From positions 1-64,000 of the forward strand of contig CACVBU010001025.1 in the NCBI GenBank assembly GCA_902728285.1: DNA of 64,000 nucleotides, read 5' to 3'. The translations under genes were made by a program, and so were the position numbers. The notes beneath the pieces were generated by a model, which worked only from the letters and a program-made list of their open reading frames with translations, was not told the DNA's origin and did not search any database. Source of the DNA: Clytia hemisphaerica (taxonomy: Eukaryota; Cnidaria; Hydrozoa; Leptothecata; Clytiidae). Below are positions 1 through 64,000 of the stretch, in pieces. Within the stretch, counting starts at the first letter, position 1, and every line of letters begins with the position of its first letter.

Positions 1-2
1 GT

Positions 3-65
3 CAACCAAAAGCTGTAATATCTAGCCTCAGTAGCAGCGACGATGAGCTGCCAACAAACCATTAG
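3..65 (+). CDS. C-terminal end of an upstream gene (partial)
   Basis: An open frame enters from the left edge and ends at TAG (63-65). The last residues read QPKAVISSLSSSDDELPTNH, a serine- and acid-rich tail. A canonical AATAAA follows 56 bases later. The frame, the acidic tail and the poly(A) signal together suggest the 3' end of a real + strand gene, but 20 codons are too few to name a family. The next gene starts only about 375 bp downstream on the same strand. Confidence 0.4.
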   Translation, partial: QPKAVISSLSSSDDELPTNH

Positions 66-120
66 TTTTTTTTTAATTGTAAAATAGCGTTGACTTTTAT
101 TAGCCTTTTCGTCAACATGA

Positions 121-126
121 AATAAA
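121..126 (+). terminator. AATAAA poly(A) signal of the upstream gene
   Basis: A perfect AATAAA hexamer lies about 55 bp after the stop codon at 65 and upstream of a T-rich stretch. It is a plausible 3' end for the partial gene at the window edge. Confidence 0.4.
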
Positions 127-414
127 CTATTACATACAATTATCTCCCCCTCTTCCTCCTCTCGCACACTACAGAATATGATTCGTTTCATGTAAACAAA
201 GAAAATTTCCTCAAAACAATAATTATTCATAGAATTCAATTACTTTAATACGGTGAAAACATAATAAAACCAACGCTTGTGTATTTCTTTGAGAAAGAGA
301 AAAACTCCCAATGTCAAAGCAACAGCACGGGAAAATGAACATTTTCCTCCGAAGAACGGGGAAACTCTAGCATAACAATGCGAAACGCACCACTAAAAAC
401 TGATAGTTGAATTT

Positions 415-430
415 TTATGTTTCTTTTTAG
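415..430 (+). promoter_or_regulatory. Splice-acceptor-like site just before the start codon
   Basis: A T-rich tract ending TTTCTTTTTAG stops at 430, only 11 bases before the ATG at 442. It could be the 3' end of a 5'UTR intron, or an acceptor for spliced-leader trans-splicing. No matching donor can be assigned upstream by eye. The gene at 26553 has the same arrangement. Confidence 0.4.
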
Positions 431-441
431 CATGCGAAATT

Positions 442-3400
442 ATGGACGATGAAACAGAAATTAAAGAAGTTTACGACTTTGAAGGCGAGGAGCATGATCT
501 TAAGCATGTTTGTTTTGACATCGAAGAAGATCTTCTCGATTTCGAGGAGAAATATGACGGCGATATCGAATCGTTTTGGGGCGAGCATGACAGCGAAGAA
601 GTCGAAGGACCAACAGGAAATGAAGGTAGAGCTTATTTTAACCTTTAATAAACGAAATCCATTTGTATACTTCCTACTTTATTGTCATGGACACCTGCAG
701 ACCTCGTCGATTGGCACGCCATTTGTTATCCTTTTATAAACCAACCTGGCAGGTGGCTGAACGAAAACCTGGCAAATCACCTTGTTGGACCTACCTGAAG
801 TCCTATAAATAAATTAACCGACGTTTGTTCGTCCGTTCGTTACCAGCTTTTCTCTAGATTGGTTCATTCAATTTTTCAGATTTTTCTTGCACAAAGGTGC
901 GTTACCCTCGAATGTGACGGAGCCCGATTTTCGAGGAAAAAAATTGGGTAAATTTCAGCCAAAGAATGGCTAGTTGAAACCAGTTGAAATTATCTTTGCA
1001 ATTTCATCTCGTCTTTTTAGGTTCGTCGCGTGATCGTTGGTATTCAAATTATATTATTCTCGCCATTCCTGAAAGTCAAAAATTCAAATTGCTCTGTCAG
1101 AGTGGAATAAAGGAAAGCCTTCAATATCTGTCTGAAGAATTTGAATCATCTTCACCAAAGTTCAAAGATAATTTCCGTACATTTTTGACAAAGTTCAAAG
1201 CTTCTGCTTACAAGGATGAAAAGCCCTATTCCAGACAGCCCCAAAATATCGTCAATAAGCAACCGCCTGGTCGAAAAAGTATGACGAAAGTCATGTCAAT
1301 GCTGGAGAAGACACGAGACCCTGACCTTGCCAATTTGTTCGTCAAGAACGTTCTTAATGGAAGTAAATCTTCATATGCATATCGTGGTGATGGCGAAATC
1401 TTCAGCATCTATTACGAGAACATCGAGAAACCTGTAGCCGATTTGCTGAATTCAGTATCGTGGGAATCCATTAAAGAGGAAGTTGAATCTGTCATCGTTG
1501 CGTCTCCAATTAACCATTATCTCCGATGGATGAAAGCTTACAACCATAATGGCATCACAGAAATCGCGCACAAAATCATAGAACTGAGTTTACGAAAGGT
1601 GGAAAAACTAACTGGAGAAGAGTTCTACCCTTTATGGGGAGAAATCTTTTCACTGATCTTCAACAATGAATTGTCTGGCACACGATGGTTGGATTCAATC
1701 ATGACTTGCACTCAAATTATCTCCAACCTTCCACTTCTTTCCCACTTGTGCTCTCGTTTGTCTCCTGAAAACCAGACAAAGTTTCCGCGCCTTCAACGGA
1801 TTAATCGACCTCATGAAAAAACCAACTACATCGCATTCTAACGATACCATTGCATCAAATTTGTTCTCGGCTATAAAACAAATTATCGAAAACTTATTCT
1901 ATAAAAGACAACTTCAAGAGCTTTGCGACGCCCTCGTTGCAAACAACAAATTACCAGTTATCGGACTTTTTTTGGGTTTACTACTAAAAGATAAACAGTC
2001 GTGTACAGACTCTGAAGCTTTCAAATTATTTTTGTGTGCTTACATGAGCTGGATGGATAACACAACTTTGAACGGATCGAATCTGAAAGAAATTGTCAAC
2101 ATCGCAAACGTCGTTTACCAGAGTAACACACCTTCAAATGAAACATCTGCTAAATTTATCGTTTCCTGCAAGAAAATTGCCAACCCTGATCTACTTTGCA
2201 TGACCCTGAACGAGCTATTCGCAGTCTTCAAAGAGAAAAATGTTCCTGACCATTCTATCGTTTTGAAGTCCCTCTTAGATTCGCTGTTAAATCTGATCAC
2301 ATTGCAGCCTCTGCGTAACGCGAAATCGATGTCTGCCTTGATTTTGTTTATTTTTGAAAAAGGAAGAACATTTGAAGACATCCTATGTAAATTCATTGCA
2401 ACCAAGTATGTCTCTAACTCAATGGAAACCCTTGGCAACGTTCTCGCGACTCTATGTACATCTGACAATAAGGAAACGTTAAGACCAAACAATAACTTTC
2501 AAGCAATCTTAGGACTCTATACACTTCTCTTACAAAATGGTGTAAAACCTGATCTAAAATCGTATTCGGCAACGTTGACTTTTTTGTTCAACGATGAAAG
2601 CTGGTCATTGTCTCTACCTCTTTTACCAACGCTGTTAGAAATTGACTTTATTAAGAAAGATTTCAAAAACTGTGCATTCAGTATCAGTCAAGTTCCCTCT
2701 GGTATCATAACTGACAATTTCAAAAAGCTTCTCAACACTGGAGTGGATTCACTGGAGCTGTTCCTCGTCCAAAACAAAACAGTTAGTGATCCTGATTACA
2801 AAGTCATCTTGGGGTTTGTTCAAGTTTTATTCGATGATTTAACCAACTTTGGTGATATCGTACTACGTTTCATTTCCATTGCTCAGCTGAAAATTAACGA
2901 TTATTCAAACATGTCCGCTCCTTCATCCGTCCTCAAACGATTGATTAACGACCTTAGACCGAAATACGTGGCTACAGAGATGTATGCAAAGCTTCTCCTC
3001 GTACGCGTTTCGAATTTGCAGCTCATTCAATCTTTTGGTCAACCGAAATTAAGTTGGGTTCAACCTAATGCTATCTTAACTGATCACCCAACGGTTCAGC
3101 AATTCCTTCGAAGTCCGCGAGAGGATTTTGCTTATCGAAATTTCAATGGAATTGCTCATGCCAGAAACTGGGCAAGTAAGCATCAAGGATACCACCCTCA
3201 AAAAGGTTACAGTTTCAGAGCGTCTACTCACGGTACGGGAAGAAATGCCACCGCTCAATTGAAAAAAGGGAGAGAATTTTACAGTTTGAAGTTGAAAGCT
3301 TATCAAACTCTAATGACTGAATTGGAACAATTGCGAACTAAATTGAAAGCTTTCCCGAACGTTCATTCTGAAATAGGTGACAAAAGACCTGCGACTACCC

Positions 3401-3459
3401 CGTTATCAAATATTTCGAACATGCCGCCATCAAAGAAAGTTGTCATTGAGATTGATTGA
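442..3459 (+). CDS. Large unrecognised protein, two exons plus one frameshift
   Basis: Exon 1 (442-625) encodes a very acidic N-terminus (starting MDDETEIKEVYDFEGEE) and ends at an AAG/GTAGAG donor. A T-rich acceptor ends at 1020. Splicing 625 to 1021 completes a glycine codon and joins the frame that runs to about 1781. From about 1783 the reading continues in the next frame to TGA at 3459. The reading through the switch (FRAFNGLIDLMKK) looks natural, so I treat it as one protein of about 870 residues broken by a one-base frameshift, not two genes. The long middle is helical and leucine-rich, like a repeat solenoid. The C-terminal region (about 3080-3330) has a conserved-looking block, FNGIAHARNWASKH, then a basic, coiled-coil-like segment and an SNISNMPPSKK tail. 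I recall similar C-terminal blocks in invertebrate proteins of unknown function but cannot name the family. The frameshift may be a sequencing error, a very short intron or a real mutation. Confidence 0.65.
626..1020 (+). other. Intron 1 of the gene at 442, carrying a dispersed repeat
   Basis: It begins GTAGAG and ends TCTTTTTAG, and removing it restores frame between the acidic exon and the long exon. Most of the intron from 787 onward is one copy of the GGACCTACC repeat family that recurs at 11.7, 44.6-46.9 and 51.4 kb. Confidence 0.65.
787..975 (+). repeat. Dispersed repeat with terminal hairpin (single copy, in intron)
   Basis: It starts with the imperfect hairpin GGACCTACCTGAAGTCC, then TATAAATAAATTAACC, a short GTTCGTCC-type tetranucleotide run, then CCAGCTTTTCTCTAGATTGG and the phrase AATGTGACGGAGCCCGAT. 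The same order of blocks is seen in the arrays at 11723-13043 and 44563-46882 and in the insertion at 51400-51829. This identifies it as one family. Confidence 0.7.
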
Positions 3460-3578
3460 ACAGTGTAAATACAATACGGCTTTCTAAAACAGGACTATAT
3501 TCATTTTAGACGCTCTTGTTATTTCTTCTGATTTACTTTTCTCAAACTAGCCACCATTTCTATCCAATCACTGGTTGA

Positions 3579-3725
3579 CTACTCTCGGGTATCTAATAAG
3601 CGTCCCTCCTGCCCATCCAGGACATTCTTATTCTAACCCCCCCCCCACCCGCTTATTAAGTTTTGAGAATTTTCCACCCACCCCACTTATTTCAAAAACC
3701 CCGTTTATTAGGTACCCAAGAGTAG
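3579..3725. repeat. Short inverted-repeat element (MITE-like, 147 bp)
   Basis: The left end CTACTCTCGGGTATCTAATA is matched by an inverted copy at the right end (reverse complement CTACTCTTGGGTACCTAATA). The interior is C-rich, with runs of up to nine C. A related C-rich segment is seen at about 22080-22155. Target-site duplication is not clear. Confidence 0.5.
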
Positions 3726-4135
3726 GGAAGAAATAGTTTGCTGCAAGGACGCCTTTCTAATGAAGAATATTGTCTGCACGATATGATGGGCATTTAGAAA
3801 TGCTCACTATAATTTTAATGATGGTTCATTTAATTTCTTGTAGCAAGATTTGAGATTCTTTTTCTATGTCGAATTTTCGACCAAGCTGAGTGAAAATCAT
3901 TGAGCTCTTTTTATTCTTACCTAGTTTGTATATGCTTGATGTATTGATGTACATATCTCTTGAGATATTTTCATTGGCATTTATTATCGCACTTTATTTA
4001 GCTGTAAAGCAAAAGTTTATCGTTTATATTTTTTTGTGAAAAACAACAAAAATGATACAATTTCATTTCCTTTTTCTGTAATCCGAAATCAAGTTGTTTT
4101 TAGCTCCGAAATTCAAGTTCTTCTTGAAAGACTGC
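3726..4135. other. No gene seen
   Basis: AT-rich sequence without a convincing open frame, repeat or RNA signal. Confidence 0.4.
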
Positions 4136-4465
4136 TACTTTAAAGGGATTAAATTTCGTAGATTTTCAGCTTCATCCTCGAAATTAAGTCCCAATGGAAA
4201 TTTCGAAAGGCCTTATTCGCAAAATACTTTGAAACAAAACTCAAAAATGTCAAATAAACTATTTTTTTAATATTTACTGGCATCAAAGAATCGTTGCTAA
4301 AGCGTATTTCAACAACCAACATGAATTGGTAGTTAAAAGGCACAACAAAATGTAAAAATATTGTCTCCCGATAGTACCATTCGCGAAATTAAGTCCCCAC
4401 CAAATCGTCGCGGATGAGCTCAACCGCGAAATTTAATTCCTGCGAAAATTAATTCCATTAAAGTA
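4136..4465. repeat. MITE-like element, TACTTTAAAGG ends
   Basis: The left end TACTTTAAAGGGATTAAATT pairs with the right end (reverse complement TACTTTAATGGAATTAATTT). Inside, words of the type CGCGAAATTAA and CGAAATTAAGTCCC recur. The element at 5870-6174 has closely similar ends and a related internal word. Confidence 0.55.
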
Positions 4466-5869
4466 TGTCTGTCTACCATGGTGTTGCATTACTTGAACAT
4501 GAATTTTCAGTTTTGAAACTTTCAGAAAAACAATTTTTTGCCATTCATTTAGCAACTTGCATCACTTTTTGATTTTACTTATATGGACAGTGATACAATT
4601 GTTTCGTCGGTAATATCAGAATCATAAAAAACAAACAAACAAAGGGCCTGAGTTCGAGTTTTTTTTAAGGTTTATTATTCGGTGAGAACTAGGTTTGCAT
4701 GCAAAGTTCCGACATCGCTAAGAAGAGATTTTAAAGAAAATTTTCGTGATTTTGGGACTCTTTAAAGAGCTTCTTCGGGTGACTTAATGCATGTCTCAAA
4801 AACTTAACAATCTATCCTCACTTTTCGAGTTCAATAGCAGCCATATTCATAGATTCACGTTATAATCTGATCGAATTAGATGACGTCATGAATCGTAAAA
4901 TCGCTAACTAAAATTTCATAAGTGAATGCCTGAAAATAGGTACTGTGAAAAGCACAGGTCAAAATCATATATTGACACTGTGCCGACGAATCGAGATTCT
5001 ATTCATCGCGAAATCAACGAAGACAAAAGTAACCATGACGACCATCCAAGATCTTGGATGAAGTTCAAAGTTGATATCTTTATTCCCGTCGTTGAAAACA
5101 CAACTAAAAATTATCATCAATGCTTTTTAAAAAGAGTCAGTGATAGGTGATAGAGAATCATAACATAAAGTCTGTCTATTATTTCGATTCAATTAAAAGT
5201 GACATTTCCATAATTAATAGTTTAGTAATTACTGTTATACATTTGGGGATCACGTAAAAGATTTCTTTCGAAAGAAACTCACTTCAATTACACTTGGAGG
5301 TTTCTGGGGAATTCGTAAATAGTAAACTACATACTGATAAAGTCTGCTAGACATTAATAAGGTAATATTTTCTCTTCATCTTTGATTCTTTCTACAGTGA
5401 TTAGATTGACACATGCGCAATAAAATTTCTATTATTGGTCTTCAGAGGTTAATATATTCTTTGAAAACTTAACCTCTGATACTCAGGGTAGAAAATAGGT
5501 GGTATTGACAGCAAATTTCAACCTCGTTCCCTGCGTATTATCAGCTTTTTGATGCTTACTGATAGCGCTAGATAATACCCAGGCGCATTGGCTGGTTTTC
5601 GAACACGTAAGATTACGTAATTCAAAAACAAAACGTCGGATTTCATTTGTTCCTGGATTTGAAACCATTGCATTGCAGTGTGACTTTGTAACGTCAGATC
5701 TTTTTATAACGTATTGTTTTGAGAAGTTCCCCCTCTGAGAGGGGGAACTAGCGCATCAGCCAACACCAGGGTATTCTCTGGCGTCTAGTAACGTAAATAA
5801 AGCCTGGAATACCCGGGCACGAGGTTGAGCAAATTTGTGATTTGTGATTTAATAATATTTAAAAAAAAT
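4466..5869. other. No gene seen; small hairpins only
   Basis: Open frames here are short and have no recognisable motif. Small inverted repeats occur, for example AGGTTAA with TTAACCT near 5447-5476, and a stem GTTCCCCCTCTGAGAGGGGG near 5727-5747. Confidence 0.35.
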
Positions 5870-6174
5870 CTACCTTAAAGGAAGAAATTTTGGCGGAAAG
5901 AAAATTTGGCGGATTCGGCGGATTTGGCCAGAATCCGCCAAATTAAGTTCCCGCCAAAATTTCTTTTTTCTGCCATCCGCCAAATTAAATTCCCGCCAAA
6001 TTAAACTTTTTGAAAATATGATCTCTTTTAAGGTGTTTTTGCATTTTTTTGCTGTTTTTACGGCATATTAAGGATAAATTTTTCAGCAAACGCCAAATTA
6101 AATTCCCGCAAAATTTAGTTTTTTCGTTCATCCGCCAAATTAAATTCCCGCCAAAATTTCTTCCTTTAAGGTAG
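5870..6174. repeat. MITE-like element with CGCCAAATTAA words (305 bp)
   Basis: Terminal inverted repeats of at least 27 bp: CTACCTTAAAGGAAGAAATT at the left and its inverse at the right, continuing into TTTGGCGG. The interior repeats CCGCCAAATTAAATTCCCGC in near-identical forms four to five times. Its end sequence resembles that of 4136-4465. Confidence 0.65.
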
Positions 6175-7319
6175 ATACGCCCTAACTTATCCAAATTTAG
6201 TTTCTTTTAAACATAGAAAGATTCATGGTGTACACCATTGATTTCAAAAGCCACGAAGGAGCTAGATTCGCTAAATTCATTTTTTGGCGGAAATTAAGCC
6301 GCTTATCTCCTGAAGGGAGCGTGTGATCCGTTAGACTATGTTATAGACTAAGACGAATCACTATCCAAGAAAAAAGCCCAAAGCCGAAGAAAATTCGCAA
6401 ACGGTATTTTTTGCCGAAACGAGTGTACAGTCGGTAGAGTAGAGTTGCCAGTCGCGTTTCTTTGAAACTCTCCCGCCGATTTTTTCCCGTGTACCGCCAT
6501 AAGCATAACGCCATACCGCCATATTTTCCCGCCTTTACTATCACTGTAACGGACGATAACATCGTCTAGTGATCCGTGTGGTTTTCACGTAAAGGCCAAT
6601 TCATATCGTCGTATCACAGCGTCAGAGAAAAGATTTCTTTTGAAACTTGAGTCTGCTATATCACGCGCCTAGCGCGCCCTATATTTGAAGGCGCCCTAGT
6701 GCCTATAATTCTTTTTTCAAGCCCCTAATTTTTTCATGCGCCTAGAGTTGAATTACAAAATTCCGCAATGTTGCGTTTTTTCGCAACGCTTCCCTCGGTG
6801 TGCGCTGTAATTTTTCACAACGTTTCCAATGGAAGTGTGCGATTATGAACACCAACTATGACGACCAATTTTCGCAAATACGAAATAGAAGCAAAATTAG
6901 GCCAAAATCTGGTATATTTGAACAAAGTTAAGTAGCATTTCTTCCAAGAATGATTATGAATAATGAAAAGTTAGATTCTGATCATTATTTTGAGACCCTG
7001 GTCAAGGCCCTGCGACGCCGGTTTTGGTCCATAGCATACGCAGGCCAGGGCTGCGAAATTATGCAGCGATAATAAAGTTGCGGAATTTCGCAACGCTGCA
7101 GAATATGATAACGCAAAAAAATGTGAAATTTCGCAACGTTGCGCATCCTATCCTGTGCAATTTCCCGAACATGTGGACCAAACCAAGCTAAGCTTTGTTT
7201 GGTATTCACGGTACCATATCGCCAGATTTGGAAATTGGCTTCAACTCAGTGGTGTGCACTGCATAAGAATCTTAAAATTCCAATCCGTTAAAGATTAGCA
7301 CTTTTAAAGCGACTTAAAG
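6175..7319. other. No gene; TTGCG-rich diffuse inverted repeats
   Basis: Short repeated words of the type TTCGCAACG and GTTGCG occur near 6764-6800 and again inverted near 7080-7150, suggesting an old inverted-repeat element. No convincing coding frame is present. Confidence 0.3.
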
Positions 7320-7900
7320 CATTACAATTTGAAGCACCCAATCTTCAGTAGAACAGATAATATTTTTCCAGCTGGTCCTAATCCTCCAATCTTCAGTAGA
7401 AACAGACCACTTTTTTCCAGCAAACTTTTTTCTTTAGTTCGCGAAGAACAGACCGCCATATCCAGCTGGAACGTGCCTTCAGAACAGATATTCTGAAGTC
7501 CCCCTTCGGTAGATGCTTTTGCCTTAATATGTATGTCCTGGAAATTATCGATCTGTTCGCACAAATATTTAAACTGCTATGCTATGCTAGCTGGAAATTA
7601 AGTACCTGTTCTTAAAAGTCCTTCAATGTCGAGCTGGAATTTAGCGATCTGTTTTTTATAACATTTTGTCAGTTTTGGTAGATAAGAACAATTAAGGCCC
7701 AATTAACTTGCATAAAGCAAAGACTTATCATAAAGTCAGTCGCCTAGTAATTTCGTACCTGTTCCGAAAGTTTTTTTACCTCCTAGCTGGAAAAATATAA
7801 CTGCTCTGAAGTAAAAATTTCTCCCCTGGAAAACGAGGAACTGTTAGTTCTTAATTTCGGGGAAATCCTTCCAGCTGGCAAATCAGAACAGACATTTGAA
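7320..7900. repeat. Cluster of paired AGCTGGAA / CTGTTC motifs
   Basis: A two-part unit recurs about ten times. In the left part it reads GAACAG, a 15-20 base gap, then TTCCAGCTGG (for example 7350, 7443). From about 7540 it is inverted: AGCTGGAA, a gap, then CTGTTC (7540, 7590, 7632, 7787). The last copy, near 7872, flips back. The pattern resembles a decayed inverted-repeat element with subterminal repeats. The CAGCTG core is also an E-box, but no gene lies nearby. Confidence 0.45.
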
Positions 7901-8262
7901 AATTTTAGGTCGGTGGCTGCTTCTGTGGGGATAAGGGGTTGTTACCTGAAGGGGCAATTTGTGTTAAATATATCAATATATCTATCAACAAATAACTCGG
8001 AAAGCATAAAGCTAAAGAAAGGAAGCAAAAATGAAAAATAATTCGGAAAGTGAACTGAAGCAAAAAAATAAACCTATTTATGAAAAGTAAAAACTGCGTC
8101 GCTTTAAATTCCTAAATAATGACCTCATAACTCGGGATAATATAAATCGGTTTTTTGCGACTCGGTTTTTTAACTCGGGAATTCCGGGTCTCTGGGAATC
8201 TGGACCCGAATGTTCCAATCGCATTGCAATGCGCTTTCACTTTCTCAAATCAGAGGTGCCCT

Positions 8263-8505
8263 GCACTGACCTTTATATAACCCTGGACAAAGCTTCTCAA
8301 TCCCAGCCAAGCAAAATCACTACTCGATAGCGGTGTAAATGCCTCGAGAGAGCTAGGTCTACTTTCCCTCAAATTCTTTTGATGATGTAGCGGCGTTAGA
8401 CGTTAATTTTTAGCATTGCAATGGCTTCTCCTTGGGTAACAATTCTAAAAAAACTCCAATCAAAGATGGCAGATATTGCTTGGTCCAGGGTTATATAAAG
8501 GTCAG
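8263..8505. repeat. Inverted repeat pair, about 24-bp arms
   Basis: CACTGACCTTTATATAACCC at about 8263 is matched by its inverse, GGGTTATATAAAGGTCAGTG, ending near 8505. The enclosed region has no coding frame I believe. Confidence 0.5.
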
Positions 8506-8963
8506 TGTGCCCTGCACGTGGTATGCTATACTGTTTTGGTACAAATACTCTTGTGCGTGTGGGTATTTTTCTTAATGAACTTCTATATGATAAATATTGT
8601 AAAGCTAAAGCAGTGTGATTATCGGTGCTTGAAATGCCATGTTCTAAAATATTTAGGGACGTTGACACAAAGACGTCACCCCATTTTGGTCTTTTCGGAA
8701 CAAATTTTGTCTTCTCTGGACCATTTTTCTCAAGTGTGCTGATTTCTACAACATATAACAATAACATAATATATATAATATATTCATTTTTCTCAAACAC
8801 TTTTGTAAACCAATGCCAGTGCAGTGTGGAAATGATCGATACCTGAAAATCAGATCGGTCTTGGTCTGGTAGCTATAACCCAGGCAGCCAGACGTAGTTA
8901 ATCGATATAATCCATAATCTTGAGTATAAGTAATAAATAATAAATAATAATCGATAAATAATC

Positions 8964-9672
8964 GATAAGGAGGCAATCACAAATATCTTCATTACGCGTC
9001 CTCGTTGGGTCTAAAAAGTGAGTCGGTCGGTCGGTCGGTCGGTCGGTCGGTCGGTCGGTCGGTCGGTCGGTCGGTCGGTCGGTCGGTCGGTCGGTCGGTC
9101 GGTCGGTCGGTCGGTCGGTCGGTCGGTCGGTCGGTCGGTCGGTCGGTCGGTCGGTCGGTCGGTCGGTCGGTCGGTCGGACGGTCGGCCGGTCGGCGGTCG
9201 GCGGTCGGCGGTCGGTAGGTCGGTCGGTCGGTCGGTCGGGTCGGTCGGTCGGTCGGTCGGTCGGTCGGTCGGTCGGTCGGTCGGTCGTAAAAATCTTCGG
9301 GTTTCCATTTTTCCATCCATTTTTAGAGTGCATTCTTGGAGAATAAAACTGCCAGCCAGCCAGCCGCCAAAACAATCGCGTCTAATGGGTGGTTTAAAAT
9401 TATGTCCTTTGAACACTGTGACCTCTGACCCCAAAATGGCGCATGTAATGATGACGACACAGGATTTCCGAGGGCAAAAGTTTTCACCAAAGTTCGAAAT
9501 TTCCCAGGCGAGAGAAGAAAATGTATGAATTTCCAAGGCAATTGAATTAAAAAGGCAAAAAAGGCAAAAAAGAGTGGAATTTCCGCCGACTCACCGACTC
9601 AATTTTACTCAACTTTCGAGGATCGGTCGGGCGACGCAAAACGAAGATATTTGTGATTGCCGCCTAAAGTAA
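8964..9672. repeat. Inverted-repeat element enclosing a TCGG microsatellite
   Basis: GGAGGCAATCACAAATATCT, followed by TC and a GCGTC-like word, near 8969 is matched in inverse near 9640-9663 (reverse complement GGCGGCAATCACAAATATCT). About 700 bp is enclosed, most of it the TCGG tetranucleotide array plus a unique segment. Both sides are flanked by ATCGAT-rich DNA, so the element appears inserted in that island. Confidence 0.5.
9023..9290. repeat. (TCGG)n microsatellite, about 270 bp
   Basis: A nearly pure TCGG tetranucleotide run, interrupted at 9178-9240 by GGCCGG, GGCGG and GGTAGG variants. All long open frames over it (repeated PTDR or SVGR) are artefacts of a repeat without stop codons. 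Confidence 0.95.
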
Positions 9673-10745
9673 TCGATGGATTAGATATCGATTAACCGAT
9701 AGAATCGATAGGTAATCGATACTCAATATTTTTTCAAAGCTCAATTGTTTATCGATTATAGTTCGATTATACTTCGTTTAAATTAAGTATCGATTAAAAA
9801 TCGATCGGCTATCGATCACAGCTTTTGATCACAGCTTTTGATACATATCGATTATATACATATCGATCAAAAATTGATTAATCGTCGATCAAATAGTTAA
9901 TCGCTCAACTAGGTATCGATTTTTGATCAATTATTTGTTAGATTTTAGGGAGTGGTAGTTTAATTGGATTAACTTTCGCCTTTGCGAGACTAAATTTCTC
10001 GATTTCTCGAATCTTCTTCATTTTCGCGAAATTAAAAGCAACATTTATCGCTAATCTCGATTGGGATGTACTTTTGAATTGAATCCAATCCCCTGGTAGC
10101 ATAAGGGCCTAGAAAAGCTACTACACTCATTTTTTTTATAAGCATACGGTAAGTTTCGGCTGAAGCAATCTCAAACCCTCTGAAAGGCTGATGAACAAAA
10201 AAAAGTTAAAAAAAAAACAAAGTTACCGTTTTATTTAGAGAAGGGGCGTTATTGAATGGTTTGCCTTTTTGGAGGATCATTATTAATTCGAAAGCGGGCG
10301 TTTATTCAAAGTAATACGATTGGTATGAGATTTGGCGAATTCCAGAAATTTTCTTTACTTCATTAAATACCTTATCTTGGCCCTTTTTACGCCGGGCCTT
10401 ATTAGCGTTATTTTTGGGCTCGTTGGTGAAATAAGGGCCGGCGTAAAAAGGGCCGGTAATGTAGTCAATAGTCTGTCACATCCATCAGTGATAACAATAC
10501 GTGATCTAGATAAGTAAATAATTGATAAGTAATCAATGCATGAACGATAAGTAATCGATGATTGTTAACAATCAATAAATGATTGATAAGTAATCGATAG
10601 GTTGTATGTAGTTGATATGTGTTCGATAAGTAATCAATAGCTTGGAAATAATCAATCGCTGATCGATACTCAAGATTTTTTGAAGGTCTGATTACCTATC
10701 GATTCTATCGGTTAATCGATATCTAATCCATCGATTACTTATCGA
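9667..10745. repeat. ATCGAT-rich island with inverted ends
   Basis: The left end AAGTAATCGATGGATTAGAT, followed by ATCGATTAACCGATAG, is found inverted at about 10690-10745. Between them the words ATCGAT and AATCGATA recur many times in both orientations, especially at 9667-9920 and 10500-10745. The middle holds the hairpin at 10379-10454. No transposase-like frame is visible. Confidence 0.55.
10379..10454. repeat. Hairpin, 25-bp stem
   Basis: GGCCCTTTTTACGCCGGGCC plus TTATT pairs with AATAAGGGCCGGCGTAAAAA plus GGGCC, with one mismatch and a loop of about 26 bases. The same words occur at 47193-47233, so this is a dispersed element, not a terminator. Confidence 0.6.
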
Positions 10746-10775
10746 TTATTTATCGATTACTCGATTACTCAACAT

Positions 10776-11150
10776 GGGATCATCCCCCCCCAGGAAGATG
10801 GGGGGAATCAGATTTTGGTGCCAGGGGGAAGTGAAATTTTCAAGCTTGATGGGGGGAGAAAGGCGAATAGAGGGTATATTCAGTCCTCTACCTAGTGGGG
10901 GGAGTAATAGGATAAATACAGACCTTCCTGGTGTGTTTGGGCATTCAGGCTTATGAGCCTGTCTTTCTAGGGATTTTGAGTCTTTTTTTTGCTACTATAG
11001 CTTGCGAATTGAGGCAAGTCTGGATCATCACTTCGCAACCCTTATACAATACTGCTAGGGGGATTTCCCAATTGGGGGGAGCACAAATTTTAAAGACAGG
11101 TGGGGGGAAAAGGCCAGATGGGGGATTTTAGCTCTTATTAGGGGGGACCA
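10776..11150. repeat. G-run repeats (ATGGGGGG / TAGGGGGG)
   Basis: Eight or so runs of five to seven G, mostly on the + strand and often followed by A, with one long C-run near the left end at 10784. The layout resembles the AAGGGGGGA subterminal repeats of the element at 16986-26083. This may be a decayed relative. Confidence 0.4.
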
Positions 11151-11722
11151 AAAAACTGGAGGACGCCATGCTCAAGATTGCCCAAACTCCATCAACAGTA
11201 CCAATTTCTTCAGTAGGCGATGGAAACAATATCCTGGTAACATTGATCTCTTTAATCAACAGCTGGCTTTGTCCATTCAAATAACCAAATAACGAACAAA
11301 CGACAACCTCTTCACCCGCTACCGCCTCAAACGCCCTCACAGGAGCGATCAACAACAATAATTGAAGCCTCGCTACGAGTCAACTGAAAACGTCCATCAA
11401 CTCTCATTGCCACGGTTAACCCATTCTGATTGCCACCCCTCCTTTAATTTTCGGTATGAATCTTTGTATTGTTTTCTTAAAGTCTTTAAGGCTGGTAAAG
11501 TTATTGAGGCAAGCTTATCAGTATTCACTTGAATATGTAATTTTAAATTCAACCTTCCACTTGAATGTTTGCTTTCTGGCTTTTGTTGTTCCTTTTTTTC
11601 TCGAATCGGGATAAATTCTGGCACTAGAATTTTGAAGTGATTGTCGTTGTGCTGCTTCATTAGTCTTTTAAAAGAGATGGGGATAAAGGGCTTCGATAAA
11701 AAGGATCCTAGCTCTTATTTTT
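11151..11722 (-). other. Unrecognised minus-strand open frames
   Basis: Two minus-strand frames (11397-11660, 87 codons; 11128-11358, 76 codons) have fairly natural composition, including a KKEQQKPESKHSSGR stretch. They are in different frames separated by stops, and neither matches a family I know. They could be remnants of a transposon gene or chance frames. Confidence 0.2.
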
Positions 11723-13043
11723 GGACCTACCGGGAGGTCCTTTAATTTGACCGTTGTCCGTTCGTCTGTTACAAGCTTTTCTCGGGATTGGCTCATTAGT
11801 TTTTTTTAATTTTTTGCACAATGATACAAAATGGCAATGCCTGAAAAGTGACGGAGCCCGATTTTTGAAAAAAAATTTTGGGGGGCAAATTTGGGCCAAA
11901 AACTACCTAAAAATAAGGTTTTTTGGACTTTGTGCAAAATTGCTTCATTAGTTTTTCCTGATTTTTGGCAGAAAGATAGAGTGCAAGGTACCCTAAAATG
12001 TGGCTGAAGTGAATAATTTTTCTCGGAAAATTTTTTTTTCGTCGTCAAATACGGATTTCGCAAATTTGGGCCAAAAAACTACCTAAAAATAAGGTTTTTT
12101 TGGACTTGGTGCAAAATTGCTTTATTAGTTTTTCCTGATTTTTGGCAGAAAGATAGAGTGCAAGGTACCCTAAAATGTGGCTGAAGTAATTTTTCTCGGA
12201 AAATTTTTTTTCGTCGTCAAATACGGATTTTCGCTTTTTTGGGGAAATTCCCTTTTACCATTTTCCTGTTATCAGCTTTTCTCGAGATTGGCTCATTAGT
12301 TTTTTTTTATTTTTTGCACAATGATACAAAATAGCAATGCCTGAAAAGTGACGGAGCCCGATTTTTGAAAAATATTTTTGGGGGGCAAATTTGGGCCAAA
12401 AACTACCTAAAAATAAGGTTTTTTGGACTTTGTGCAAAATTGCTTCATTAGTTTTTCCTGATTTTTGGCAGAAAGATAGAGTGCAAGGCATCCTAAAATG
12501 TGGCTGAAGTAATTTTTTTCGGAAAATTTTTTTTCGTCGTCAAATACGGATTTTCGCAAATTTGGGCCAAAAACTACCTAAAAATAAGGTCTTTTTTTGG
12601 ACTTGGTGCAAAACTGCTTCATTAGTTTTTCCTGATTTTTGGCAGAAAGATGGAGTGCAGGGTACCCTAAAATTTGGCTTAAGCAATTTTTCTCGGAAAA
12701 TTTTTTTTCGTCGTAAAATACGAATTTTCTTTTTGGGGGGAAATTCTGTTTACCATTTTCCTTTTAGCAGCTTTTCTCGGGATCGGCTTTTTATTTTATT
12801 TTTTTTTCATTTTTTGCACAATGATACAAAATAGCAATGCCTATAAGTGACGGAGCCCGATTTTGAAAAAAAAAATGTGTGTAAATTTGGGCCAAAAACT
12901 ACCTAAAAATAAGGTTTTTTGGACTTGGTGCAAAATTGCTTCATTAGTTTTTCCTGATTTTTGTCAGAAAGATAGAGTGCTAGGTACCTTAAAATGTGGC
13001 TGAAGTAATTTTTCTAAGGAAAATTTTTTTTTGTCATAAAATT
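11723..13043 (+). repeat. Tandem array of about 500-bp units, GGACCTACC family
   Basis: It opens with the perfect hairpin GGACCTACCGGGAGGTCC (11723-11740). The block TCAGCTTTTCTCGAGATTGG, followed by a GACGGAGCCCGAT phrase, recurs at about 11770, 12268 and 12765 (period about 497). Between these lie one or two copies of a second block, TTTGGGCCAAAAACTACCTA, followed by TTGCTTCATTAGTTTTTCC. Poly-T/poly-A runs give chance frames. The same family, in the other orientation, forms the array at 44563-46882. Confidence 0.75.
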
Positions 13044-15019
13044 TTCAAAAAAAGACGACCAAGTTACACAATGATAAAAGAAAATAAATCAGACGTTTTT
13101 GCATTGTTCTAAAACTTATTGTGTTTGCTCAATACCAATAGTAAAATATGTAGAATACCTACTTTTATCTGATATTGATCAAGGTAGGTCCATTCAGCAT
13201 GTTGCTTGTTTTTTAATTATTTTTGTATCTCTTTCTTGTTATGGTTAGGTCAAGTTAAATTTAGTTTGTGGTTAATCACTTTTGTTTAGAGATCAATGCG
13301 TTTTGTTTCTTTTTGTTTCAAAGAGTTCTTAATGTAGGAATAGATCAAATTTGCCATTTGAAATTCGTTGAATATTTTGCATCTATGCTTTCTTGAAATG
13401 GCAAATTATTGTTGCTACTTGAAGAAAAGGGTAGTGATCCGGTTTTTGCTTTTCTTCTTTTGCTTTAAACAGTTTCTAATTAAATGCTTGTTATAGTGGA
13501 TTTTTGACTGGATTGATGTGTTTTGATTTTGAGATGTTGTCATAAACCTTTTGCAATTCTTTACCAAGTATGGCAAGATTTCAACAAATTCAAATTCTGC
13601 TGTGTTGTCCTGCAGGTTGACTTGAAAATTATGTTGTTGTCAAAAACTTTTTGCAGTCTTTTTTAAATCACCCTTTACCAAGCATGGCAAGATTTCAACA
13701 AATTCAAACTCTGTGCAGCTCTGTGTTGTCCTGCAGGTTGACTTGAAATTTTTATGGCCCTCAGAACACCTTCAAATAAGTTTGTCAAGATTAAGATTTG
13801 ACTACGGGGTAAATATGGGACACACTTTTTAGGGATAAGGTGCCTTGTTTGATAATGAGACTATTATAATCTCAAACCATAGTATCTTGATGTCAGAATT
13901 CAGTCAAATATAATCAAAGTGATTGCAGCTCTTCCTGACACTTGAAAACTTCTTTCTAAAACTACGAAAATTGATTTGTATAGTCACATGTGAAACTTTT
14001 GTTGAAACATCAAAAGTATATGTTAGAAATGTCTGACTAGACATTTTTCTAGCAGCTAGAATGACTCTCCAAAATCCTCTCAATCTGAATCCAAATTTAT
14101 AATAATAACAAGGTTTTTAGGGGTGTCCCATATTTCCCCTTTATTTTAACTGTCCCGTAATTACCCCAGATGACTGTACAATAAACGTCAAGCTGTTAAG
14201 TCCGGGAACTGTCGAAATGGCAATCGCATGCCAGGACAAAGTTTTTACAAGCAAGGGAATATATGAGGATTTAATATCATCGAACTAATTGAACTTTTTA
14301 CTGACCGAACTAATCGAACTGCTATTGCTTCAAAAATTGTGAGTGTTCGATTAGGTTCGACTATTTTTTTAATCGAACTTTAATCGTTCGATGGGGTGCG
14401 ATTAGTTCGATTGTTCGATTGGTTCGACTCGTTGCATTTGCCGCATGTTTAACCCTGTGCAAATGCAAGGATTTCCGTGACTGGTAGTGACCAATAGTTT
14501 GTACCCTAGGAAAAAAATATATCTAGCTGAAACTCCAGACCTTCTCTATAGGTGCTTATGCCTCAGTTTAAATCTTAAAATCCCACTGGTGGAACATTCC
14601 TTTTTGCAAACATGCAATTTCTATTTTGTTTCCCCAGGCAAAACCCTAAGGGCAATTTTTTTTTTAAATTTCAAACTTATTTTCAGACAATATCATATAT
14701 ACCATTCGAAAGCTCTCGAAAAATAATATAGAAGACTTTTAAACGGTAATAGCTGATTTCCTTACCTAACTCGAGAAATTTCATGCGCAAGTTCTACTTT
14801 TCGCCACATTTTAGGTCTAAAATCGACCATAAATTGCATCTTCTGCGTGAATGTTTGAAACTTGCTTGAAATATTGCGTTTTTTTTAAGCTTTGCCTTTT
14901 GTTTGCCACTCATGCTAAGTAAATAGGTATATTTGATCGCTTAATTTTCACAAAGATCTTTTATATATATGGTGAAGATCAGAGATCTGACCTCAAGGAG
15001 AGAAAGTGTTGAAAATACT
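13044..15019. other. No gene; two local repeats
   Basis: A tandem duplication with a unit of about 120 bp lies near 13540-13755: both copies contain GGCAAGATTTCAACAAATTC and GTTGTCCTGCAGGTTGACTT. At 14281-14440 there is a TTCGATT/AATCGAAC-rich island like those at 56.4 and 58.6-59.1 kb. No coding frame is convincing. Confidence 0.45.
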
Positions 15020-15287
15020 AAATAAAATATACACCATCAAGTGTAAAAAAATTTTTCAAAATGTTTTTTCTTTGCCGAAAATAAGGTCCTCAAATTTGAT
15101 ATACTCTTCTGTAAAGTCTTCAATTTCTTCTCCATCAATTTTTTTTAAATGGTAATTTTTACTTTTTTAGATTCAGGAATAGCTTAACAGAATATATATA
15201 ATATGTCATGGTTTCACTGTATAGATCAGTCAGAAAAACACATTATAGGTACACAACAAATATGAAAATTCACTATGGTCAGAGCCT
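15020..15287 (-). repeat. Partial copy of the TTAA-flanked element's left end
   Basis: Read on the minus strand, this matches 50072-50335 in order: GGCTCTGACCATAGTGAATT, a TGTGTTTTTCTGACTGAT block, a TTGAGGACCTT block and GAAAAAACATTTTG. Divergence is moderate with small gaps. The terminal GGG/TTAA junction has decayed to GGC next to AAA. It shows that the 50-kb element is a dispersed family. Confidence 0.65.
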
Positions 15288-15443
15288 TTGAAATGTTCTT
15301 TGATCTCTCACTCTCTCACTGATTTATAATTAAATCGATATTAATGAAGAAAAATGGGAAGAGAGAAAGAAAAGCATTTGACATCCCCCTAGAATCCTCC
15401 ACCCCCTAATAGATACTTTCTAACCACTCCCTAAGGTTAAAAT

Positions 15444-16220
15444 ATGAACTTTGAAGACAAAAAAGTGTTTGTTGGAAATCTACCTTTCTATACCAAAGAA
15501 GATGAGGTTCAAGACATTTTGAGACAATTTACTACAAATCTTTCCATCACTGAAATATTTATATGGAAGAATAGAAATACACCAACTAATGTTCCAACAG
15601 AGGCTGCTTTTGTAACATTACAAACTAATGAAATACGGGATGAATTGGTGAACAATTATCGCTCAAGATATCCAGACCGCTCAACAAGATTTCCTTTCCG
15701 AAATAAGCACGGCAATGAGACAAATATTTACATTACACTGTGTTATATCCAGCCAGATAAAAAATATAAAGGACCAAAATCTTTCCAGAAAACCAAAGAA
15801 ACCTCCAAAGCTGCTCCTATCTCGACACCGTTAATACAAACAAAGGATGTCAGTAAACAAGATGAGTTTATCCAAGTTAACAGCCAACAAGAAAACAATC
15901 TCTCAAATGGAAATGAACAACTTAAAAAGACTGATATAGCGAATGAAGAGAAAGCTCCATTTTCAGCACTGGACAAATTGAAATCCGAAATTGAAAAAGA
16001 GAGATGCCAGCTGTTAGAAAAGATTGACTTTTTTGAAGGCAATTTGAAAATCAAGTGTACTGGATTTTTCATGTCCCTTAAGGAACTTTCTTTGCTTCAA
16101 AAGGAATTTGAGGAACTTTCGGTATCTTTGGTCGAAAAACGAAAAGATTTAAAGAAGAAAGCGAGTGAATTTACAGAGATTTATGACCTCTATGAGCAAT
16201 TAAATAGCTCAATAATTTGA
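15444..16220 (+). CDS. RRM-type RNA-binding protein with C-terminal coiled coil
   Basis: This is a single-exon frame of 258 residues. Residues 6-102 form an RRM-like domain: KVFVGNLPF (7-15) matches the RNP2 strand, and EAAFVTLQ (53-60) sits where RNP1 should be but lacks its aromatic/basic consensus, so RNA binding may be weak or altered. Residues 105-170 are a polar linker. Residues 175-252 are heptad-like and predicted by eye as coiled coil, containing LKIKCTGFF followed by LLQKEFEEL. The last part aligns with the C-terminus of the 561-residue protein at 26553 (LKTKCPELF, then LLRLDLNKM), so the two are paralogues. This one keeps only one RRM. A weak acceptor-like site (CCACTCCCTAAG) ends 9 bases before the ATG. 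No specific RNA target or pathway can be assigned. Confidence 0.8.
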   Translation: MNFEDKKVFVGNLPFYTKEDEVQDILRQFTTNLSITEIFIWKNRNTPTNVPTEAAFVTLQTNEIRDELVNNYRSRYPDRSTRFPFRNKHGNETNIYITLCYIQPDKKYKGPKSFQKTKETSKAAPISTPLIQTKDVSKQDEFIQVNSQQENNLSNGNEQLKKTDIANEEKAPFSALDKLKSEIEKERCQLLEKIDFFEGNLKIKCTGFFMSLKELSLLQKEFEELSVSLVEKRKDLKKKASEFTEIYDLYEQLNSSII

Positions 16221-16985
16221 CATTGCTGCAACTCATGCTTGGCTGTTTTAGTATGATCTTAGTGTTCTTTTTTTTTTTTTTTTTATACGACGTGTCTAGA
16301 AAAAAGAGGTTAAAGCAAATTTACTAACCCAGGAATGGAATATCTATAATATGAATATCAAAGAAATTCCCTTTTCCAATTTTTCCTAATTCTAGTGGAA
16401 TAAAAATTTTTTAGGGGTTTTACAATATAAATTTGTTCCGCTTATTCCCAAAACACTTTTCTCAAACAATTTTTTGTTTAAGAATAAGAATTCTTTTTGT
16501 TTGTTATATCTTTGATATGCTTTGTTATTTTATTTACACTTGTTGCCCTAGATTTCACATTTTGAGCTAAAATAATTTCAGCCAAATGAAATATTCATTA
16601 TAGTGTTATTAATTATTCAGATGATAAATAATGTCAAATAATCAAATAATGAATAATTTAGTTTGATACCTGGCCTGTGGCTACACGCAACACTACACGC
16701 AACACTTTTTTGAGGTATGAATTCTAGAATATGCCTTGAGCTCTAGTGTAAGATGTTGAAATCTTACTTTAAAATTTTTGTAGAGTGTAGGCTTTTATTT
16801 TCATATAGTAGATAGCAAACAGTGTGTTTATCATTACTATATTAACAGTAACACAATTTATATTGATCATTTATTTAGATTTAGTTAGATTTATTACATA
16901 TTTTAGGATAATATATTATGGCTGCTAACGACATTGTGTATATTATTATAAGTAAAATATTTATATCAAAGTATAAGATCATATA
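16221..16985. other. Spacer between RRM gene and transposon nest
   Basis: AT-rich, with a T-run at 16270-16286. No gene or structured repeat was seen. Confidence 0.4.
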
Positions 16986-17021
16986 TGTGACTCCCCAAGC
17001 GATTTGAATACACAAAAGTCC

Positions 17022-18586
17022 GATCGGCTAAAGCGGGTAAAAGACCGGTCTCATAGCCGGCGAAGTGAGATTTCAAGCGGCCTAACATTTTAGAAGATCG
17101 GCCATGAAGCGGCCAATGGAATTTTTCCAAGAACGGCCTCAAGGCCTCTATTAGAGTCTTTTTCTTGATCGAGAGACCGGCCAGCAGCCTATTTAGCGGC
17201 CTTCTTTAGGGATCTTCTCAAAAATATAATCGATTTTCGTTTATGAAGTTCGATTAATGATTCGGCTATTTAATTTCCTATAGTCAATTATTTTTAATCC
17301 CCCATATTCGATTATTTAAATCCTTGTATTTGATTAATTAATCCTTTTTCGCTTATATCTTAGGGATCTTCTCAAATATATAACCGAATTTCGGTTAAAT
17401 GGTTTTTGTTAAATTCGGCTGTTTAACCTAATCGCTTCGGTAGAAAGTTTAACTAAATCCGGTAAAAGTAATTATTGGATTCGGCTTAAGCTTGTGGAAT
17501 TCAGTTAAAGTTTTACCAAATTTTGGCTATAAAGATTACATTACATTGTCTAAAATAAAAATAGAGATTTCCACTGACTGAGACGGGGATATTGAGACTG
17601 TTCATCTAACGTTTCCAGATCATCTAAAAAGAATGACAAATAACTATTAAAAAGTGACAAAAAGAACGACAAATTTTTAAAGAACAACAAATTTCATATT
17701 TCGCCGTCCACAACCCCGATCGAAAGTGACTGTACCACCCAAAACTTTTACCAAAAATAGTGATGAAATACACTCCTTCTGAGTGTGTTCTCTTTCTTTT
17801 CACGTGATTTTCACTTTTTCTCTCTCTCGCATTCTAAAAGTTGCATCAAACATTCGAAACGTCACAGATCAGGAGCTTGTGACAAATCAGGAGCTTATAA
17901 GAAAGCAAAGTTTGCGAGATGCCCTTTTAGAAGCTTTCCCTCTCCTCTACTGGGGATTCCCCTTATTAAAAGCGGCCACAGTGAAGCGGCCACATAGTAA
18001 GTTTTAAGCCGCTAACAGCGGCCCTTAGCGGACATTAGCGGCCCTTAGCGGACATTAGCGGCCCTTATCTTTGTTTTTCAATTTACTTACATTTTCAAGT
18101 ACATTTGCAACAAAGAAACAAGAAAAAAAGAAAAAAAAAAGATAAAAGGGTGGGCGCTCAAAATAAAAAGGACCTAAGAAGCCATCAAATGTTGTAAATA
18201 AAATAAAATGATTGCTTCCGAAGCAATCATTTTATTTTATTTACAACATTTGATGGCTTCTTAGGTCCTTTTTATTTTGAGCGCCCACCCTTTTATCTTT
18301 TTTTTTTCTTTTTTTCTTGTTTCTTTGTTGCAAATGTACTTGAAAATGTAAGTAAATTGAAAAACAAAGATAAGGGCCGCTAATGTCCGCTAAGGGCCGC
18401 TAATGTCCGCTAAGGGCCGCTGTTAGCGGCTTAAAACTTACTATGTGGCCGCTTCACTGTGGCCGCTTTTAATAAGCGGCTCGCATCGGCCTTCTTCAAT
18501 ATCCGAGCGGCCCAAAAGGTAAAAAGACCTGTCGAGTAGAGGCCAAAGAAGATCGGTCTTTTTACCGATTGGACTTTTTACCGATC
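17022..18586. mobile_element. Nested element with AGCGGCC words and a long central palindrome
   Basis: Ends are imperfect inverted repeats: GATCGG then GGTAAAAGACCGG at 17022-17050, and the inverse pattern at 18551-18586. It interrupts the left terminal region of the outer element between AAAAGTC and CATGGTTTCTGCC. The word AGCGGCC and its inverse recur throughout. A diverged direct repeat (GGGATCTTCTCAAA, then ATATAA) occurs at about 17211 and 17363. Target-site duplication is not clear. No coding frame. Confidence 0.6.
17962..18476. repeat. 515-bp near-perfect palindrome
   Basis: The sequence is its own reverse complement around position 18219 (ATTGCTTC, one base, GAAGCAAT). Following both arms outward I find no mismatch from CTTATTAAAAGCGGCCAC at the left edge to its inverse at the right. 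Arms are 257 bp with a one-base loop. The arms include TAGCGGCCCTTAGCGGACAT repeats. Confidence 0.85.
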
Positions 18587-18604
18587 ATACTGCATGGTTT
18601 CTGC

Positions 18605-18740
18605 CCCCCCCCTTAAAATAAGGGGGGGTCAAAAAAATTGTCTTTTAAAAAAGGGGGGATTTTTGTCATTTTTTTTAATAAGGGGGGATTCTTTATCAAG
18701 GGCTGCAAGAATCTATCAAAATAAGAAAAAGGGGGGACTA
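18605..18740. repeat. Left subterminal G-run repeats of the outer element
   Basis: AAGGGGGGAT, AAGGGGGGATT and AAGGGGGGACT occur at intervals of 20-60 bases. The same word recurs in the same orientation at the other side of the nest (25883-26030). These may be transposase-binding sites. Confidence 0.45.
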
Positions 18741-19046
18741 AAATATTTTATTGATAATAATTTTCTTTGTCTAATAATAATCTTCTTTCCCGTTTTTGTG
18801 CTCACAATCTCATGCCCACTATTTTGCAGACCATGCTATATTGAAGGTTATGTACATTAGAATGACCTTTAACAGACCAAATCAAACCATAAATAAAAAC
18901 TATTATTCTCCCCAATTAGATAACGTTTTAAGCTGTTTTGAGGGTGTAAAAAGTGAAAAAATTTCTTTGTCGCCCAACCATGGTGGGCGACATTTTTTTC
19001 CTAAATCTTGCCCCCCCCTCAAATGGCTCGCCGGGGCCCATGAGTC

Positions 19047-19052
19047 TGCATA
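19047..19052. repeat. Target-site duplication TGCATA (left)
   Basis: TGCATA immediately precedes the AGTAGTAAG terminus at 19053. The same hexamer follows the opposite terminus at 25338. Confidence 0.85.
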
Positions 19053-19103
19053 AGTAGTAAGATTTTGATGGTTCTAATTCACTGATGATTCTAATTCAAT
19101 GCC

Positions 19104-19179
19104 GAAAGTGAGTGACACTACAGAAAGTGAGTGACACTACAGAAAGTGAGTGACACTCCAGAAAGTGAGTGACTCTACG
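19104..19179 (+). repeat. Subterminal 19-bp tandem repeats (four copies)
   Basis: GAAAGTGAGTGACACTACA is repeated at 19104, 19123, 19142 and 19161, the last two with changes. A fifth, separate copy of the core lies near 19281. The mirror set is at 25211-25286. Placement just inside the terminus suggests a binding site for the element's own proteins. Confidence 0.8.
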
Positions 19180-20264
19180 TCATTTTCCCTATCGGAAACA
19201 CCCGAAAACACTGGAATTTGACCAATGAATGTTACTAAAATTGCAACACATGGGTTCAAATTCAACACCTCCAGCACTACCTAAAGTGAGTGACACTACA
19301 GAATAAGTTCTAAGTGGTAAATAATTTTCTATAAAGGCCTTTTTAGTCTAATCTTTCATAATTCATAAAAACTGAGTACATTGTTGACAATAAACAACAT
19401 ATAAAAGATTTGATATATAGGTAATTTTATCAGCAACAAGAAACATGTGCAACAATAAAAATAGAAATAGCAACAATTCTAACTAAAAAAATAACCTTAA
19501 TAAGTCTTATTTTTAATTGTAAAAGATGAATTTGGAAACGTCTTCAAGGCATTTGATTGAAGATTCTTTAAGCGTTTATTGAGCTTGGACATTTTTTGAG
19601 GTAAGCAACACTGATGCAAGTGTAAAAATCGGGTCAGGTATAAACAACTCGAGGTGTTAAAATAAAATTGCCTGATTTCTAAGCAAAACAAAATGAAATT
19701 CTCAAAATGGAAGAACAAACGAACATTAAATTTTGATGTTGAAAACGTTACTTTGATAAAGACAAGGAAGAATTTTTTATCATAACTCAACGACCCAGTG
19801 GACAACATTTGAAGTCCAAAGAAAATTCGTGAAGTAGGCTCGGAGGAGTACCCAGAGTCAATTATATTACTATTGTCCTAGCCACTGGAAACAAAGTGTG
19901 CGTAGAAGATGGTTTTTTTGAACTTCACGAAAGTTGTTAATGAAAGGGAATAAAAGATATGTAAATATTTAGGATTTTAGAATTGTTTAAATGAATGTAA
20001 AGATGCTCATTATTATACATACGAATGTATTTAATTTAATTTCTCAATAAATGAAAGAGTAAAGAATCTTATTGCGAGACTGTATGTTTTATGCTAGAAC
20101 TAGTTGAAACTCAAAACTATAATCCAAAAACCCTATGTGACACTACTTTGAGCTAAATTCGTAGAGACAATAAAAAAGAAATAAGAAAACAAAAATAATT
20201 ATTGCTTGATGGTAATATATTTCTAGCTTACAAAAACAATGTTATCATTTACAAGGATCAAATC

Positions 20265-20771
20265 TCATTCTTTCATTGCATCATTTGGAATTTGTCGATT
20301 AATTAGAAAGCGACGTTTTTCAACAGCGAAATCCAATGCTTCTTCAAAGTCCATATCTTCCTCATCTCTAACCCTTTCTAAAGTTTCCATCACAGATTTA
20401 TGTGTTTTATCCTTTTTCATTGCTCGAAGAAAAAGGATCTTGTATTTATAAATCTCATGAATTGATAAGTCAGTCTCATGACATTCGTTCAACATGCTCT
20501 CCCAAATATTAAATGTTTCTTCAACACCTTGAGATTCTTCACTATCACTGGACATGGACTCGCTGTCTGTAAAGTCCTCATCAGACTCTTCATCTTCATC
20601 TTCTTCTTCAGATTCTTCAGGGTGGGCCTTTGCAACATGTCGATTGTAATTGCTTTTATTGGAAAAGGTCTTTTCGCAATCTTCACATTCATACATCGTG
20701 TTTCTCCCGTTGATTTTAAACTCATTTAAAGAAGTAGCGCCTTTGCTTACGAATTTATATGCAAAACACAA
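20265..20771 (-). CDS. C2H2 zinc-finger protein with acidic domain (left-arm copy, intact)
   Basis: 168 residues from the first ATG, though Met26 (MYECEDCEKTF) could be the real start. One C2H2 finger: Cys29, Cys32, His45, His50 (C-x2-C-x12-H-x4-H) with the usual Phe and a hydrophobic position. Residues 52-86 are an acidic tract of Glu/Asp/Ser (EESEEEDEDEESDEDF). Residues 87-160 form a helical domain starting FNIWESMLNE and containing HEIYKYKILFLRAMKKD and DFEEALDFAVEKRRF. I recall proteins with this finger-acid-helical layout in cnidarian transposons, but the function is unknown. Single-finger DNA binding by this protein alone is unlikely. The gene lies inside the arm of the Polinton-like element and reads from the centre toward the end. 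Confidence 0.75.
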   Translation of the reverse strand: MCFAYKFVSKGATSLNEFKINGRNTMYECEDCEKTFSNKSNYNRHVAKAHPEESEEEDEDEESDEDFTDSESMSSDSEESQGVEETFNIWESMLNECHETDLSIHEIYKYKILFLRAMKKDKTHKSVMETLERVRDEEDMDFEEALDFAVEKRRFLINRQIPNDAMKE

Positions 20772-20879
20772 GAGTAATCCGATATCGGGTTTCTCTTTAG
20801 GATCCTGGTTTCTCTCTAAGATCTTTGTTTCTTCCAGATTACCTAGACTTTATTGGTCCACGTTCGTTTCTTGGTCCGG

Positions 20880-21725
20880 GACTAGCTTGAGAAATCTAGT
20901 CTTACTTGATCCTCTTTTGGGACTCGGTAGTCCTATACCTAGTCCTTGTTAGTCCTTTTTTTAGACCAACCAATTCTTATTGGTGGCTGCAAAGTAATCC
21001 TTTTTTGTGTCAACATATAGTCCTTTTTAGACTTCTATTGCGACTACCCGATTCCTGTTTCGGACTACTTAGTTTTGATAAATCCTTTTCGGAATTGGCT
21101 AATTCCTGTTTTGGATACCCAATTTAAGCTTCAGGAGTATCTAATCCTCTTTTGTATCTACATAGTCCTTTTTTAATTATCCTTAGGATTACCAGGAATA
21201 CCTAATCCTTCTTTGAAACTAACCAATCCTTATTTGGGATTGTCTAATCTAATCTTTGGGACTAACTAATCCTCATTTGGGATTGCCTAATCCCTCTTTG
21301 GGATCAACTAATCCTCATTTGGGATTACCTAATCCCTCTTTGGGATCAACTAATCCTCATTTGGGGACTAGCTTGAGAATCTAGTCTTACACGATCCTCT
21401 TTTTGGGACTGAGTAGTTCTGTACCTAGTCCTTGTTAGTCCCTTTTTTGAGACCAACCAACTCTTGTTGATGGCTGCGTAGTACTATTTGTGTCAACATA
21501 GTTCCTTTTCGGAATTGGCTAATTCATGTTTTGGATACCCAATTTAAGCTTCAAGAGTACCTAATCCTCTTTTGTGTCTACATAGTCCTAATTGTCCTTA
21601 GGATTACCGGGATTACCCAATCTTTCTTTGGGACTTACTAATCCTCATTTGGGAATATCTAATCCCTCTTTGGCGCTAACTTATCTATGTTTGGGACTGC
21701 GTGATTATAGTTAATCCCTCTTTTA
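20880..21725 (+). repeat. Internal CTAATCC / TTTGGGA subrepeats (left arm)
   Basis: Short repeats of the form CTAATCCTCATTTGGGATTR, then CCTAATCCCTCTTTGGGATC, recur with a period near 40 bp around 21230-21370. A larger duplication pairs TGGATACCCAATTTAAGC near 21112 and 21532. Mirrored in the right arm. Non-coding. Confidence 0.7.
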
Positions 21726-21879
21726 GGTTTACTTTAATCACTAGTTGGATTCTTTCTTCCAATTCACACCAAAGGTTTACTTATGGTATGTTGTTGTTGT
21801 TTTCTTTTTTGTTTTTGTTTTACTCGTACGCGTGCGTTTTTGTTTGGTGTGGGATTTTATTATTTTGTTAGTTACACCC

Positions 21880-21906
21880 GTAAGTCCCGCCAAAGGCGGG
21901 GCTTAC
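21880..21906 (+). repeat. GC-rich hairpin in the left arm
   Basis: GTAAGTCCCGCCAAAGGCGG plus GGCTTAC forms an 11-12 bp stem with a three-base loop in otherwise AT-rich DNA. It is followed by GCCCCGGGCCCC. The mirror copy is at 22480-22506. Confidence 0.7.
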
Positions 21907-21970
21907 GCCCCGGGCCCCGTCAGAAGTGCAGTGAAGGTTAACTTTAGGGATGCTATAAATCCAATCAACT

Positions 21971-22415
21971 ATTACTTTGTGATAAACACATTTGAAGCTA
22001 ATACGTTTACAGTAAAAGTCGTAACGACTACTAAGAAATTATGTCTTCAAATTACCCCTGTCCTCTTATTCCATCCCCCCGCTTTTTAGAATTTAGAAAA
22101 TTTTCCTACCCCCTGTTTATTCGGACCCCCCCCCGTCTATTCAGGAGACAAGAGTAGCTGTTCAGGAGGTGCAGAGAAAGCTTTTTTTTTGGCCGAAATC
22201 TTATGAAATACAGAAATTATATTTTCGATAAAGAGTTTGATAGAATAGTATGGTTGTTCACCAAGCACCAGGAAGATCTTTTGAAAGCGTTGAAGTCCTA
22301 CTTTCTAACCGTAGAATATGTAAATTGGATTGCACACCGATTTTAATGAAATGTTTGATAAATCGAAAAACAATCTGCAAAGGTGTTTATAACAAAGTGA
22401 TGACCTAAACGTCAA
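21971..22415. other. Central spacer of the giant inverted repeat
   Basis: Mostly unique. The innermost parts still show weak mirror similarity (ATAAACACATTTG at 21982 against inverse ATAAACACCTTTG near 22382), so the arms once extended further inward. A C-rich stretch at 22073-22140 resembles the MITE at 3579-3725. Confidence 0.6.
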
Positions 22416-25337
22416 AGTTGATTGGATTTATAGCATCCCTAAAGTTAACCTTCACTGCACTTCTGACGGGGCCCGGGGCGTAAGCCCCGCCTTTGGCGGG
22501 ACTTACGGGTGTAACTAACAAAATAATAAAATCCCACACCAAACAAAAACGCACGCGTACGAGTAAAACAAAAACAAAAAAGAAAACAACAACAACATAC
22601 CATAAGTAAACCTTTGGTGTGAATTGGAAGAAAGAATCCAACTAGTGATTAAAGTAAACCTAAAAGAGGGATTAACTATAATCACGCAGTCCCAAACATA
22701 GATAAGTTAGCGCCAAAGAGGGATTAGATATTCCCAAATGAGGATTAGTTAGTCCCAAAAAGAAAGATTGGGTAATCCCGGTAATCCTAAGGACAATTAG
22801 GACTATGTAGACACAAAAGAGGATTAGGTACTCTTGAAGCTTAAATTGGGTATCCAAAACATGAATTAGCCAATTCCGAAAAGGAACTATGTTGACACAA
22901 ATAGTACTACGCAGCCATCAACAAGAGTTGGTTGGTCTCAAAAAAGGGACTAACAAGGACTAGGTACAGAACTACTCAGTCCCAAAAAGAGGATCGTGTA
23001 AGACTAGATTCTCAAGCTAGTCCCCAAATGAGGATTAGTTGATCCCAAAGAGGGATTAGGTAATCCCAAATGAGGATTAGTTGATCCCAAAGAGGGATTA
23101 GGCAATCCCAAATGAGGATTAGTTAGTCCCAAAGATTAGATTAGACAATCCCAAATAAGGATTGGTTAGTTTCAAAGAAGGATTAGGTATTCCTGGTAAT
23201 CCTAAGGATAATTAAACTAGGACTATGTAGATACAAAAGAGGATTAGATACTCCTGAAGCTTAAATTGGGTATCCAAAACAGGAATTAGCCAATTCCGAA
23301 AAGGATTTATCAAAACTAAGTAGTCCGAAACAGGAATCGGGTAGTCGCAATAGAAGTCTAAAAAGGACTATATGTTGACACAAAAAAGGATTACTTTGCA
23401 GCCACCAATAAGAATTGGTTGGTCTAAAAAAAGGACTAACAAGGACTAGGTATAGGACTACCGAGTCCCAAAAGAGGATCAAGTAAGACTAGATTTCTCA
23501 AGCTAGTCCCGGACCAAGAAACGAACGTGGACCAATAAAGTCTAGGTAATCTGGAAGAAACAAAGATCTTAGAGAGAAACCAGGATCCTAAAGAGAAACC
23601 CGATATCGGATTACTCTTGTGTTTTGCATATAAATTCGTAAGCAAAGGCGCTACTTCTTTAAATGAGTTTAAAATCAACGGGAGAAACACGATGTATGAA
23701 TGTGAAGATTGCGAAAAGACCTTTTCCAATAAAAGCAATTACAATCGACATGTTGCAAAGGCCCACCCTGAAGAATCTGAAGAAGAAGATGAAGATGAAG
23801 AGTCTGATGAGGACTTTACAGACAGCGAGTCCATGTCCAGTGATAGTGAAGAATCTCAAGGTGTTGAAGAAACATTTAATATTTGGGAGAGCATGTTGAA
23901 CGAATGTCATGAGACTGACTTATCAATTCATGAGATTTATAAATACAAGATCCTTTTTCTTCGAGCAATGAAAAAGGATAAAAACACATAAATCTGTGAT
24001 GGAAACTTTAGAAAGGGTTAGAGATGAGGAAGATATGGACTTTGAAGAAGCATTGGATTTCGCTGTTGAAAAACGTCGCTTTCTAATTAATCGACAAATT
24101 CCAAATGATGCAATGAAAGAATGAGATTTGATCCTTGTAAATGATAACATTGTTTTTGTAAGCTAGAAATATATTACCATCAAGCAATAATTATTTTTGT
24201 TTTCTTATTTCTTTTTTATTGTCTCTACGAATTTAGCTCAAAGTAGTGTCACATAGGGTTTTTGGATTATAGTTTTGAGTTTCAACTAGTTCTAGCATAA
24301 AACATACAGTCTCGCAATAAGATTCTTTACTCTTTCATTTATTGAGAAATTAAATTAAATACATTCGTATGTATAATAATGAGCATCTTTACATTCATTT
24401 AAACAATTCTAAAATCCTAAATATTTACATATCTTTTATTCCCTTTCATTAACAACTTTCGTGAAGTTCAAAAAAAAACCATCTTCTACGCACACTTTGT
24501 TTCCAGTGGCTAGGACAATAGTAATATAATTGACTCTGGGTACTCCTCCGAGCCTACTTCACGAATTTTCTTTGGACTTCAAATGTTGTCCACTGGGTCG
24601 TTGAGTTATGATAAAAAATTCTTCCTTGTCTTTATCAAAGTAACGTTTTCAACATCAAAATTTAATGTTCGTTTGTTCTTCCATTTTGAGAATTTCATTT
24701 TGTTTTGCTTAGAAATCAGGCAATTTTATTTTAACACCTCGAGTTGTTTATACCTGACCCGATTTTTACACTTGCATCAGTGTTGCTTACCTCAAAAAAT
24801 GTCCAAGCTCAATAAACGCTTAAAGAATCTTCAATCAAATGCCTTGAAGACGTTTCCAAATTCATCTTTTACAATTAAAAATAAGACTTATTAAGGTTAT
24901 TTTTTTAGTTAGAATTGTTGCTATTTCTATTTTTATTGTTGCACATGTTTCTTGTTGCTGATAAAATTACCTATATATCAAATCTTTTATATGTTGTTAT
25001 TGTCAACAATGTACTCAGTTTTTATGAATTATGAAAGATTAGACTAAAAAGGCCTTTATAGAAAATTATTTACCACTTAGAACTTATTCTGTAGTGTCAC
25101 TCACTTTAGGTAGTGCTGGAGGTGTTGAATTTGAACCCATGTGTTGCAATTTTAGTAACATTCATTGGTCAAATTCCAGTGTTTTCGGGTGTTTCCGATA
25201 GGGAAAATGACGTAGAGTCACTCACTTTCTGGAGTGTCACTCACTTTCTGTAGTGTCACTCACTTTCTGTAGTGTCACTCACTTTCGGCATTGAATTAGA
25301 ATCATCAGTGAATTAGAACCATCAAAATCTTACTACT
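22416..25337 (-). repeat. Right arm of the Polinton-like inverted repeat
   Basis: Inverse of the left arm with high identity. Differences include a five-A run instead of four A in the zinc-finger gene (23980-23984), an AAAAAG versus AAG change near 22760, and a CTAG-type change near 23217. Confidence 0.85.
23617..24124 (+). pseudogene. Right-arm copy of the zinc-finger gene, frameshifted
   Basis: Matches the left-arm gene residue for residue up to AMKKDK. One extra A in the run 23980-23984 then shifts the frame, and translation ends at TAA after 124 residues. The original frame resumes and would end at TGA 24122-24124. The finger and acidic region are intact; about the last 45 residues of the helical domain are lost. 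It may still yield a truncated protein. Confidence 0.7.
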
Positions 25338-25343
25338 TGCATA
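25338..25343. repeat. Target-site duplication TGCATA (right)
   Basis: Exact copy of 19047-19052, directly after the CTTACTACT terminus. Confidence 0.85.
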
Positions 25344-25882
25344 CTCTCTTCTCTCTCTCTCTATTGTAAAAATTGTTGGCTGAAGGGTACAAAGCTTTTC
25401 TTGCAATAGTTGGTAGACATCAATGATCTTTGTCATTAATAATCTTTGACATTTTCAGTCACATCCAAAATCAATGTCATAAGCATGAAATCTTACTTGT
25501 ATTTTACTGCCTAAATTCTCTACTTGGGAAGACCACTTACTCGACCTAAGTTAAACTAGGACTACAATCAAAAAACATTCCCAGTTCAAATCTAATGATA
25601 AAGATAATTTACAAGGCCTAAGATATGAACAAAACACAACTGTTATACCAGGTACTGCATCTTTTGTTTGGTTTTATTCATAAAAAGCTTTATTTGTATC
25701 ATTTGATTATAGGATCCAGTTTATTTTCAATGATTTCTTTTTATTGAATTTTATTTAGTTGGATATCATTATGTACCTAATATAATGTTGATGGCATTGA
25801 TATCAAACCAATCGTTGTACTTTGTTATTGTCAAAGTCTAAAAATAGAAATCAGAGTCGGGATTCCTCTTTTTTTTCATTTT

Positions 25883-26030
25883 AAGGGGGGACATTCTAAC
25901 AAGGGGTACCGGTAATTTTTGTTCAATTTAAGGGGGGACATTCTAACAAGGGGTACCGGTAATTTTTGTTCAATTTAAGGGGGGAGTTTTCTTTAAGGGC
26001 AAAATTGCATTTTAAGGGGGGACTGAAAAA
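25883..26030. repeat. Right subterminal G-run repeats of the outer element
   Basis: A 47-bp unit starting AAGGGGGGACATTCTAAC is tandemly duplicated at 25883 and 25930. Further AAGGGGGGA words follow at 25977 and near 26014. Confidence 0.6.
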
Positions 26031-26522
26031 GTAGGCAGAAACCATGAGACTTTTATGTACTTCAAATCGCTTGGGGAGTCACATATTTAGATTCACTGCA
26101 TTACACGAGTATAGGCCGAGTTTAAAGACGTGGACCAAACTTAACGAAGGGTTTTACTCTGTTCGTTTCATCATATATTTTGATTTCATTCAAAATCCAT
26201 TTTATTACGGAGAGTTGATTTGAATCATAGATCTTATGCTGAATAATACGCTTTCTTGCAACAAAATTTCCAGAGTGATTTATTTCTCAAAATTGTCTTC
26301 TTTTAGTCTGCATGAAATCTGATTAGACAATCGTAATAGCCAGCTATGGAATATTACACCATTGTGACCATTTTGTTCTTTTTATATTTGGTGTGCGTGC
26401 CTACCGTTTTTAATGCGGGATATTAAAAATGTGTTTTATTTGTCAAAATATTTCCAACTCTTCTCTATTCTCTAACATTGACACCCTACCCTTTCAGTAA
26501 AGAATATTTTTAATATTTATGT

Positions 26523-26536
26523 ATTTTCTTTTTTAG
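26523..26536 (+). promoter_or_regulatory. Splice-acceptor-like site just before the start codon
   Basis: ATTTTCTTTTTTAG ends at 26536, 16 bases before the ATG at 26553. As with the site at 430, it is either the end of a 5'UTR intron or a trans-splice acceptor. Confidence 0.4.
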
Positions 26537-26552
26537 AAAAAGAACTATTAAA

Positions 26553-28238
26553 ATGTCACAAAATGAAAATAAAATTATGATGGAAAACCTTCCAATTGGT
26601 TCAATGAAAAGTGATATTGAGAATGTCTTGAAAGGTTGGGTCAACGAAATCACAATATCAAAAATTGATTTGGTTGATAATAAAAAACGAAAATGCAAAA
26701 CAGCTTATATGACTTTATCATGCTATTCACAAGTTCAACAAATAATAGACTTTTACAGCACGAACTTTGATGACCAAGGCTTTGCATTTGAAGACGGCTT
26801 TGCTAATATTGGAATGGTCAGAGTAAAAAAATATATAGGCAAAGCCAAACCAAAAAATGAAAATGACTTGAACATAAAGCCCTTGCAAAATGAGGAAAAT
26901 GCTTCTAATCAAGACACAGAGAGATTGTTTTGCCCTACAGAGGAGGACTGGGACACTGAAACCTTTGATAACGAAAACACTCAAAACATTGCTGAGGATT
27001 CAAAATATGATGAGAATTCATCTAGTCAAACACTCATGTTTCAACAGTTACCAAACAGAACTACAAAATCAGAGGTGAAAGAGCTGATTAATCAACTCCA
27101 ACCTGAAACAAAGATAGCACATATTGATTTGAAAATAAACACTCTTCATAAGCAGAAACTAAACGCCTATGTAAGATTCGCATCCCAATCTGACTGCAAT
27201 GCCATAATGAACATTTTCCAAGAAAAGTATGGTGAAAAAGGTTACTGGTTTGTTAACCAAGGTAACAAGAGTTCTACTCTCAAACTTATGTTCTATCATG
27301 GAAAGAAAAAAGAGACCAAACAAAAAGTCGAGACAAGACAAGAGCCAAATCCAGAGAAAAAAGTCGAAGAATTCCATGTGTATTTGGAGAAAGTACCATC
27401 TCAGACAACAAATGAGGAGATAACTTCTATTTTAAACAAATGGCTACCACCCATTTTCACTGTTTCCAAGGTGGTTTACCATAAAGATGATAAACTTTTT
27501 CATGTAAAATTACCATCATGGGAAGCTTGCGACCTTTTATTGAGTCATTTCAGGGTAAACTTTCAACCCCACGGTGGGTTTGCTTTCCAAAACGCGAAAG
27601 GACGTTTCAATCTAATTGACGTAAAACGTAATGAAAGTTTCTACTCAAAATCTACAAAACAAAAGTTAACATTGCAAAATGATGCTTCAAACAACTTAGA
27701 ACTGTTAAAATGTTCATCTGTCTCCTCTTGTAATGAACTTCATGCAGAGTTGATCTGTCCATCACCTCCTTCAGTGTCGAGCAGTAATGATTGGAAATCG
27801 GTGGATATAAACCTACAAGCTGAAGAAATATCACATAATAGTGTTTCGTCTTCTTCTCAACCTTCTCGGATCTCTGGTTCACTTGATCCTTTTTTGCCGA
27901 CTAATTCAAAAGAAAATATCACTAACCATCTTTTGCAACAAGAAATAGATCAGACAGAGATTGTATTAGAGGAAAATGTATCTGGGGAATTGAACACTTT
28001 GATGTACGAGAAAGAGGAGCTGGATGATTTCCGGAAAGAGATCATGTTGCTTGAAGACGAACTTAAAACTAAATGCCCGGAACTATTCGTGTCAGAGGTT
28101 GATATGATGCTGTTACGCTTGGACTTAAATAAAATGGAAACAAAGAAGAATGAACTGTTGATAATGAAAAACAAAGCACAATCCGAGCTTGATGAACTGA
28201 GAGAACAGATAAGTTGCTTGAATGAAGGTGACGCTTGA
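26553..28238 (+). CDS. Triple RRM-like protein with C-terminal coiled coil
   Basis: This is an intronless frame of 561 residues. Three degenerate RRM-like units are visible, each opening with a short strand and an LP motif and closing with an aromatic FAF/WFV stretch. Unit 1 spans 6-95 (IMMENLPIGS), unit 2 158-250 (TLMFQQLPNRT) and unit 3 273-360 (FHVYLEKVPSQ). RNP1 is poorly conserved in all three. Residues 370-470 are Ser-rich and probably disordered. Residues 482-556 are a coiled coil that aligns with the C-terminus of the 258-residue protein at 15444 (LKTKCPELF, then LLRLDLNKM). Likely cytoplasmic or nuclear RNA binding with coiled-coil multimerisation, but this is inferred from domains only. 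The two genes lie in the same orientation on either side of the transposon nest, which suggests tandem duplication before the insertions. Confidence 0.8.
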   Translation: MSQNENKIMMENLPIGSMKSDIENVLKGWVNEITISKIDLVDNKKRKCKTAYMTLSCYSQVQQIIDFYSTNFDDQGFAFEDGFANIGMVRVKKYIGKAKPKNENDLNIKPLQNEENASNQDTERLFCPTEEDWDTETFDNENTQNIAEDSKYDENSSSQTLMFQQLPNRTTKSEVKELINQLQPETKIAHIDLKINTLHKQKLNAYVRFASQSDCNAIMNIFQEKYGEKGYWFVNQGNKSSTLKLMFYHGKKKETKQKVETRQEPNPEKKVEEFHVYLEKVPSQTTNEEITSILNKWLPPIFTVSKVVYHKDDKLFHVKLPSWEACDLLLSHFRVNFQPHGGFAFQNAKGRFNLIDVKRNESFYSKSTKQKLTLQNDASNNLELLKCSSVSSCNELHAELICPSPPSVSSSNDWKSVDINLQAEEISHNSVSSSSQPSRISGSLDPFLPTNSKENITNHLLQQEIDQTEIVLEENVSGELNTLMYEKEELDDFRKEIMLLEDELKTKCPELFVSEVDMMLLRLDLNKMETKKNELLIMKNKAQSELDELREQISCLNEGDA

Positions 28239-29095
28239 TTTTATTTTTTAAGATTTTAGCAATCAACTTAGTTTACTTCCTATTCTCAAATTGGGTTTTT
28301 TAGAATTTTTTGCAATTTAGGCACATTCATGATGCGTAGCCATTAATAACATACATATAGCGCCGATCCTTAAATCAGTTTTGTTTCAGTTGGTTATGGT
28401 GATTTCAGCTCACCGCCATGCATTGATTTGCAATGTTGATTTCTTTAATGTAGCCTTGTTAGAAAACCCATGGTTTTCCTAGGTTATCTCTATCTTTTGT
28501 TACCTTTGATGTCTTCCCCGATCGCCTCGTTCTGATTTGACAGTTTTTATCAGTTTTTTTGGAACCATTATGCTGAAATCTCAACATAATGATTTTCCAA
28601 TGGTTCTTCTTTAGTGATGAAACACGTGGTTTTCTTTTAGTTTTATATTCTGAAGCCAGATTGATTCGAATGCTTGAATTTGTTGGTTTATATTTTAAAT
28701 AGTTTTGAATTGTCTTGTCGGATAATTACAAGTGGTTGTGTTGTAATCACTTGATTATCCTTCTTTCGCTGGTTTAACAACCTCCTATCAATCCTTACTG
28801 AGGTCATTTACGAATATGCAAGCAACGACCGAAGATTCTTTGTTTGAGTACTGATGTATTTCTTTTAACATCGCCACACCATTGAAACAGTTGTAGCTCC
28901 AATGCTATCATGTAATGCTTTGACAGCTGCTGGATAGTGTTTCCTAACTTCTTTTATGTAAGTGCTTTGCACATTGATGATTCAAAGCCAAATACGGAAA
29001 ACCTATGTCCAATGGTTGTCCAATGTAAGTTTTAGATGGTTAATGTTTATGTCATATAGATCTTTTTGCTGTAGCAAGACTTTTCCTTTTTTTCA
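28239..29095. other. No gene seen
   Basis: AT-rich intergenic sequence. I see no repeat structure or long frame with natural composition. Confidence 0.35.
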
Positions 29096-29360
29096 TTAAA
29101 CATCAGAATCCAAAGGAAGTTCATTATAAATTGTTTTTAATTTAGAAACAAGGTTAAGCACTCGTTCTACATTGACCTTGTTTGTGTTGACCTCTGCTAA
29201 CCTCTGCACATCTATACGGGCTTGGTTGAGCTCTGCTAATCTCTTCACATCTATACGGGCTTGGTTGAGCTCTGCTAATCTCTTCACATCTATACGGGCT
29301 TGGTTGACCTCTGCTAACCTCTGCACATCTATACGGGCTTGGTTGACCTCTGCTAACCTC
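29096..29360 (-). CDS. Possible exon with 13-residue tandem repeats
   Basis: On the minus strand a frame encodes five near-identical 13-residue units of the type RLAEVNQARIDVQ/K, then VLNLVSKLKTIYNELPLDSDV and a stop. The DNA unit is 39 bp (CTCTGCTAACCTCTGCACAT, then CTATACGGGCTTGGTTGA on the + strand). Unit length and heptad-like spacing suggest an extended helix. The frame is closed upstream by a stop 9 bases before the first repeat, so the start must come from an upstream exon (an AAAG acceptor is possible near 29366) or from the internal Met at 29326. The array keeps an open frame, but any 39-bp repeat would, so coding status is uncertain. Confidence 0.35.
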
Positions 29361-29599
29361 GATCTTTAGTTTCAGGAAACTAGCTGGTTCACGAATATAC
29401 GGGAAATTTGGTTTTGTTATAAAGTAAATAAAATTAAAACGAAACCTGAAGAAACTAACACATAAACATAATGAATGAATTGCAGATTTTGGTATAGTAA
29501 CTTCAATGTATTGATGTTCTAGCCGTCTTGTCTATTTTGATTAGATGAACCTCGTTTTTAGGGTGATTTTCAATAATATCCCAAACATAAACATAGTCC

Positions 29600-30170
29600 T
29601 AGTAACTAGCACAATCCATCATATAGCTCTGGTGTCGAATTGTTCGAAAAATGGGACTTATTCAACACATTTTGTAAATTTTCTATGTTGAAATACACCA
29701 ATCCTTCTTCTCTGTCATTGATGTTGTTGAGAACAAGATAATTGTCGATGACTTTGAACGACATGTTCCATCTTACAGGTGATGGAAGTAAAACTGATGG
29801 ATTGGAAGTTTTCAGCTTTTGAACGGTCCTTGTTTGCACCTTGTAAAGAGGTGTAATACATGACTCCATTCATCTGGTTTCCTTGATTTCTGAATGTCAG
29901 GTAATATCTCAGAGTATTCGGTTTAAAAACTCTTGTAGAGACGTTGTCTTCACAAAGCAGCTCCATGTATGCCCTCGTGATTTAAGAAGGATGCGATCTC
30001 CATCTTGTAAATTGCCTTTCCATTCCTTATCTTTAGAGGACGAGTCACCATCCTTGATTGCCAATGTTGGCTTTCATCATTCTTCTTTTTGATTGATGTC
30101 AATCCATCGACTGAGCACGCATCACCCATCCCTCCAACAGAATGGAAAGCTTTCGTTCTGGTCAATGTAA
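29600..30170 (-). pseudogene. Broken minus-strand coding-like fragments, unrecognised
   Basis: Three overlapping minus-strand frames (30165-29950, 29966-29715, 29869-29606) follow each other in different phases and read like one damaged protein. The phrases are AFHSVGGMGDACSVDG, TLRYYLTFRNQGNQMNG and VMYYTSLQGANKDRSKAEN. No family recognised. It may be part of a decayed retroelement, since a Ty3/Gypsy copy lies in the same orientation 1.3 kb away. Confidence 0.3.
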
Positions 30171-30319
30171 ATATTTAAACCTTATAATTAATTAAGACTA
30201 AAATAAAATAAGCTGTAAAGAAAAGATTAAATTCAATTAACACTAATGCACGACCAGTAGTCATATTTAAGTCGATTTTTAAGGTGATTCTGAAATGATT
30301 ACAAATCTATCCTTATCTC

Positions 30320-31140
30320 TTATGGAGCAGGAGTCAATATCCCAAATGGTTGTTGCTTTCTCGGTGGCTTGTACGGCATGCAAATTTTTCTTCTTTTCTT
30401 GTGAGCCTTCTTTTTTTGAGCAAAAGCAGTTCTTGCGTCGTTTTTGACGGGTCCGAAGAGAAAAGAAATAATAACTTCACACAGGGATTCTGTGCTACTT
30501 GACACGGTACCGATATTCATCGGCATAAATGATGGATAGATAACAGTGAATGGTTTTGAGACAATATGGCATGGGAGAGATAAGATGGTTAACTTAAAAT
30601 CTAGTCCAATAGGATTACAAGTCGATCTCTCTCGTATGAAGCAGGGGTTAATATCCCAAATGGTTGTTGCTTTTTCGGCGGCTTCCACGGCATGCAAATC
30701 TTTCTTCTTTTCTTGTGGGCCTTGTTTGAGCGGAAGAGCTTCTTGCATCGTCTTGACAGGTCCGAAGAGAAAACTAATTTTAATCATACACAGGGTACAT
30801 ATCGTCATATGTATGATATATAGGTAACATTGAATGGTTTCGAGTCAATGTGACTTTGGAGAGATGCGATGGTTGACTAGTCAGCACGATCGCAAGTCAA
30901 GGACACTGCTGTAAATGACAGCTTGTATTTGATGTCAATGGTTTTCATGTGTGACAAGTATGATCAAGTACAAGTAAATAACAAAGCCTGTTTGCGTCTA
31001 CCAGTTTTCACCGAGAATCTACATGAGCGAATACGTGAGTGGAGCTTTTATTGTGGTGGATTAGATGACATCTTCGACCATTATTGGTAAACTGGCAATG
31101 AATAGTTTTCGATACAGAATAAGGTGTGTTTCATATGGTT
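30320..31140 (-). repeat. Tandem duplicated segment, about 300-bp spacing
   Basis: TCAATATCCCAAATGGTTGT at about 30332 recurs as TTAATATCCCAAATGGTTGT at about 30645, and both copies continue through GGCATGCAAAT and GGTCCGAAGAGAAAA. The adjacent block GTGAATGGTTTTGAGACAAT at 30546 recurs diverged at about 30830 and 31095. The minus-strand frame (162 codons) runs through both copies and seems a by-product. Two to three units. Confidence 0.55.
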
Positions 31141-31439
31141 TGGAATAAGACGGTTAATTTTAAAATAGTTGAAGAAATTGTTTGCAAAGATATCTTAAGT
31201 GGTTCCAACTTGGACATGTGCAACTCGACATGGTTTCATCATCGCCCTCGTTGTCTGTTCTTTGATTGTCACTCGGTAGCTTAGGGTTTTGAATTCTAAA
31301 TTAAAAAATCCATGTTTGCTTCTACACCCTCAATTTCTGAAGAGGAAAAAACACATTAATCTCTCCCTGTACAGGCCAAGTTTATCATTGCTTAGTTAGT
31401 AAACACTCAATTATTACACCAAGGGCTTTACTTTCAGTC

Positions 31440-32160
31440 GGAAAATAGTCGCTTTCCGCCCCTTGGGTGCATCGAGATCCGACAAAAATGGTTGCATGAT
31501 TGGGTCGATTGAATATGCACAGGTGACTTGGTTGACAAGACCGAACCAAGATCGAGCATCAGTAATGTTCTCTGGAACAGGGAAGTTGCGGATTGCTGCG
31601 AGGATTTTCTCTGAAGGTGCGATACCAGTTTCGGTTAGACGAAGCCCCGCATAGTCGACAGCTTTTTGACAAAACTGAATGTTAAATACAGTATCATTCG
31701 TAGCACAGTTAGTAAGAAATCATCAACAACTTTTGTTTTACGAGGGAAGTCGCCAAAGATTTTATCAAATCGGCGTGTATATGCGTAACCCGCCGCAGCG
31801 AATCCTTGGGGGAAGTTGTTGATATCTATAACGTCCCCATTTAGCGATGAAAGTGGTAAACGGACGAGATTCGTCATCAAGGGGCAAAGAATGGTACCCA
31901 TCGACGGATCAAATATGGTCTTCCATGTCCCTGTAGGTAGGTACTTGGGATACAGCAGCAAACAGGGATGGGCAGTGATGAGTTTCTCTAGAGCATTGAT
32001 TGTTTAATTTCTGAAAGTCTACAACGCTACGCGTTGATCCTTTCTTTTTGGCAGTGACAGCCATCTTGCTGCACCATTTGACAGGGGATCCAATGGGTAC
32101 AGGGTCAATAATTTCTCTCGAAATGTCACTGTCAAGATCTCTTTTCACCTGCTCTTTCTA
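31440..32160 (-). pseudogene. Ty3/Gypsy reverse transcriptase, second copy (decayed)
   Basis: Read on the minus strand: IIDPVPIGSPVKWCSKM, then VVDFQKLNNQCSRETHHCPS, then after a frame change YTRRFDKIF and VVDDFLL (the catalytic Asp pair). After another frame change comes a thumb-like stretch with DARSWFGLVNQV and YSIDPIMQPF. Order and motifs are those of Ty3/Gypsy pol. At least three frame changes make it non-functional. Confidence 0.75.
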
Positions 32161-32358
32161 ATGAAATAGAACTGGGATAGGGGCGTGGTTGGCTGGCTTG
32201 GTCTGGCTTCCGACATGCAAATACCACCATTCACCTGTGTCCTACTAGGATTCTCATTTTTTGATAGCCTGTGAAAAATATCCACCTTGGAGAAAAGTCT
32301 TGATTTGGTTTAGCACCATGGTCTCATACACCTACTGTTCAACGAACATGAGTTACTG

Positions 32359-33302
32359 TTAAATAAGGTAGTGATTCAAGCTCCATGAAACACCTAGATT
32401 TTCATCCCAATGGGAAGTGTTATTATGCTTTGCAAGTTCTCTGAAAGGTACCATGATGGGTCCAATTGAAAATTCCCAGGCTGTCTGATTCACCAACACA
32501 AACCATGATCGTGCGTCTGTTATATTTGTGGGCGTTGGAAAGTCCTTGATTGCAGAAAGGAGCTTACTGGATAGAGTGGTACCTGTTGAGTTGATAATCA
32601 GTCCTGCAAACTCGACAACATCCTGGCAAAACTGAAACTTGCCAATGTTGATTGTGATTCTATGTTGTGCGCAAAGATACAAAAAGTCCCAAGCATGGTA
32701 AAATGAATTCTCGATATTGTCATCATGAAGTAAGCAATCGTCAATGACCTTGACTTTTTTTGGTAGGTTTATTAGGATCTCGTCAAACCTACGTGTGTAT
32801 GCGTCTCCGGTGGCAAGGACCCTTGAGGCATAGTGCAGTATTGGTATCTTCCCCATTCGGTGATGAATTTAAGGGAACTGAATGGTATCCATCCACTGCA
32901 TCAAATACGGTTGTTCTTGTTCTCGACTGGGACTTGACTAGCAGCTTGAAATGGTGAAGGACAATGGTGTGTCTCACGTGAGCTTTGAGCATTAAGCTTT
33001 TGAAAATCCACAACACGACGAGGCTTTCCGCTTTTCTTTGCTGTAACGAGCATCTTGCTACACCACGTGACAAGGGTGCCAATGGGCACAGGTTTGATTA
33101 TTCCTCTCTCAATGGGCACAGGTTTGATTATTCCTCTCTCAATGTCTCTTTCCAAGATCGTTTCTAGCTTCCTCTTTCCAATTGTAAGGGGCTGGGATTG
33201 GTGAGCGTGAGGAGAACATTTGAGATGAATTATAGCTGGGATGGTTTCCATAGCAGGAAAGGATCCAATCGTGTCAAATACGATGTCTTGTAAAAGAGTC
33301 AA
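32359..33302 (-). pseudogene. Ty3/Gypsy reverse transcriptase, first copy (decayed)
   Basis: Minus-strand frame 33302-32901 carries the RT N-terminus (TWCSKMLVTAKKSGKPRRVV, then DFQKLNAQ). Frame 32856-32359 carries YTRRFDEILINLPKKVKVID, where IDD is the active-site pair, then KFQFCQDVVEFAGL and DARSWFVLVNQT. A 30-bp tandem duplication near 33078-33137 repeats ERGIIKPVPI. The frame change between the two parts removes the palm region. Confidence 0.8.
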
Positions 33303-33569
33303 TCAGAAATTCTTTAATATTTTCTCCTTTAGCTGTGTAGGGTAGTGAGGCTGATCGTTCTGGTAATATTGGTGCGATTCTGTTGATTTCCTCACTGTCA
33401 CTGTCTTCAGATGACATAAGATAAGGGTAACAAAGTGGTAATATATGTAAATCAATGCAGACTTGACGGCTGAGGTAGATGCGGTCAACATCATTACAAA
33501 TGTATAATGTTTTTTTCGAACTACTTCCATTGATACTGAATACGATTGGTAGCTATTTAGTGCAATGTA

Positions 33570-34590
33570 TCGAAGCGCCTCCAACAGCTGTGACTCTCTT
33601 TGAACAAGGTAAAAAATCTTGAATGTTCATTTTGGAGATGTGGTCAAAGTTAGCTAAACATATACTTGAGCCACAGTCTGGTAAGACTTTATGTATTACT
33701 GGTGGTAATTTCTGTTACCTTGGGAGGCATGCTGATAATGTCATGTTGGTGAGTTCTAATCTGCTTTTGTTTCTTGGTTGTGGTGGTAGGGGGCACCTGA
33801 ATTCTTAGGGGGCACCTAAAACCTGCTGCCAAGCCATGTGGAATTGGTTCTTGTTTGATGTGAGCGATAATACCATGAGCTGAGTCTTCTTGTTTCAATC
33901 CGGTACCATTACCAGGTGTCTTCGGTTGGCGACAGACACGAGCAAATTGTTGGAGTTTGTCACAAGTGTGACCAAATCATTAAATGTTTTTTCGTTGTTG
34001 GTTACCAGGTTTGCGTTGCTGGGTTTTGTATGAGGATCTAGCTCCAATAGCCTCTGATCCTTGAAGCGATTGCTGATCTCAAAGTGTTGTTTCGAATGCA
34101 TCAGCGTGTTTTACGATATCTTCTAATGTTTTTAGTTGACTGACCTTTGCAAGAATGTCTGTTTGCATGATTTCGTTATGAAGACCTCTAATAAGTTGAT
34201 CTTTATGTGGGATGGCTAGAGATCCATGTCACATCCTGGAAAATTGAATTCACGATCGGGTGCTGACGTTTCGTCTTGATTTTGCATAAGTGCAGCGAAT
34301 TTCATACAGTGAACGGAAAGATTCGATCTTTTTGTGATAATTTGTTCAATTTTTTTGAGTAGTTATGTTTCATTAATGGTAAAAATGTCTTTCACGATAT
34401 TAAATTAGCTATTCTGGACCGATTCATCGCAGCATCTATAGAGTTGAGCCGCTATTTGATTCTCCGCAATGCCGGTTATTTGCTTGAAAACATTCTCATC
34501 AATATTAAATTTCCGGAATTGTTGTAATGTCTTGTCTTGTTTAATACCCGGTAATTTTGGTGCAGGAGCCTTGATTTGAACTGATTGCAA
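33570..34590 (-). pseudogene. Ty3/Gypsy gag and protease remnants
   Basis: From 34590 downward on the minus strand: a gag-like start (AENQIAAQLYRCCDESVQN), then fragments with LIRGLHNEIMQTDILAKVSQ near 34190. Next come a decayed zinc-knuckle region (FGHTC with FARVCR spacing, but key Cys lost) near 33920-33970, and a protease-like segment near 33670 reading PDCGSSICLANF. Retroviral-type proteases use DTG or DSG at this position, so DCG would be a substitution. Several stops interrupt all parts. No LTRs found by eye. Confidence 0.65.
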
Positions 34591-36207
34591 GTTGGTCTTT
34601 TTCGCTGTGATGGTTCGAGCGTGTTTAATTATCGCTAAACAAGAATTTTTATACCGAACTCTTTCAATGTCTCTTTGGTGATGTCTGGTAGCAGGTCCCC
34701 AGTCATCCTGTTTGTGACAAAGATCTTTGCGTATGACTGACTGTCTTTTTTTGGGTATATACGTGCCTCTAAATTTATCCCACGAAGGTTAATCCTTTAG
34801 TTGCATCGCCATGTGGAAACGTGGTGAGAATAAATGTGGTAAGGCCAGTCAACTAGCTTTATAATATAATGTTCCCTATAAAATTAAATATAAACATAAA
34901 GATATGTTAACAACAATTCAATAGTCTATTCATGATTAGATTTAGACCGAATGAGACACGTATTTTGACCTTCAAAGTTTGTTTCTTTTGGGCATGTAAA
35001 ATATTCGTTTTCTTTAAGTCCTTTTCGCCTCTTGTTTAGAATTGCTCAGGTTGAATGGTGAGTTCTTTCTCTTGACCGTCGCTGAGGAAGATTTCATTCT
35101 CATTAACATTAACATTTTTGCACTGATGGGCAACGTATTTATAACGGTCTTTTTAAGCCGATAGATGATGTTAGCATATACGTAGGCAAAAAGCTTTGCA
35201 TTGACATCACCGACATGTTCTATTAAAATCTTTACTTCTATTTTTGTGAACATCTGTCATTACTGTCCTTTCCGAAATACTCTTGAAATTTATGCCATTT
35301 TGAGGTATCGACTGATTCACTTTTCGAGGAGTTCTATACTTTGGTATCTTGTACCTATCTATTTAATTGTTGTATGCATTTTCCTAAAATACTCCACGTT
35401 GAGGTTAATCATCCTGTCTCGTCTTCGTTTTTATTACAGTGAAGTCACAAATGGAAGCTTATTTGAGCAGAATACTCTCAGTTCCTTCTCATATTTTATT
35501 CGAAAGGCAAAAGGGCTGCCAATAAATAGAATGACACTTCTATACTAACTTCTCAAACTTAAAACAATTTAACTTTATTCCTCTCCAATAGTTTCCAGCA
35601 TGACTCCCTAGGGTTTTGTATAATACGTTGCGTTTTTTCTCACTTTGATGGGGGGGGGGGGGTTGCAAAGCTTAGTAATTCTATTATTTGGGAATAGGAT
35701 TCTTTATGGTCTGTATTGTTTTTCAAATAGGATAAATATACTTTTTGTTAGAGATTTATTTTTAAAGATACATTTTTATTGCTGTAAAAGTAAGGTAGTA
35801 AATTTTAGTAAAAAAGATACAAATTTATTTTTACAATCCAAACTTTCTGTCCACCATTTTACAGCTGAATCAGCTCATTAAAATAGTTCACGAGATTTCG
35901 ACGATTCCTCAGCTTTCGCTCTGATTTCGATAGATCTTTACAAGAGTCAATGATTTCGACCACTTTTCAAATCTTTGTGAATCAAAATGTATCTTTAGGC
36001 TTGTTTAGTATTTTCCGTATTAGATTGATCCTTTTGTATCAAGAGTTCAGCGCAAGAGGTGCCTTTCAAAGTCAGGTCTGTATAATCGTAAGTATGTCTT
36101 TTTCTTTTACCTTGCCTTTGATACCACAATAAAATATGATATTGTTTAAATCTGCTTATGTTCACGAACTCTTATATCGATGAAAGATATTTTCTTCGTC
36201 AAATTTT
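34591..36207. other. No confident gene
   Basis: Contains a G-run at 35649-35663 and open frames of up to 115 codons with no recognisable motif. The 5' part of the Ty3/Gypsy copy or its LTR may lie near 34.6-34.9 kb but I cannot delimit it. Confidence 0.3.
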
Positions 36208-37281
36208 TCAATACATCGTGCTCGAGTTTGTCATACTCGCTAATCTGTTTTTACTTTGTCTCAGTAATCTCTTCAGTCCTTTTCTGATTTGAGGATTTTT
36301 CCAGAAGTAAACGATGGGGTTGAAGAAGGAGTTATATGAAACAGCAAGCATCGCAAAAATGTAATAATTCTGATGAGAATGAGCATCCCAAAAGTGTTCA
36401 AAGGAATCTGCAAGGTACACGATAATCCATATATTCTTCGGTGTAACGCAACAGAAATATACCACCAATAGCCAGATGACCGCTTTCGCTAGTTTGATGT
36501 GTGCTTTCTCCGTCCTCATCCTGGATTTTCGTTTCGAGTCAGCCGGTGTTTGGATCTCAGTGATGTCATCTAATGGAATATCGGTACCTGTGTTTCCACC
36601 TTTCGAGTCATCTCCGGGATCTCCTGGTGTTGTTGAGGAATCTATGATGAAAGACTCTTTACGTCGTTTGATCAACAGCAATTCTTGCGCACGTAACGCT
36701 CTAGCGATCAAAAAGTAGGATACAAACAGGATGAAAAACGGAGCGAAGAATATAACAAAAATGAAGATCAAATATGGGACCCTTCCCACCCAACGAAATG
36801 CTGGTGCACTGGCTGGAATAAGCCACGCTGCAACAATAAGTCCAACAGTCAAATGTTTGACCGATTTCTTGTCATAGAGGTTGTATTTGGTCATCAGGAT
36901 GAAACGATCAAAGGCGACCACTGCTAAAGTCAGCACTGAGGATCCTTCAAGAAAAACGGCAAAGTAAACACGTGTATAGTCGACAGGACAGTTTATCAAC
37001 CCACCAACAGCCAACACTTGATAAGCATTTATCGGGAAAACAACTAAACCGACAAGTAAATCCGATACTGCTAATGACGTCAGGATTTTGTTAGATCGGG
37101 AACGGTTGCTAGGCATCCAAAGAACGATAAGAACTAGACTGTTGGCAATAATCGTGAACACACTTCCCATGATGAAAAAGGCACCATAGATTGTCGTTGT
37201 TGGGGTAGTGAGGTCGGCCATTCGCGTTTTACATTCTCTTGTCATGGTAAGATTTGAGTGTCCTGCTACATTTGCCATCAT
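36208..37281 (-). CDS. Rhodopsin-class (class A) G-protein-coupled receptor
   Basis: This is a single-exon frame of 357 residues with seven hydrophobic segments. Class A landmarks: Asn47 in TM1 (IIANSLVLIV), LAVSD with Asp74 in TM2, Cys98 at the start of TM3, DRF at 125-127 in place of DRY, Trp153 in TM4, Pro281 in TM6, and NPIVY at 321-325 in TM7. NLT at 10-12 is a likely N-glycosylation site in the short extracellular N-terminus. Loop 3 (about 195-262) is long, polar and phospho-acceptor rich. Two class A features are missing: the TM6 CWxP Trp is Val (CVTP, 278-281), and the TM4-TM5 loop is very short and has no Cys to pair with Cys98. The nearest resemblance by eye is to the melatonin/adenosine/aminergic-like orphan receptors common in cnidarians; ligand unknown. 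Plasma-membrane receptor. The first of two adjacent Met codons is taken as start. Confidence 0.9.
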   Translation of the reverse strand: MMANVAGHSNLTMTRECKTRMADLTTPTTTIYGAFFIMGSVFTIIANSLVLIVLWMPSNRSRSNKILTSLAVSDLLVGLVVFPINAYQVLAVGGLINCPVDYTRVYFAVFLEGSSVLTLAVVAFDRFILMTKYNLYDKKSVKHLTVGLIVAAWLIPASAPAFRWVGRVPYLIFIFVIFFAPFFILFVSYFLIARALRAQELLLIKRRKESFIIDSSTTPGDPGDDSKGGNTGTDIPLDDITEIQTPADSKRKSRMRTEKAHIKLAKAVIWLLVVYFCCVTPKNIWIIVYLADSFEHFWDAHSHQNYYIFAMLAVSYNSFFNPIVYFWKNPQIRKGLKRLLRQSKNRLASMTNSSTMY

Positions 37282-38582
37282 CTCAGTCTTTGCGAATTTT
37301 TCTCTCAGCTTTTCTTCTCCTGTTAACCTCTCTGTTCAAATGTGTATAACTTCAAATGAATGCTGTCAATATTTTGAAGTATGTTTATAGCAATAACATG
37401 TAAAGTCAATTTGCTTGCCAATTAATCGAAGTAACAGCTAAAAAAGAGGGAGAGTTTGCTCTCTCCATCATGTTTTGTATTGATAAAACCGCAGCTTTAT
37501 TGACTTGGAGTCAATTTCTCAGAATTTTTCTACTACTTAAACAACTGTTAGTTTAATCAACTGAAAGTATTTATGATTGATTTTGATCAATAGTAAATTT
37601 CTCATGTATATCGCTAAAGCTAAAAGTAACGACAATCATGAGATCGAAATATGGCGAGATTTATGCAGAACTTTGATTTTTGATAATCTTTGATGACGCT
37701 GAGTGCATTCATGAACATAAAAACGACTTTGTAATTTTGTAGAAAGGACGTAGAAAGGGTGTATTCACACTGAAAGTTTCAAGCTAAGATTTTTCTCTGA
37801 AAGCTTTAAAATAATTCTTTTTTGAGATGGAATATATCGTTTTGGTCTTCATATATCAGAAAAATGAATGGTTTGGAATCATTTTTTTCATTGAAAATTT
37901 TACTATATTATAAAGTGACAAAAAAATGTTCGCCATTTTCTGATCACTTGACACGCTTATGACGTTATTTTCAACTTTTTTTAAAATAAAGATAGAACAT
38001 TTTAGAAACCTCCACCTAGCAGTTGTGGTTTGAAAGTTATCTAGGCTTAACTGAGGTAGTCTCTAAATGCAATTTTTAGTTCCGGGAAAGTAACCGTGAA
38101 AACAACTCCGGGACTGAAAGGATTAATTCGGAAAAATAAAGGCAAACACAATTTCATAATAGCTGACATACCATCCATTCAATGATTTCAAAGCCGCTGC
38201 GAAGGGAATTTGAAATATTGAGTTTCAAGCCCGAAGGGCTAGAGGCGAATCTTTAACCCTTCTCAGGCAAGAGAAATTGAAGCTACTTATTTCCCATTCA
38301 AAACGCGCATATAACGCGCCGTAATCATGACGATGGATTGTATCTAGAAGTTACTTTGTTTTGGAGGACTACATTTTTTTGAAATCTAGCGATAGATTTT
38401 ATTTTCAATCCGGCGTTTGTGTAAAAACTACGCGCGGGTGTTCTGAATGAGAAATAAGAGTGGTTTCACTTCCCATCCAGGAGTCTCGCCCTTAGCCCTT
38501 CGAAACTCGTGAAATTCTTATGGAACTGTGCGAGTTATTTTCTATGTTTTGAACAGTTTGAATGATTTTCTGAAATATCACC
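37282..38582. other. No gene seen; upstream region of the GPCR
   Basis: AT-rich, with no recognised repeat. Promoter elements for the GPCR should lie here but nothing decisive is visible. Confidence 0.3.
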
Positions 38583-38945
38583 ACCGGTGGGATTCTAACC
38601 AACTAAATGCAAAGTTCCAATGATCAGAAACCCACCGCTCTAACCATTGCATTATCTGGTAGTGGTACCAGATGTGGAAATGCGCTACGACACGCTTTTT
38701 GCTCTGAAGGTCTGGCATATTTGGTCCGCTTCAGTGTGGACGCAGCCAGCCGCCAAGAAGCCATCGGAATATTAGATAAACCATTGCACCACGGATTCAT
38801 ACTATATACCAGGCTCAAGCAGAAAATCACCAAAGAGTGATTGTTTCGAGCTCCAACAACCCTGACTCTTACTGATGATGATAACCTAATTCCTAGCCAG
38901 TTTGACACACAGCCACAATCAAACCACACCCGAACCTAACCCTAC
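38583..38945 (-). repeat. tRNA-like SINE
   Basis: On the minus strand, CAATGGTTAGAGCGGTGGG (like a Pol III A box / D-arm) is followed 36 bases later by GGTTAGAATCCCACC (like a B box / T-arm). The unit between about 38945 and 38670 includes GGCTAGGAATTAGGTTATCA and TTGGAGCTCGAAACAATCAC, which recur diverged on the + strand at 57690-57800. A tRNA-like head plus a dispersed body is the SINE layout. Not a functional tRNA: the arms do not close properly. Confidence 0.5.
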
Positions 38946-39169
38946 TTAGGCTGCCTGCAGGTCCTGACACCTTTCCCGCGTATGCCGGATCGTAAAATAT
39001 GTAGTTATTTCAGGTAATCATATTGTGCATTTTGACGATTTTCTCCATTTCGAGGATTTACACCTTTTTTAAATCCGCTACTAAACTATGTATGCCCGGG
39101 AAAGGTATATGTTGGAGAGTGAAAGTTCTTTTGACTTTGAGCGTCAGTATGATTAATATTAATAATATT

Positions 39170-39440
39170 TAAAGGCTTTTTCAAAGTATAGAACTCACTA
39201 TGCGAGCACCCTCACCAAAAACAGGGATTTTTTTATTCCGTTTCTTAGTGAGTTCCACTTTAATGGTTTTCAAAAAATAGAAGTCTTTCAAGTTTATTAA
39301 TTTCGCTTAGCGAAAGTATTACGATAGCCTTTCTGCGGCGGCGGGGGAGAATTTTTTTTGGGGCGAAGATTATGGCGTTGGCGTTTGACCCGGGCGTTCT
39401 CTGGTTAGTTGGTTCGGTATACTATGGAGATAATCATAAG
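39170..39440. repeat. Dispersed repeat shared with 60.3 kb
   Basis: CCCTCACCAAAAACAGGGAT, TTCCGTTTCTTAGTGAGTTC and AAAAATAGAAGTCTTTCAAG occur in the same order at 60310-60432. The 39-kb copy lacks the 38-bp palindrome present at 60356-60393. Confidence 0.6.
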
Positions 39441-39499
39441 TCGCGTTTGTTTTTTGCTCGAATATTAATTCCACAAATTTAAGCATATAACTGTTTGTT

Positions 39500-42400
39500 T
39501 TTTTATTTTCTTATAAGCATATACTTTATAAGAATCAAATCAATAACTCTTGATAGAAGGTGATATACCTTTCGGTAATTAGTTCTTACAAAGTAAACAA
39601 AGAATGGCGAACAATATGAGCATATTTATTTTTCTTATAAGCATATACTTTATAAGAATCAACTCAATAACTCTTGATAGACGGTGATATACCTTTCGGT
39701 AATTAGTTCTTACAAAGTAAACAAGGGACAGAAAACAATATGAGCATATTTATTTTTCTTATAAGCATATACTTTATAAGAATCAAATCAATAACTCTTG
39801 ATAGAAGGTGATATACCTTTTGGTAATTAGTTCTTACAAAGTAAACAAAGGATGGCGAACAATATGAGCTTATTTATTTTTCTTATAAGCATATACTTTA
39901 TAAGAATCAACTCAATAACTCTTGATAGACGGTGATATATCTTTCGGTAATTACTTCTTACAAAGTAAACAAGGGACAGCAAACAATATGAGCATATTTA
40001 TTTTTCTTATAAGCATATACTTTATAAGAATCAACTCAATAACTCTTGATAGACGGTGATATACCTTTCGGTAATTAGTTCTTACAAAGTAAACAAGGGA
40101 CAGCAAACAATATGAGCATATTTATTTTTCTTATAAGCATATACTTTATAAGAATCAACTCAATAACTCATGATAGACGGTGATATATCTTTCGGTAATT
40201 AGTTCTTACAAAGTAAACAAAGGATGGCGACCAATATGAGCATATTTATTTTTCTTATAAGCATATACTTTATAAGAATCAACTCAATAACTCTTGATAG
40301 ACGGTGATATATCTTTCGGTAATTACTTCTTACAAAGTAAACAAGGGACAGCAAACAATATGACCATATTTATTTTTCTTATAAGCATTTTCTTTATAAG
40401 AATCAAATTAATAACTCTTGATTGAAGGCAATATATCTTTCGGTAATTAGTAATTAGAAAGTAAACAAAGGATGGCGAAAAAGATGAGCATATTTATTTT
40501 TCTTATAAGCATATACTTTATAAGAATCAACTCAATAACTCTTGATAGACGGTGATATATCTTTCGGTAATTACTTCTTACAAAGTAAACAAGGGACAGC
40601 AAACAATATGAGCTTATTTATTTTTCTTATAAGCATATACTTTATAAGAATCAACTCAATAACTCTTGATAGACGGTGATATATCTTTCGGTAATTACTT
40701 CTGACAAAGTAAACAAGGGACAGCAAACAATATGAGCATATTTATTTTTCTTATAAGCATATACTTTATAAGAATCAACTCAATAACTCTTGATAGACGG
40801 TGATATACCTTTCGGTAATTAGTTCTTACAAAGTAAACAAGGGACAGCAAACAATATGAGCATATTTATTTTTCTTATAAGCATATACTTTATAAGAATC
40901 AACTCAATAACTCATGATAGACGGTGATATATCTTTCGGTAATTAGTTCTTACAAAGTAAACAAAGGATGGCGACCAATATGAGCATATTTATTTTTCTT
41001 ATAAGCATATACTTTATAAGAATCAACTCAATAACTCTTGATAGACGGTGATATATCTTTCGGTAATTACTTCTTACAAAGTAAACAAGGGACAGCAAAC
41101 AATATGAGCATATTTATTTTTCTTATAAGCATTTTCTTTATAAGAATCAAATTAATAACTCTTGATTGAAGGCAATATATCTTTCGGTAATTAGTAATTA
41201 GAAAGTAAACAAAGGATGGCGAAAAAGATGAGCATTTATTTTCTTATAAGCATATACTTTATAAGAATCAACTCAATAACTCTTGATAGACGGTGATATA
41301 TCTTTCGGTAATTACTTCTTACAAAGTAAACAAGGGACAGCAAACAATATGAGCTTATTTATTTTTCTTATAAGCATATACTTTATAAGAATCAACTCAA
41401 TAACTCTTGATAGACGGTGATATATCTTTCGGTAATTACTACTTCTTACAAAGTAAACAAGGGACAGCAAACAATATGAGCAATATTTATTTTTCTTATA
41501 AGCATATACTTTATAAGAATCAACTCAATAACTCTTGATAGACGGGAGATACCTTTCGTAATTAGTTCTTACAAAGTAAACAAGGGACAGCAAACAATAT
41601 GAGCATATTTTATTTTTCTTATAAGCATATACTTTATAAGAATCAACTCAATAACTCATGATAGACGGTGATATATCTTTCGGTAATTAGTTCTTACAAA
41701 GTAAACAAAGGATGGCGACCAATATGAGCATATTTATTTTTCTTATAAGCATATACTTAATAAGAATCAACTCAATAACTCTTGATAGATGGTGATATAT
41801 CTTTCGGTAATTACTTCTTACAAAGTAAACAAGGGACAGCAAACAATATGAGCATATTTATTTTTCTTATAAGCATTTTCTTTATAAGAATCAAATTAAT
41901 AACTCTTGATTGAAGGCAATATATCTTTCGGTAATTAGTAATTAGAAAGTAAACAAAGGATGGCGAAAAAGATGAGCATATTTATTTTTCTTATAAGCAT
42001 ATACTTTATAAGAATCAAATCAATAACTCTTGATAGAAGGTGATATACCTTTCGGTAATTAGTTCTTACAAAGTAAACAAAGGATGGCGAACAATATGAG
42101 CTTATTTATTTTTCTTATAAGCATATACTTTATAAGAATCAACTCAATAACTCTTGATAGACGGTGATATACCTTTCGGTAATTAGTTCTTACAAAGTAA
42201 ACAAGGGACAGCAAACAATATGAGAATATTTATTTTTCTTATAAGCATATACTTTATAAGAATCAACTCAATAACTCTTGATAGACGGTGATATACCTTT
42301 CGGTAATTAGTTCTTACAAAGTAAACAAGGGACAGCAAACAATATGAGCATATTTATGGTTTTCTTATAAGCATATCTTTATAAGAATCAACTCAATAAC

Positions 42401-44561
42401 TCTGATAGACGGTGAGATATCTTTCGGTAATTAATTCTTACAAAGTAAACAAAGGATGGCGACCAATATGAGCATATTTATTTTTCTTATAAGCATATAC
42501 TTTATAAGAATCAACTCAATAACTCTTGATAGACGGTGATATATCTTTCGAATTATTCTTACAAAGTAAACAAGGGACAGCAAACAATATGAGCATATTT
42601 AATTTTTCTTATAAGCATATACTTGATAAAATCAACTCAATAACTCATGATAGACGGTGATATATCTTTCGGTAATTAGTCTTACAAGTAAACAAAGGAT
42701 GGCGACCATAGAGCATATTTATTTTCTTATAAGCATATACTTTATAAGAATCACGCAATAACTCTGATAGACGGTGATATACCTTTCGGTAATTAGTTCT
42801 TACAAAGTAACAAGGACACAAACATATGAGGCATATTTATTTTTCTTATAAGCATATACTTTATAAGAATCAACTCAATAACTCATGATAGACGGTGATA
42901 TATCTTTCGGTAATTAGTTCTTACAAAGTAAACAAAGGAGGGCGACCATATGAGCATATTATTTTTCTATATAATATACTTAATAGAATCAACTCAATAA
43001 TCTTGATAGATGGTGATATATCTTTCGGTAATTACTTCTTACAAAGTAAACAAGGGACAGCAAACAATATGAGCATATTTATTTTTCTTATAAGCATTTT
43101 CTTTATAAGAATCAAATTAATAACTCTTGATTGAAGGCAATATATCTTTCGGTAATTAGTAATTAGAAAGTAAACAAAGGATGGCGAAAAAGATGAGCAT
43201 ATTTATTTTTCTTATAAGCATATACTTTATAAGAATCAAATCAATAACTCTTGATAGAAGGTGATATACCTTTCGGTAATTAGTTCTTACAAAGTAAACA
43301 AAGGATGGCGAACAATATGAGCTTATTTATTTTTCTTATAAGCATATACTTTATAAGAATCAACTCAATAACTCTTGATAGACGGTGATATACCTTTCGG
43401 TAATTAGTTCTTACAAAGTAAACAAGGGACAGCAAACAATATGAGCATATTTATTTTTCTTATAAGCATATACTTTATAAGAATCAACTCAATAACTCTT
43501 GATAGACGGTGATATACCTTTCGGTAATTAGTTCTTACAAAGTAAACAAGGGACAGCAAACAATATGAGCATATTTATTTTTCTTATAAGCATATACTTT
43601 ATAAGAATCAACTCAATAACTCATGAAGACGGTGATATATCTTTCGGTAATAATTCTTAAAAGAACAAAGGATTGGCGACCAATATGAGCATATTTATTT
43701 TTCTATAAGCATACTTTATAAGAATCAACTCAATAACTCTTGATAGACGGTGATATATCTTTCGGTAATTACTTCTTACAAGTAAAACAAGGGACAGCAA
43801 ACAATATGAGCATATTTATTTTTCTTATAAGCATATACTTTATAAGAATCAACTCAATAACTCATGATAGACGGTGATATATCTTTCGGTAATTAGTTCT
43901 TACAAAGTAAACAAAGGATGGCGACCAATATGAGCATATTTATTTTTCTTATAAGCATATACTTATAGAGATCACTCAATAACTCGTGATAGACGGTGAT
44001 CTCTTTCGGTAATTAGTCTGACAAGTAAACAGGGACAGCAAAAGATGAGCATATTTATTTTTCTTAGAAGCATTTCTTTATAAGATCAAATTAAACTCTT
44101 GATTGAAGGCAATATATCTTTCGGTAATTAGATTGAAGTAAAAAGATGGCGAAAAAGATGAGCATATTTATTTTTCTTATAAGCATATACTTTAATAAGA
44201 ATCAAATCAATAACTCTTGATAGAAGGTGATATACCTTCGGTAATTATTTCTTACAAAGTAAACAAAGGGGCGAACATATGAGCTTTTATTTTTCTTATT
44301 AGATATACTTTATAAGAATCAACTCAATAACTCTGATAGACGGTGATACCTTTTCGTAATTAGTTCTTACAAAGTAAACAAGGGACAGCAAACAATATAG
44401 ACGGTGCATATTTTTTATGATTTCTTATAAGCATATACTTTATAAGAATCAACTCAAGAACTCATGAAACGGTGATATATCTTTCAGTAATTAATTCTTA
44501 CAAGTAAAAGGATGGCGACAATGACATATTTATTTTCTTATAAGCATATACTTTATAAGAA
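39500..44561 (+). repeat. Satellite array, about 125-bp monomer, about 40 copies
   Basis: Each monomer contains TTCTTATAAGCATATACTTT, GAATCAACTCAATAACTCTT, GGTGATATATCTTTCGGTAA and AAAGTAAACAAGGGACAGCA (or AAAGGATGGCGACCAATATG). A distinctive variant with CATTTTCTTTATAAG and TTGATTGAAGGCAATATATC occurs near 40387, 41131 and 41875, exactly 744 bp apart. This indicates a higher-order repeat of six monomers. It recurs near 43096 and 44071 with other spacings. From about 42350 onward many single-base deletions appear. No coding capacity. Confidence 0.95.
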
Positions 44562-44562
44562 N
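44562..44562. other. Ambiguous base (N) at the satellite/array junction
   Basis: The only N in the window sits exactly where the 125-bp satellite stops and the GGACCTACC-family array begins. It probably marks an assembly join or unresolved position. Confidence 0.9.
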
Positions 44563-46882
44563 AAAAAAACGACGATTTCCGGCACATTTCCGGTTCTACA
44601 GACCGGAAAAAAATTTTTTTCGGCAAACGGTTTTCGACACCTTTTCGGCAGTACTAATGTGCATCTATGTGCAAAAAATCGCAAAAAACTAATGATATGT
44701 TTCGGGACATTTCCGGTTCTACCGGCCGGAAACAATTTTTTTTCGAAAATCGGGCTCCGTCACATTCGAGGGTTTATAGTAATGCACCTTTGTGCAAAAA
44801 ATCAGAAAAATTGAATGAGCCAATCTCGAGAAAAGTTGGTAACTAACGTACTAACTAACTAACGAACACGGGTTAATTTATAGGACCTCCACCGGGGTAG
44901 GTCCAAAAAACATTTAGAAAGTAAAATTTCATGCTCTTGAAATATTCTTTCATATTCAAGACTTCGTGAGCAAAAAAAACATCCATCTCGTCAAAAAATT
45001 GACCAATTTGGCTAAGAACATTAATTTATGCTTATTAATAGTGATTCATTCTTATGGATAAAGATGCGTTTTTTGAGCTGAAAAATTCTTTTTTTACAAA
45101 AATCTGCTTGAGCCATCTTTTACCTAATTTCATGCAAAAAATCAGAAAAAAACAATGATCCAATATTTCACAAAGTCCAAAAAACTCTTTTTTTAGCCGT
45201 TTTTAGCTGAAATTTACCCCCAAAATTTTTTCTCAAAAATCGAGCTCCGTCACATTCGAGGGTTTATAGTTATGCATCTTTGTGCAAAAAAATCATAGAG
45301 AATAAAACAGCCAATCTCGAGAAAAGCTAATACCTAAGTTATTGATAATGTGCTTATAAAAAATATCGAATTTGGCCAGTTTTTCTATAAAATCACGCCA
45401 AGCAACCAAAATTTTATGTCCAAACACACATATTCTTTAAAAGTAAGCCCTCATGAGCAAAAAAAAACATCTATCTAGTAAAAAAATTGAGTAATTTGAT
45501 TAAGAACATTGATGTATGCTTATTAATAGTGATTCTTATAGATAAACATGCCTTTTTTGAGCCAACAAACTTTTTTTGCAAAAATCTGCTTGAGCCATCT
45601 TTTACCTATGATAGTACCCTACTTTCAAAGTCCGAAAAACCCGTTTTTTAGCCGTTTTTTAGCCCAAAATTTGCTCATAAACATTTTTTTTCGAAATTCA
45701 GGCTCCGTCACATTCGAGGGTTTATAGTTATGCATCTTTGTGCAAAAAATCATAAACAATGAAAAAGCCTATCTCGAAAAAAGCTAATACCTAAGTAATT
45801 GATAATTGTGCTTATAAAGAAATATCGAATTTGGCCTGTTTTTCCATAAAAACACGCCAAGCAAACAAAATTTCCTGTCTAAACACACATATTCTTTAAA
45901 AGTAAGCCCTCATGAGCAAAAAAAAGCATCTATCTCATAAAAAAATTGAGTAATTTGACCAAGAACATTGATGTATGCTTATTAATAGTGATTCTTATAG
46001 ATAAACATGCCTTTTTTGAGCCAACAAACTTTTTTTGCAAAAATCTGCTTAAGCCATCTTTTACCTATGATAGTACCCTACTTTCATACAAAAAATCAGA
46101 AAAAATTAATGATACAATTTTTTACAAAGTCCGAAAAACCCGTTTTTTAGCCGTTTTTTAGCCGTTTTTTAGCCCACATTTGCTCATAAATTTTTTTTTC
46201 GAAATTCGGGCTCCGTCACATTCGAGGGTTTATAGTTATGCATCTTTGTGCAAAAGATCATAAACAATGAAAAAGCCTATCTCGAGAAAAGCTAATACTT
46301 AAGTAACTGATAATGTGCTTATAAAGAAATATCGAATTTGGCCTGTTTTTCCATAAAAACACGCCAAGCAAACAAAATTTCCTGTCTAAACACACATATT
46401 CTTCAAAAGTAAGCCCTCATGAGCAAAAAAAACATCTACCTCATAAAAAAAATTTAGTTATTTGACTAAGAACATTGATGTATGCTTATTAATAGTGATT
46501 CTTATAGATAAACATGCGTTTTTTGAGCCAACAAATTTTTTTTGCGAAAATCTGCTTGAGCCATCTTTTACCTATGATGGAACCCTACTTTCATGCAAAA
46601 AATCAGAAAAAATTAATGATCCAATTTTTCACAAAGTCCAAAATACCCATTTTTTAGCCGTTTTTTGGCCCAAATTTGCCTAAAAATTTTTTTTTTTCGA
46701 AAATCGGGCTCCGTCACATTCGAGGGTTTATAGCTACACATCTTTGTGCAAAAAATCAGAAAAAACTAATGAGCCAATCTCGAGAAAAGTTGGTAACGAA
46801 CGAACAAACGAACGAACAAACGAACGAACGAACGAACGGACGAACAGAGGTTAATTTATAGGACCTCCACCGGGGTAGGTCC
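44563..46882 (-). repeat. Array of GGACCTACC-family units, about 500 bp each
   Basis: The phrase GGCTCCGTCACATTCGAGGG, then TTTATAGT and a GCATCTTTGTGCAAAAAATC block, recurs near 44750, 45245, 45703, 46210 and 46706 (spacing 457-507). Two units end in the terminal hairpin GGACCTCCACCGGGGTAGGT plus CC (44883-44904 and 46861-46882), each preceded by a tetranucleotide run (ACTAAC/ACGAAC; ACGAACAAACGA at 46797-46852) and TTAATTTATA. Inverse orientation to the array at 11723. Confidence 0.8.
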
Positions 46883-49800
46883 AAAAACTTCCATAATTAT
46901 ATTTGACTATCAAAAGTTACAGGCATTCTTGTTTCCACTGCCAATTATATTTGGACAGACTTTAATTTGACCATTTTTTCTCAAATCAAAAGATTTTAGG
47001 CATGAATCATAAAGGATGAAAACTATCCATTTCTTTACTCTTTATCCAAAACTTCCCGAAAATCAATGATTTTCAATGGAATTTACTGAAAGATGACATT
47101 TTAATGTAAATTTTAGTTAATACTTACTGTTTTGAAGCCTGAATAGCGATTTTTACAAGTTTTGGCGTAAGCCCAAAATTAGGCTGTGCTGGAATAAGGG
47201 CCGGCGTAAAAGGGGCCGGCGTAAAAAGGGCCGATAAGGTAATATGATCCCGATTTTGCTAGGGTGGAGGAGGTCAAAAAGGGGGTTTCTAAGTCACTCA
47301 GGCGGAGCGATATGGGTCGGCAGTATTAGATAGGTTTTCAGATTTTCGAAATGAAAAACTCTAAAAAGCGAAAGATTTACTCCCGAAATATTGAGGAGGT
47401 AAAACTACATAGACAAATGTTAATCTAAGTTTTAACTGCAGCGCGCATAAAATTGATAAAGTTGATACAAGACATGGGATCCGAAGGAGACGGTATCACT
47501 AAAAAGAATAAGAATGCCTGTTTTACAATTTTTCATAATTTCTAATTTCTCAGAACTATGTCACTTGACCCACTTGACCTACTTGACCTACCTTAAATAC
47601 GCCTCTGGGTCCAGACAATGGACTTTATAGGATTTAAAGTAGCTTTTTTGGAAGATCTTAGGCTAAGAAATACATTTACAGAAACAACTCTGGACCTACT
47701 TAAGAAAAGGAAGAGTAGGCTTATGAGTTGTGGACACTTTTGGATCTATTTGGAGATTGAAATGTCCAAAGTTAGTTGCGCTTTTTCATAAAAGTAGTGT
47801 TGGAAGCAATCAGTTCATGTTTCAGGATCAAATCATTTAGTTTTGAACCATTTCGGTTCGTTTTTTATTTTAAAAAAAGTTAGCACCCTCATCGCGACAG
47901 AGAAGTCTCTGAGAGTAAAACATATAGATTACATAGACAAAATATAAGAGGTTCTCTTTTACAAATGCTAAACCTCATTGCACCCAACCAACTACATTAC
48001 CCAAGCACATGTATTAGCTAAATAAAGTACAATGTATTTTTTTCATAAATTCAAATCCGAACAAATTTATGCAACGCAAAAGTTGCAGATAAAAATTTAC
48101 TTACCAAATTAATGGATTCGATGTGTTGTAACAATCACTTAATTAAAGTTGTCAGTGAAGATGCTTTTGTACAAAGACAATCACAATCAGCAGAACAAAC
48201 ACTTTTGTAAGATTGGTGAGTTGCAAAGCAGCCATGCTTAAAACTAGAAAATATAAAAAGAAAATGAAAATGTTTGATTTAGTTGTACGGTACTAGTCTT
48301 TACAGACCAAAATGAGCCATTCAATTTTGTGTCCATAAAGGGGGTTGGCAAATATTTCACGGGGGTAAATCGAGCAAAATTTCTCAGGAGGTTAAAAGAG
48401 TGTTTTTTCATTTTTCCAGGGATAGAAAATTTTCCAGGGGGTAAAACACTGAGGGGGTACGCACATTTCCAAGAAATAATATTTTTGACTGGAAAAGGTT
48501 CGTCCACCCCCTAAATATAAATTTAATGAAATGACCCAATACTACAGTTAACACAATCTAAAAGTATTTGACAACAACACACAAAATTATGGATTGAATT
48601 GTGACTCAGTCATGAGGTTTGATCCCCCTCTCCCCATACAGATACAAGAATTTTTGAAAGCCTCTCAGGACCTTGACACTATAAAAACTTCGTTCCAGCA
48701 AAAAATAGTAATTCAAATGTAAATTGCATTGCCGCCCTAAATCTAAAGATATATAATTCGCAAATTTGTGACCCCCCCCCAATTACACTAGACCCCCCAA
48801 AAGGGTAGTTTTTTACCACGTTCTCGTAATTCCGGGGTATTTAGGACATAAAATCCTTCCCAATACTCCAGGGAACTGAGGCTATTTTTAAGGGCATTGA
48901 ATGTTTGAAATCAGGAAGATTCAACAATATAAATACACAGCTTGTGAGGAATTCAAAGATATTATCAAATGGATTGCACAACCAGTAAAACACGACTTAC
49001 ATTCTCTATTTTCCAGCATTTGATATGGCTTTATCGTGATTGTTGTTGTGTATGATCAAGTTAAATATTGCATGAAGAAAGTATCCATCAATTATCCAAA
49101 CTTGTTGACATGTTATCTGGAACGACACAGTAAGTGATGATTACAATAATTACATTTAATGTTTGCCCAGATCCTTTTCAAAAAAAGTGAAAAATTTCTT
49201 AAAAATTAAGTTTCTTTATTCATCTTTAAGGAACTAAGGAATAAACTACTACTCCGGTTATTAATCTTCCAAAAATTTTCCGAACCCCCCTTTTTATTAG
49301 AGAAGGGGGATAAGGGTGTCAGGGAATCTCCCCGGTGAATTCCCATCCAGAAAATTCCTCCCTGGGGAATTCCCAGCCATATATTTTTAATTCAAAATTT
49401 GCTTGGACGCCCATTGTATTTTGTTCATTAAATCTCATTTACTGATAGGGGCCACCATGGTGAATCAAGATGGAGAGGTTTTTAAAAGTCAGGCTCACAA
49501 TACCCTACTTTCCCATAGCATAGTAGTGGCAAGACTAACTTTCTATTTCCTAAGATATATACCCTGAGTTGCCTGGTTTATCAAAAAATGTGTTCGTCTA
49601 GAGTTTTCTTTGAGTTGATCTTTGACAAGTCTGAATCTGAAGTATAGGACCATACATACAGTTGATATGTAGAAGTATTAAAACGAAATAATGCGTATCG
49701 CAAAATATATCATTCTAGAGGCAGAGAATGTTATTCCAGAGCAGTAATGAATGATGTAATGTAAACTAGGCTTGTAGAAAGTAACGAAATCTGGACGGAA

Positions 49801-50067
49801 TGTATGTAAGTTAGTTAGTACTCTACTTACAAAATTTGTTTGTTCAAACCTCCAGATAGCGCAGGCCTGAAATCAAGTGTGATCCATCAGCATCCAGGAC
49901 AATGCAAGTTACAACACCTACAGGTTTAATAAAGTTTCACAAATAATTAAGAATTTAGCGTTATTATTTTCTGACAGACACCCTGAAGCTCTAATGGGAT
50001 GGGTGAAAACAAATTGTTTGATGAAAAAGCTACCTCGATTTCGTGAGGACGCTTCGCTATAAATGAC
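46883..50067. other. No gene; scattered short repeats
   Basis: Contains AATAAGGGCCGGCGTAAAAG repeated at 47193-47233 (shared with 10379-10454), a short CTACTTGACC tandem near 47560, and a C-run near 48770. Coding frames are short and unconvincing. Confidence 0.4.
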
Positions 50068-50100
50068 TTAAGGGCTCTGACCATAGTGAATTTCTCATAA

Positions 50101-50415
50101 TTGTCATGTATAAAATGTGTTTTTCTGACTGATGTTATCAACAAAACTATGGTATTTTATACATTTTCTGTTAGGCCAACTATTCTTGAATCTGAAAATT
50201 CAAAAATTGAATTGAAAAAATTTGATGTAGAACAAAATGAAGACATTTGCGAAGACAACTATTTTAACTTTGAGGACCTTAGTTTCGGCGAAGAAAAAAC
50301 ATTTTGTAAAAATTTTGCACCAGATGGTGTATCTTTAACCAAACTAACAATAGATTTTCGGAAAATTTTTGTAAAAGCTTCTTTGTCTCAAAACCTTGAA
50401 AATAGTGGTTTTTGA
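50101..50415 (+). other. Possible small frame at the element's left end
   Basis: The frame has 104 codons and includes FNFEDLSFGEEKTFCKNF. The corresponding DNA is present in the copy at 15 kb, but there the frame has stops, so the shared similarity is better explained as element DNA than as a conserved protein. Confidence 0.25.
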
Positions 50416-50726
50416 CCAATTTTTCATCCCAATTTTTCGTACAAAAACAGTCATAACTTTTGATAAATCAATTTAGAAAATTTTTCCGAAAATATTTAGA
50501 TAGTTCAATCTTTTGCAGACAATTAAAAAAAAAAAATTAAACAAACGCATTAATTACCCATTAAAACTTCGGACTTTTTGTAAAAAATAGGATAATGTAA
50601 CATTTAATCCTATGACTGATTACAGCAAAGTACAAAAGTCCCGAGCTCGCAGGGACGATTAATCATTAATTGTCCGCTCTTGTAATCGGCCCGCATTTTA
50701 TTTTTATCAAAATGTAGACAGTGCCT

Positions 50727-50750
50727 AAAAGATTCGAATTCGAATCTTTT
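50727..50750. promoter_or_regulatory. 24-bp perfect palindrome upstream of the recombinase frame
   Basis: AAAAGATTCGAA is immediately followed by its exact inverse. It lies 79 bases before the ATG at 50830 and a related TTTCGAATG follows at about 50756. It could be a binding site for the recombinase or another dimeric protein. Function is inferred only from symmetry and position. Confidence 0.5.
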
Positions 50751-50829
50751 CAGAATTTCGAATGTTTTTTGTTCCATCGAAAAAATTTTTTTTTGTTGTG
50801 ACTACCAAACCAAACAAAATCAAAATAAA

Positions 50830-52422
50830 ATGGCGAAGGGCAGATTCAAACTGTTGAGTGAAGAAGAGCTGCAGAAATTGATTTATAAATCTGAGAGCAA
50901 GAACACAAGACGATCGACATCGACTTGGTCAAATGCTTATCAATCATGGGCCAACAAAGAAAGAAACAAGAAATCAGACCTTGAAAATTATACTGCAAAC
51001 GAACTGGACGATGTTCTGCCTCAATTTTACGCTGAACTGACGAATAAGGATGGTAAAGAATATGAACCTGACAGCCTTCGTGTCATGCAGGCCAGCCTTA
51101 TATGGATATTTGAAAGATAAGAACTAGTATCCAAAATCAATTATTACTGATATTGAGTTCACTAAATGTAACAAGATTCTCGAAGGAAAAGCAAGAACAC
51201 TCAGAAAAAATGGACTAGGTCGAAGACCAAACGCAAGCCGTGCTTTAACTAACAAAGAATTCACATTTTAGGTATTGTCATTTTGCATCAGTGTGCAAAG
51301 TTTCATAAAAAAATATAAAGTACAGCTCGAAGATTAAAGAAATACTGTCTTTCCGGTGAAAATAGGTTGTTCCGGCTATTTTTAAATAGTTCCGGCTTCA
51401 AAAATCAATTTTATTGAAAATTGAAACATGCTTGATGGTGGACATTGCTATTAATAATGTTTTTGAATGAAAAAACAACCAATTATAAGGAAAAAGTCCA
51501 ATGAAAATCCAGAAAAACGGCAATTTCCGGCATATTTCCGGCCAGAAAAAAATTTTCTCAAAAATTTGAATCGGCCATCTTTTGGGTATTGTTAATACGT
51601 TAATATCTTTGAGCAAAAAATCAGAAAAACTAATGATAAAATCTCGAGAAATTGCCAAAAAACCAGCATATCGAAAATCGGGCTGCGTCACATTTTGGGC
51701 ATGGCCATTTTGCATCTTTGTGCCAAAAATCAGAAAAAGCTAATGAGCCAATCCTGAGAAAAGCTGGTAACAGACGGACGGACGGACGGACGGACACCAG
51801 TTAATTTATAGGACCTCCGAGGTAGGTCCAAAAATACAAAAATGTTCTCGATTGATGGAGACCGTTGTCCAGTGAAATTACTCGAATATTACATTTCGAA
51901 ACGTCCTGATTCTTTGAGAAAAACAGGAAGATTCTATTTGATACCAAAGGCTAACTTTACTAACTCCAGTGTATGGTACACTATACATCTCCTGTTGGGA
52001 AAAATACAATTTCCTCCTTTATGAAAGCACTGATTTCTGTCACTAAAATTTCTTTAGATGAAAATCTAACTAATCACAGTCTCCGTAAGAACACTGTTAA
52101 AAAGTTGAAAGAAGCAGAAATCCCTGAGACTGCAATCATCAAAGTTACTGGTCACACTTCTACCAAAGAATTATTGAACAACGACCCTGGAGATCAACAG
52201 GAGTTCAAAAGAATAATGTCGAATGCAATTTCAGGAAAACGTCCTATCAGTGCAGTGCTATCTCAATCATTTATGCAGTCAGTGCAACCTCAAAGTTCAT
52301 CGAACGCGAATGTATTCAATAATTGTACGTTTAACATAAACCAAAGTGCTTCTTCAAAGCCCAAAAAGAAAAGAAGAAGTGTTATATACAGTGATAATGT
52401 TGAAAGTTCCCAGTCGCAATAA
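50830..52422 (+). pseudogene. Crypton-type tyrosine recombinase, disrupted
   Basis: The N-terminal part (50830-51117, RFKLLSEEELQKLIYKSESK, then ANELDDVLPQFYAEL and KDGKEYEPDSLRVMQAS) matches the N-terminal domain of the Crypton/DUF3504-like recombinase family as I know it. A frame change at about 51118 leads to ILEGKARTLRKNGLGRRP, then a stop. The central core with the first catalytic Arg (GRQE-type block) is absent; in its place lies the repeat at 51400-51829. The C-terminal domain resumes at 51842 (GDRCPVKLLEYYISKRP), changes frame near 51975, and continues to 52422 with TNHSLRKNTVKKL (second Arg) and KVTGHTS (His). The position where the family usually has the nucleophilic Tyr reads LLNNDPGD, apparently Asn. 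Non-functional by at least four criteria. Confidence 0.75.
51400..51829 (-). repeat. GGACCTACC-family copy inserted in the recombinase gene
   Basis: It ends in the hairpin GGACCTCCGAGGTAGGTCC (51811-51829) preceded by TTAATTTATA and a GGAC tetranucleotide run (51775-51795). It includes CCAATCCTGAGAAAAGCTGG and GGGCTGCGTCACATT. Recombinase coding similarity resumes right after it. The left boundary is uncertain. Confidence 0.7.
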
Positions 52423-52790
52423 ACTTTCTATGACTGTGGATTGGTAGTTGTTATTACATGAATGAAGTGTTGTTGTTATGATTACGTTTATTGAAAACTT
52501 TTTGAGTGAACTGTAAAATTTTAAAAAATATCTTGCTTTTAAGAGATGTTTCATTGAGTTAAGAGGCCGAGGCATTTATAAAGCTTTAAGAAAAGTTAAT
52601 GTTGATATTGTTGATTGGTATGATATGGCACTGGATAGAATTGTCTGGAATGGTGTGCTAAATGGTGTAATTGGTGTATGATATGTTTAATATTTGAAAT
52701 TGAAATTTTTTAGCTACTATTTTATTTTACCAACATTTCTAACGTAGTGATTTCCTAGAATATTCTAATTATTTTTAGTTTATTTTCTAG

Positions 52791-53527
52791 CTCGGGTGAA
52801 ACAAGGCATGTCCCAAATATATTTGGCGTGACGCATACCGCTTCCCATTATTCATTAACTTTTATATATAGCCCAAAAGGATTGTATCAACGAGAGGATT
52901 TCGAAAAGTGCTGGGTCAAAAATTTACATCAAGCCAATCTCAAGATATCGGCCAAAAACTGATTTTGTCGTTATAAAATACATCGAAAAAACACGTCAAA
53001 AAGACAATTTAAATGACATCATTATTGAAAAATGGCTATAATTCCGATTAACTTACTACAATCAAAGCAAAATTTTGACTGGAGATGAAAATTAACGATT
53101 CTAAAATATTTCATGAAAAAAAATTTGATGATGTTAGCATTTTTGGACGTATTTTAAATTTTCCCGACAACAAATGACGTCATTCAAATTTTCTGAAAAT
53201 TTTTGAACAAATATCTCAGAATCATTAATTTACAACTCCAGTCAAAATTTGGTGTTGATTGCATTAATAAAATTGAAGTTATCGCTGTTTTTCATTAATG
53301 ACGTCATTTGAATCTTACTTATGACGTGTTTTTTCAATGTATTTTATAACGTCAAAATCAATTTTTGACCGATATCTTGAGATTGGCTTAATGCAAATTT
53401 TTGACCCAGCTCTTTTCGAAATTCGCTCGTTGATGATTCTTTTGAGCTATATATGAACGTTAAGGTATAATTGGAAGCGGTGCGCGTCACGCGAAATATA
53501 TTTGGGACATGCCTGGTTTCACCCGAG
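52791..53527. repeat. 737-bp hairpin element (MITE-like), nested
   Basis: CTCGGGTGAAAC at 52791 is inverted as GTTTCACCCGAG at 53527. The two halves mirror each other along almost their whole length: GGCATGTCCCAAATATATTT, AGCCAATCTCAAGATATCGG, CATCGAAAAAACACGTCA and CAAAATTTTGACTGGAG all have inverse partners. Divergence between arms is roughly one difference in ten or more bases, so it is older than the 515-bp palindrome. Dinucleotide AG flanks both sides, which is too short to call a duplication. Confidence 0.7.
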
Positions 53528-53794
53528 AGGCCAGTTCCCCTGATGGGATGGTTTATCTCTCTCTCTTCATTGAGTTAAAAATAATACTGTTTTAAAAATG
53601 ATTACAAATGGCATAATCGTGTCTCTATATTTTTCACTGTTTTCTGGAAATATTTTTCGGTTAAAGATTTCAATAATAAAAAAAACATTTTGAGTTATTA
53701 AAACTATTTTCGATTTATTTGTTTTTTTTCAAAAATTTATTTCATGTCAGTATTTCATACGATTAATCTGGAATAGTACGCCTTCTCTAGCAAT

Positions 53795-53902
53795 TTTGGG
53801 AAAATAGACCCTTGGTTCATTTTGACGTTTTTTGAAATCTCCCTCAATTTGTTAGGGCAATTTCAAAAAACGTCTAAATGAACCTCGGGCAATTTTCCCA
53901 AA
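53795..53902. repeat. 108-bp hairpin
   Basis: TTTGGGAAAATAGACCCTTG pairs with the inverse at the right end (TTTGGGAAAATTGCCCGAGG when reverse-complemented), continuing through GTTCATTTTGACGTTTTTTG. A short loop lies in the middle. Confidence 0.6.
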
Positions 53903-54117
53903 TCACCCTCAAAGTCATACGATTACTAACACTAATTAACATCTTTTTAAGGTTCATAACGTCATTTTTGTAATTAAAGTGCTAATTACTCTTGATAGAA
54001 TAAATTCACAAACAACTTATAAAGACACTTTTTTGTTAAAAGTGTAAATGAACTCAAAACACAAGTTTTATCTTCAAATCTCATAACCAATCTTTTGACT
54101 ATGGTCAGAGCCCTTAA

Positions 54118-56395
54118 AAATGGTCTATAAACAAGGCAACAGGACGCCGTATCAGAAAATTCAAATTCAAATTGATATACTGGCACGAAACAAAATTATT
54201 ATTATAGAATTGATTATTTTCCTCAGATAGCAGATGGTTAAAATCCAAGCACCTTCAGAGGTTTACCATGCGTGATAGAAAATTATGACCATGTGTTTTC
54301 ACGTGACAATTAAGCTAATGTGACAAAAGTGATGACACCAATGGAATGAGGAAACGGACATTATCTAGCATTGAACAGAGAGATTTTTACCCAACCAAAA
54401 AGTATTTCGCTCAACAACATACCTTTTTAGAGGTCACAAGTTTAACACGCATTGGAATCCAGAAGTTTCAGTCAAACTTCAACTATTTGCAGGTCAAACG
54501 AAATATGTTCGATCATCAATGACATTATCATAGTATTTACTTACCATTATGGAAACTGGTGCAAGCTTCAAGTTCAAGACAAATCTTTTTTTCCAAGGTC
54601 AATATTGACTAACCAAATACTGTTGTCTCAATAAGCAAACGATAACATGTGACGACAGTCGGACGTGAATTTAAAGAGCTATGAAGAAAATTTGTGTAAA
54701 GGTGAGCGGATGTAAGAATCGTTGATTGTTACTAATGTCCGAATGTCTTTTTTTTCGTTGCGTGAATACGTGAAAATCGTAAGTTTTCCCAAAAATGTTC
54801 CAGATTTTCTAAAAAAATTCGAAAGTGAACTTGGAAAACAAGATATTGTTTGTGCAATGATTAGAAAATTTCCAAGGCCCATTCAGTATCCAAAGAAAAA
54901 AAATAGTTACCTGGAAAGGGAAGCTAACAGAACACCAATTGTAGAGAAAAGTTATCAGATTTGGTGTCTGTGTAAGGTAACCACTGGTAAATACCCAATA
55001 GTTCGTTAGAGTTGATGCAAAATGGACTTGGGACAAGGTTTACAGACGGCGAGGAAAACTACTGATGACATCATTTAAAGAACCTGAAATAAAGATCCAA
55101 ATATGTAAAATTGTATCTGTAATTACGTACTTATGTAAAGCTTCGAGCATCTATCTATGGTGAGTTTCTTTCTGATCAACACTCATTTATATTGGAGGCT
55201 TGAATGATTACACGAGGTAGTCCATCGCACATTTTGTAAGAGCATTCAAAATTTTTGAGGTCTTTGAATGGTCTTTTGGAGTTTTAAGCCTAGAAATGTT
55301 CATAACACCAAGCTTTCAGTATTTTTGTCCATTTTCCTTTCGATATATACCAAAACCTCACAAATTTGATGAAAATTTAGAAAAACATTGGTATCATACA
55401 TCAAAATTAACTGAATCACAGTTCAGCATCTGGATTTCAATTTCAATGAATAAGATATCTCATTTTCTTGAGGTCTGTTCACACAGATGTCATTGTTAAT
55501 GGTAAATTTCTTCTTTTCAAAATGCTGCATCAGTCGATTGTCAGTTTATGTTTGTTTTCACCCATCCCTTTAACCAGACGATGTCAATTGAACAAGTTCC
55601 AGCGTAAATCGCTATCATACCAATAGATACAATTTTGCCTTTCCATCCGCCATATTGAATTGAATGCAAAAGTTATGGTGGCCGAATTGCCGTGGTGAGA
55701 TTGCCTTAGAAAGTATGCAAAATATATGCAAAAAAAAGTATCAATATAAAACTTACATGCATAATTGGCATTATATTGAAGAAAGATTGAATTTGCTTCT
55801 CTTGAAAACTAAAAATAATTATATTCGCTCATCTCTTAGAAAAAGCACTTCAAAAAACCATAACATTAAACATAAACTCAAGCTGAAAAATCACCAGCGA
55901 AGGTACAAAAATAATCCTTATTCGGCTGGCTGTAGATTATTCTCCTGGGAATAGAACCGCCAAATGATCAAACCAAAACATTGATTTGAACCCCTGATTT
56001 ACAGCGGCTTTTACTAACCTGTTGCCCTTGACCTTGTATATCAAAACGGGGGTTTTAATAGTTTCTTGCACAGGAAATAATGTGTGACGTCATGATTACT
56101 GATTTCAGTTTGCATGTTTTGAAAGTTTGATGTGTGTACTCTGTCTTCGTGGAATTTTTTAATGGCTTGAAAACAGAGTATGCTATGTCCTTAAGAACAA
56201 ATTTCTAAAAGGCTTTAGTGTATTTCTTTTTGGATTAAGAAATTCCATCTTTTATTGTTCTAATGATTATGATATTTCTTTATAAGATACTTTGTTGTCT
56301 TTTTAATGTCTGTGTGAATTTGCATGTTTTGCATATTTTTCAGCTAAATTCAACCACAGCTTGTTCGTTCTTGTATTTTTGCATACAATTCAAGA
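54118..56395. other. No gene seen
   Basis: Several frames of 60-95 codons exist (for example 54722-55009) but none has a motif or codon pattern that persuades me. No strong repeat. Confidence 0.35.
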
Positions 56396-56399
56396 TGGC

Positions 56400-56590
56400 G
56401 GATGGAAAGGTGAAAAGGTCTATCGACTGTATAATCGAATGCAAACGAATAATTATCACTTGGCTGTCGAACACAATTGAATTTCAATTGAACGCCTGGT
56501 TCCTGGATAATATTCGATTGTGTTTGATTGGTATTACGTTGGATTGACATTCGATTATGTTTGATTAGTTTGATTACGATAATGATTGCA
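56400..56590. repeat. AATCGAA/TTCGATT-rich island
   Basis: Words ATAATCGAATGC, ATTCGATTGTG and TTGATTGG recur in both orientations. The layout is similar to 57480-57570, 58610-59120 and 14281-14440. Confidence 0.4.
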
Positions 56591-56634
56591 ATTAAGTCTA
56601 CCCCCTCAGAGCTTAGCGTGGGCGGCCGCCACTC

Positions 56635-56882
56635 AGGTAAGTTATGACATGTCTCAAAAACTGAAAATTACCTTAATTTTTTTAGATCGCATTAGTGGAC
56701 GGAAAATGACCAATGACTGAACATGAAGGGTACTATGATGAAGTTTCTAACGTGATATGTAACCTAATTAGAAACTACATCATAGTACCCTTCATGTTCA
56801 GTCATTTGTTTGGTCGTTTTCTGTCGGATAATGCAGTCTAAAAATTATGGTCATTTTAAGTATGCTATAACTTACTCAGGCA
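56635..56882. repeat. Inverted-repeat element, about 250 bp
   Basis: CTCAGGTAAGTTATGACA at the left pairs imperfectly with the right end (reverse complement CTGAGTAAGTTATAGCATAC). The centre has a strong stem: AACATGAAGGGTACTATGAT with its inverse ATCATAGTACCCTTCATGTT. Confidence 0.6.
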
Positions 56883-56904
56883 ATACGCCATTGGAAAGTC
56901 AGAT

Positions 56905-57447
56905 ATCTTCAACTGCTCTAACTTGGGATGATTGGTCGAAACATGGGACTGTTGGATATCTGGCCTGTATTTTCACTTACTGTTAAATCTCTTTGACAAC
57001 AAATTTGTTTTGATAACTACACCACGTTTATCAATCATATTTTCTGTCATAACGTGTCACGATAACTTTCACTGATAGCGCGCCCTTTTTAACTTTTGTG
57101 TTTTCATTCAAAATGACCAGACGCCGATTGGAGAATTAGAGAATGCCCGCCGCCTAACCGCCTATCACCCGATGGGATAGCAAATAACAAGTGACGTCAA
57201 ACGCTCCATCGTTTTCCCACTAATTTGGTCTTTTTCGTTCCAGACATATTCTCGCGTGTTCCATTATAGATTTTTTCATATTTCGATTTAAAAGCCTACT
57301 CGGTGCAAAAAAGAGATCATTTATTTATTTTTATTTTGACTGTTCATTAACTCAAATCAAATGACTTTAGAGGTTTGGTGAAATGGTGGCCAAATTGCCG
57401 CCCCATGGTTTTGTCAGATAGTCCCAAGTTAGAGCAGTTGACGGTAA
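56905..57447. repeat. MITE family X, copy 1 (543 bp)
   Basis: The left part TCAACTGCTCTAACTTGGGA is inverted at the right as TCCCAAGTTAGAGCAGTTGA, ending CGGTAA. Internal blocks GATTGGTCGAAACATGGGAC and GGTGAAATGGTGGCCAAATT are shared with copy 2 at 62980-63201, which lacks about 320 bp of the interior. Confidence 0.7.
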
Positions 57448-57689
57448 GGATGAGCGTACAAGCATGATACAAGAGGGATCAAAGCAAGCGAATGCAATTG
57501 AATCAATCAAATGTTATTGAACATAATCGAATACAATCAAACCTAATCGAAGCAATCGCACGGTAAATCCTGGGTTAAGGCATAAAAAATAGGAATATCA
57601 ATCCCATCAGCCTGTTATTTTTATGGTGAAGGCTTCTTCACAAAAGCAAAAGACATATATCTATTTTGCAGGAATAGTGTCGGGACCAG

Positions 57690-57823
57690 CAGGCGACCTT
57701 GGGTATGGGTGCGGTTTGGGTGTGGTTACGTAACAGATTGGCTAGGAATTGGGTTATTATCAGTTACTTAGGGTTAGGGTTGGAGCTCGAAACAAGCACT
57801 CTTTTGTGATCTTCTCTTGATAT
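57690..57823 (+). repeat. Partial SINE copy
   Basis: GGTTTGGGTGTGGTTACG, GGCTAGGAATTGGGTTATTA and TTGGAGCTCGAAACAAGCAC match the body of the minus-strand SINE at 38583-38945. The copy stops where the inverted-repeat element at 57824 begins. Confidence 0.5.
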
Positions 57824-59162
57824 GGCGAGGGGAATTAATGAACGGGTTTACCGTTGATTGCCCGCATGCCCTCGAGCTGCCGTTCATAAAGTTCATTATT
57901 TTAATAAAAGTTCATTATTTTGTTGTTTTTTTTTCCAGAAGTAATTCCAGTTCTAGTATCTGCAATCACACATTCACAACCTTCTTTAAAGTCACTTTTG
58001 TTTTTGATCGACGATGATTCACAACATAAAGGTCGGTCTCCACAAGGGAGCGGGAGCATTCCTGCGTGGACAGAACAAAGTAGCCCGACTTTCTACTTTC
58101 CGGCAGACAAATTGTTGCACCATGACATAATTTTTTTCCAAAGAACAATCAAAATGCTCATCCGATCGTTGACTTTTTTGCGCCCTCTCGGCCCGCTGAT
58201 TGATTTTGATGTCGTTCCATTGCAGTCGTTCCACAATAACTCACATTGGCACTCTGATTGGTCGGAGAAAACGAAAGTGGTTTTCCATTATGAATCGTGC
58301 GTTTTTGTTGGGTGAGATAAACTCGGTTCTAGTTTCCGACATGCTTATAATTCTAAATTCAAGATGGCGGCGCATGAGGTAACATGACTTTGTGAAAGTT
58401 TAAACACAAAGGAAATATGATTAGATTTAAAGGTTAAAACTCTTTATTTTTCTCTTAGTTTGATAATCAAAAGATTCTACAATGTTTGGGGAGTCTAAAT
58501 ATCCAAAGGTTTTTTGTTTTTAATGGGAAAAAGTGGCAAAAAGGCAACTTTCTTTACACTGAAGGTTCGTGCCGATTTGTATTGAAAAATAATGAATAAT
58601 GAATGATGAACTTTTGCGGCTTCAAATATTTTTTCAAATGCCCAGACGATCTCAATTGAACGGAATCGACAATCTAACCGGTCAAACCAAATCGAACGCA
58701 ATCGACTGATTGAAATTCGATTGTCGAACGCAATCGAATCTTAATCGAATATTACCGCAATTTTCAGATTCGATTGCGTTCGATTGATGTTCGATTGCGT
58801 TCGATTGCGTTCGGTTGTCGATTCATTGACCCCCGGATTGTTCATCGCATAATTTCTACGGGAAATCGAAAGTAATTTCATTCGGCTTGTGATGTTTGAG
58901 AGCTTGGATGTTGGAAAGCTGCAAGAATAAAGCCAGACGATCTCAAGCGAACGAAATCGACGATCGAAACAGTCGAACAACAATCGAACCAATCGAATAT
59001 TACCCAGAATTTTGACGTTCGATTGAGATTCAATTGCGTTCGACAATCGAATTTCAATCCGTCGATTGCGTTGATTTGGTTCGACTGGTTCGATCGTCGA
59101 TTCCGTTCGATTGAGATCGTCTGGAAATGCAACGGTAAACCCGTTCATTAATTCCCCTTGCC
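57824..59162. mobile_element. Non-autonomous element, 33-bp inverted termini
   Basis: GGCGAGGGGAATTAATGAAC, continuing GGGTTTACCGTTG, at 57824 is matched by its inverse at 59130-59162 with one mismatch. TAT flanks both sides (57821-57823 and 59163-59165), a possible 3-bp duplication. The right half (58610-59120) is packed with TTCGATTGCG and CGAACGCAATCGA words, and contains CAGACGATCTCAA at about 58642 and 58932 with its inverse near 59112. No credible transposase frame; minus-strand frames over the words are artefacts. Confidence 0.65.
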
Positions 59163-59324
59163 TATAGTCTGGTCTGTGCCGTAACTTGGTCTAATGTTGA
59201 CACCCTCCTCTAATTCCGACACCCTTTTTATTAGCTGAAATTTATAGAAAGGTTAACTTACAGTACGGTAACTCACAAAGACCCAGAAAGTCAGAAAAAC
59301 TACAAACAAGAGACTGGAAAATAC

Positions 59325-59588
59325 AAGACCCTGCCGGTGCACCCGACAGTCGGGTGCTGTCAGGTGTTTTGTCATGTGCTGAAATTTCTAAATTTGCAAA
59401 AGCACCCAACAATAGCGCACCCGACACAATCGGGTGCTAAAATTCCTAACTTTGTTACATGTCGGGTGCTGTTAAAAGCACCCAAGATGTAGCACCCGAC
59501 AAAGTGCACCCCACTGTCGGGTGTTTAAATTTCTAACTTCGAACACCCGACAACAGCACCCGACTGTCGGGTGCACCGGCAGGGTCGT
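59325..59588. repeat. MITE with CACCCGAC words and 8-bp target duplication
   Basis: Termini GACCCTGCCGGTGCACCCGA (from 59327) and the exact inverse at the right. GAAAATAC flanks both sides (59317-59324 and 59589-59596), an 8-bp duplication as in hAT or P-like elements. The word GCACCCGAC or its inverse occurs about ten times. Sister element at 63559-63908. Confidence 0.75.
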
Positions 59589-59596
59589 GAAAATAC

Positions 59597-60289
59597 GAAA
59601 TAAGTTCAGATATGTCTTTCGTCTTTATGAAGAAGCAACCTATTTTTAACCCTCTGACTGATGAAATCCCATCGGGTCTGTGAAAAGGGTTGGCTTTGGA
59701 GCTTGAGCCTGGCAAGCAGAAAAAAACAATCACAATCTAATCTCACAGTCTCAGGCATCAGGTTAGTATACTGGAATGTTGATGCTTTGTATAAAAAGCT
59801 TTCTAGCATTTATATTATGATTCCAAGATTTACCTTGTGATTTTCATGTTATATTTCCTTCGAACATTGACAGTCTGATTTGAAACACGTAATTAAAATC
59901 AAACATACCGTATAAACTCCATGTGATGACAATTCTTCCTCTATATCCATGTAAATTTTTTTCTAAATTGTGACCGCCATCTTTGATATCGCACGTGGTC
60001 TTTGGATTCTCTAGATGTCAGATTTAAAAGACTAGGGAGATAGTTTTCTCCGACATAGATCAAAAGATATGGGCGTTATGGGCGCTTTTTGTTTTTGTGG
60101 TCAAAAATGATTGAAAACAGGGAATTTCCCCCACAATCTGCATAATTTATGCGAAATTATAACACGCTTTGACAACAAAAACGACCATAAGCATAACTTT
60201 TGATGTAGAAAAGTTGAGACTTTGATATAATACATTTTTTTGCCCAGTTTGAAGAGTTCTATCGCGTGGTTTAGGTCTTTGGCCCAGCG
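59597..60289. other. No gene seen
   Basis: Short frames only. No structured repeat noticed. Confidence 0.35.
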
Positions 60290-60309
60290 CTAGCGATAGT
60301 AGCGAGTAC

Positions 60310-60432
60310 CTCACCAAAAACCGGGATTTTTCATCCCGTTTCTTAGTGAGTTCCACCATAGTATAAGAAAGCCGCGGCTTTCTTATACTATGGTTCCACA
60401 TTGACGATTTTCGAAAAATAGAAGCCTTTCAA
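60310..60432. repeat. Dispersed repeat (copy of 39.2 kb) with an inserted palindrome
   Basis: CTCACCAAAAACCGGGATTT, CCGTTTCTTAGTGAGTTCCA and GAAAAATAGAAGCCTTTCAA match 39210-39292 in order, apart from the 44-base difference at 60356-60399. Confidence 0.65.
60356..60393. repeat. Perfect 38-bp palindrome flanked by TTCCAC duplication
   Basis: CCATAGTATAAGAAAGCCG is followed at once by its exact inverse. TTCCAC precedes it and TTCCAC follows the final GG-containing arm, while the related repeat at 39.25 kb has a single TTCCAC and no palindrome. Confidence 0.85.
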
Positions 60433-60637
60433 GTGTTTTGACGCAAATTCGATTTTTCCCTACTGCAAGCCAAGGAGTTCAAAAGTTTAAAGTGACGTCA
60501 AAAAATCGAATGTTTAGAGCCCGAAAACCTGGGCTCAAAACATTCGAAAATATCGCAAAGTGGAATAGACGTTACAGCGTAGAAAAAAAAGCCGTGACGT
60601 CTAGTATAGGCTATAGCGATAGGGCCTTTCATTTGCA

Positions 60638-60676
60638 ACTTTCCGTCCGTCCGTCCTTCCATCTGTCCGTCCGTTT
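60638..60676. repeat. Short CCGT tetranucleotide repeat
   Basis: TCCGTCCGTCCGTCCTTCCA and TCTGTCCGTCCG in sequence; simple repeat. Confidence 0.8.
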
Positions 60677-60719
60677 TGGTAGAAACGGCGCTTAAAACCA
60701 GTAACACACTTTTTAATTT

Positions 60720-61070
60720 TGCCGTTTGGAGAGGGAAAAGGTTGCTAAAGTCGGATACTGGCTACAAAAGATATATTTTCTGATTCCGCGCTCTTTCAAA
60801 AACAATTTTCAAAACAAAATAAGATGGCGGTCGAAGCGAGGAGGTTGATTCATACTTTCTTGAACATTTTCTTTGCTTTAGTGGTCAAGAGACTTTCAAA
60901 CCAAAGATATTTTGTAATGGTTTTCTTTTATAAACCTTTTTCAACATTCTGCCATATCTTATCTTGCTCAAGTTTTCATAACGTTTTATGAGTGAAAATT
61001 CTACCTTAAATCACTTTTATTTTTAGTTTATTGTTTTCGAAAAGACTTTATTTTTAGGAAATAATGGCTT
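60720..61070. other. No gene seen
   Basis: AT-rich, without structure I can name. Confidence 0.3.
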
Positions 61071-61077
61071 CTGATAT

Positions 61078-62130
61078 AGGTGGGGGGCGTACGAGGTTTT
61101 GAATTACCACCATCCCGGCCATTTTTTTGAAAATTACCGTTATCCCGTCCAAAATTTACGAAAACACCGGTCCCGCTGTTTTTCCCCATAAAATTCTAAA
61201 GACTAGAAGTCAAAAATTTGGCAAAATGGAATAGAATGTGTATGAGGTAGATCATTATTTTCGTATTTTGTTTCGATTGCAAAAATTTACAGAGATAAAC
61301 TACCTTTCTAAAGAAAAAAATGTACCGGATTTTCCAGAAAAAAGTCCGGACGTTTGATTATGTCAAGGTGGAAATGTTAAGAATAGAAAGACTTTTTTAT
61401 GTTAATGTGATACTAAAACTTTGGTGGGTCCTGTTTTCAATTTGAATCATTATTCATTGAGTTATGTCATTTTAAAGTTGAAGCACGCTTTTGAAAATGT
61501 TAAAAAATGTTCAAAAATTAGCACAGTTTCACGAAAGGAGTTTCGCGTTTATCTTGATTGCTCTACCAAACCTAATTTTTTTTGCTAAATAAAGGTTAAA
61601 ACTGCCATCTAGCCCTTCCAGCTATGATAAATCATTGAAAAAAAACACCCAAGAGATTCACCCAAGGAACAAGAACAAGCGTGCAAAGTTTCAGCCGAAT
61701 TCGACCATTTTTGAAGACTCCAGCCTGCCCCAAAGTTTCGAGGTGACAGACAGACATTCTAGCTCAACTTTACAAACCCAACCCAAACCCTCCCTGTATT
61801 AAAAAGCCTCAAAAAGCCTCAAAATAAACCCATTCCTGGTGTAAGATTCTTTTTTTGGGAGTTTTTCATGTTTTTTTTTACCTTTTTGCTGACTCCTGTG
61901 ACAAGCTTTTTTTATAGTCCGAAAATTTTATGTACCGTCTACGTATGACTTTTACCGAAATACCGATGTTTTTTATAAGTATTACCTCATCTTGGACGAA
62001 AAATCAGGTGTTTTACTGTCACCGTGGCTCTTTCAAAATACCGTTTCCCGAATACTTTTTATCGTTTTTACCGCTTCCCGGCCCTAAATTAGGCCTTATC
62101 CCGAGTACCGCCAGATCGTATCCCCTCCAT
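61078..62130. repeat. Possible decayed element with TACCG/CCCG words
   Basis: TACCG and TCCCG words cluster at both ends: ATCCCGGCC, TTATCCCGTCC and CCGGTCCCG at 61115-61180; TACCGTTTCCCGAA, TACCGCTTCCCGG and TATCCCGAGTACCG at 61932-62112. The ends GGTGGGGGGCGTACGA and (inverted) TGGAGGGGATACGA are only loosely alike. Confidence 0.3.
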
Positions 62131-62643
62131 ATAGAAATAAATAAACTGAAATGCAGCTCATGTGTAAATTTGAATAAGATTGGAACTTTTTCCTTGATGC
62201 TACACAAGAAAACAGTCACTTCTGGATCTGTCGCTAACAACGGTCAGTGGTGGGAGACCGTGGGACGTGGTATGATTTTCAAACTCAACACATGATTATT
62301 AAAAGTAAACTGATTTTGGAATTTGGTAATGGACACTAAAATAGACCTCATGTGTAAATTGGAACAAGATTGGTACTTTTTCCACGAGGCTACGCGTGAA
62401 AATGGTTATTTCTGGATCTGTCTCGTTTGACGATTGGTGCAGTGGCTTGATTTTTCAAATTCGACACAGAATTATTCCAAGCTGATTATGGAATATGTTA
62501 GCGGAGACTAAAATGCAGCTCATGTGTAAATTTGAACAAGATTGGGACTTTTTTCATGATTCTACACATTAAATAAAATGATCAATTTCTGGATCTGTCG
62601 CATTAAACGGACGGTGGCTTGATTTTTCAAACTCGACTCACAT

Positions 62644-62977
62644 CACAGGAAAAAGTATGGAAATCACATGCTTGGTAAAACTGATTTCCGAGCATGTGAT
62701 CCTGCAAAAAATCACATGCGTGTGAAAATGCAACTCACAAGCCATCTTTTCTCAACTTAAATGGAGTGTCTGACTAGATCTAAAATCACAAATAGGATTG
62801 TTTGTCTTTCTTAGAGAGAGAGGTTTAATACCCTAAAAGTAACTCACTTCTATTCTATTTAACAAGTGAGAAAAGATGGATTGTGAATTACATTTTCACA
62901 CGCATGTGATTTTTTGCAGGATCACATGCTCGGAAATTGGTTTTCACACGCATGTGATTCGCGGATTTTTTCCTGTG
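62644..62977. repeat. MITE with AATCACATGCG words, CAT target duplication
   Basis: It starts CACAGGAAAAA and ends TTTTTTCCTGTG, with CAT on both sides (62641-62643, 62978-62980). CAC-type ends with 3-bp duplications recall CACTA elements. The word AATCACATGC or its inverse occurs at least six times near the two ends. Confidence 0.7.
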
Positions 62978-62979
62978 CA

Positions 62980-63201
62980 TACCGTCAACCGTCTCTAACT
63001 TGGGACGATTGGTCGAAACATGGGACTGTTGCGTATCTGGTCTGTATTTTCACTTACTGTAAAATCGAAAGAGAAATCGTGTATTTTTAAATACGCCTTT
63101 CCTTAACTCAAATCAAATGACTTTGGAAGTTCGGTGAAATGGTGGCCGGATTGCCGTCCCATGTTTTTTCAGATAGTCCCAAGTTGGAGCAGTTGATGGT
63201 A
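62980..63201. repeat. MITE family X, copy 2 (222 bp)
   Basis: It starts TACCGTCAACC and ends with the inverse-type GTTGATGGTA. It shares GGTCGAAACATGGGACTGTT and AACTCAAATCAAATGACTTT with copy 1 at 56905-57447 and is directly adjacent to the previous MITE. Confidence 0.7.
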
Positions 63202-63558
63202 ATTATTTAAAGTATATAAACTGATTCTGGAATCTGTTAATGGACACTAAAATACAGCTCATGGGTAAATTCAAACTAGATTGAACATTTCTCATGGTTG
63301 CAAGGCATGAGCAGTGAAAATGGTCATTTCTGGATCTTCGCATTAACTGTTAACTCACATTAACCACATGAATTTTATTAGCTTGGATATGCAGACCGTA
63401 AAAACTGTTTCACCGTCTAGTTCTTTAAAGATCATTTTTCTGGTCTACGGTCTGGTCCAAATAACATGCCTGCCTGTCTATCAGAACTAATGTTAAAAAA
63501 GACTAAGGAAGCCCTCCTGGGACTGATGACAGTAGTATTTCCCAACAAGTGGAACAAG

Positions 63559-63908
63559 AGAGGACCCTGCAGACGCACCGGACTTAAACGAACACCGGAC
63601 ACGCAAAAGTCCAGTGTAAAATGAGAATTTTTTTTACCACCGGACATTCTCTACACCGGACTTAAAGAAGTCGGATGTCCAGTGTCGGAGAAGGATATTT
63701 TTTTCCACCAGACAATCAAAACACTGGACCAGTCTTGTGCATCCAGTGTTTCTTAATTTTTTGTTTCATAAATGTCCGGCGTCCAAGATTACTTGTATGC
63801 AACACCGGACTGACACCGGACTTATTGCGTCCGGTGTAGCGAAAGGATACTTTTTGCAACCGGACAAATACAACGGACAGTCCGGTGGCGGTGCGTCGGC
63901 AGGGTCCT
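63559..63908. repeat. MITE with CACCGGAC words, sister of 59325-59588
   Basis: It begins with GGACCCTGCAGACGCACCGG (from 63562) and ends with the inverse pattern GTGCGTCGGCAGGGTCC. GGAACAAG (63551-63558) and GGAACAAC (63909-63916) flank it, an 8-bp duplication with one mismatch. The word ACACCGGAC or its inverse occurs about ten times. Confidence 0.7.
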
Positions 63909-64000
63909 GGAACAACAAGCTGCCAGGCTCCCAGTTTGGCATCTAGAATCCCTTTTTCAATCAAAAGGTCCTACTAAAACATCAATTTCAGGGAATTCTA

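Follow-up and report, generated by a model that had tools for sequence, protein, structure and literature searches.

A palindromic Polinton derivative with its own zinc-finger gene, probably a helper-dependent satellite, in the genome of Clytia hemisphaerica

Introduction

Replication of Polintons (Mavericks) is thought to be protein-primed, an idea drawn mostly from comparison with adenoviruses and plasmids. For adenoviruses and other protein-primed replicators, defective genomes of the snap-back or panhandle type, in which one genome end is present twice in inverted order, have been seen in culture, and these genomes need helper proteins. Long repetitive inverted arms and non-autonomous copies are also typical of the Galileo fold-back elements, for which we know of no PolB or integrase relatives. 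Published accounts place Galileo in the P superfamily (PMC3573991); (AGT)2//(ACT)2 ends and 6-bp duplications are hallmarks of Mavericks (PMC8097293), and linear plasmids of the kalilo kind use protein priming (PMC11071308); the last of these also cites, by title, a kalilo deletion derivative that forms hairpin and duplex DNA (Vierula and Bertrand 1992). Judged by titles and the starts of abstracts, a search of mostly non-subscription papers listed no non-autonomous, palindromic, fold-back or miniature Polinton, which is weak evidence of absence.

The element described here is an insertion of 6285 bp at positions 19053–25337 of the window, i.e. the 64,000-nucleotide stretch of Clytia hemisphaerica contig CACVBU010001025.1 that was analysed. 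It shares with Polintons the (AGT)2...(ACT)2 ends, the 6-bp duplication, the subterminal repeats, a right-end gene and an ATPase remnant. In contrast, it measures ~6 kb, compared with 16 kb for full copies of the same genome (15–20 kb for the class), consists almost entirely of inverted repeat with arms of 2.9 kb rather than hundreds of bases, is without PolB, integrase, protease and capsid genes, and contains a gene that was not found in the full copies examined. As far as the cited title goes, the kalilo derivative differs in being a fungal mitochondrial plasmid, whereas the Clytia element belongs to a family that is inherited as insertions and carries a gene under selection; unlike the snap-back genomes, it has subfamilies and has persisted in the genome.

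Results

Structure of the window element

The initial annotation had proposed a 6285-bp insertion with AG...CT ends and a TGCATA target duplication, made up almost wholly of terminal inverted repeat. The letters at both ends bear out the insertion, with termini reading AGTAGT...ACTACT (Table 1), and the self-comparison that had been suggested as a check displayed both arms. These (19052–21970 against 25338–22416) were 99.69% identical over 2924 columns and enclosed a centre of 445 bp; compared letter by letter, they differed by three substituted bases and four indels of 1–2 bases. In a second repeat search these arms emerged as five main pieces, the longest of 1225 bases, with 97–100% complementarity.

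Table 1. Features of the palindromic element, in window positions
Feature	Position	Strand	Basis
Left target-site duplication TGCATA	19047..19052	.	read from sequence
Left arm, starts AGTAGTAAG	19053..21970	+	self-comparison
Left-arm subterminal array, 19-bp unit x3.9	19104..19178	+	repeat search
Left-arm decayed remnant of Polinton right-end gene	19690..19817	+	match to 195-aa protein
Intact zinc-finger gene, 143 aa, left arm	20265..20696	-	
21/42-bp tandem repeats, inner left arm	21195..21365	+	
Polinton ATPase-upstream region, spanning the left arm's inner boundary	21855..22041	+	82% to L028 531-331
Unique centre	21971..22415	+	self-comparison
Remnant, 5' part of Polinton packaging ATPase gene	22173..22325	+	73% over aa 19-69 of query fragment
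Inferred fold-back junction	22377..22378	.	ATPase sequence left, inverted ATPase-upstream sequence right
Right arm, inverted copy, finishes CTTACTACT	22416..25337	-	self-comparison
21/42-bp tandem repeats, right arm	23023..23193	-	
Right-arm zinc-finger gene copy, broken by 1-base indel, 99 codons open	23692..24121	+	
Right-arm remnant of Polinton right-end gene	24574..24701	-	match to 195-aa protein
Right-arm subterminal array, 19-bp unit	25212..25286	-	repeat search
Right target-site duplication TGCATA	25338..25343	.	read from sequence

Polinton remnants and full Polintons

The further proposal that no core replication or capsid gene is present also held, since neither PolB nor integrase was matched in the window element and, of the capsid/protease/ATPase set, only the broken 5' part of the ATPase gene was present. 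When 17 Polinton protein queries were run against 12 elements, only three kinds of match were obtained inside them, namely the N-terminal part of the ATPase, the 202-aa gene of the right end and the final PolB piece. The ATPase part was present in nine of the ten A/B copies and missing in L011, C769 and C273; the PolB remnant occurred in the C-type copy only, and no integrase was matched in any of the 12 elements. The arms evidently correspond to the right half of a Polinton, comprising its end, the end-gene remnant and the promoter, without the polymerase. The centre consists of the ATPase 5' end, after which the sequence appears to reverse and run back through that half, so that one end is present in opposite orientations on the two sides of a junction within a gene, as in a snap-back genome. 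The position of this junction was the same in nine out of ten aligned A/B centres, being common to subfamilies A and B and lost in L024. The ATPase-upstream region itself holds a GC-rich inverted repeat.

As the initial annotation had anticipated, full elements exist between nearly the same ends. These 16.3-kb Polintons encode an integrase (rve and chromodomain), an adenovirus-type protease, an ATPase and PolB pieces, and carry the same 19-bp subterminal repeats, with up to 98.6% identity over 74 bases between the arrays. Exact 6-bp duplications were found in two of the three full Polintons read (C248 and C792, not C856), and the right-end gene had an intact homologue in L032 (202 aa) and a homologue of 195 aa in L043.

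A family of palindromic copies

Other copies with the ends of the window element were likewise expected, and a genome search with 354 bases of the end (best 40 of 325 candidates) confirmed their presence. The two-armed structure was found at the window and at 14 of 18 loci fetched from this search, all at different sites, a share that does not represent a random sample because most of the loci were chosen for having a +/- pair. AGTAG...CTACT ends were present in all 14 A/B elements in which both ends were read (window included), and 13 of these (the window and 12 of 13 others) were flanked by an exact 6-bp duplication, as was the C-type copy on C769. No exact duplication was seen at L014 or at the D-type copy, the latter being linked to Polintons by its ends and arm gene only.

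Throughout the genome, neighbouring zinc-finger genes of the arm type were divergent in 36 of 37 pairs, one gene per arm, while 31 of 105 places were unpaired. The pair count used 106 of 136 matches; the remaining 30 comprised two weak single matches (C28 and C508) and fragments that adjoined or overlapped a retained place. Since only the best 150 of 311 candidates were scored, these copy numbers are lower bounds. The family is evidently old, amplified to dozens of places and divided into several subfamilies, and the window element is one of its members and more than a one-off defective copy.

The zinc-finger gene of the arms

Each arm carries one copy of the zinc-finger gene, which is intact on the left and frameshifted on the right (open frame 23692–23991, + strand). 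The 143-aa protein has one C2H2 finger, an acidic stretch and a C-terminal domain predicted to be helical; its predicted model reached a mean pLDDT of 79.6 and a pTM of 0.52, and a fold search with this model yielded nothing at E<=0.001, zinc fingers making up most of the better weak matches. The protein database contained 71 homologues, and the gene family extends to corals and many environmental samples. IMG/VR yielded no relative of the protein, queried as such or through its alignments, nor of the 195-aa Polinton right-end protein, and phage records yielded none of query protein P0001.

The dN/dS values were 0.13–0.23 over 12 A–B pairs, 0.16–0.17 for A–C and, where computable, 0.12–0.15 to D; one within-A pair gave 1.06, from six changes. 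One-sided binomial tests gave p values from 0.0099 to 1.3e-5 for four A–B pairs and 1.0e-7 for the window–C pair. These five of the 36 dN/dS pairs are mutually non-independent, and were tested with N limited to 350 and site counts worked back from dN/dS, an earlier run having used assumed site counts. The values indicate purifying selection on the gene, which apparently continued once the fold-back had formed. Rather than chance cargo, it is a conserved gene of the elements themselves; among the matches listed (111 of 369 candidates scored), it was not found near any of 19 places with a Polinton-type integrase.

Neither pieces of five full Polintons nor 2.6-kb stretches next to six other ATPase genes contained a match to a profile of the C-terminal domain, and the whole-gene profile hit only frames of the polymerase N-terminal finger in these pieces and stretches (E 0.005–0.03). 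A zinc-finger frame beside the Polinton ATPase was considered as a counterpart and rejected, as the profile comparison aligned the finger only (probability 22.6). We therefore do not claim the arm gene as an ATPase-adjacent Polinton gene.

Discussion

At the sequence level, the element is identified as a Polinton descendant by its ends, its duplications and the content of its arms, with ends and remnants in common with full elements of the genome and with several copies at different sites bearing their own duplications. The idea of a Polinton derivative made of two arms is supported by the existence of full Polintons that end almost alike, the right-half arms, the ATPase centre and the common fold-back junction; one correction is that the elements form an old family rather than a recent defective copy. 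We consider it likely that the element is a non-autonomous palindromic Polinton satellite of snap-back origin, which would be copied by protein priming and inserted with the aid of helper proteins. The first copy may have arisen during copying from one end, when the strand in progress changed template to its own complement within the ATPase gene. Replication would then be primed by protein at the AGTAGT ends by the polymerase of a full Polinton, and the displaced strand would fold into a 2.9-kb hairpin, so that both arms would be copies of one. Insertion by a helper integrase would create the 6-bp duplication. The full Polintons are candidates for this helping role.

Long arms with internal tandem repeats and variable centres are also traits of fold-back DNA transposons, and the element could be conceived as a relative of Galileo or TU from another superfamily, moved by a cut-and-paste transposase, with ends that resemble those of Polintons by accident. 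However, the centre carries a Polinton ATPase remnant, the arms carry the Polinton end gene and the subterminal repeats closely match those of full Polintons, in which an integrase and PolB pieces are encoded rather than a P-type transposase. The genes and ends shared with Polintons refute such a descent, which we regard as very improbable. Hardly credible is an assembly artefact in which one arm was assembled twice as its mirror image. Palindromes are often misassembled, and at L023, which is without the terminal motif, the palindrome continues for more than 550 bases past the element. Nevertheless, the same structure recurs at different sites with different flanks, target duplications are present in these flanks, and the window arms show small differences, which makes an assembly-made inversion unlikely.

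A closer competitor is that the element is Polinton-derived but was moved as DNA by a helper integrase, or copied only by host replication, its arms being homogenised by gene conversion after insertion and no protein-primed hairpin being involved. The ends, the duplications and the likeness of the arms need no protein priming, and within-element arm likeness could also stem from gene conversion in the chromosome. In the arm comparison (outer 2250 bases per arm at 14 of 15 two-armed loci; the ends used at L022 and L023 were approximate, and L012 with its 1.25-kb arms was left out), both arms were each other's closest relatives in 13 of 14 elements. L020 was barely among these, with 2.15% within the element against 2.17% to the next, and the arms of L009 were not sisters, as partial conversion would yield. 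On the other hand, the fold-back junction and the AGTAGT repeats are predictions of protein-primed copying, and the arms differed by at most 1% in 11 of the 14 elements, compared with 0.4–3.6% to the nearest arm of a different element. Movement without a hairpin is therefore considered unlikely, and the snap-back satellite is preferred.

It is possible, if somewhat doubtful, that the elements form a distinct class of obligately palindromic Polinton satellites with a trans-acting zinc-finger protein of their own that full Polintons lack, replicated as protein-primed hairpins, with arms kept identical by folding. Folding back may have happened more than once, as the A/B and C centres differ. If this holds true, the element would relate to Polintons as satellites relate to viruses. 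On the satellite reading in general, the long-kept gene points to a protein important in Polinton movement or in competition with Polintons. A family structure that records one-end fold-back copying and mutually renewing arms would further provide a sequence-level record of Polinton replication.

With regard to possible donors, C285 was considered and set aside, with no integrase match there among the matches listed (111 of 369 candidates scored). An inverted pair of C-type ends spanning 15.8 kb is found at C285. In the nearest Polintons PolB is broken up into several open frames, with a match to PF03175 no better than E=0.004, while long PolB frames occur in other lineages.

Structure of the inserted element

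The initial annotation described the insertion as a Polinton-like element reduced to two inverted arms, and this observation is correct. The 6285 bases are flanked on both sides by TGCATA, the claimed 6-bp duplication, and are nearly all inverted repeat, with arms of 99.69% identity (3 substitutions and 4 indels, each of 1–2 bases) around a unique centre of 445 bases. Reading inward from its end AGTAGTAAG, each arm contains a tandem array of 19-bp units, a decayed gene remnant, the zinc-finger gene (arm gene), 21/42-bp repeats and a GC-rich inverted repeat. The right-arm copy of the arm gene is disrupted by a one-base indel.

Features of the element and of the surrounding window
Feature	Positions	Remarks
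Element	19053–25337	
Left arm	19053–21970	Inverted copy of right arm
Right arm	22416–25337	
Decayed gene remnant	19690–19817	Left arm; found with the 195-aa C-type protein
Arm gene	20265–20696	143 aa; left arm, outward-pointing
Polinton-matching stretch	21855–22041	82% nucleotide match to region upstream of the Polinton ATPase; spans left arm's inner end into centre
Perfect palindrome	17962–18476	515 bp, centre 18219; ~575 bases left of element; resembles a small fold-back element
Open frame	15441–16220	RNA-recognition-motif-like; judged by eye only
Open frame	26553–28238	RNA-recognition-motif-like; weak RRM_1 match (E 0.005)
Receptor gene	36211–37335	Best named match from Clytia hemisphaerica, 45%; points to a probable hydrozoan host
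Satellite array	39502–44561	~41 copies of a 124-bp unit; stops at the window's single N (44562)

Copies across the genome

Further copies carrying the same ends, for which the initial annotation had proposed a search, proved numerous in the genome, which comprises 417 Mb in 951 contigs. With the outermost 354 bases of the arm as query, at least 117 matches were obtained (40 of 325 candidates scored), many as +/- pairs approximately 3.7–8 kb apart. Eighteen loci were fetched, mostly selected because such a pair was present, and long inverted arms were found in 15 of the resulting 19 loci (window included; fetched loci mostly pre-selected for pairs). The longest arm match was 2.3–3.6 kb in 14 of these 15 and 1.25 kb in locus L012; L019 is truncated by the edge of its stretch, and no inverted match above 242 bases was found in L015, L025 and L026.

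Sorted by arm-protein identity to subfamily A, which includes the window element, the copies fell into subfamilies B (approximately 92–93%), C (approximately 69%) and D (approximately 60%). All 14 A/B elements with both ends read, window included, start with AGTAG and end with CTACT, and 13 of 14 read have an exact 6-bp duplication, the flanks of L014 agreeing at 4/6 positions. The C-type copy on contig C769 has the exact duplication TATAGT, the flanks of the D-type copy on C273 show no exact duplication match, and L023 is without the terminal motif, its palindrome extending >550 bases past the element. These ends and duplications resemble those of vertebrate Mavericks, for which PMC8097293 gives (AGT)2//(ACT)2 as the commonest end motif, together with 6-bp duplications, and ascribes a jumping-back role to the repeated motif.

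The C769 copy measures 5903 bp between its duplications and is a palindrome at 99.3% over 5306 bases compared in one piece, with a central turn of approximately 40 bases; in its arms the zinc-finger gene is accompanied by another intact gene, which encodes 195 aa. Inverted pairs of C-type ends occur on other contigs, e.g. C108, C128, C294, C296, C460, C659 and C793. On C285 (930872–946639) such a pair lies 15.8 kb apart with arm-sequence remnants and with no integrase match among the matches listed, which we read as nested elements or a decayed donor. Near the centre of the B-type element L022, a 262-aa frame (4618–5406) that weakly matches a PHD finger (E 0.0064) is perhaps derived from another mobile element.

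Searching with the arm protein gave at least 136 matches (150 of 311 candidates scored), of which 106 rows were merged into 105 places. Among the matches listed, 36 of 37 neighbouring pairs ≤10 kb apart were divergent, the arrangement expected if each arm carries one gene, and 31 of the 105 places had no pair. Unpaired copies on C649, C144, C798, C265, C300, C822 and C548 (approximately 60–69% identical), with no partner and no adjacent Polinton-type integrase among the matches listed, are possibly single-arm elements or precursors.

Full Polintons and the descent of the satellite

The centre of the window element encodes a fragment resembling a protein with 216-aa frames on C248, C308, C792 and C856 and a shorter frame on C730. 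All five loci hold copies of a single element, since the blocks compared are 99.1–100% identical in nine of ten cases and 96.6% in one. The C248 copy spans approximately 16.3 kb (L027 1263 to L028 7533). The Polinton ends are AGTAGTAAGATATGG, with duplications ATTGGT (C248) and CTTTTG (C792); the C856 flanks do not match as a duplication, both ends on C730 show damage, and on C308 the left end falls within N. Between the C248 and window 19-bp arrays, the longest matching piece is 98.6% identical over 74 bases and other pieces 95–100%. Among the Polinton's genes are those for an integrase carrying both rve (E 3.6e-13) and chromo domains, for a protease of the adenovirus type (E 1.3e-4) and for a piece weakly matching a terminase (phrog_2666, E 9.5e-4); a double-jelly-roll match is weak and below cut-off (E 0.05). 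Full elements with an integrase and nearly the same ends, for which the initial annotation had proposed a search, are present; their PolB consists of several frames, one matching DNA_pol_B_2 at E 0.004. Elsewhere, long DNA_pol_B_2 matches lie near weaker integrase matches on C118, C453 and C77, and Polinton-type integrases with E <1e-50 occupy at least 19 places (111 of 369 candidates scored); none of the 105 arm-gene places lay ≤150 kb from these 19, coordinates being compared by eye among the matches listed.

When 17 Polinton protein queries were compared singly with 12 elements, three matched inside them. The ATPase N-terminal part was found in 9 of 10 A/B copies, L011 being the exception, and in neither the C nor the D copy; the 202-aa gene next to the Polinton right end matched in one A copy, in each of the four B copies and in the C copy; the last polymerase piece matched in the C copy only. 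Integrase, protease and the other queries had no match inside any of the 12 (an L044 protease match lies in the flank), and none of the 17 matched inside the D copy. The claim that no replication or capsid gene is visible agrees with A/B copies matching, among these queries, only the ATPase part and the end gene. Queried with the 195-aa C-type protein, the end-gene remnant was present in 19 of 19 A/B loci, window included. Remnant order and orientation agree with the right half of the Polinton. Polinton-type ends, duplications, both remnants and the inverted arms support the earlier reading in descent and form.

Nine of ten aligned A and B centres exit the ATPase at the identical letter and continue with reverse-complemented sequence from upstream of the same gene, the junction stretch being lost in L024, which points to one fold-back event common to A and B. 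The C-type centre is without ATPase and turns at a GC-rich inverted repeat, suggesting that this type folded back separately or was remodelled later. A subterminal stretch near the Polinton left end also matches arms (approximately 83% in L021 and L043), and the arm may hence hold sequence of the other Polinton end, or sequence once common to both ends.

Likeness of the two arms

A tree built from the outermost 2250 bases of 28 arms joins both arms of an element as sisters in 13 of 14 elements, the exception being L009. Within-element differences were 0–2.2% (≤1% in 11 of 14). The L011 arms are 0.22% apart and ≥3.06% from every other arm, the L024 arms are identical with the nearest other arm 2.0% away, and L020 is marginal (2.15% within, 2.17% to another). 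Judged from these alignments, either new copies would begin with two equal arms, or the arms would convert each other later. Copying through a hairpin would give equal arms at the start, and we infer that the satellite replicates in this way, presumably using helper proteins.

The arm gene

dN/dS of the arm gene was 0.13–0.23 over 12 A–B pairs, 0.16–0.17 for A–C, 0.11 for B–C and 0.12–0.15 to D where computable; within A it was 1.06 on 6 changes in one pair, counted for both the window and L010, which are identical in this gene. One-sided binomial p values for four A–B pairs, with few changes each (12–22), were 0.0099, 0.0086, 2.9e-4 and 1.3e-5, and 1.0e-7 for window versus C. Since A and B have one common fold-back junction, the A–B values bear on the period after the element became a satellite, and they would speak for selection on the arm gene then, while the adjacent end gene decayed. 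A bolder reading, a satellite class having its own protein, is tentative, and we lean slightly against it. Among the papers listed in literature searches, none gave an account of a non-autonomous, palindromic or fold-back Polinton family, which is weak evidence of absence.

The C-terminal domain had no homologue in the pieces of five full Polintons or in 2.6-kb segments next to six further ATPase genes, where the whole-protein profile matched polymerase N-terminal frames with a finger (E 0.005–0.03). The arm protein comprises a single C2H2 finger, an acidic stretch and a C-terminal domain for which a helical structure is predicted. Its relatives (13 matching the single sequence among 149 candidates, 71 matching the profile among 3028) come mostly from short contigs, and the two whose source organism is named belong to the coral Oculina patagonica.
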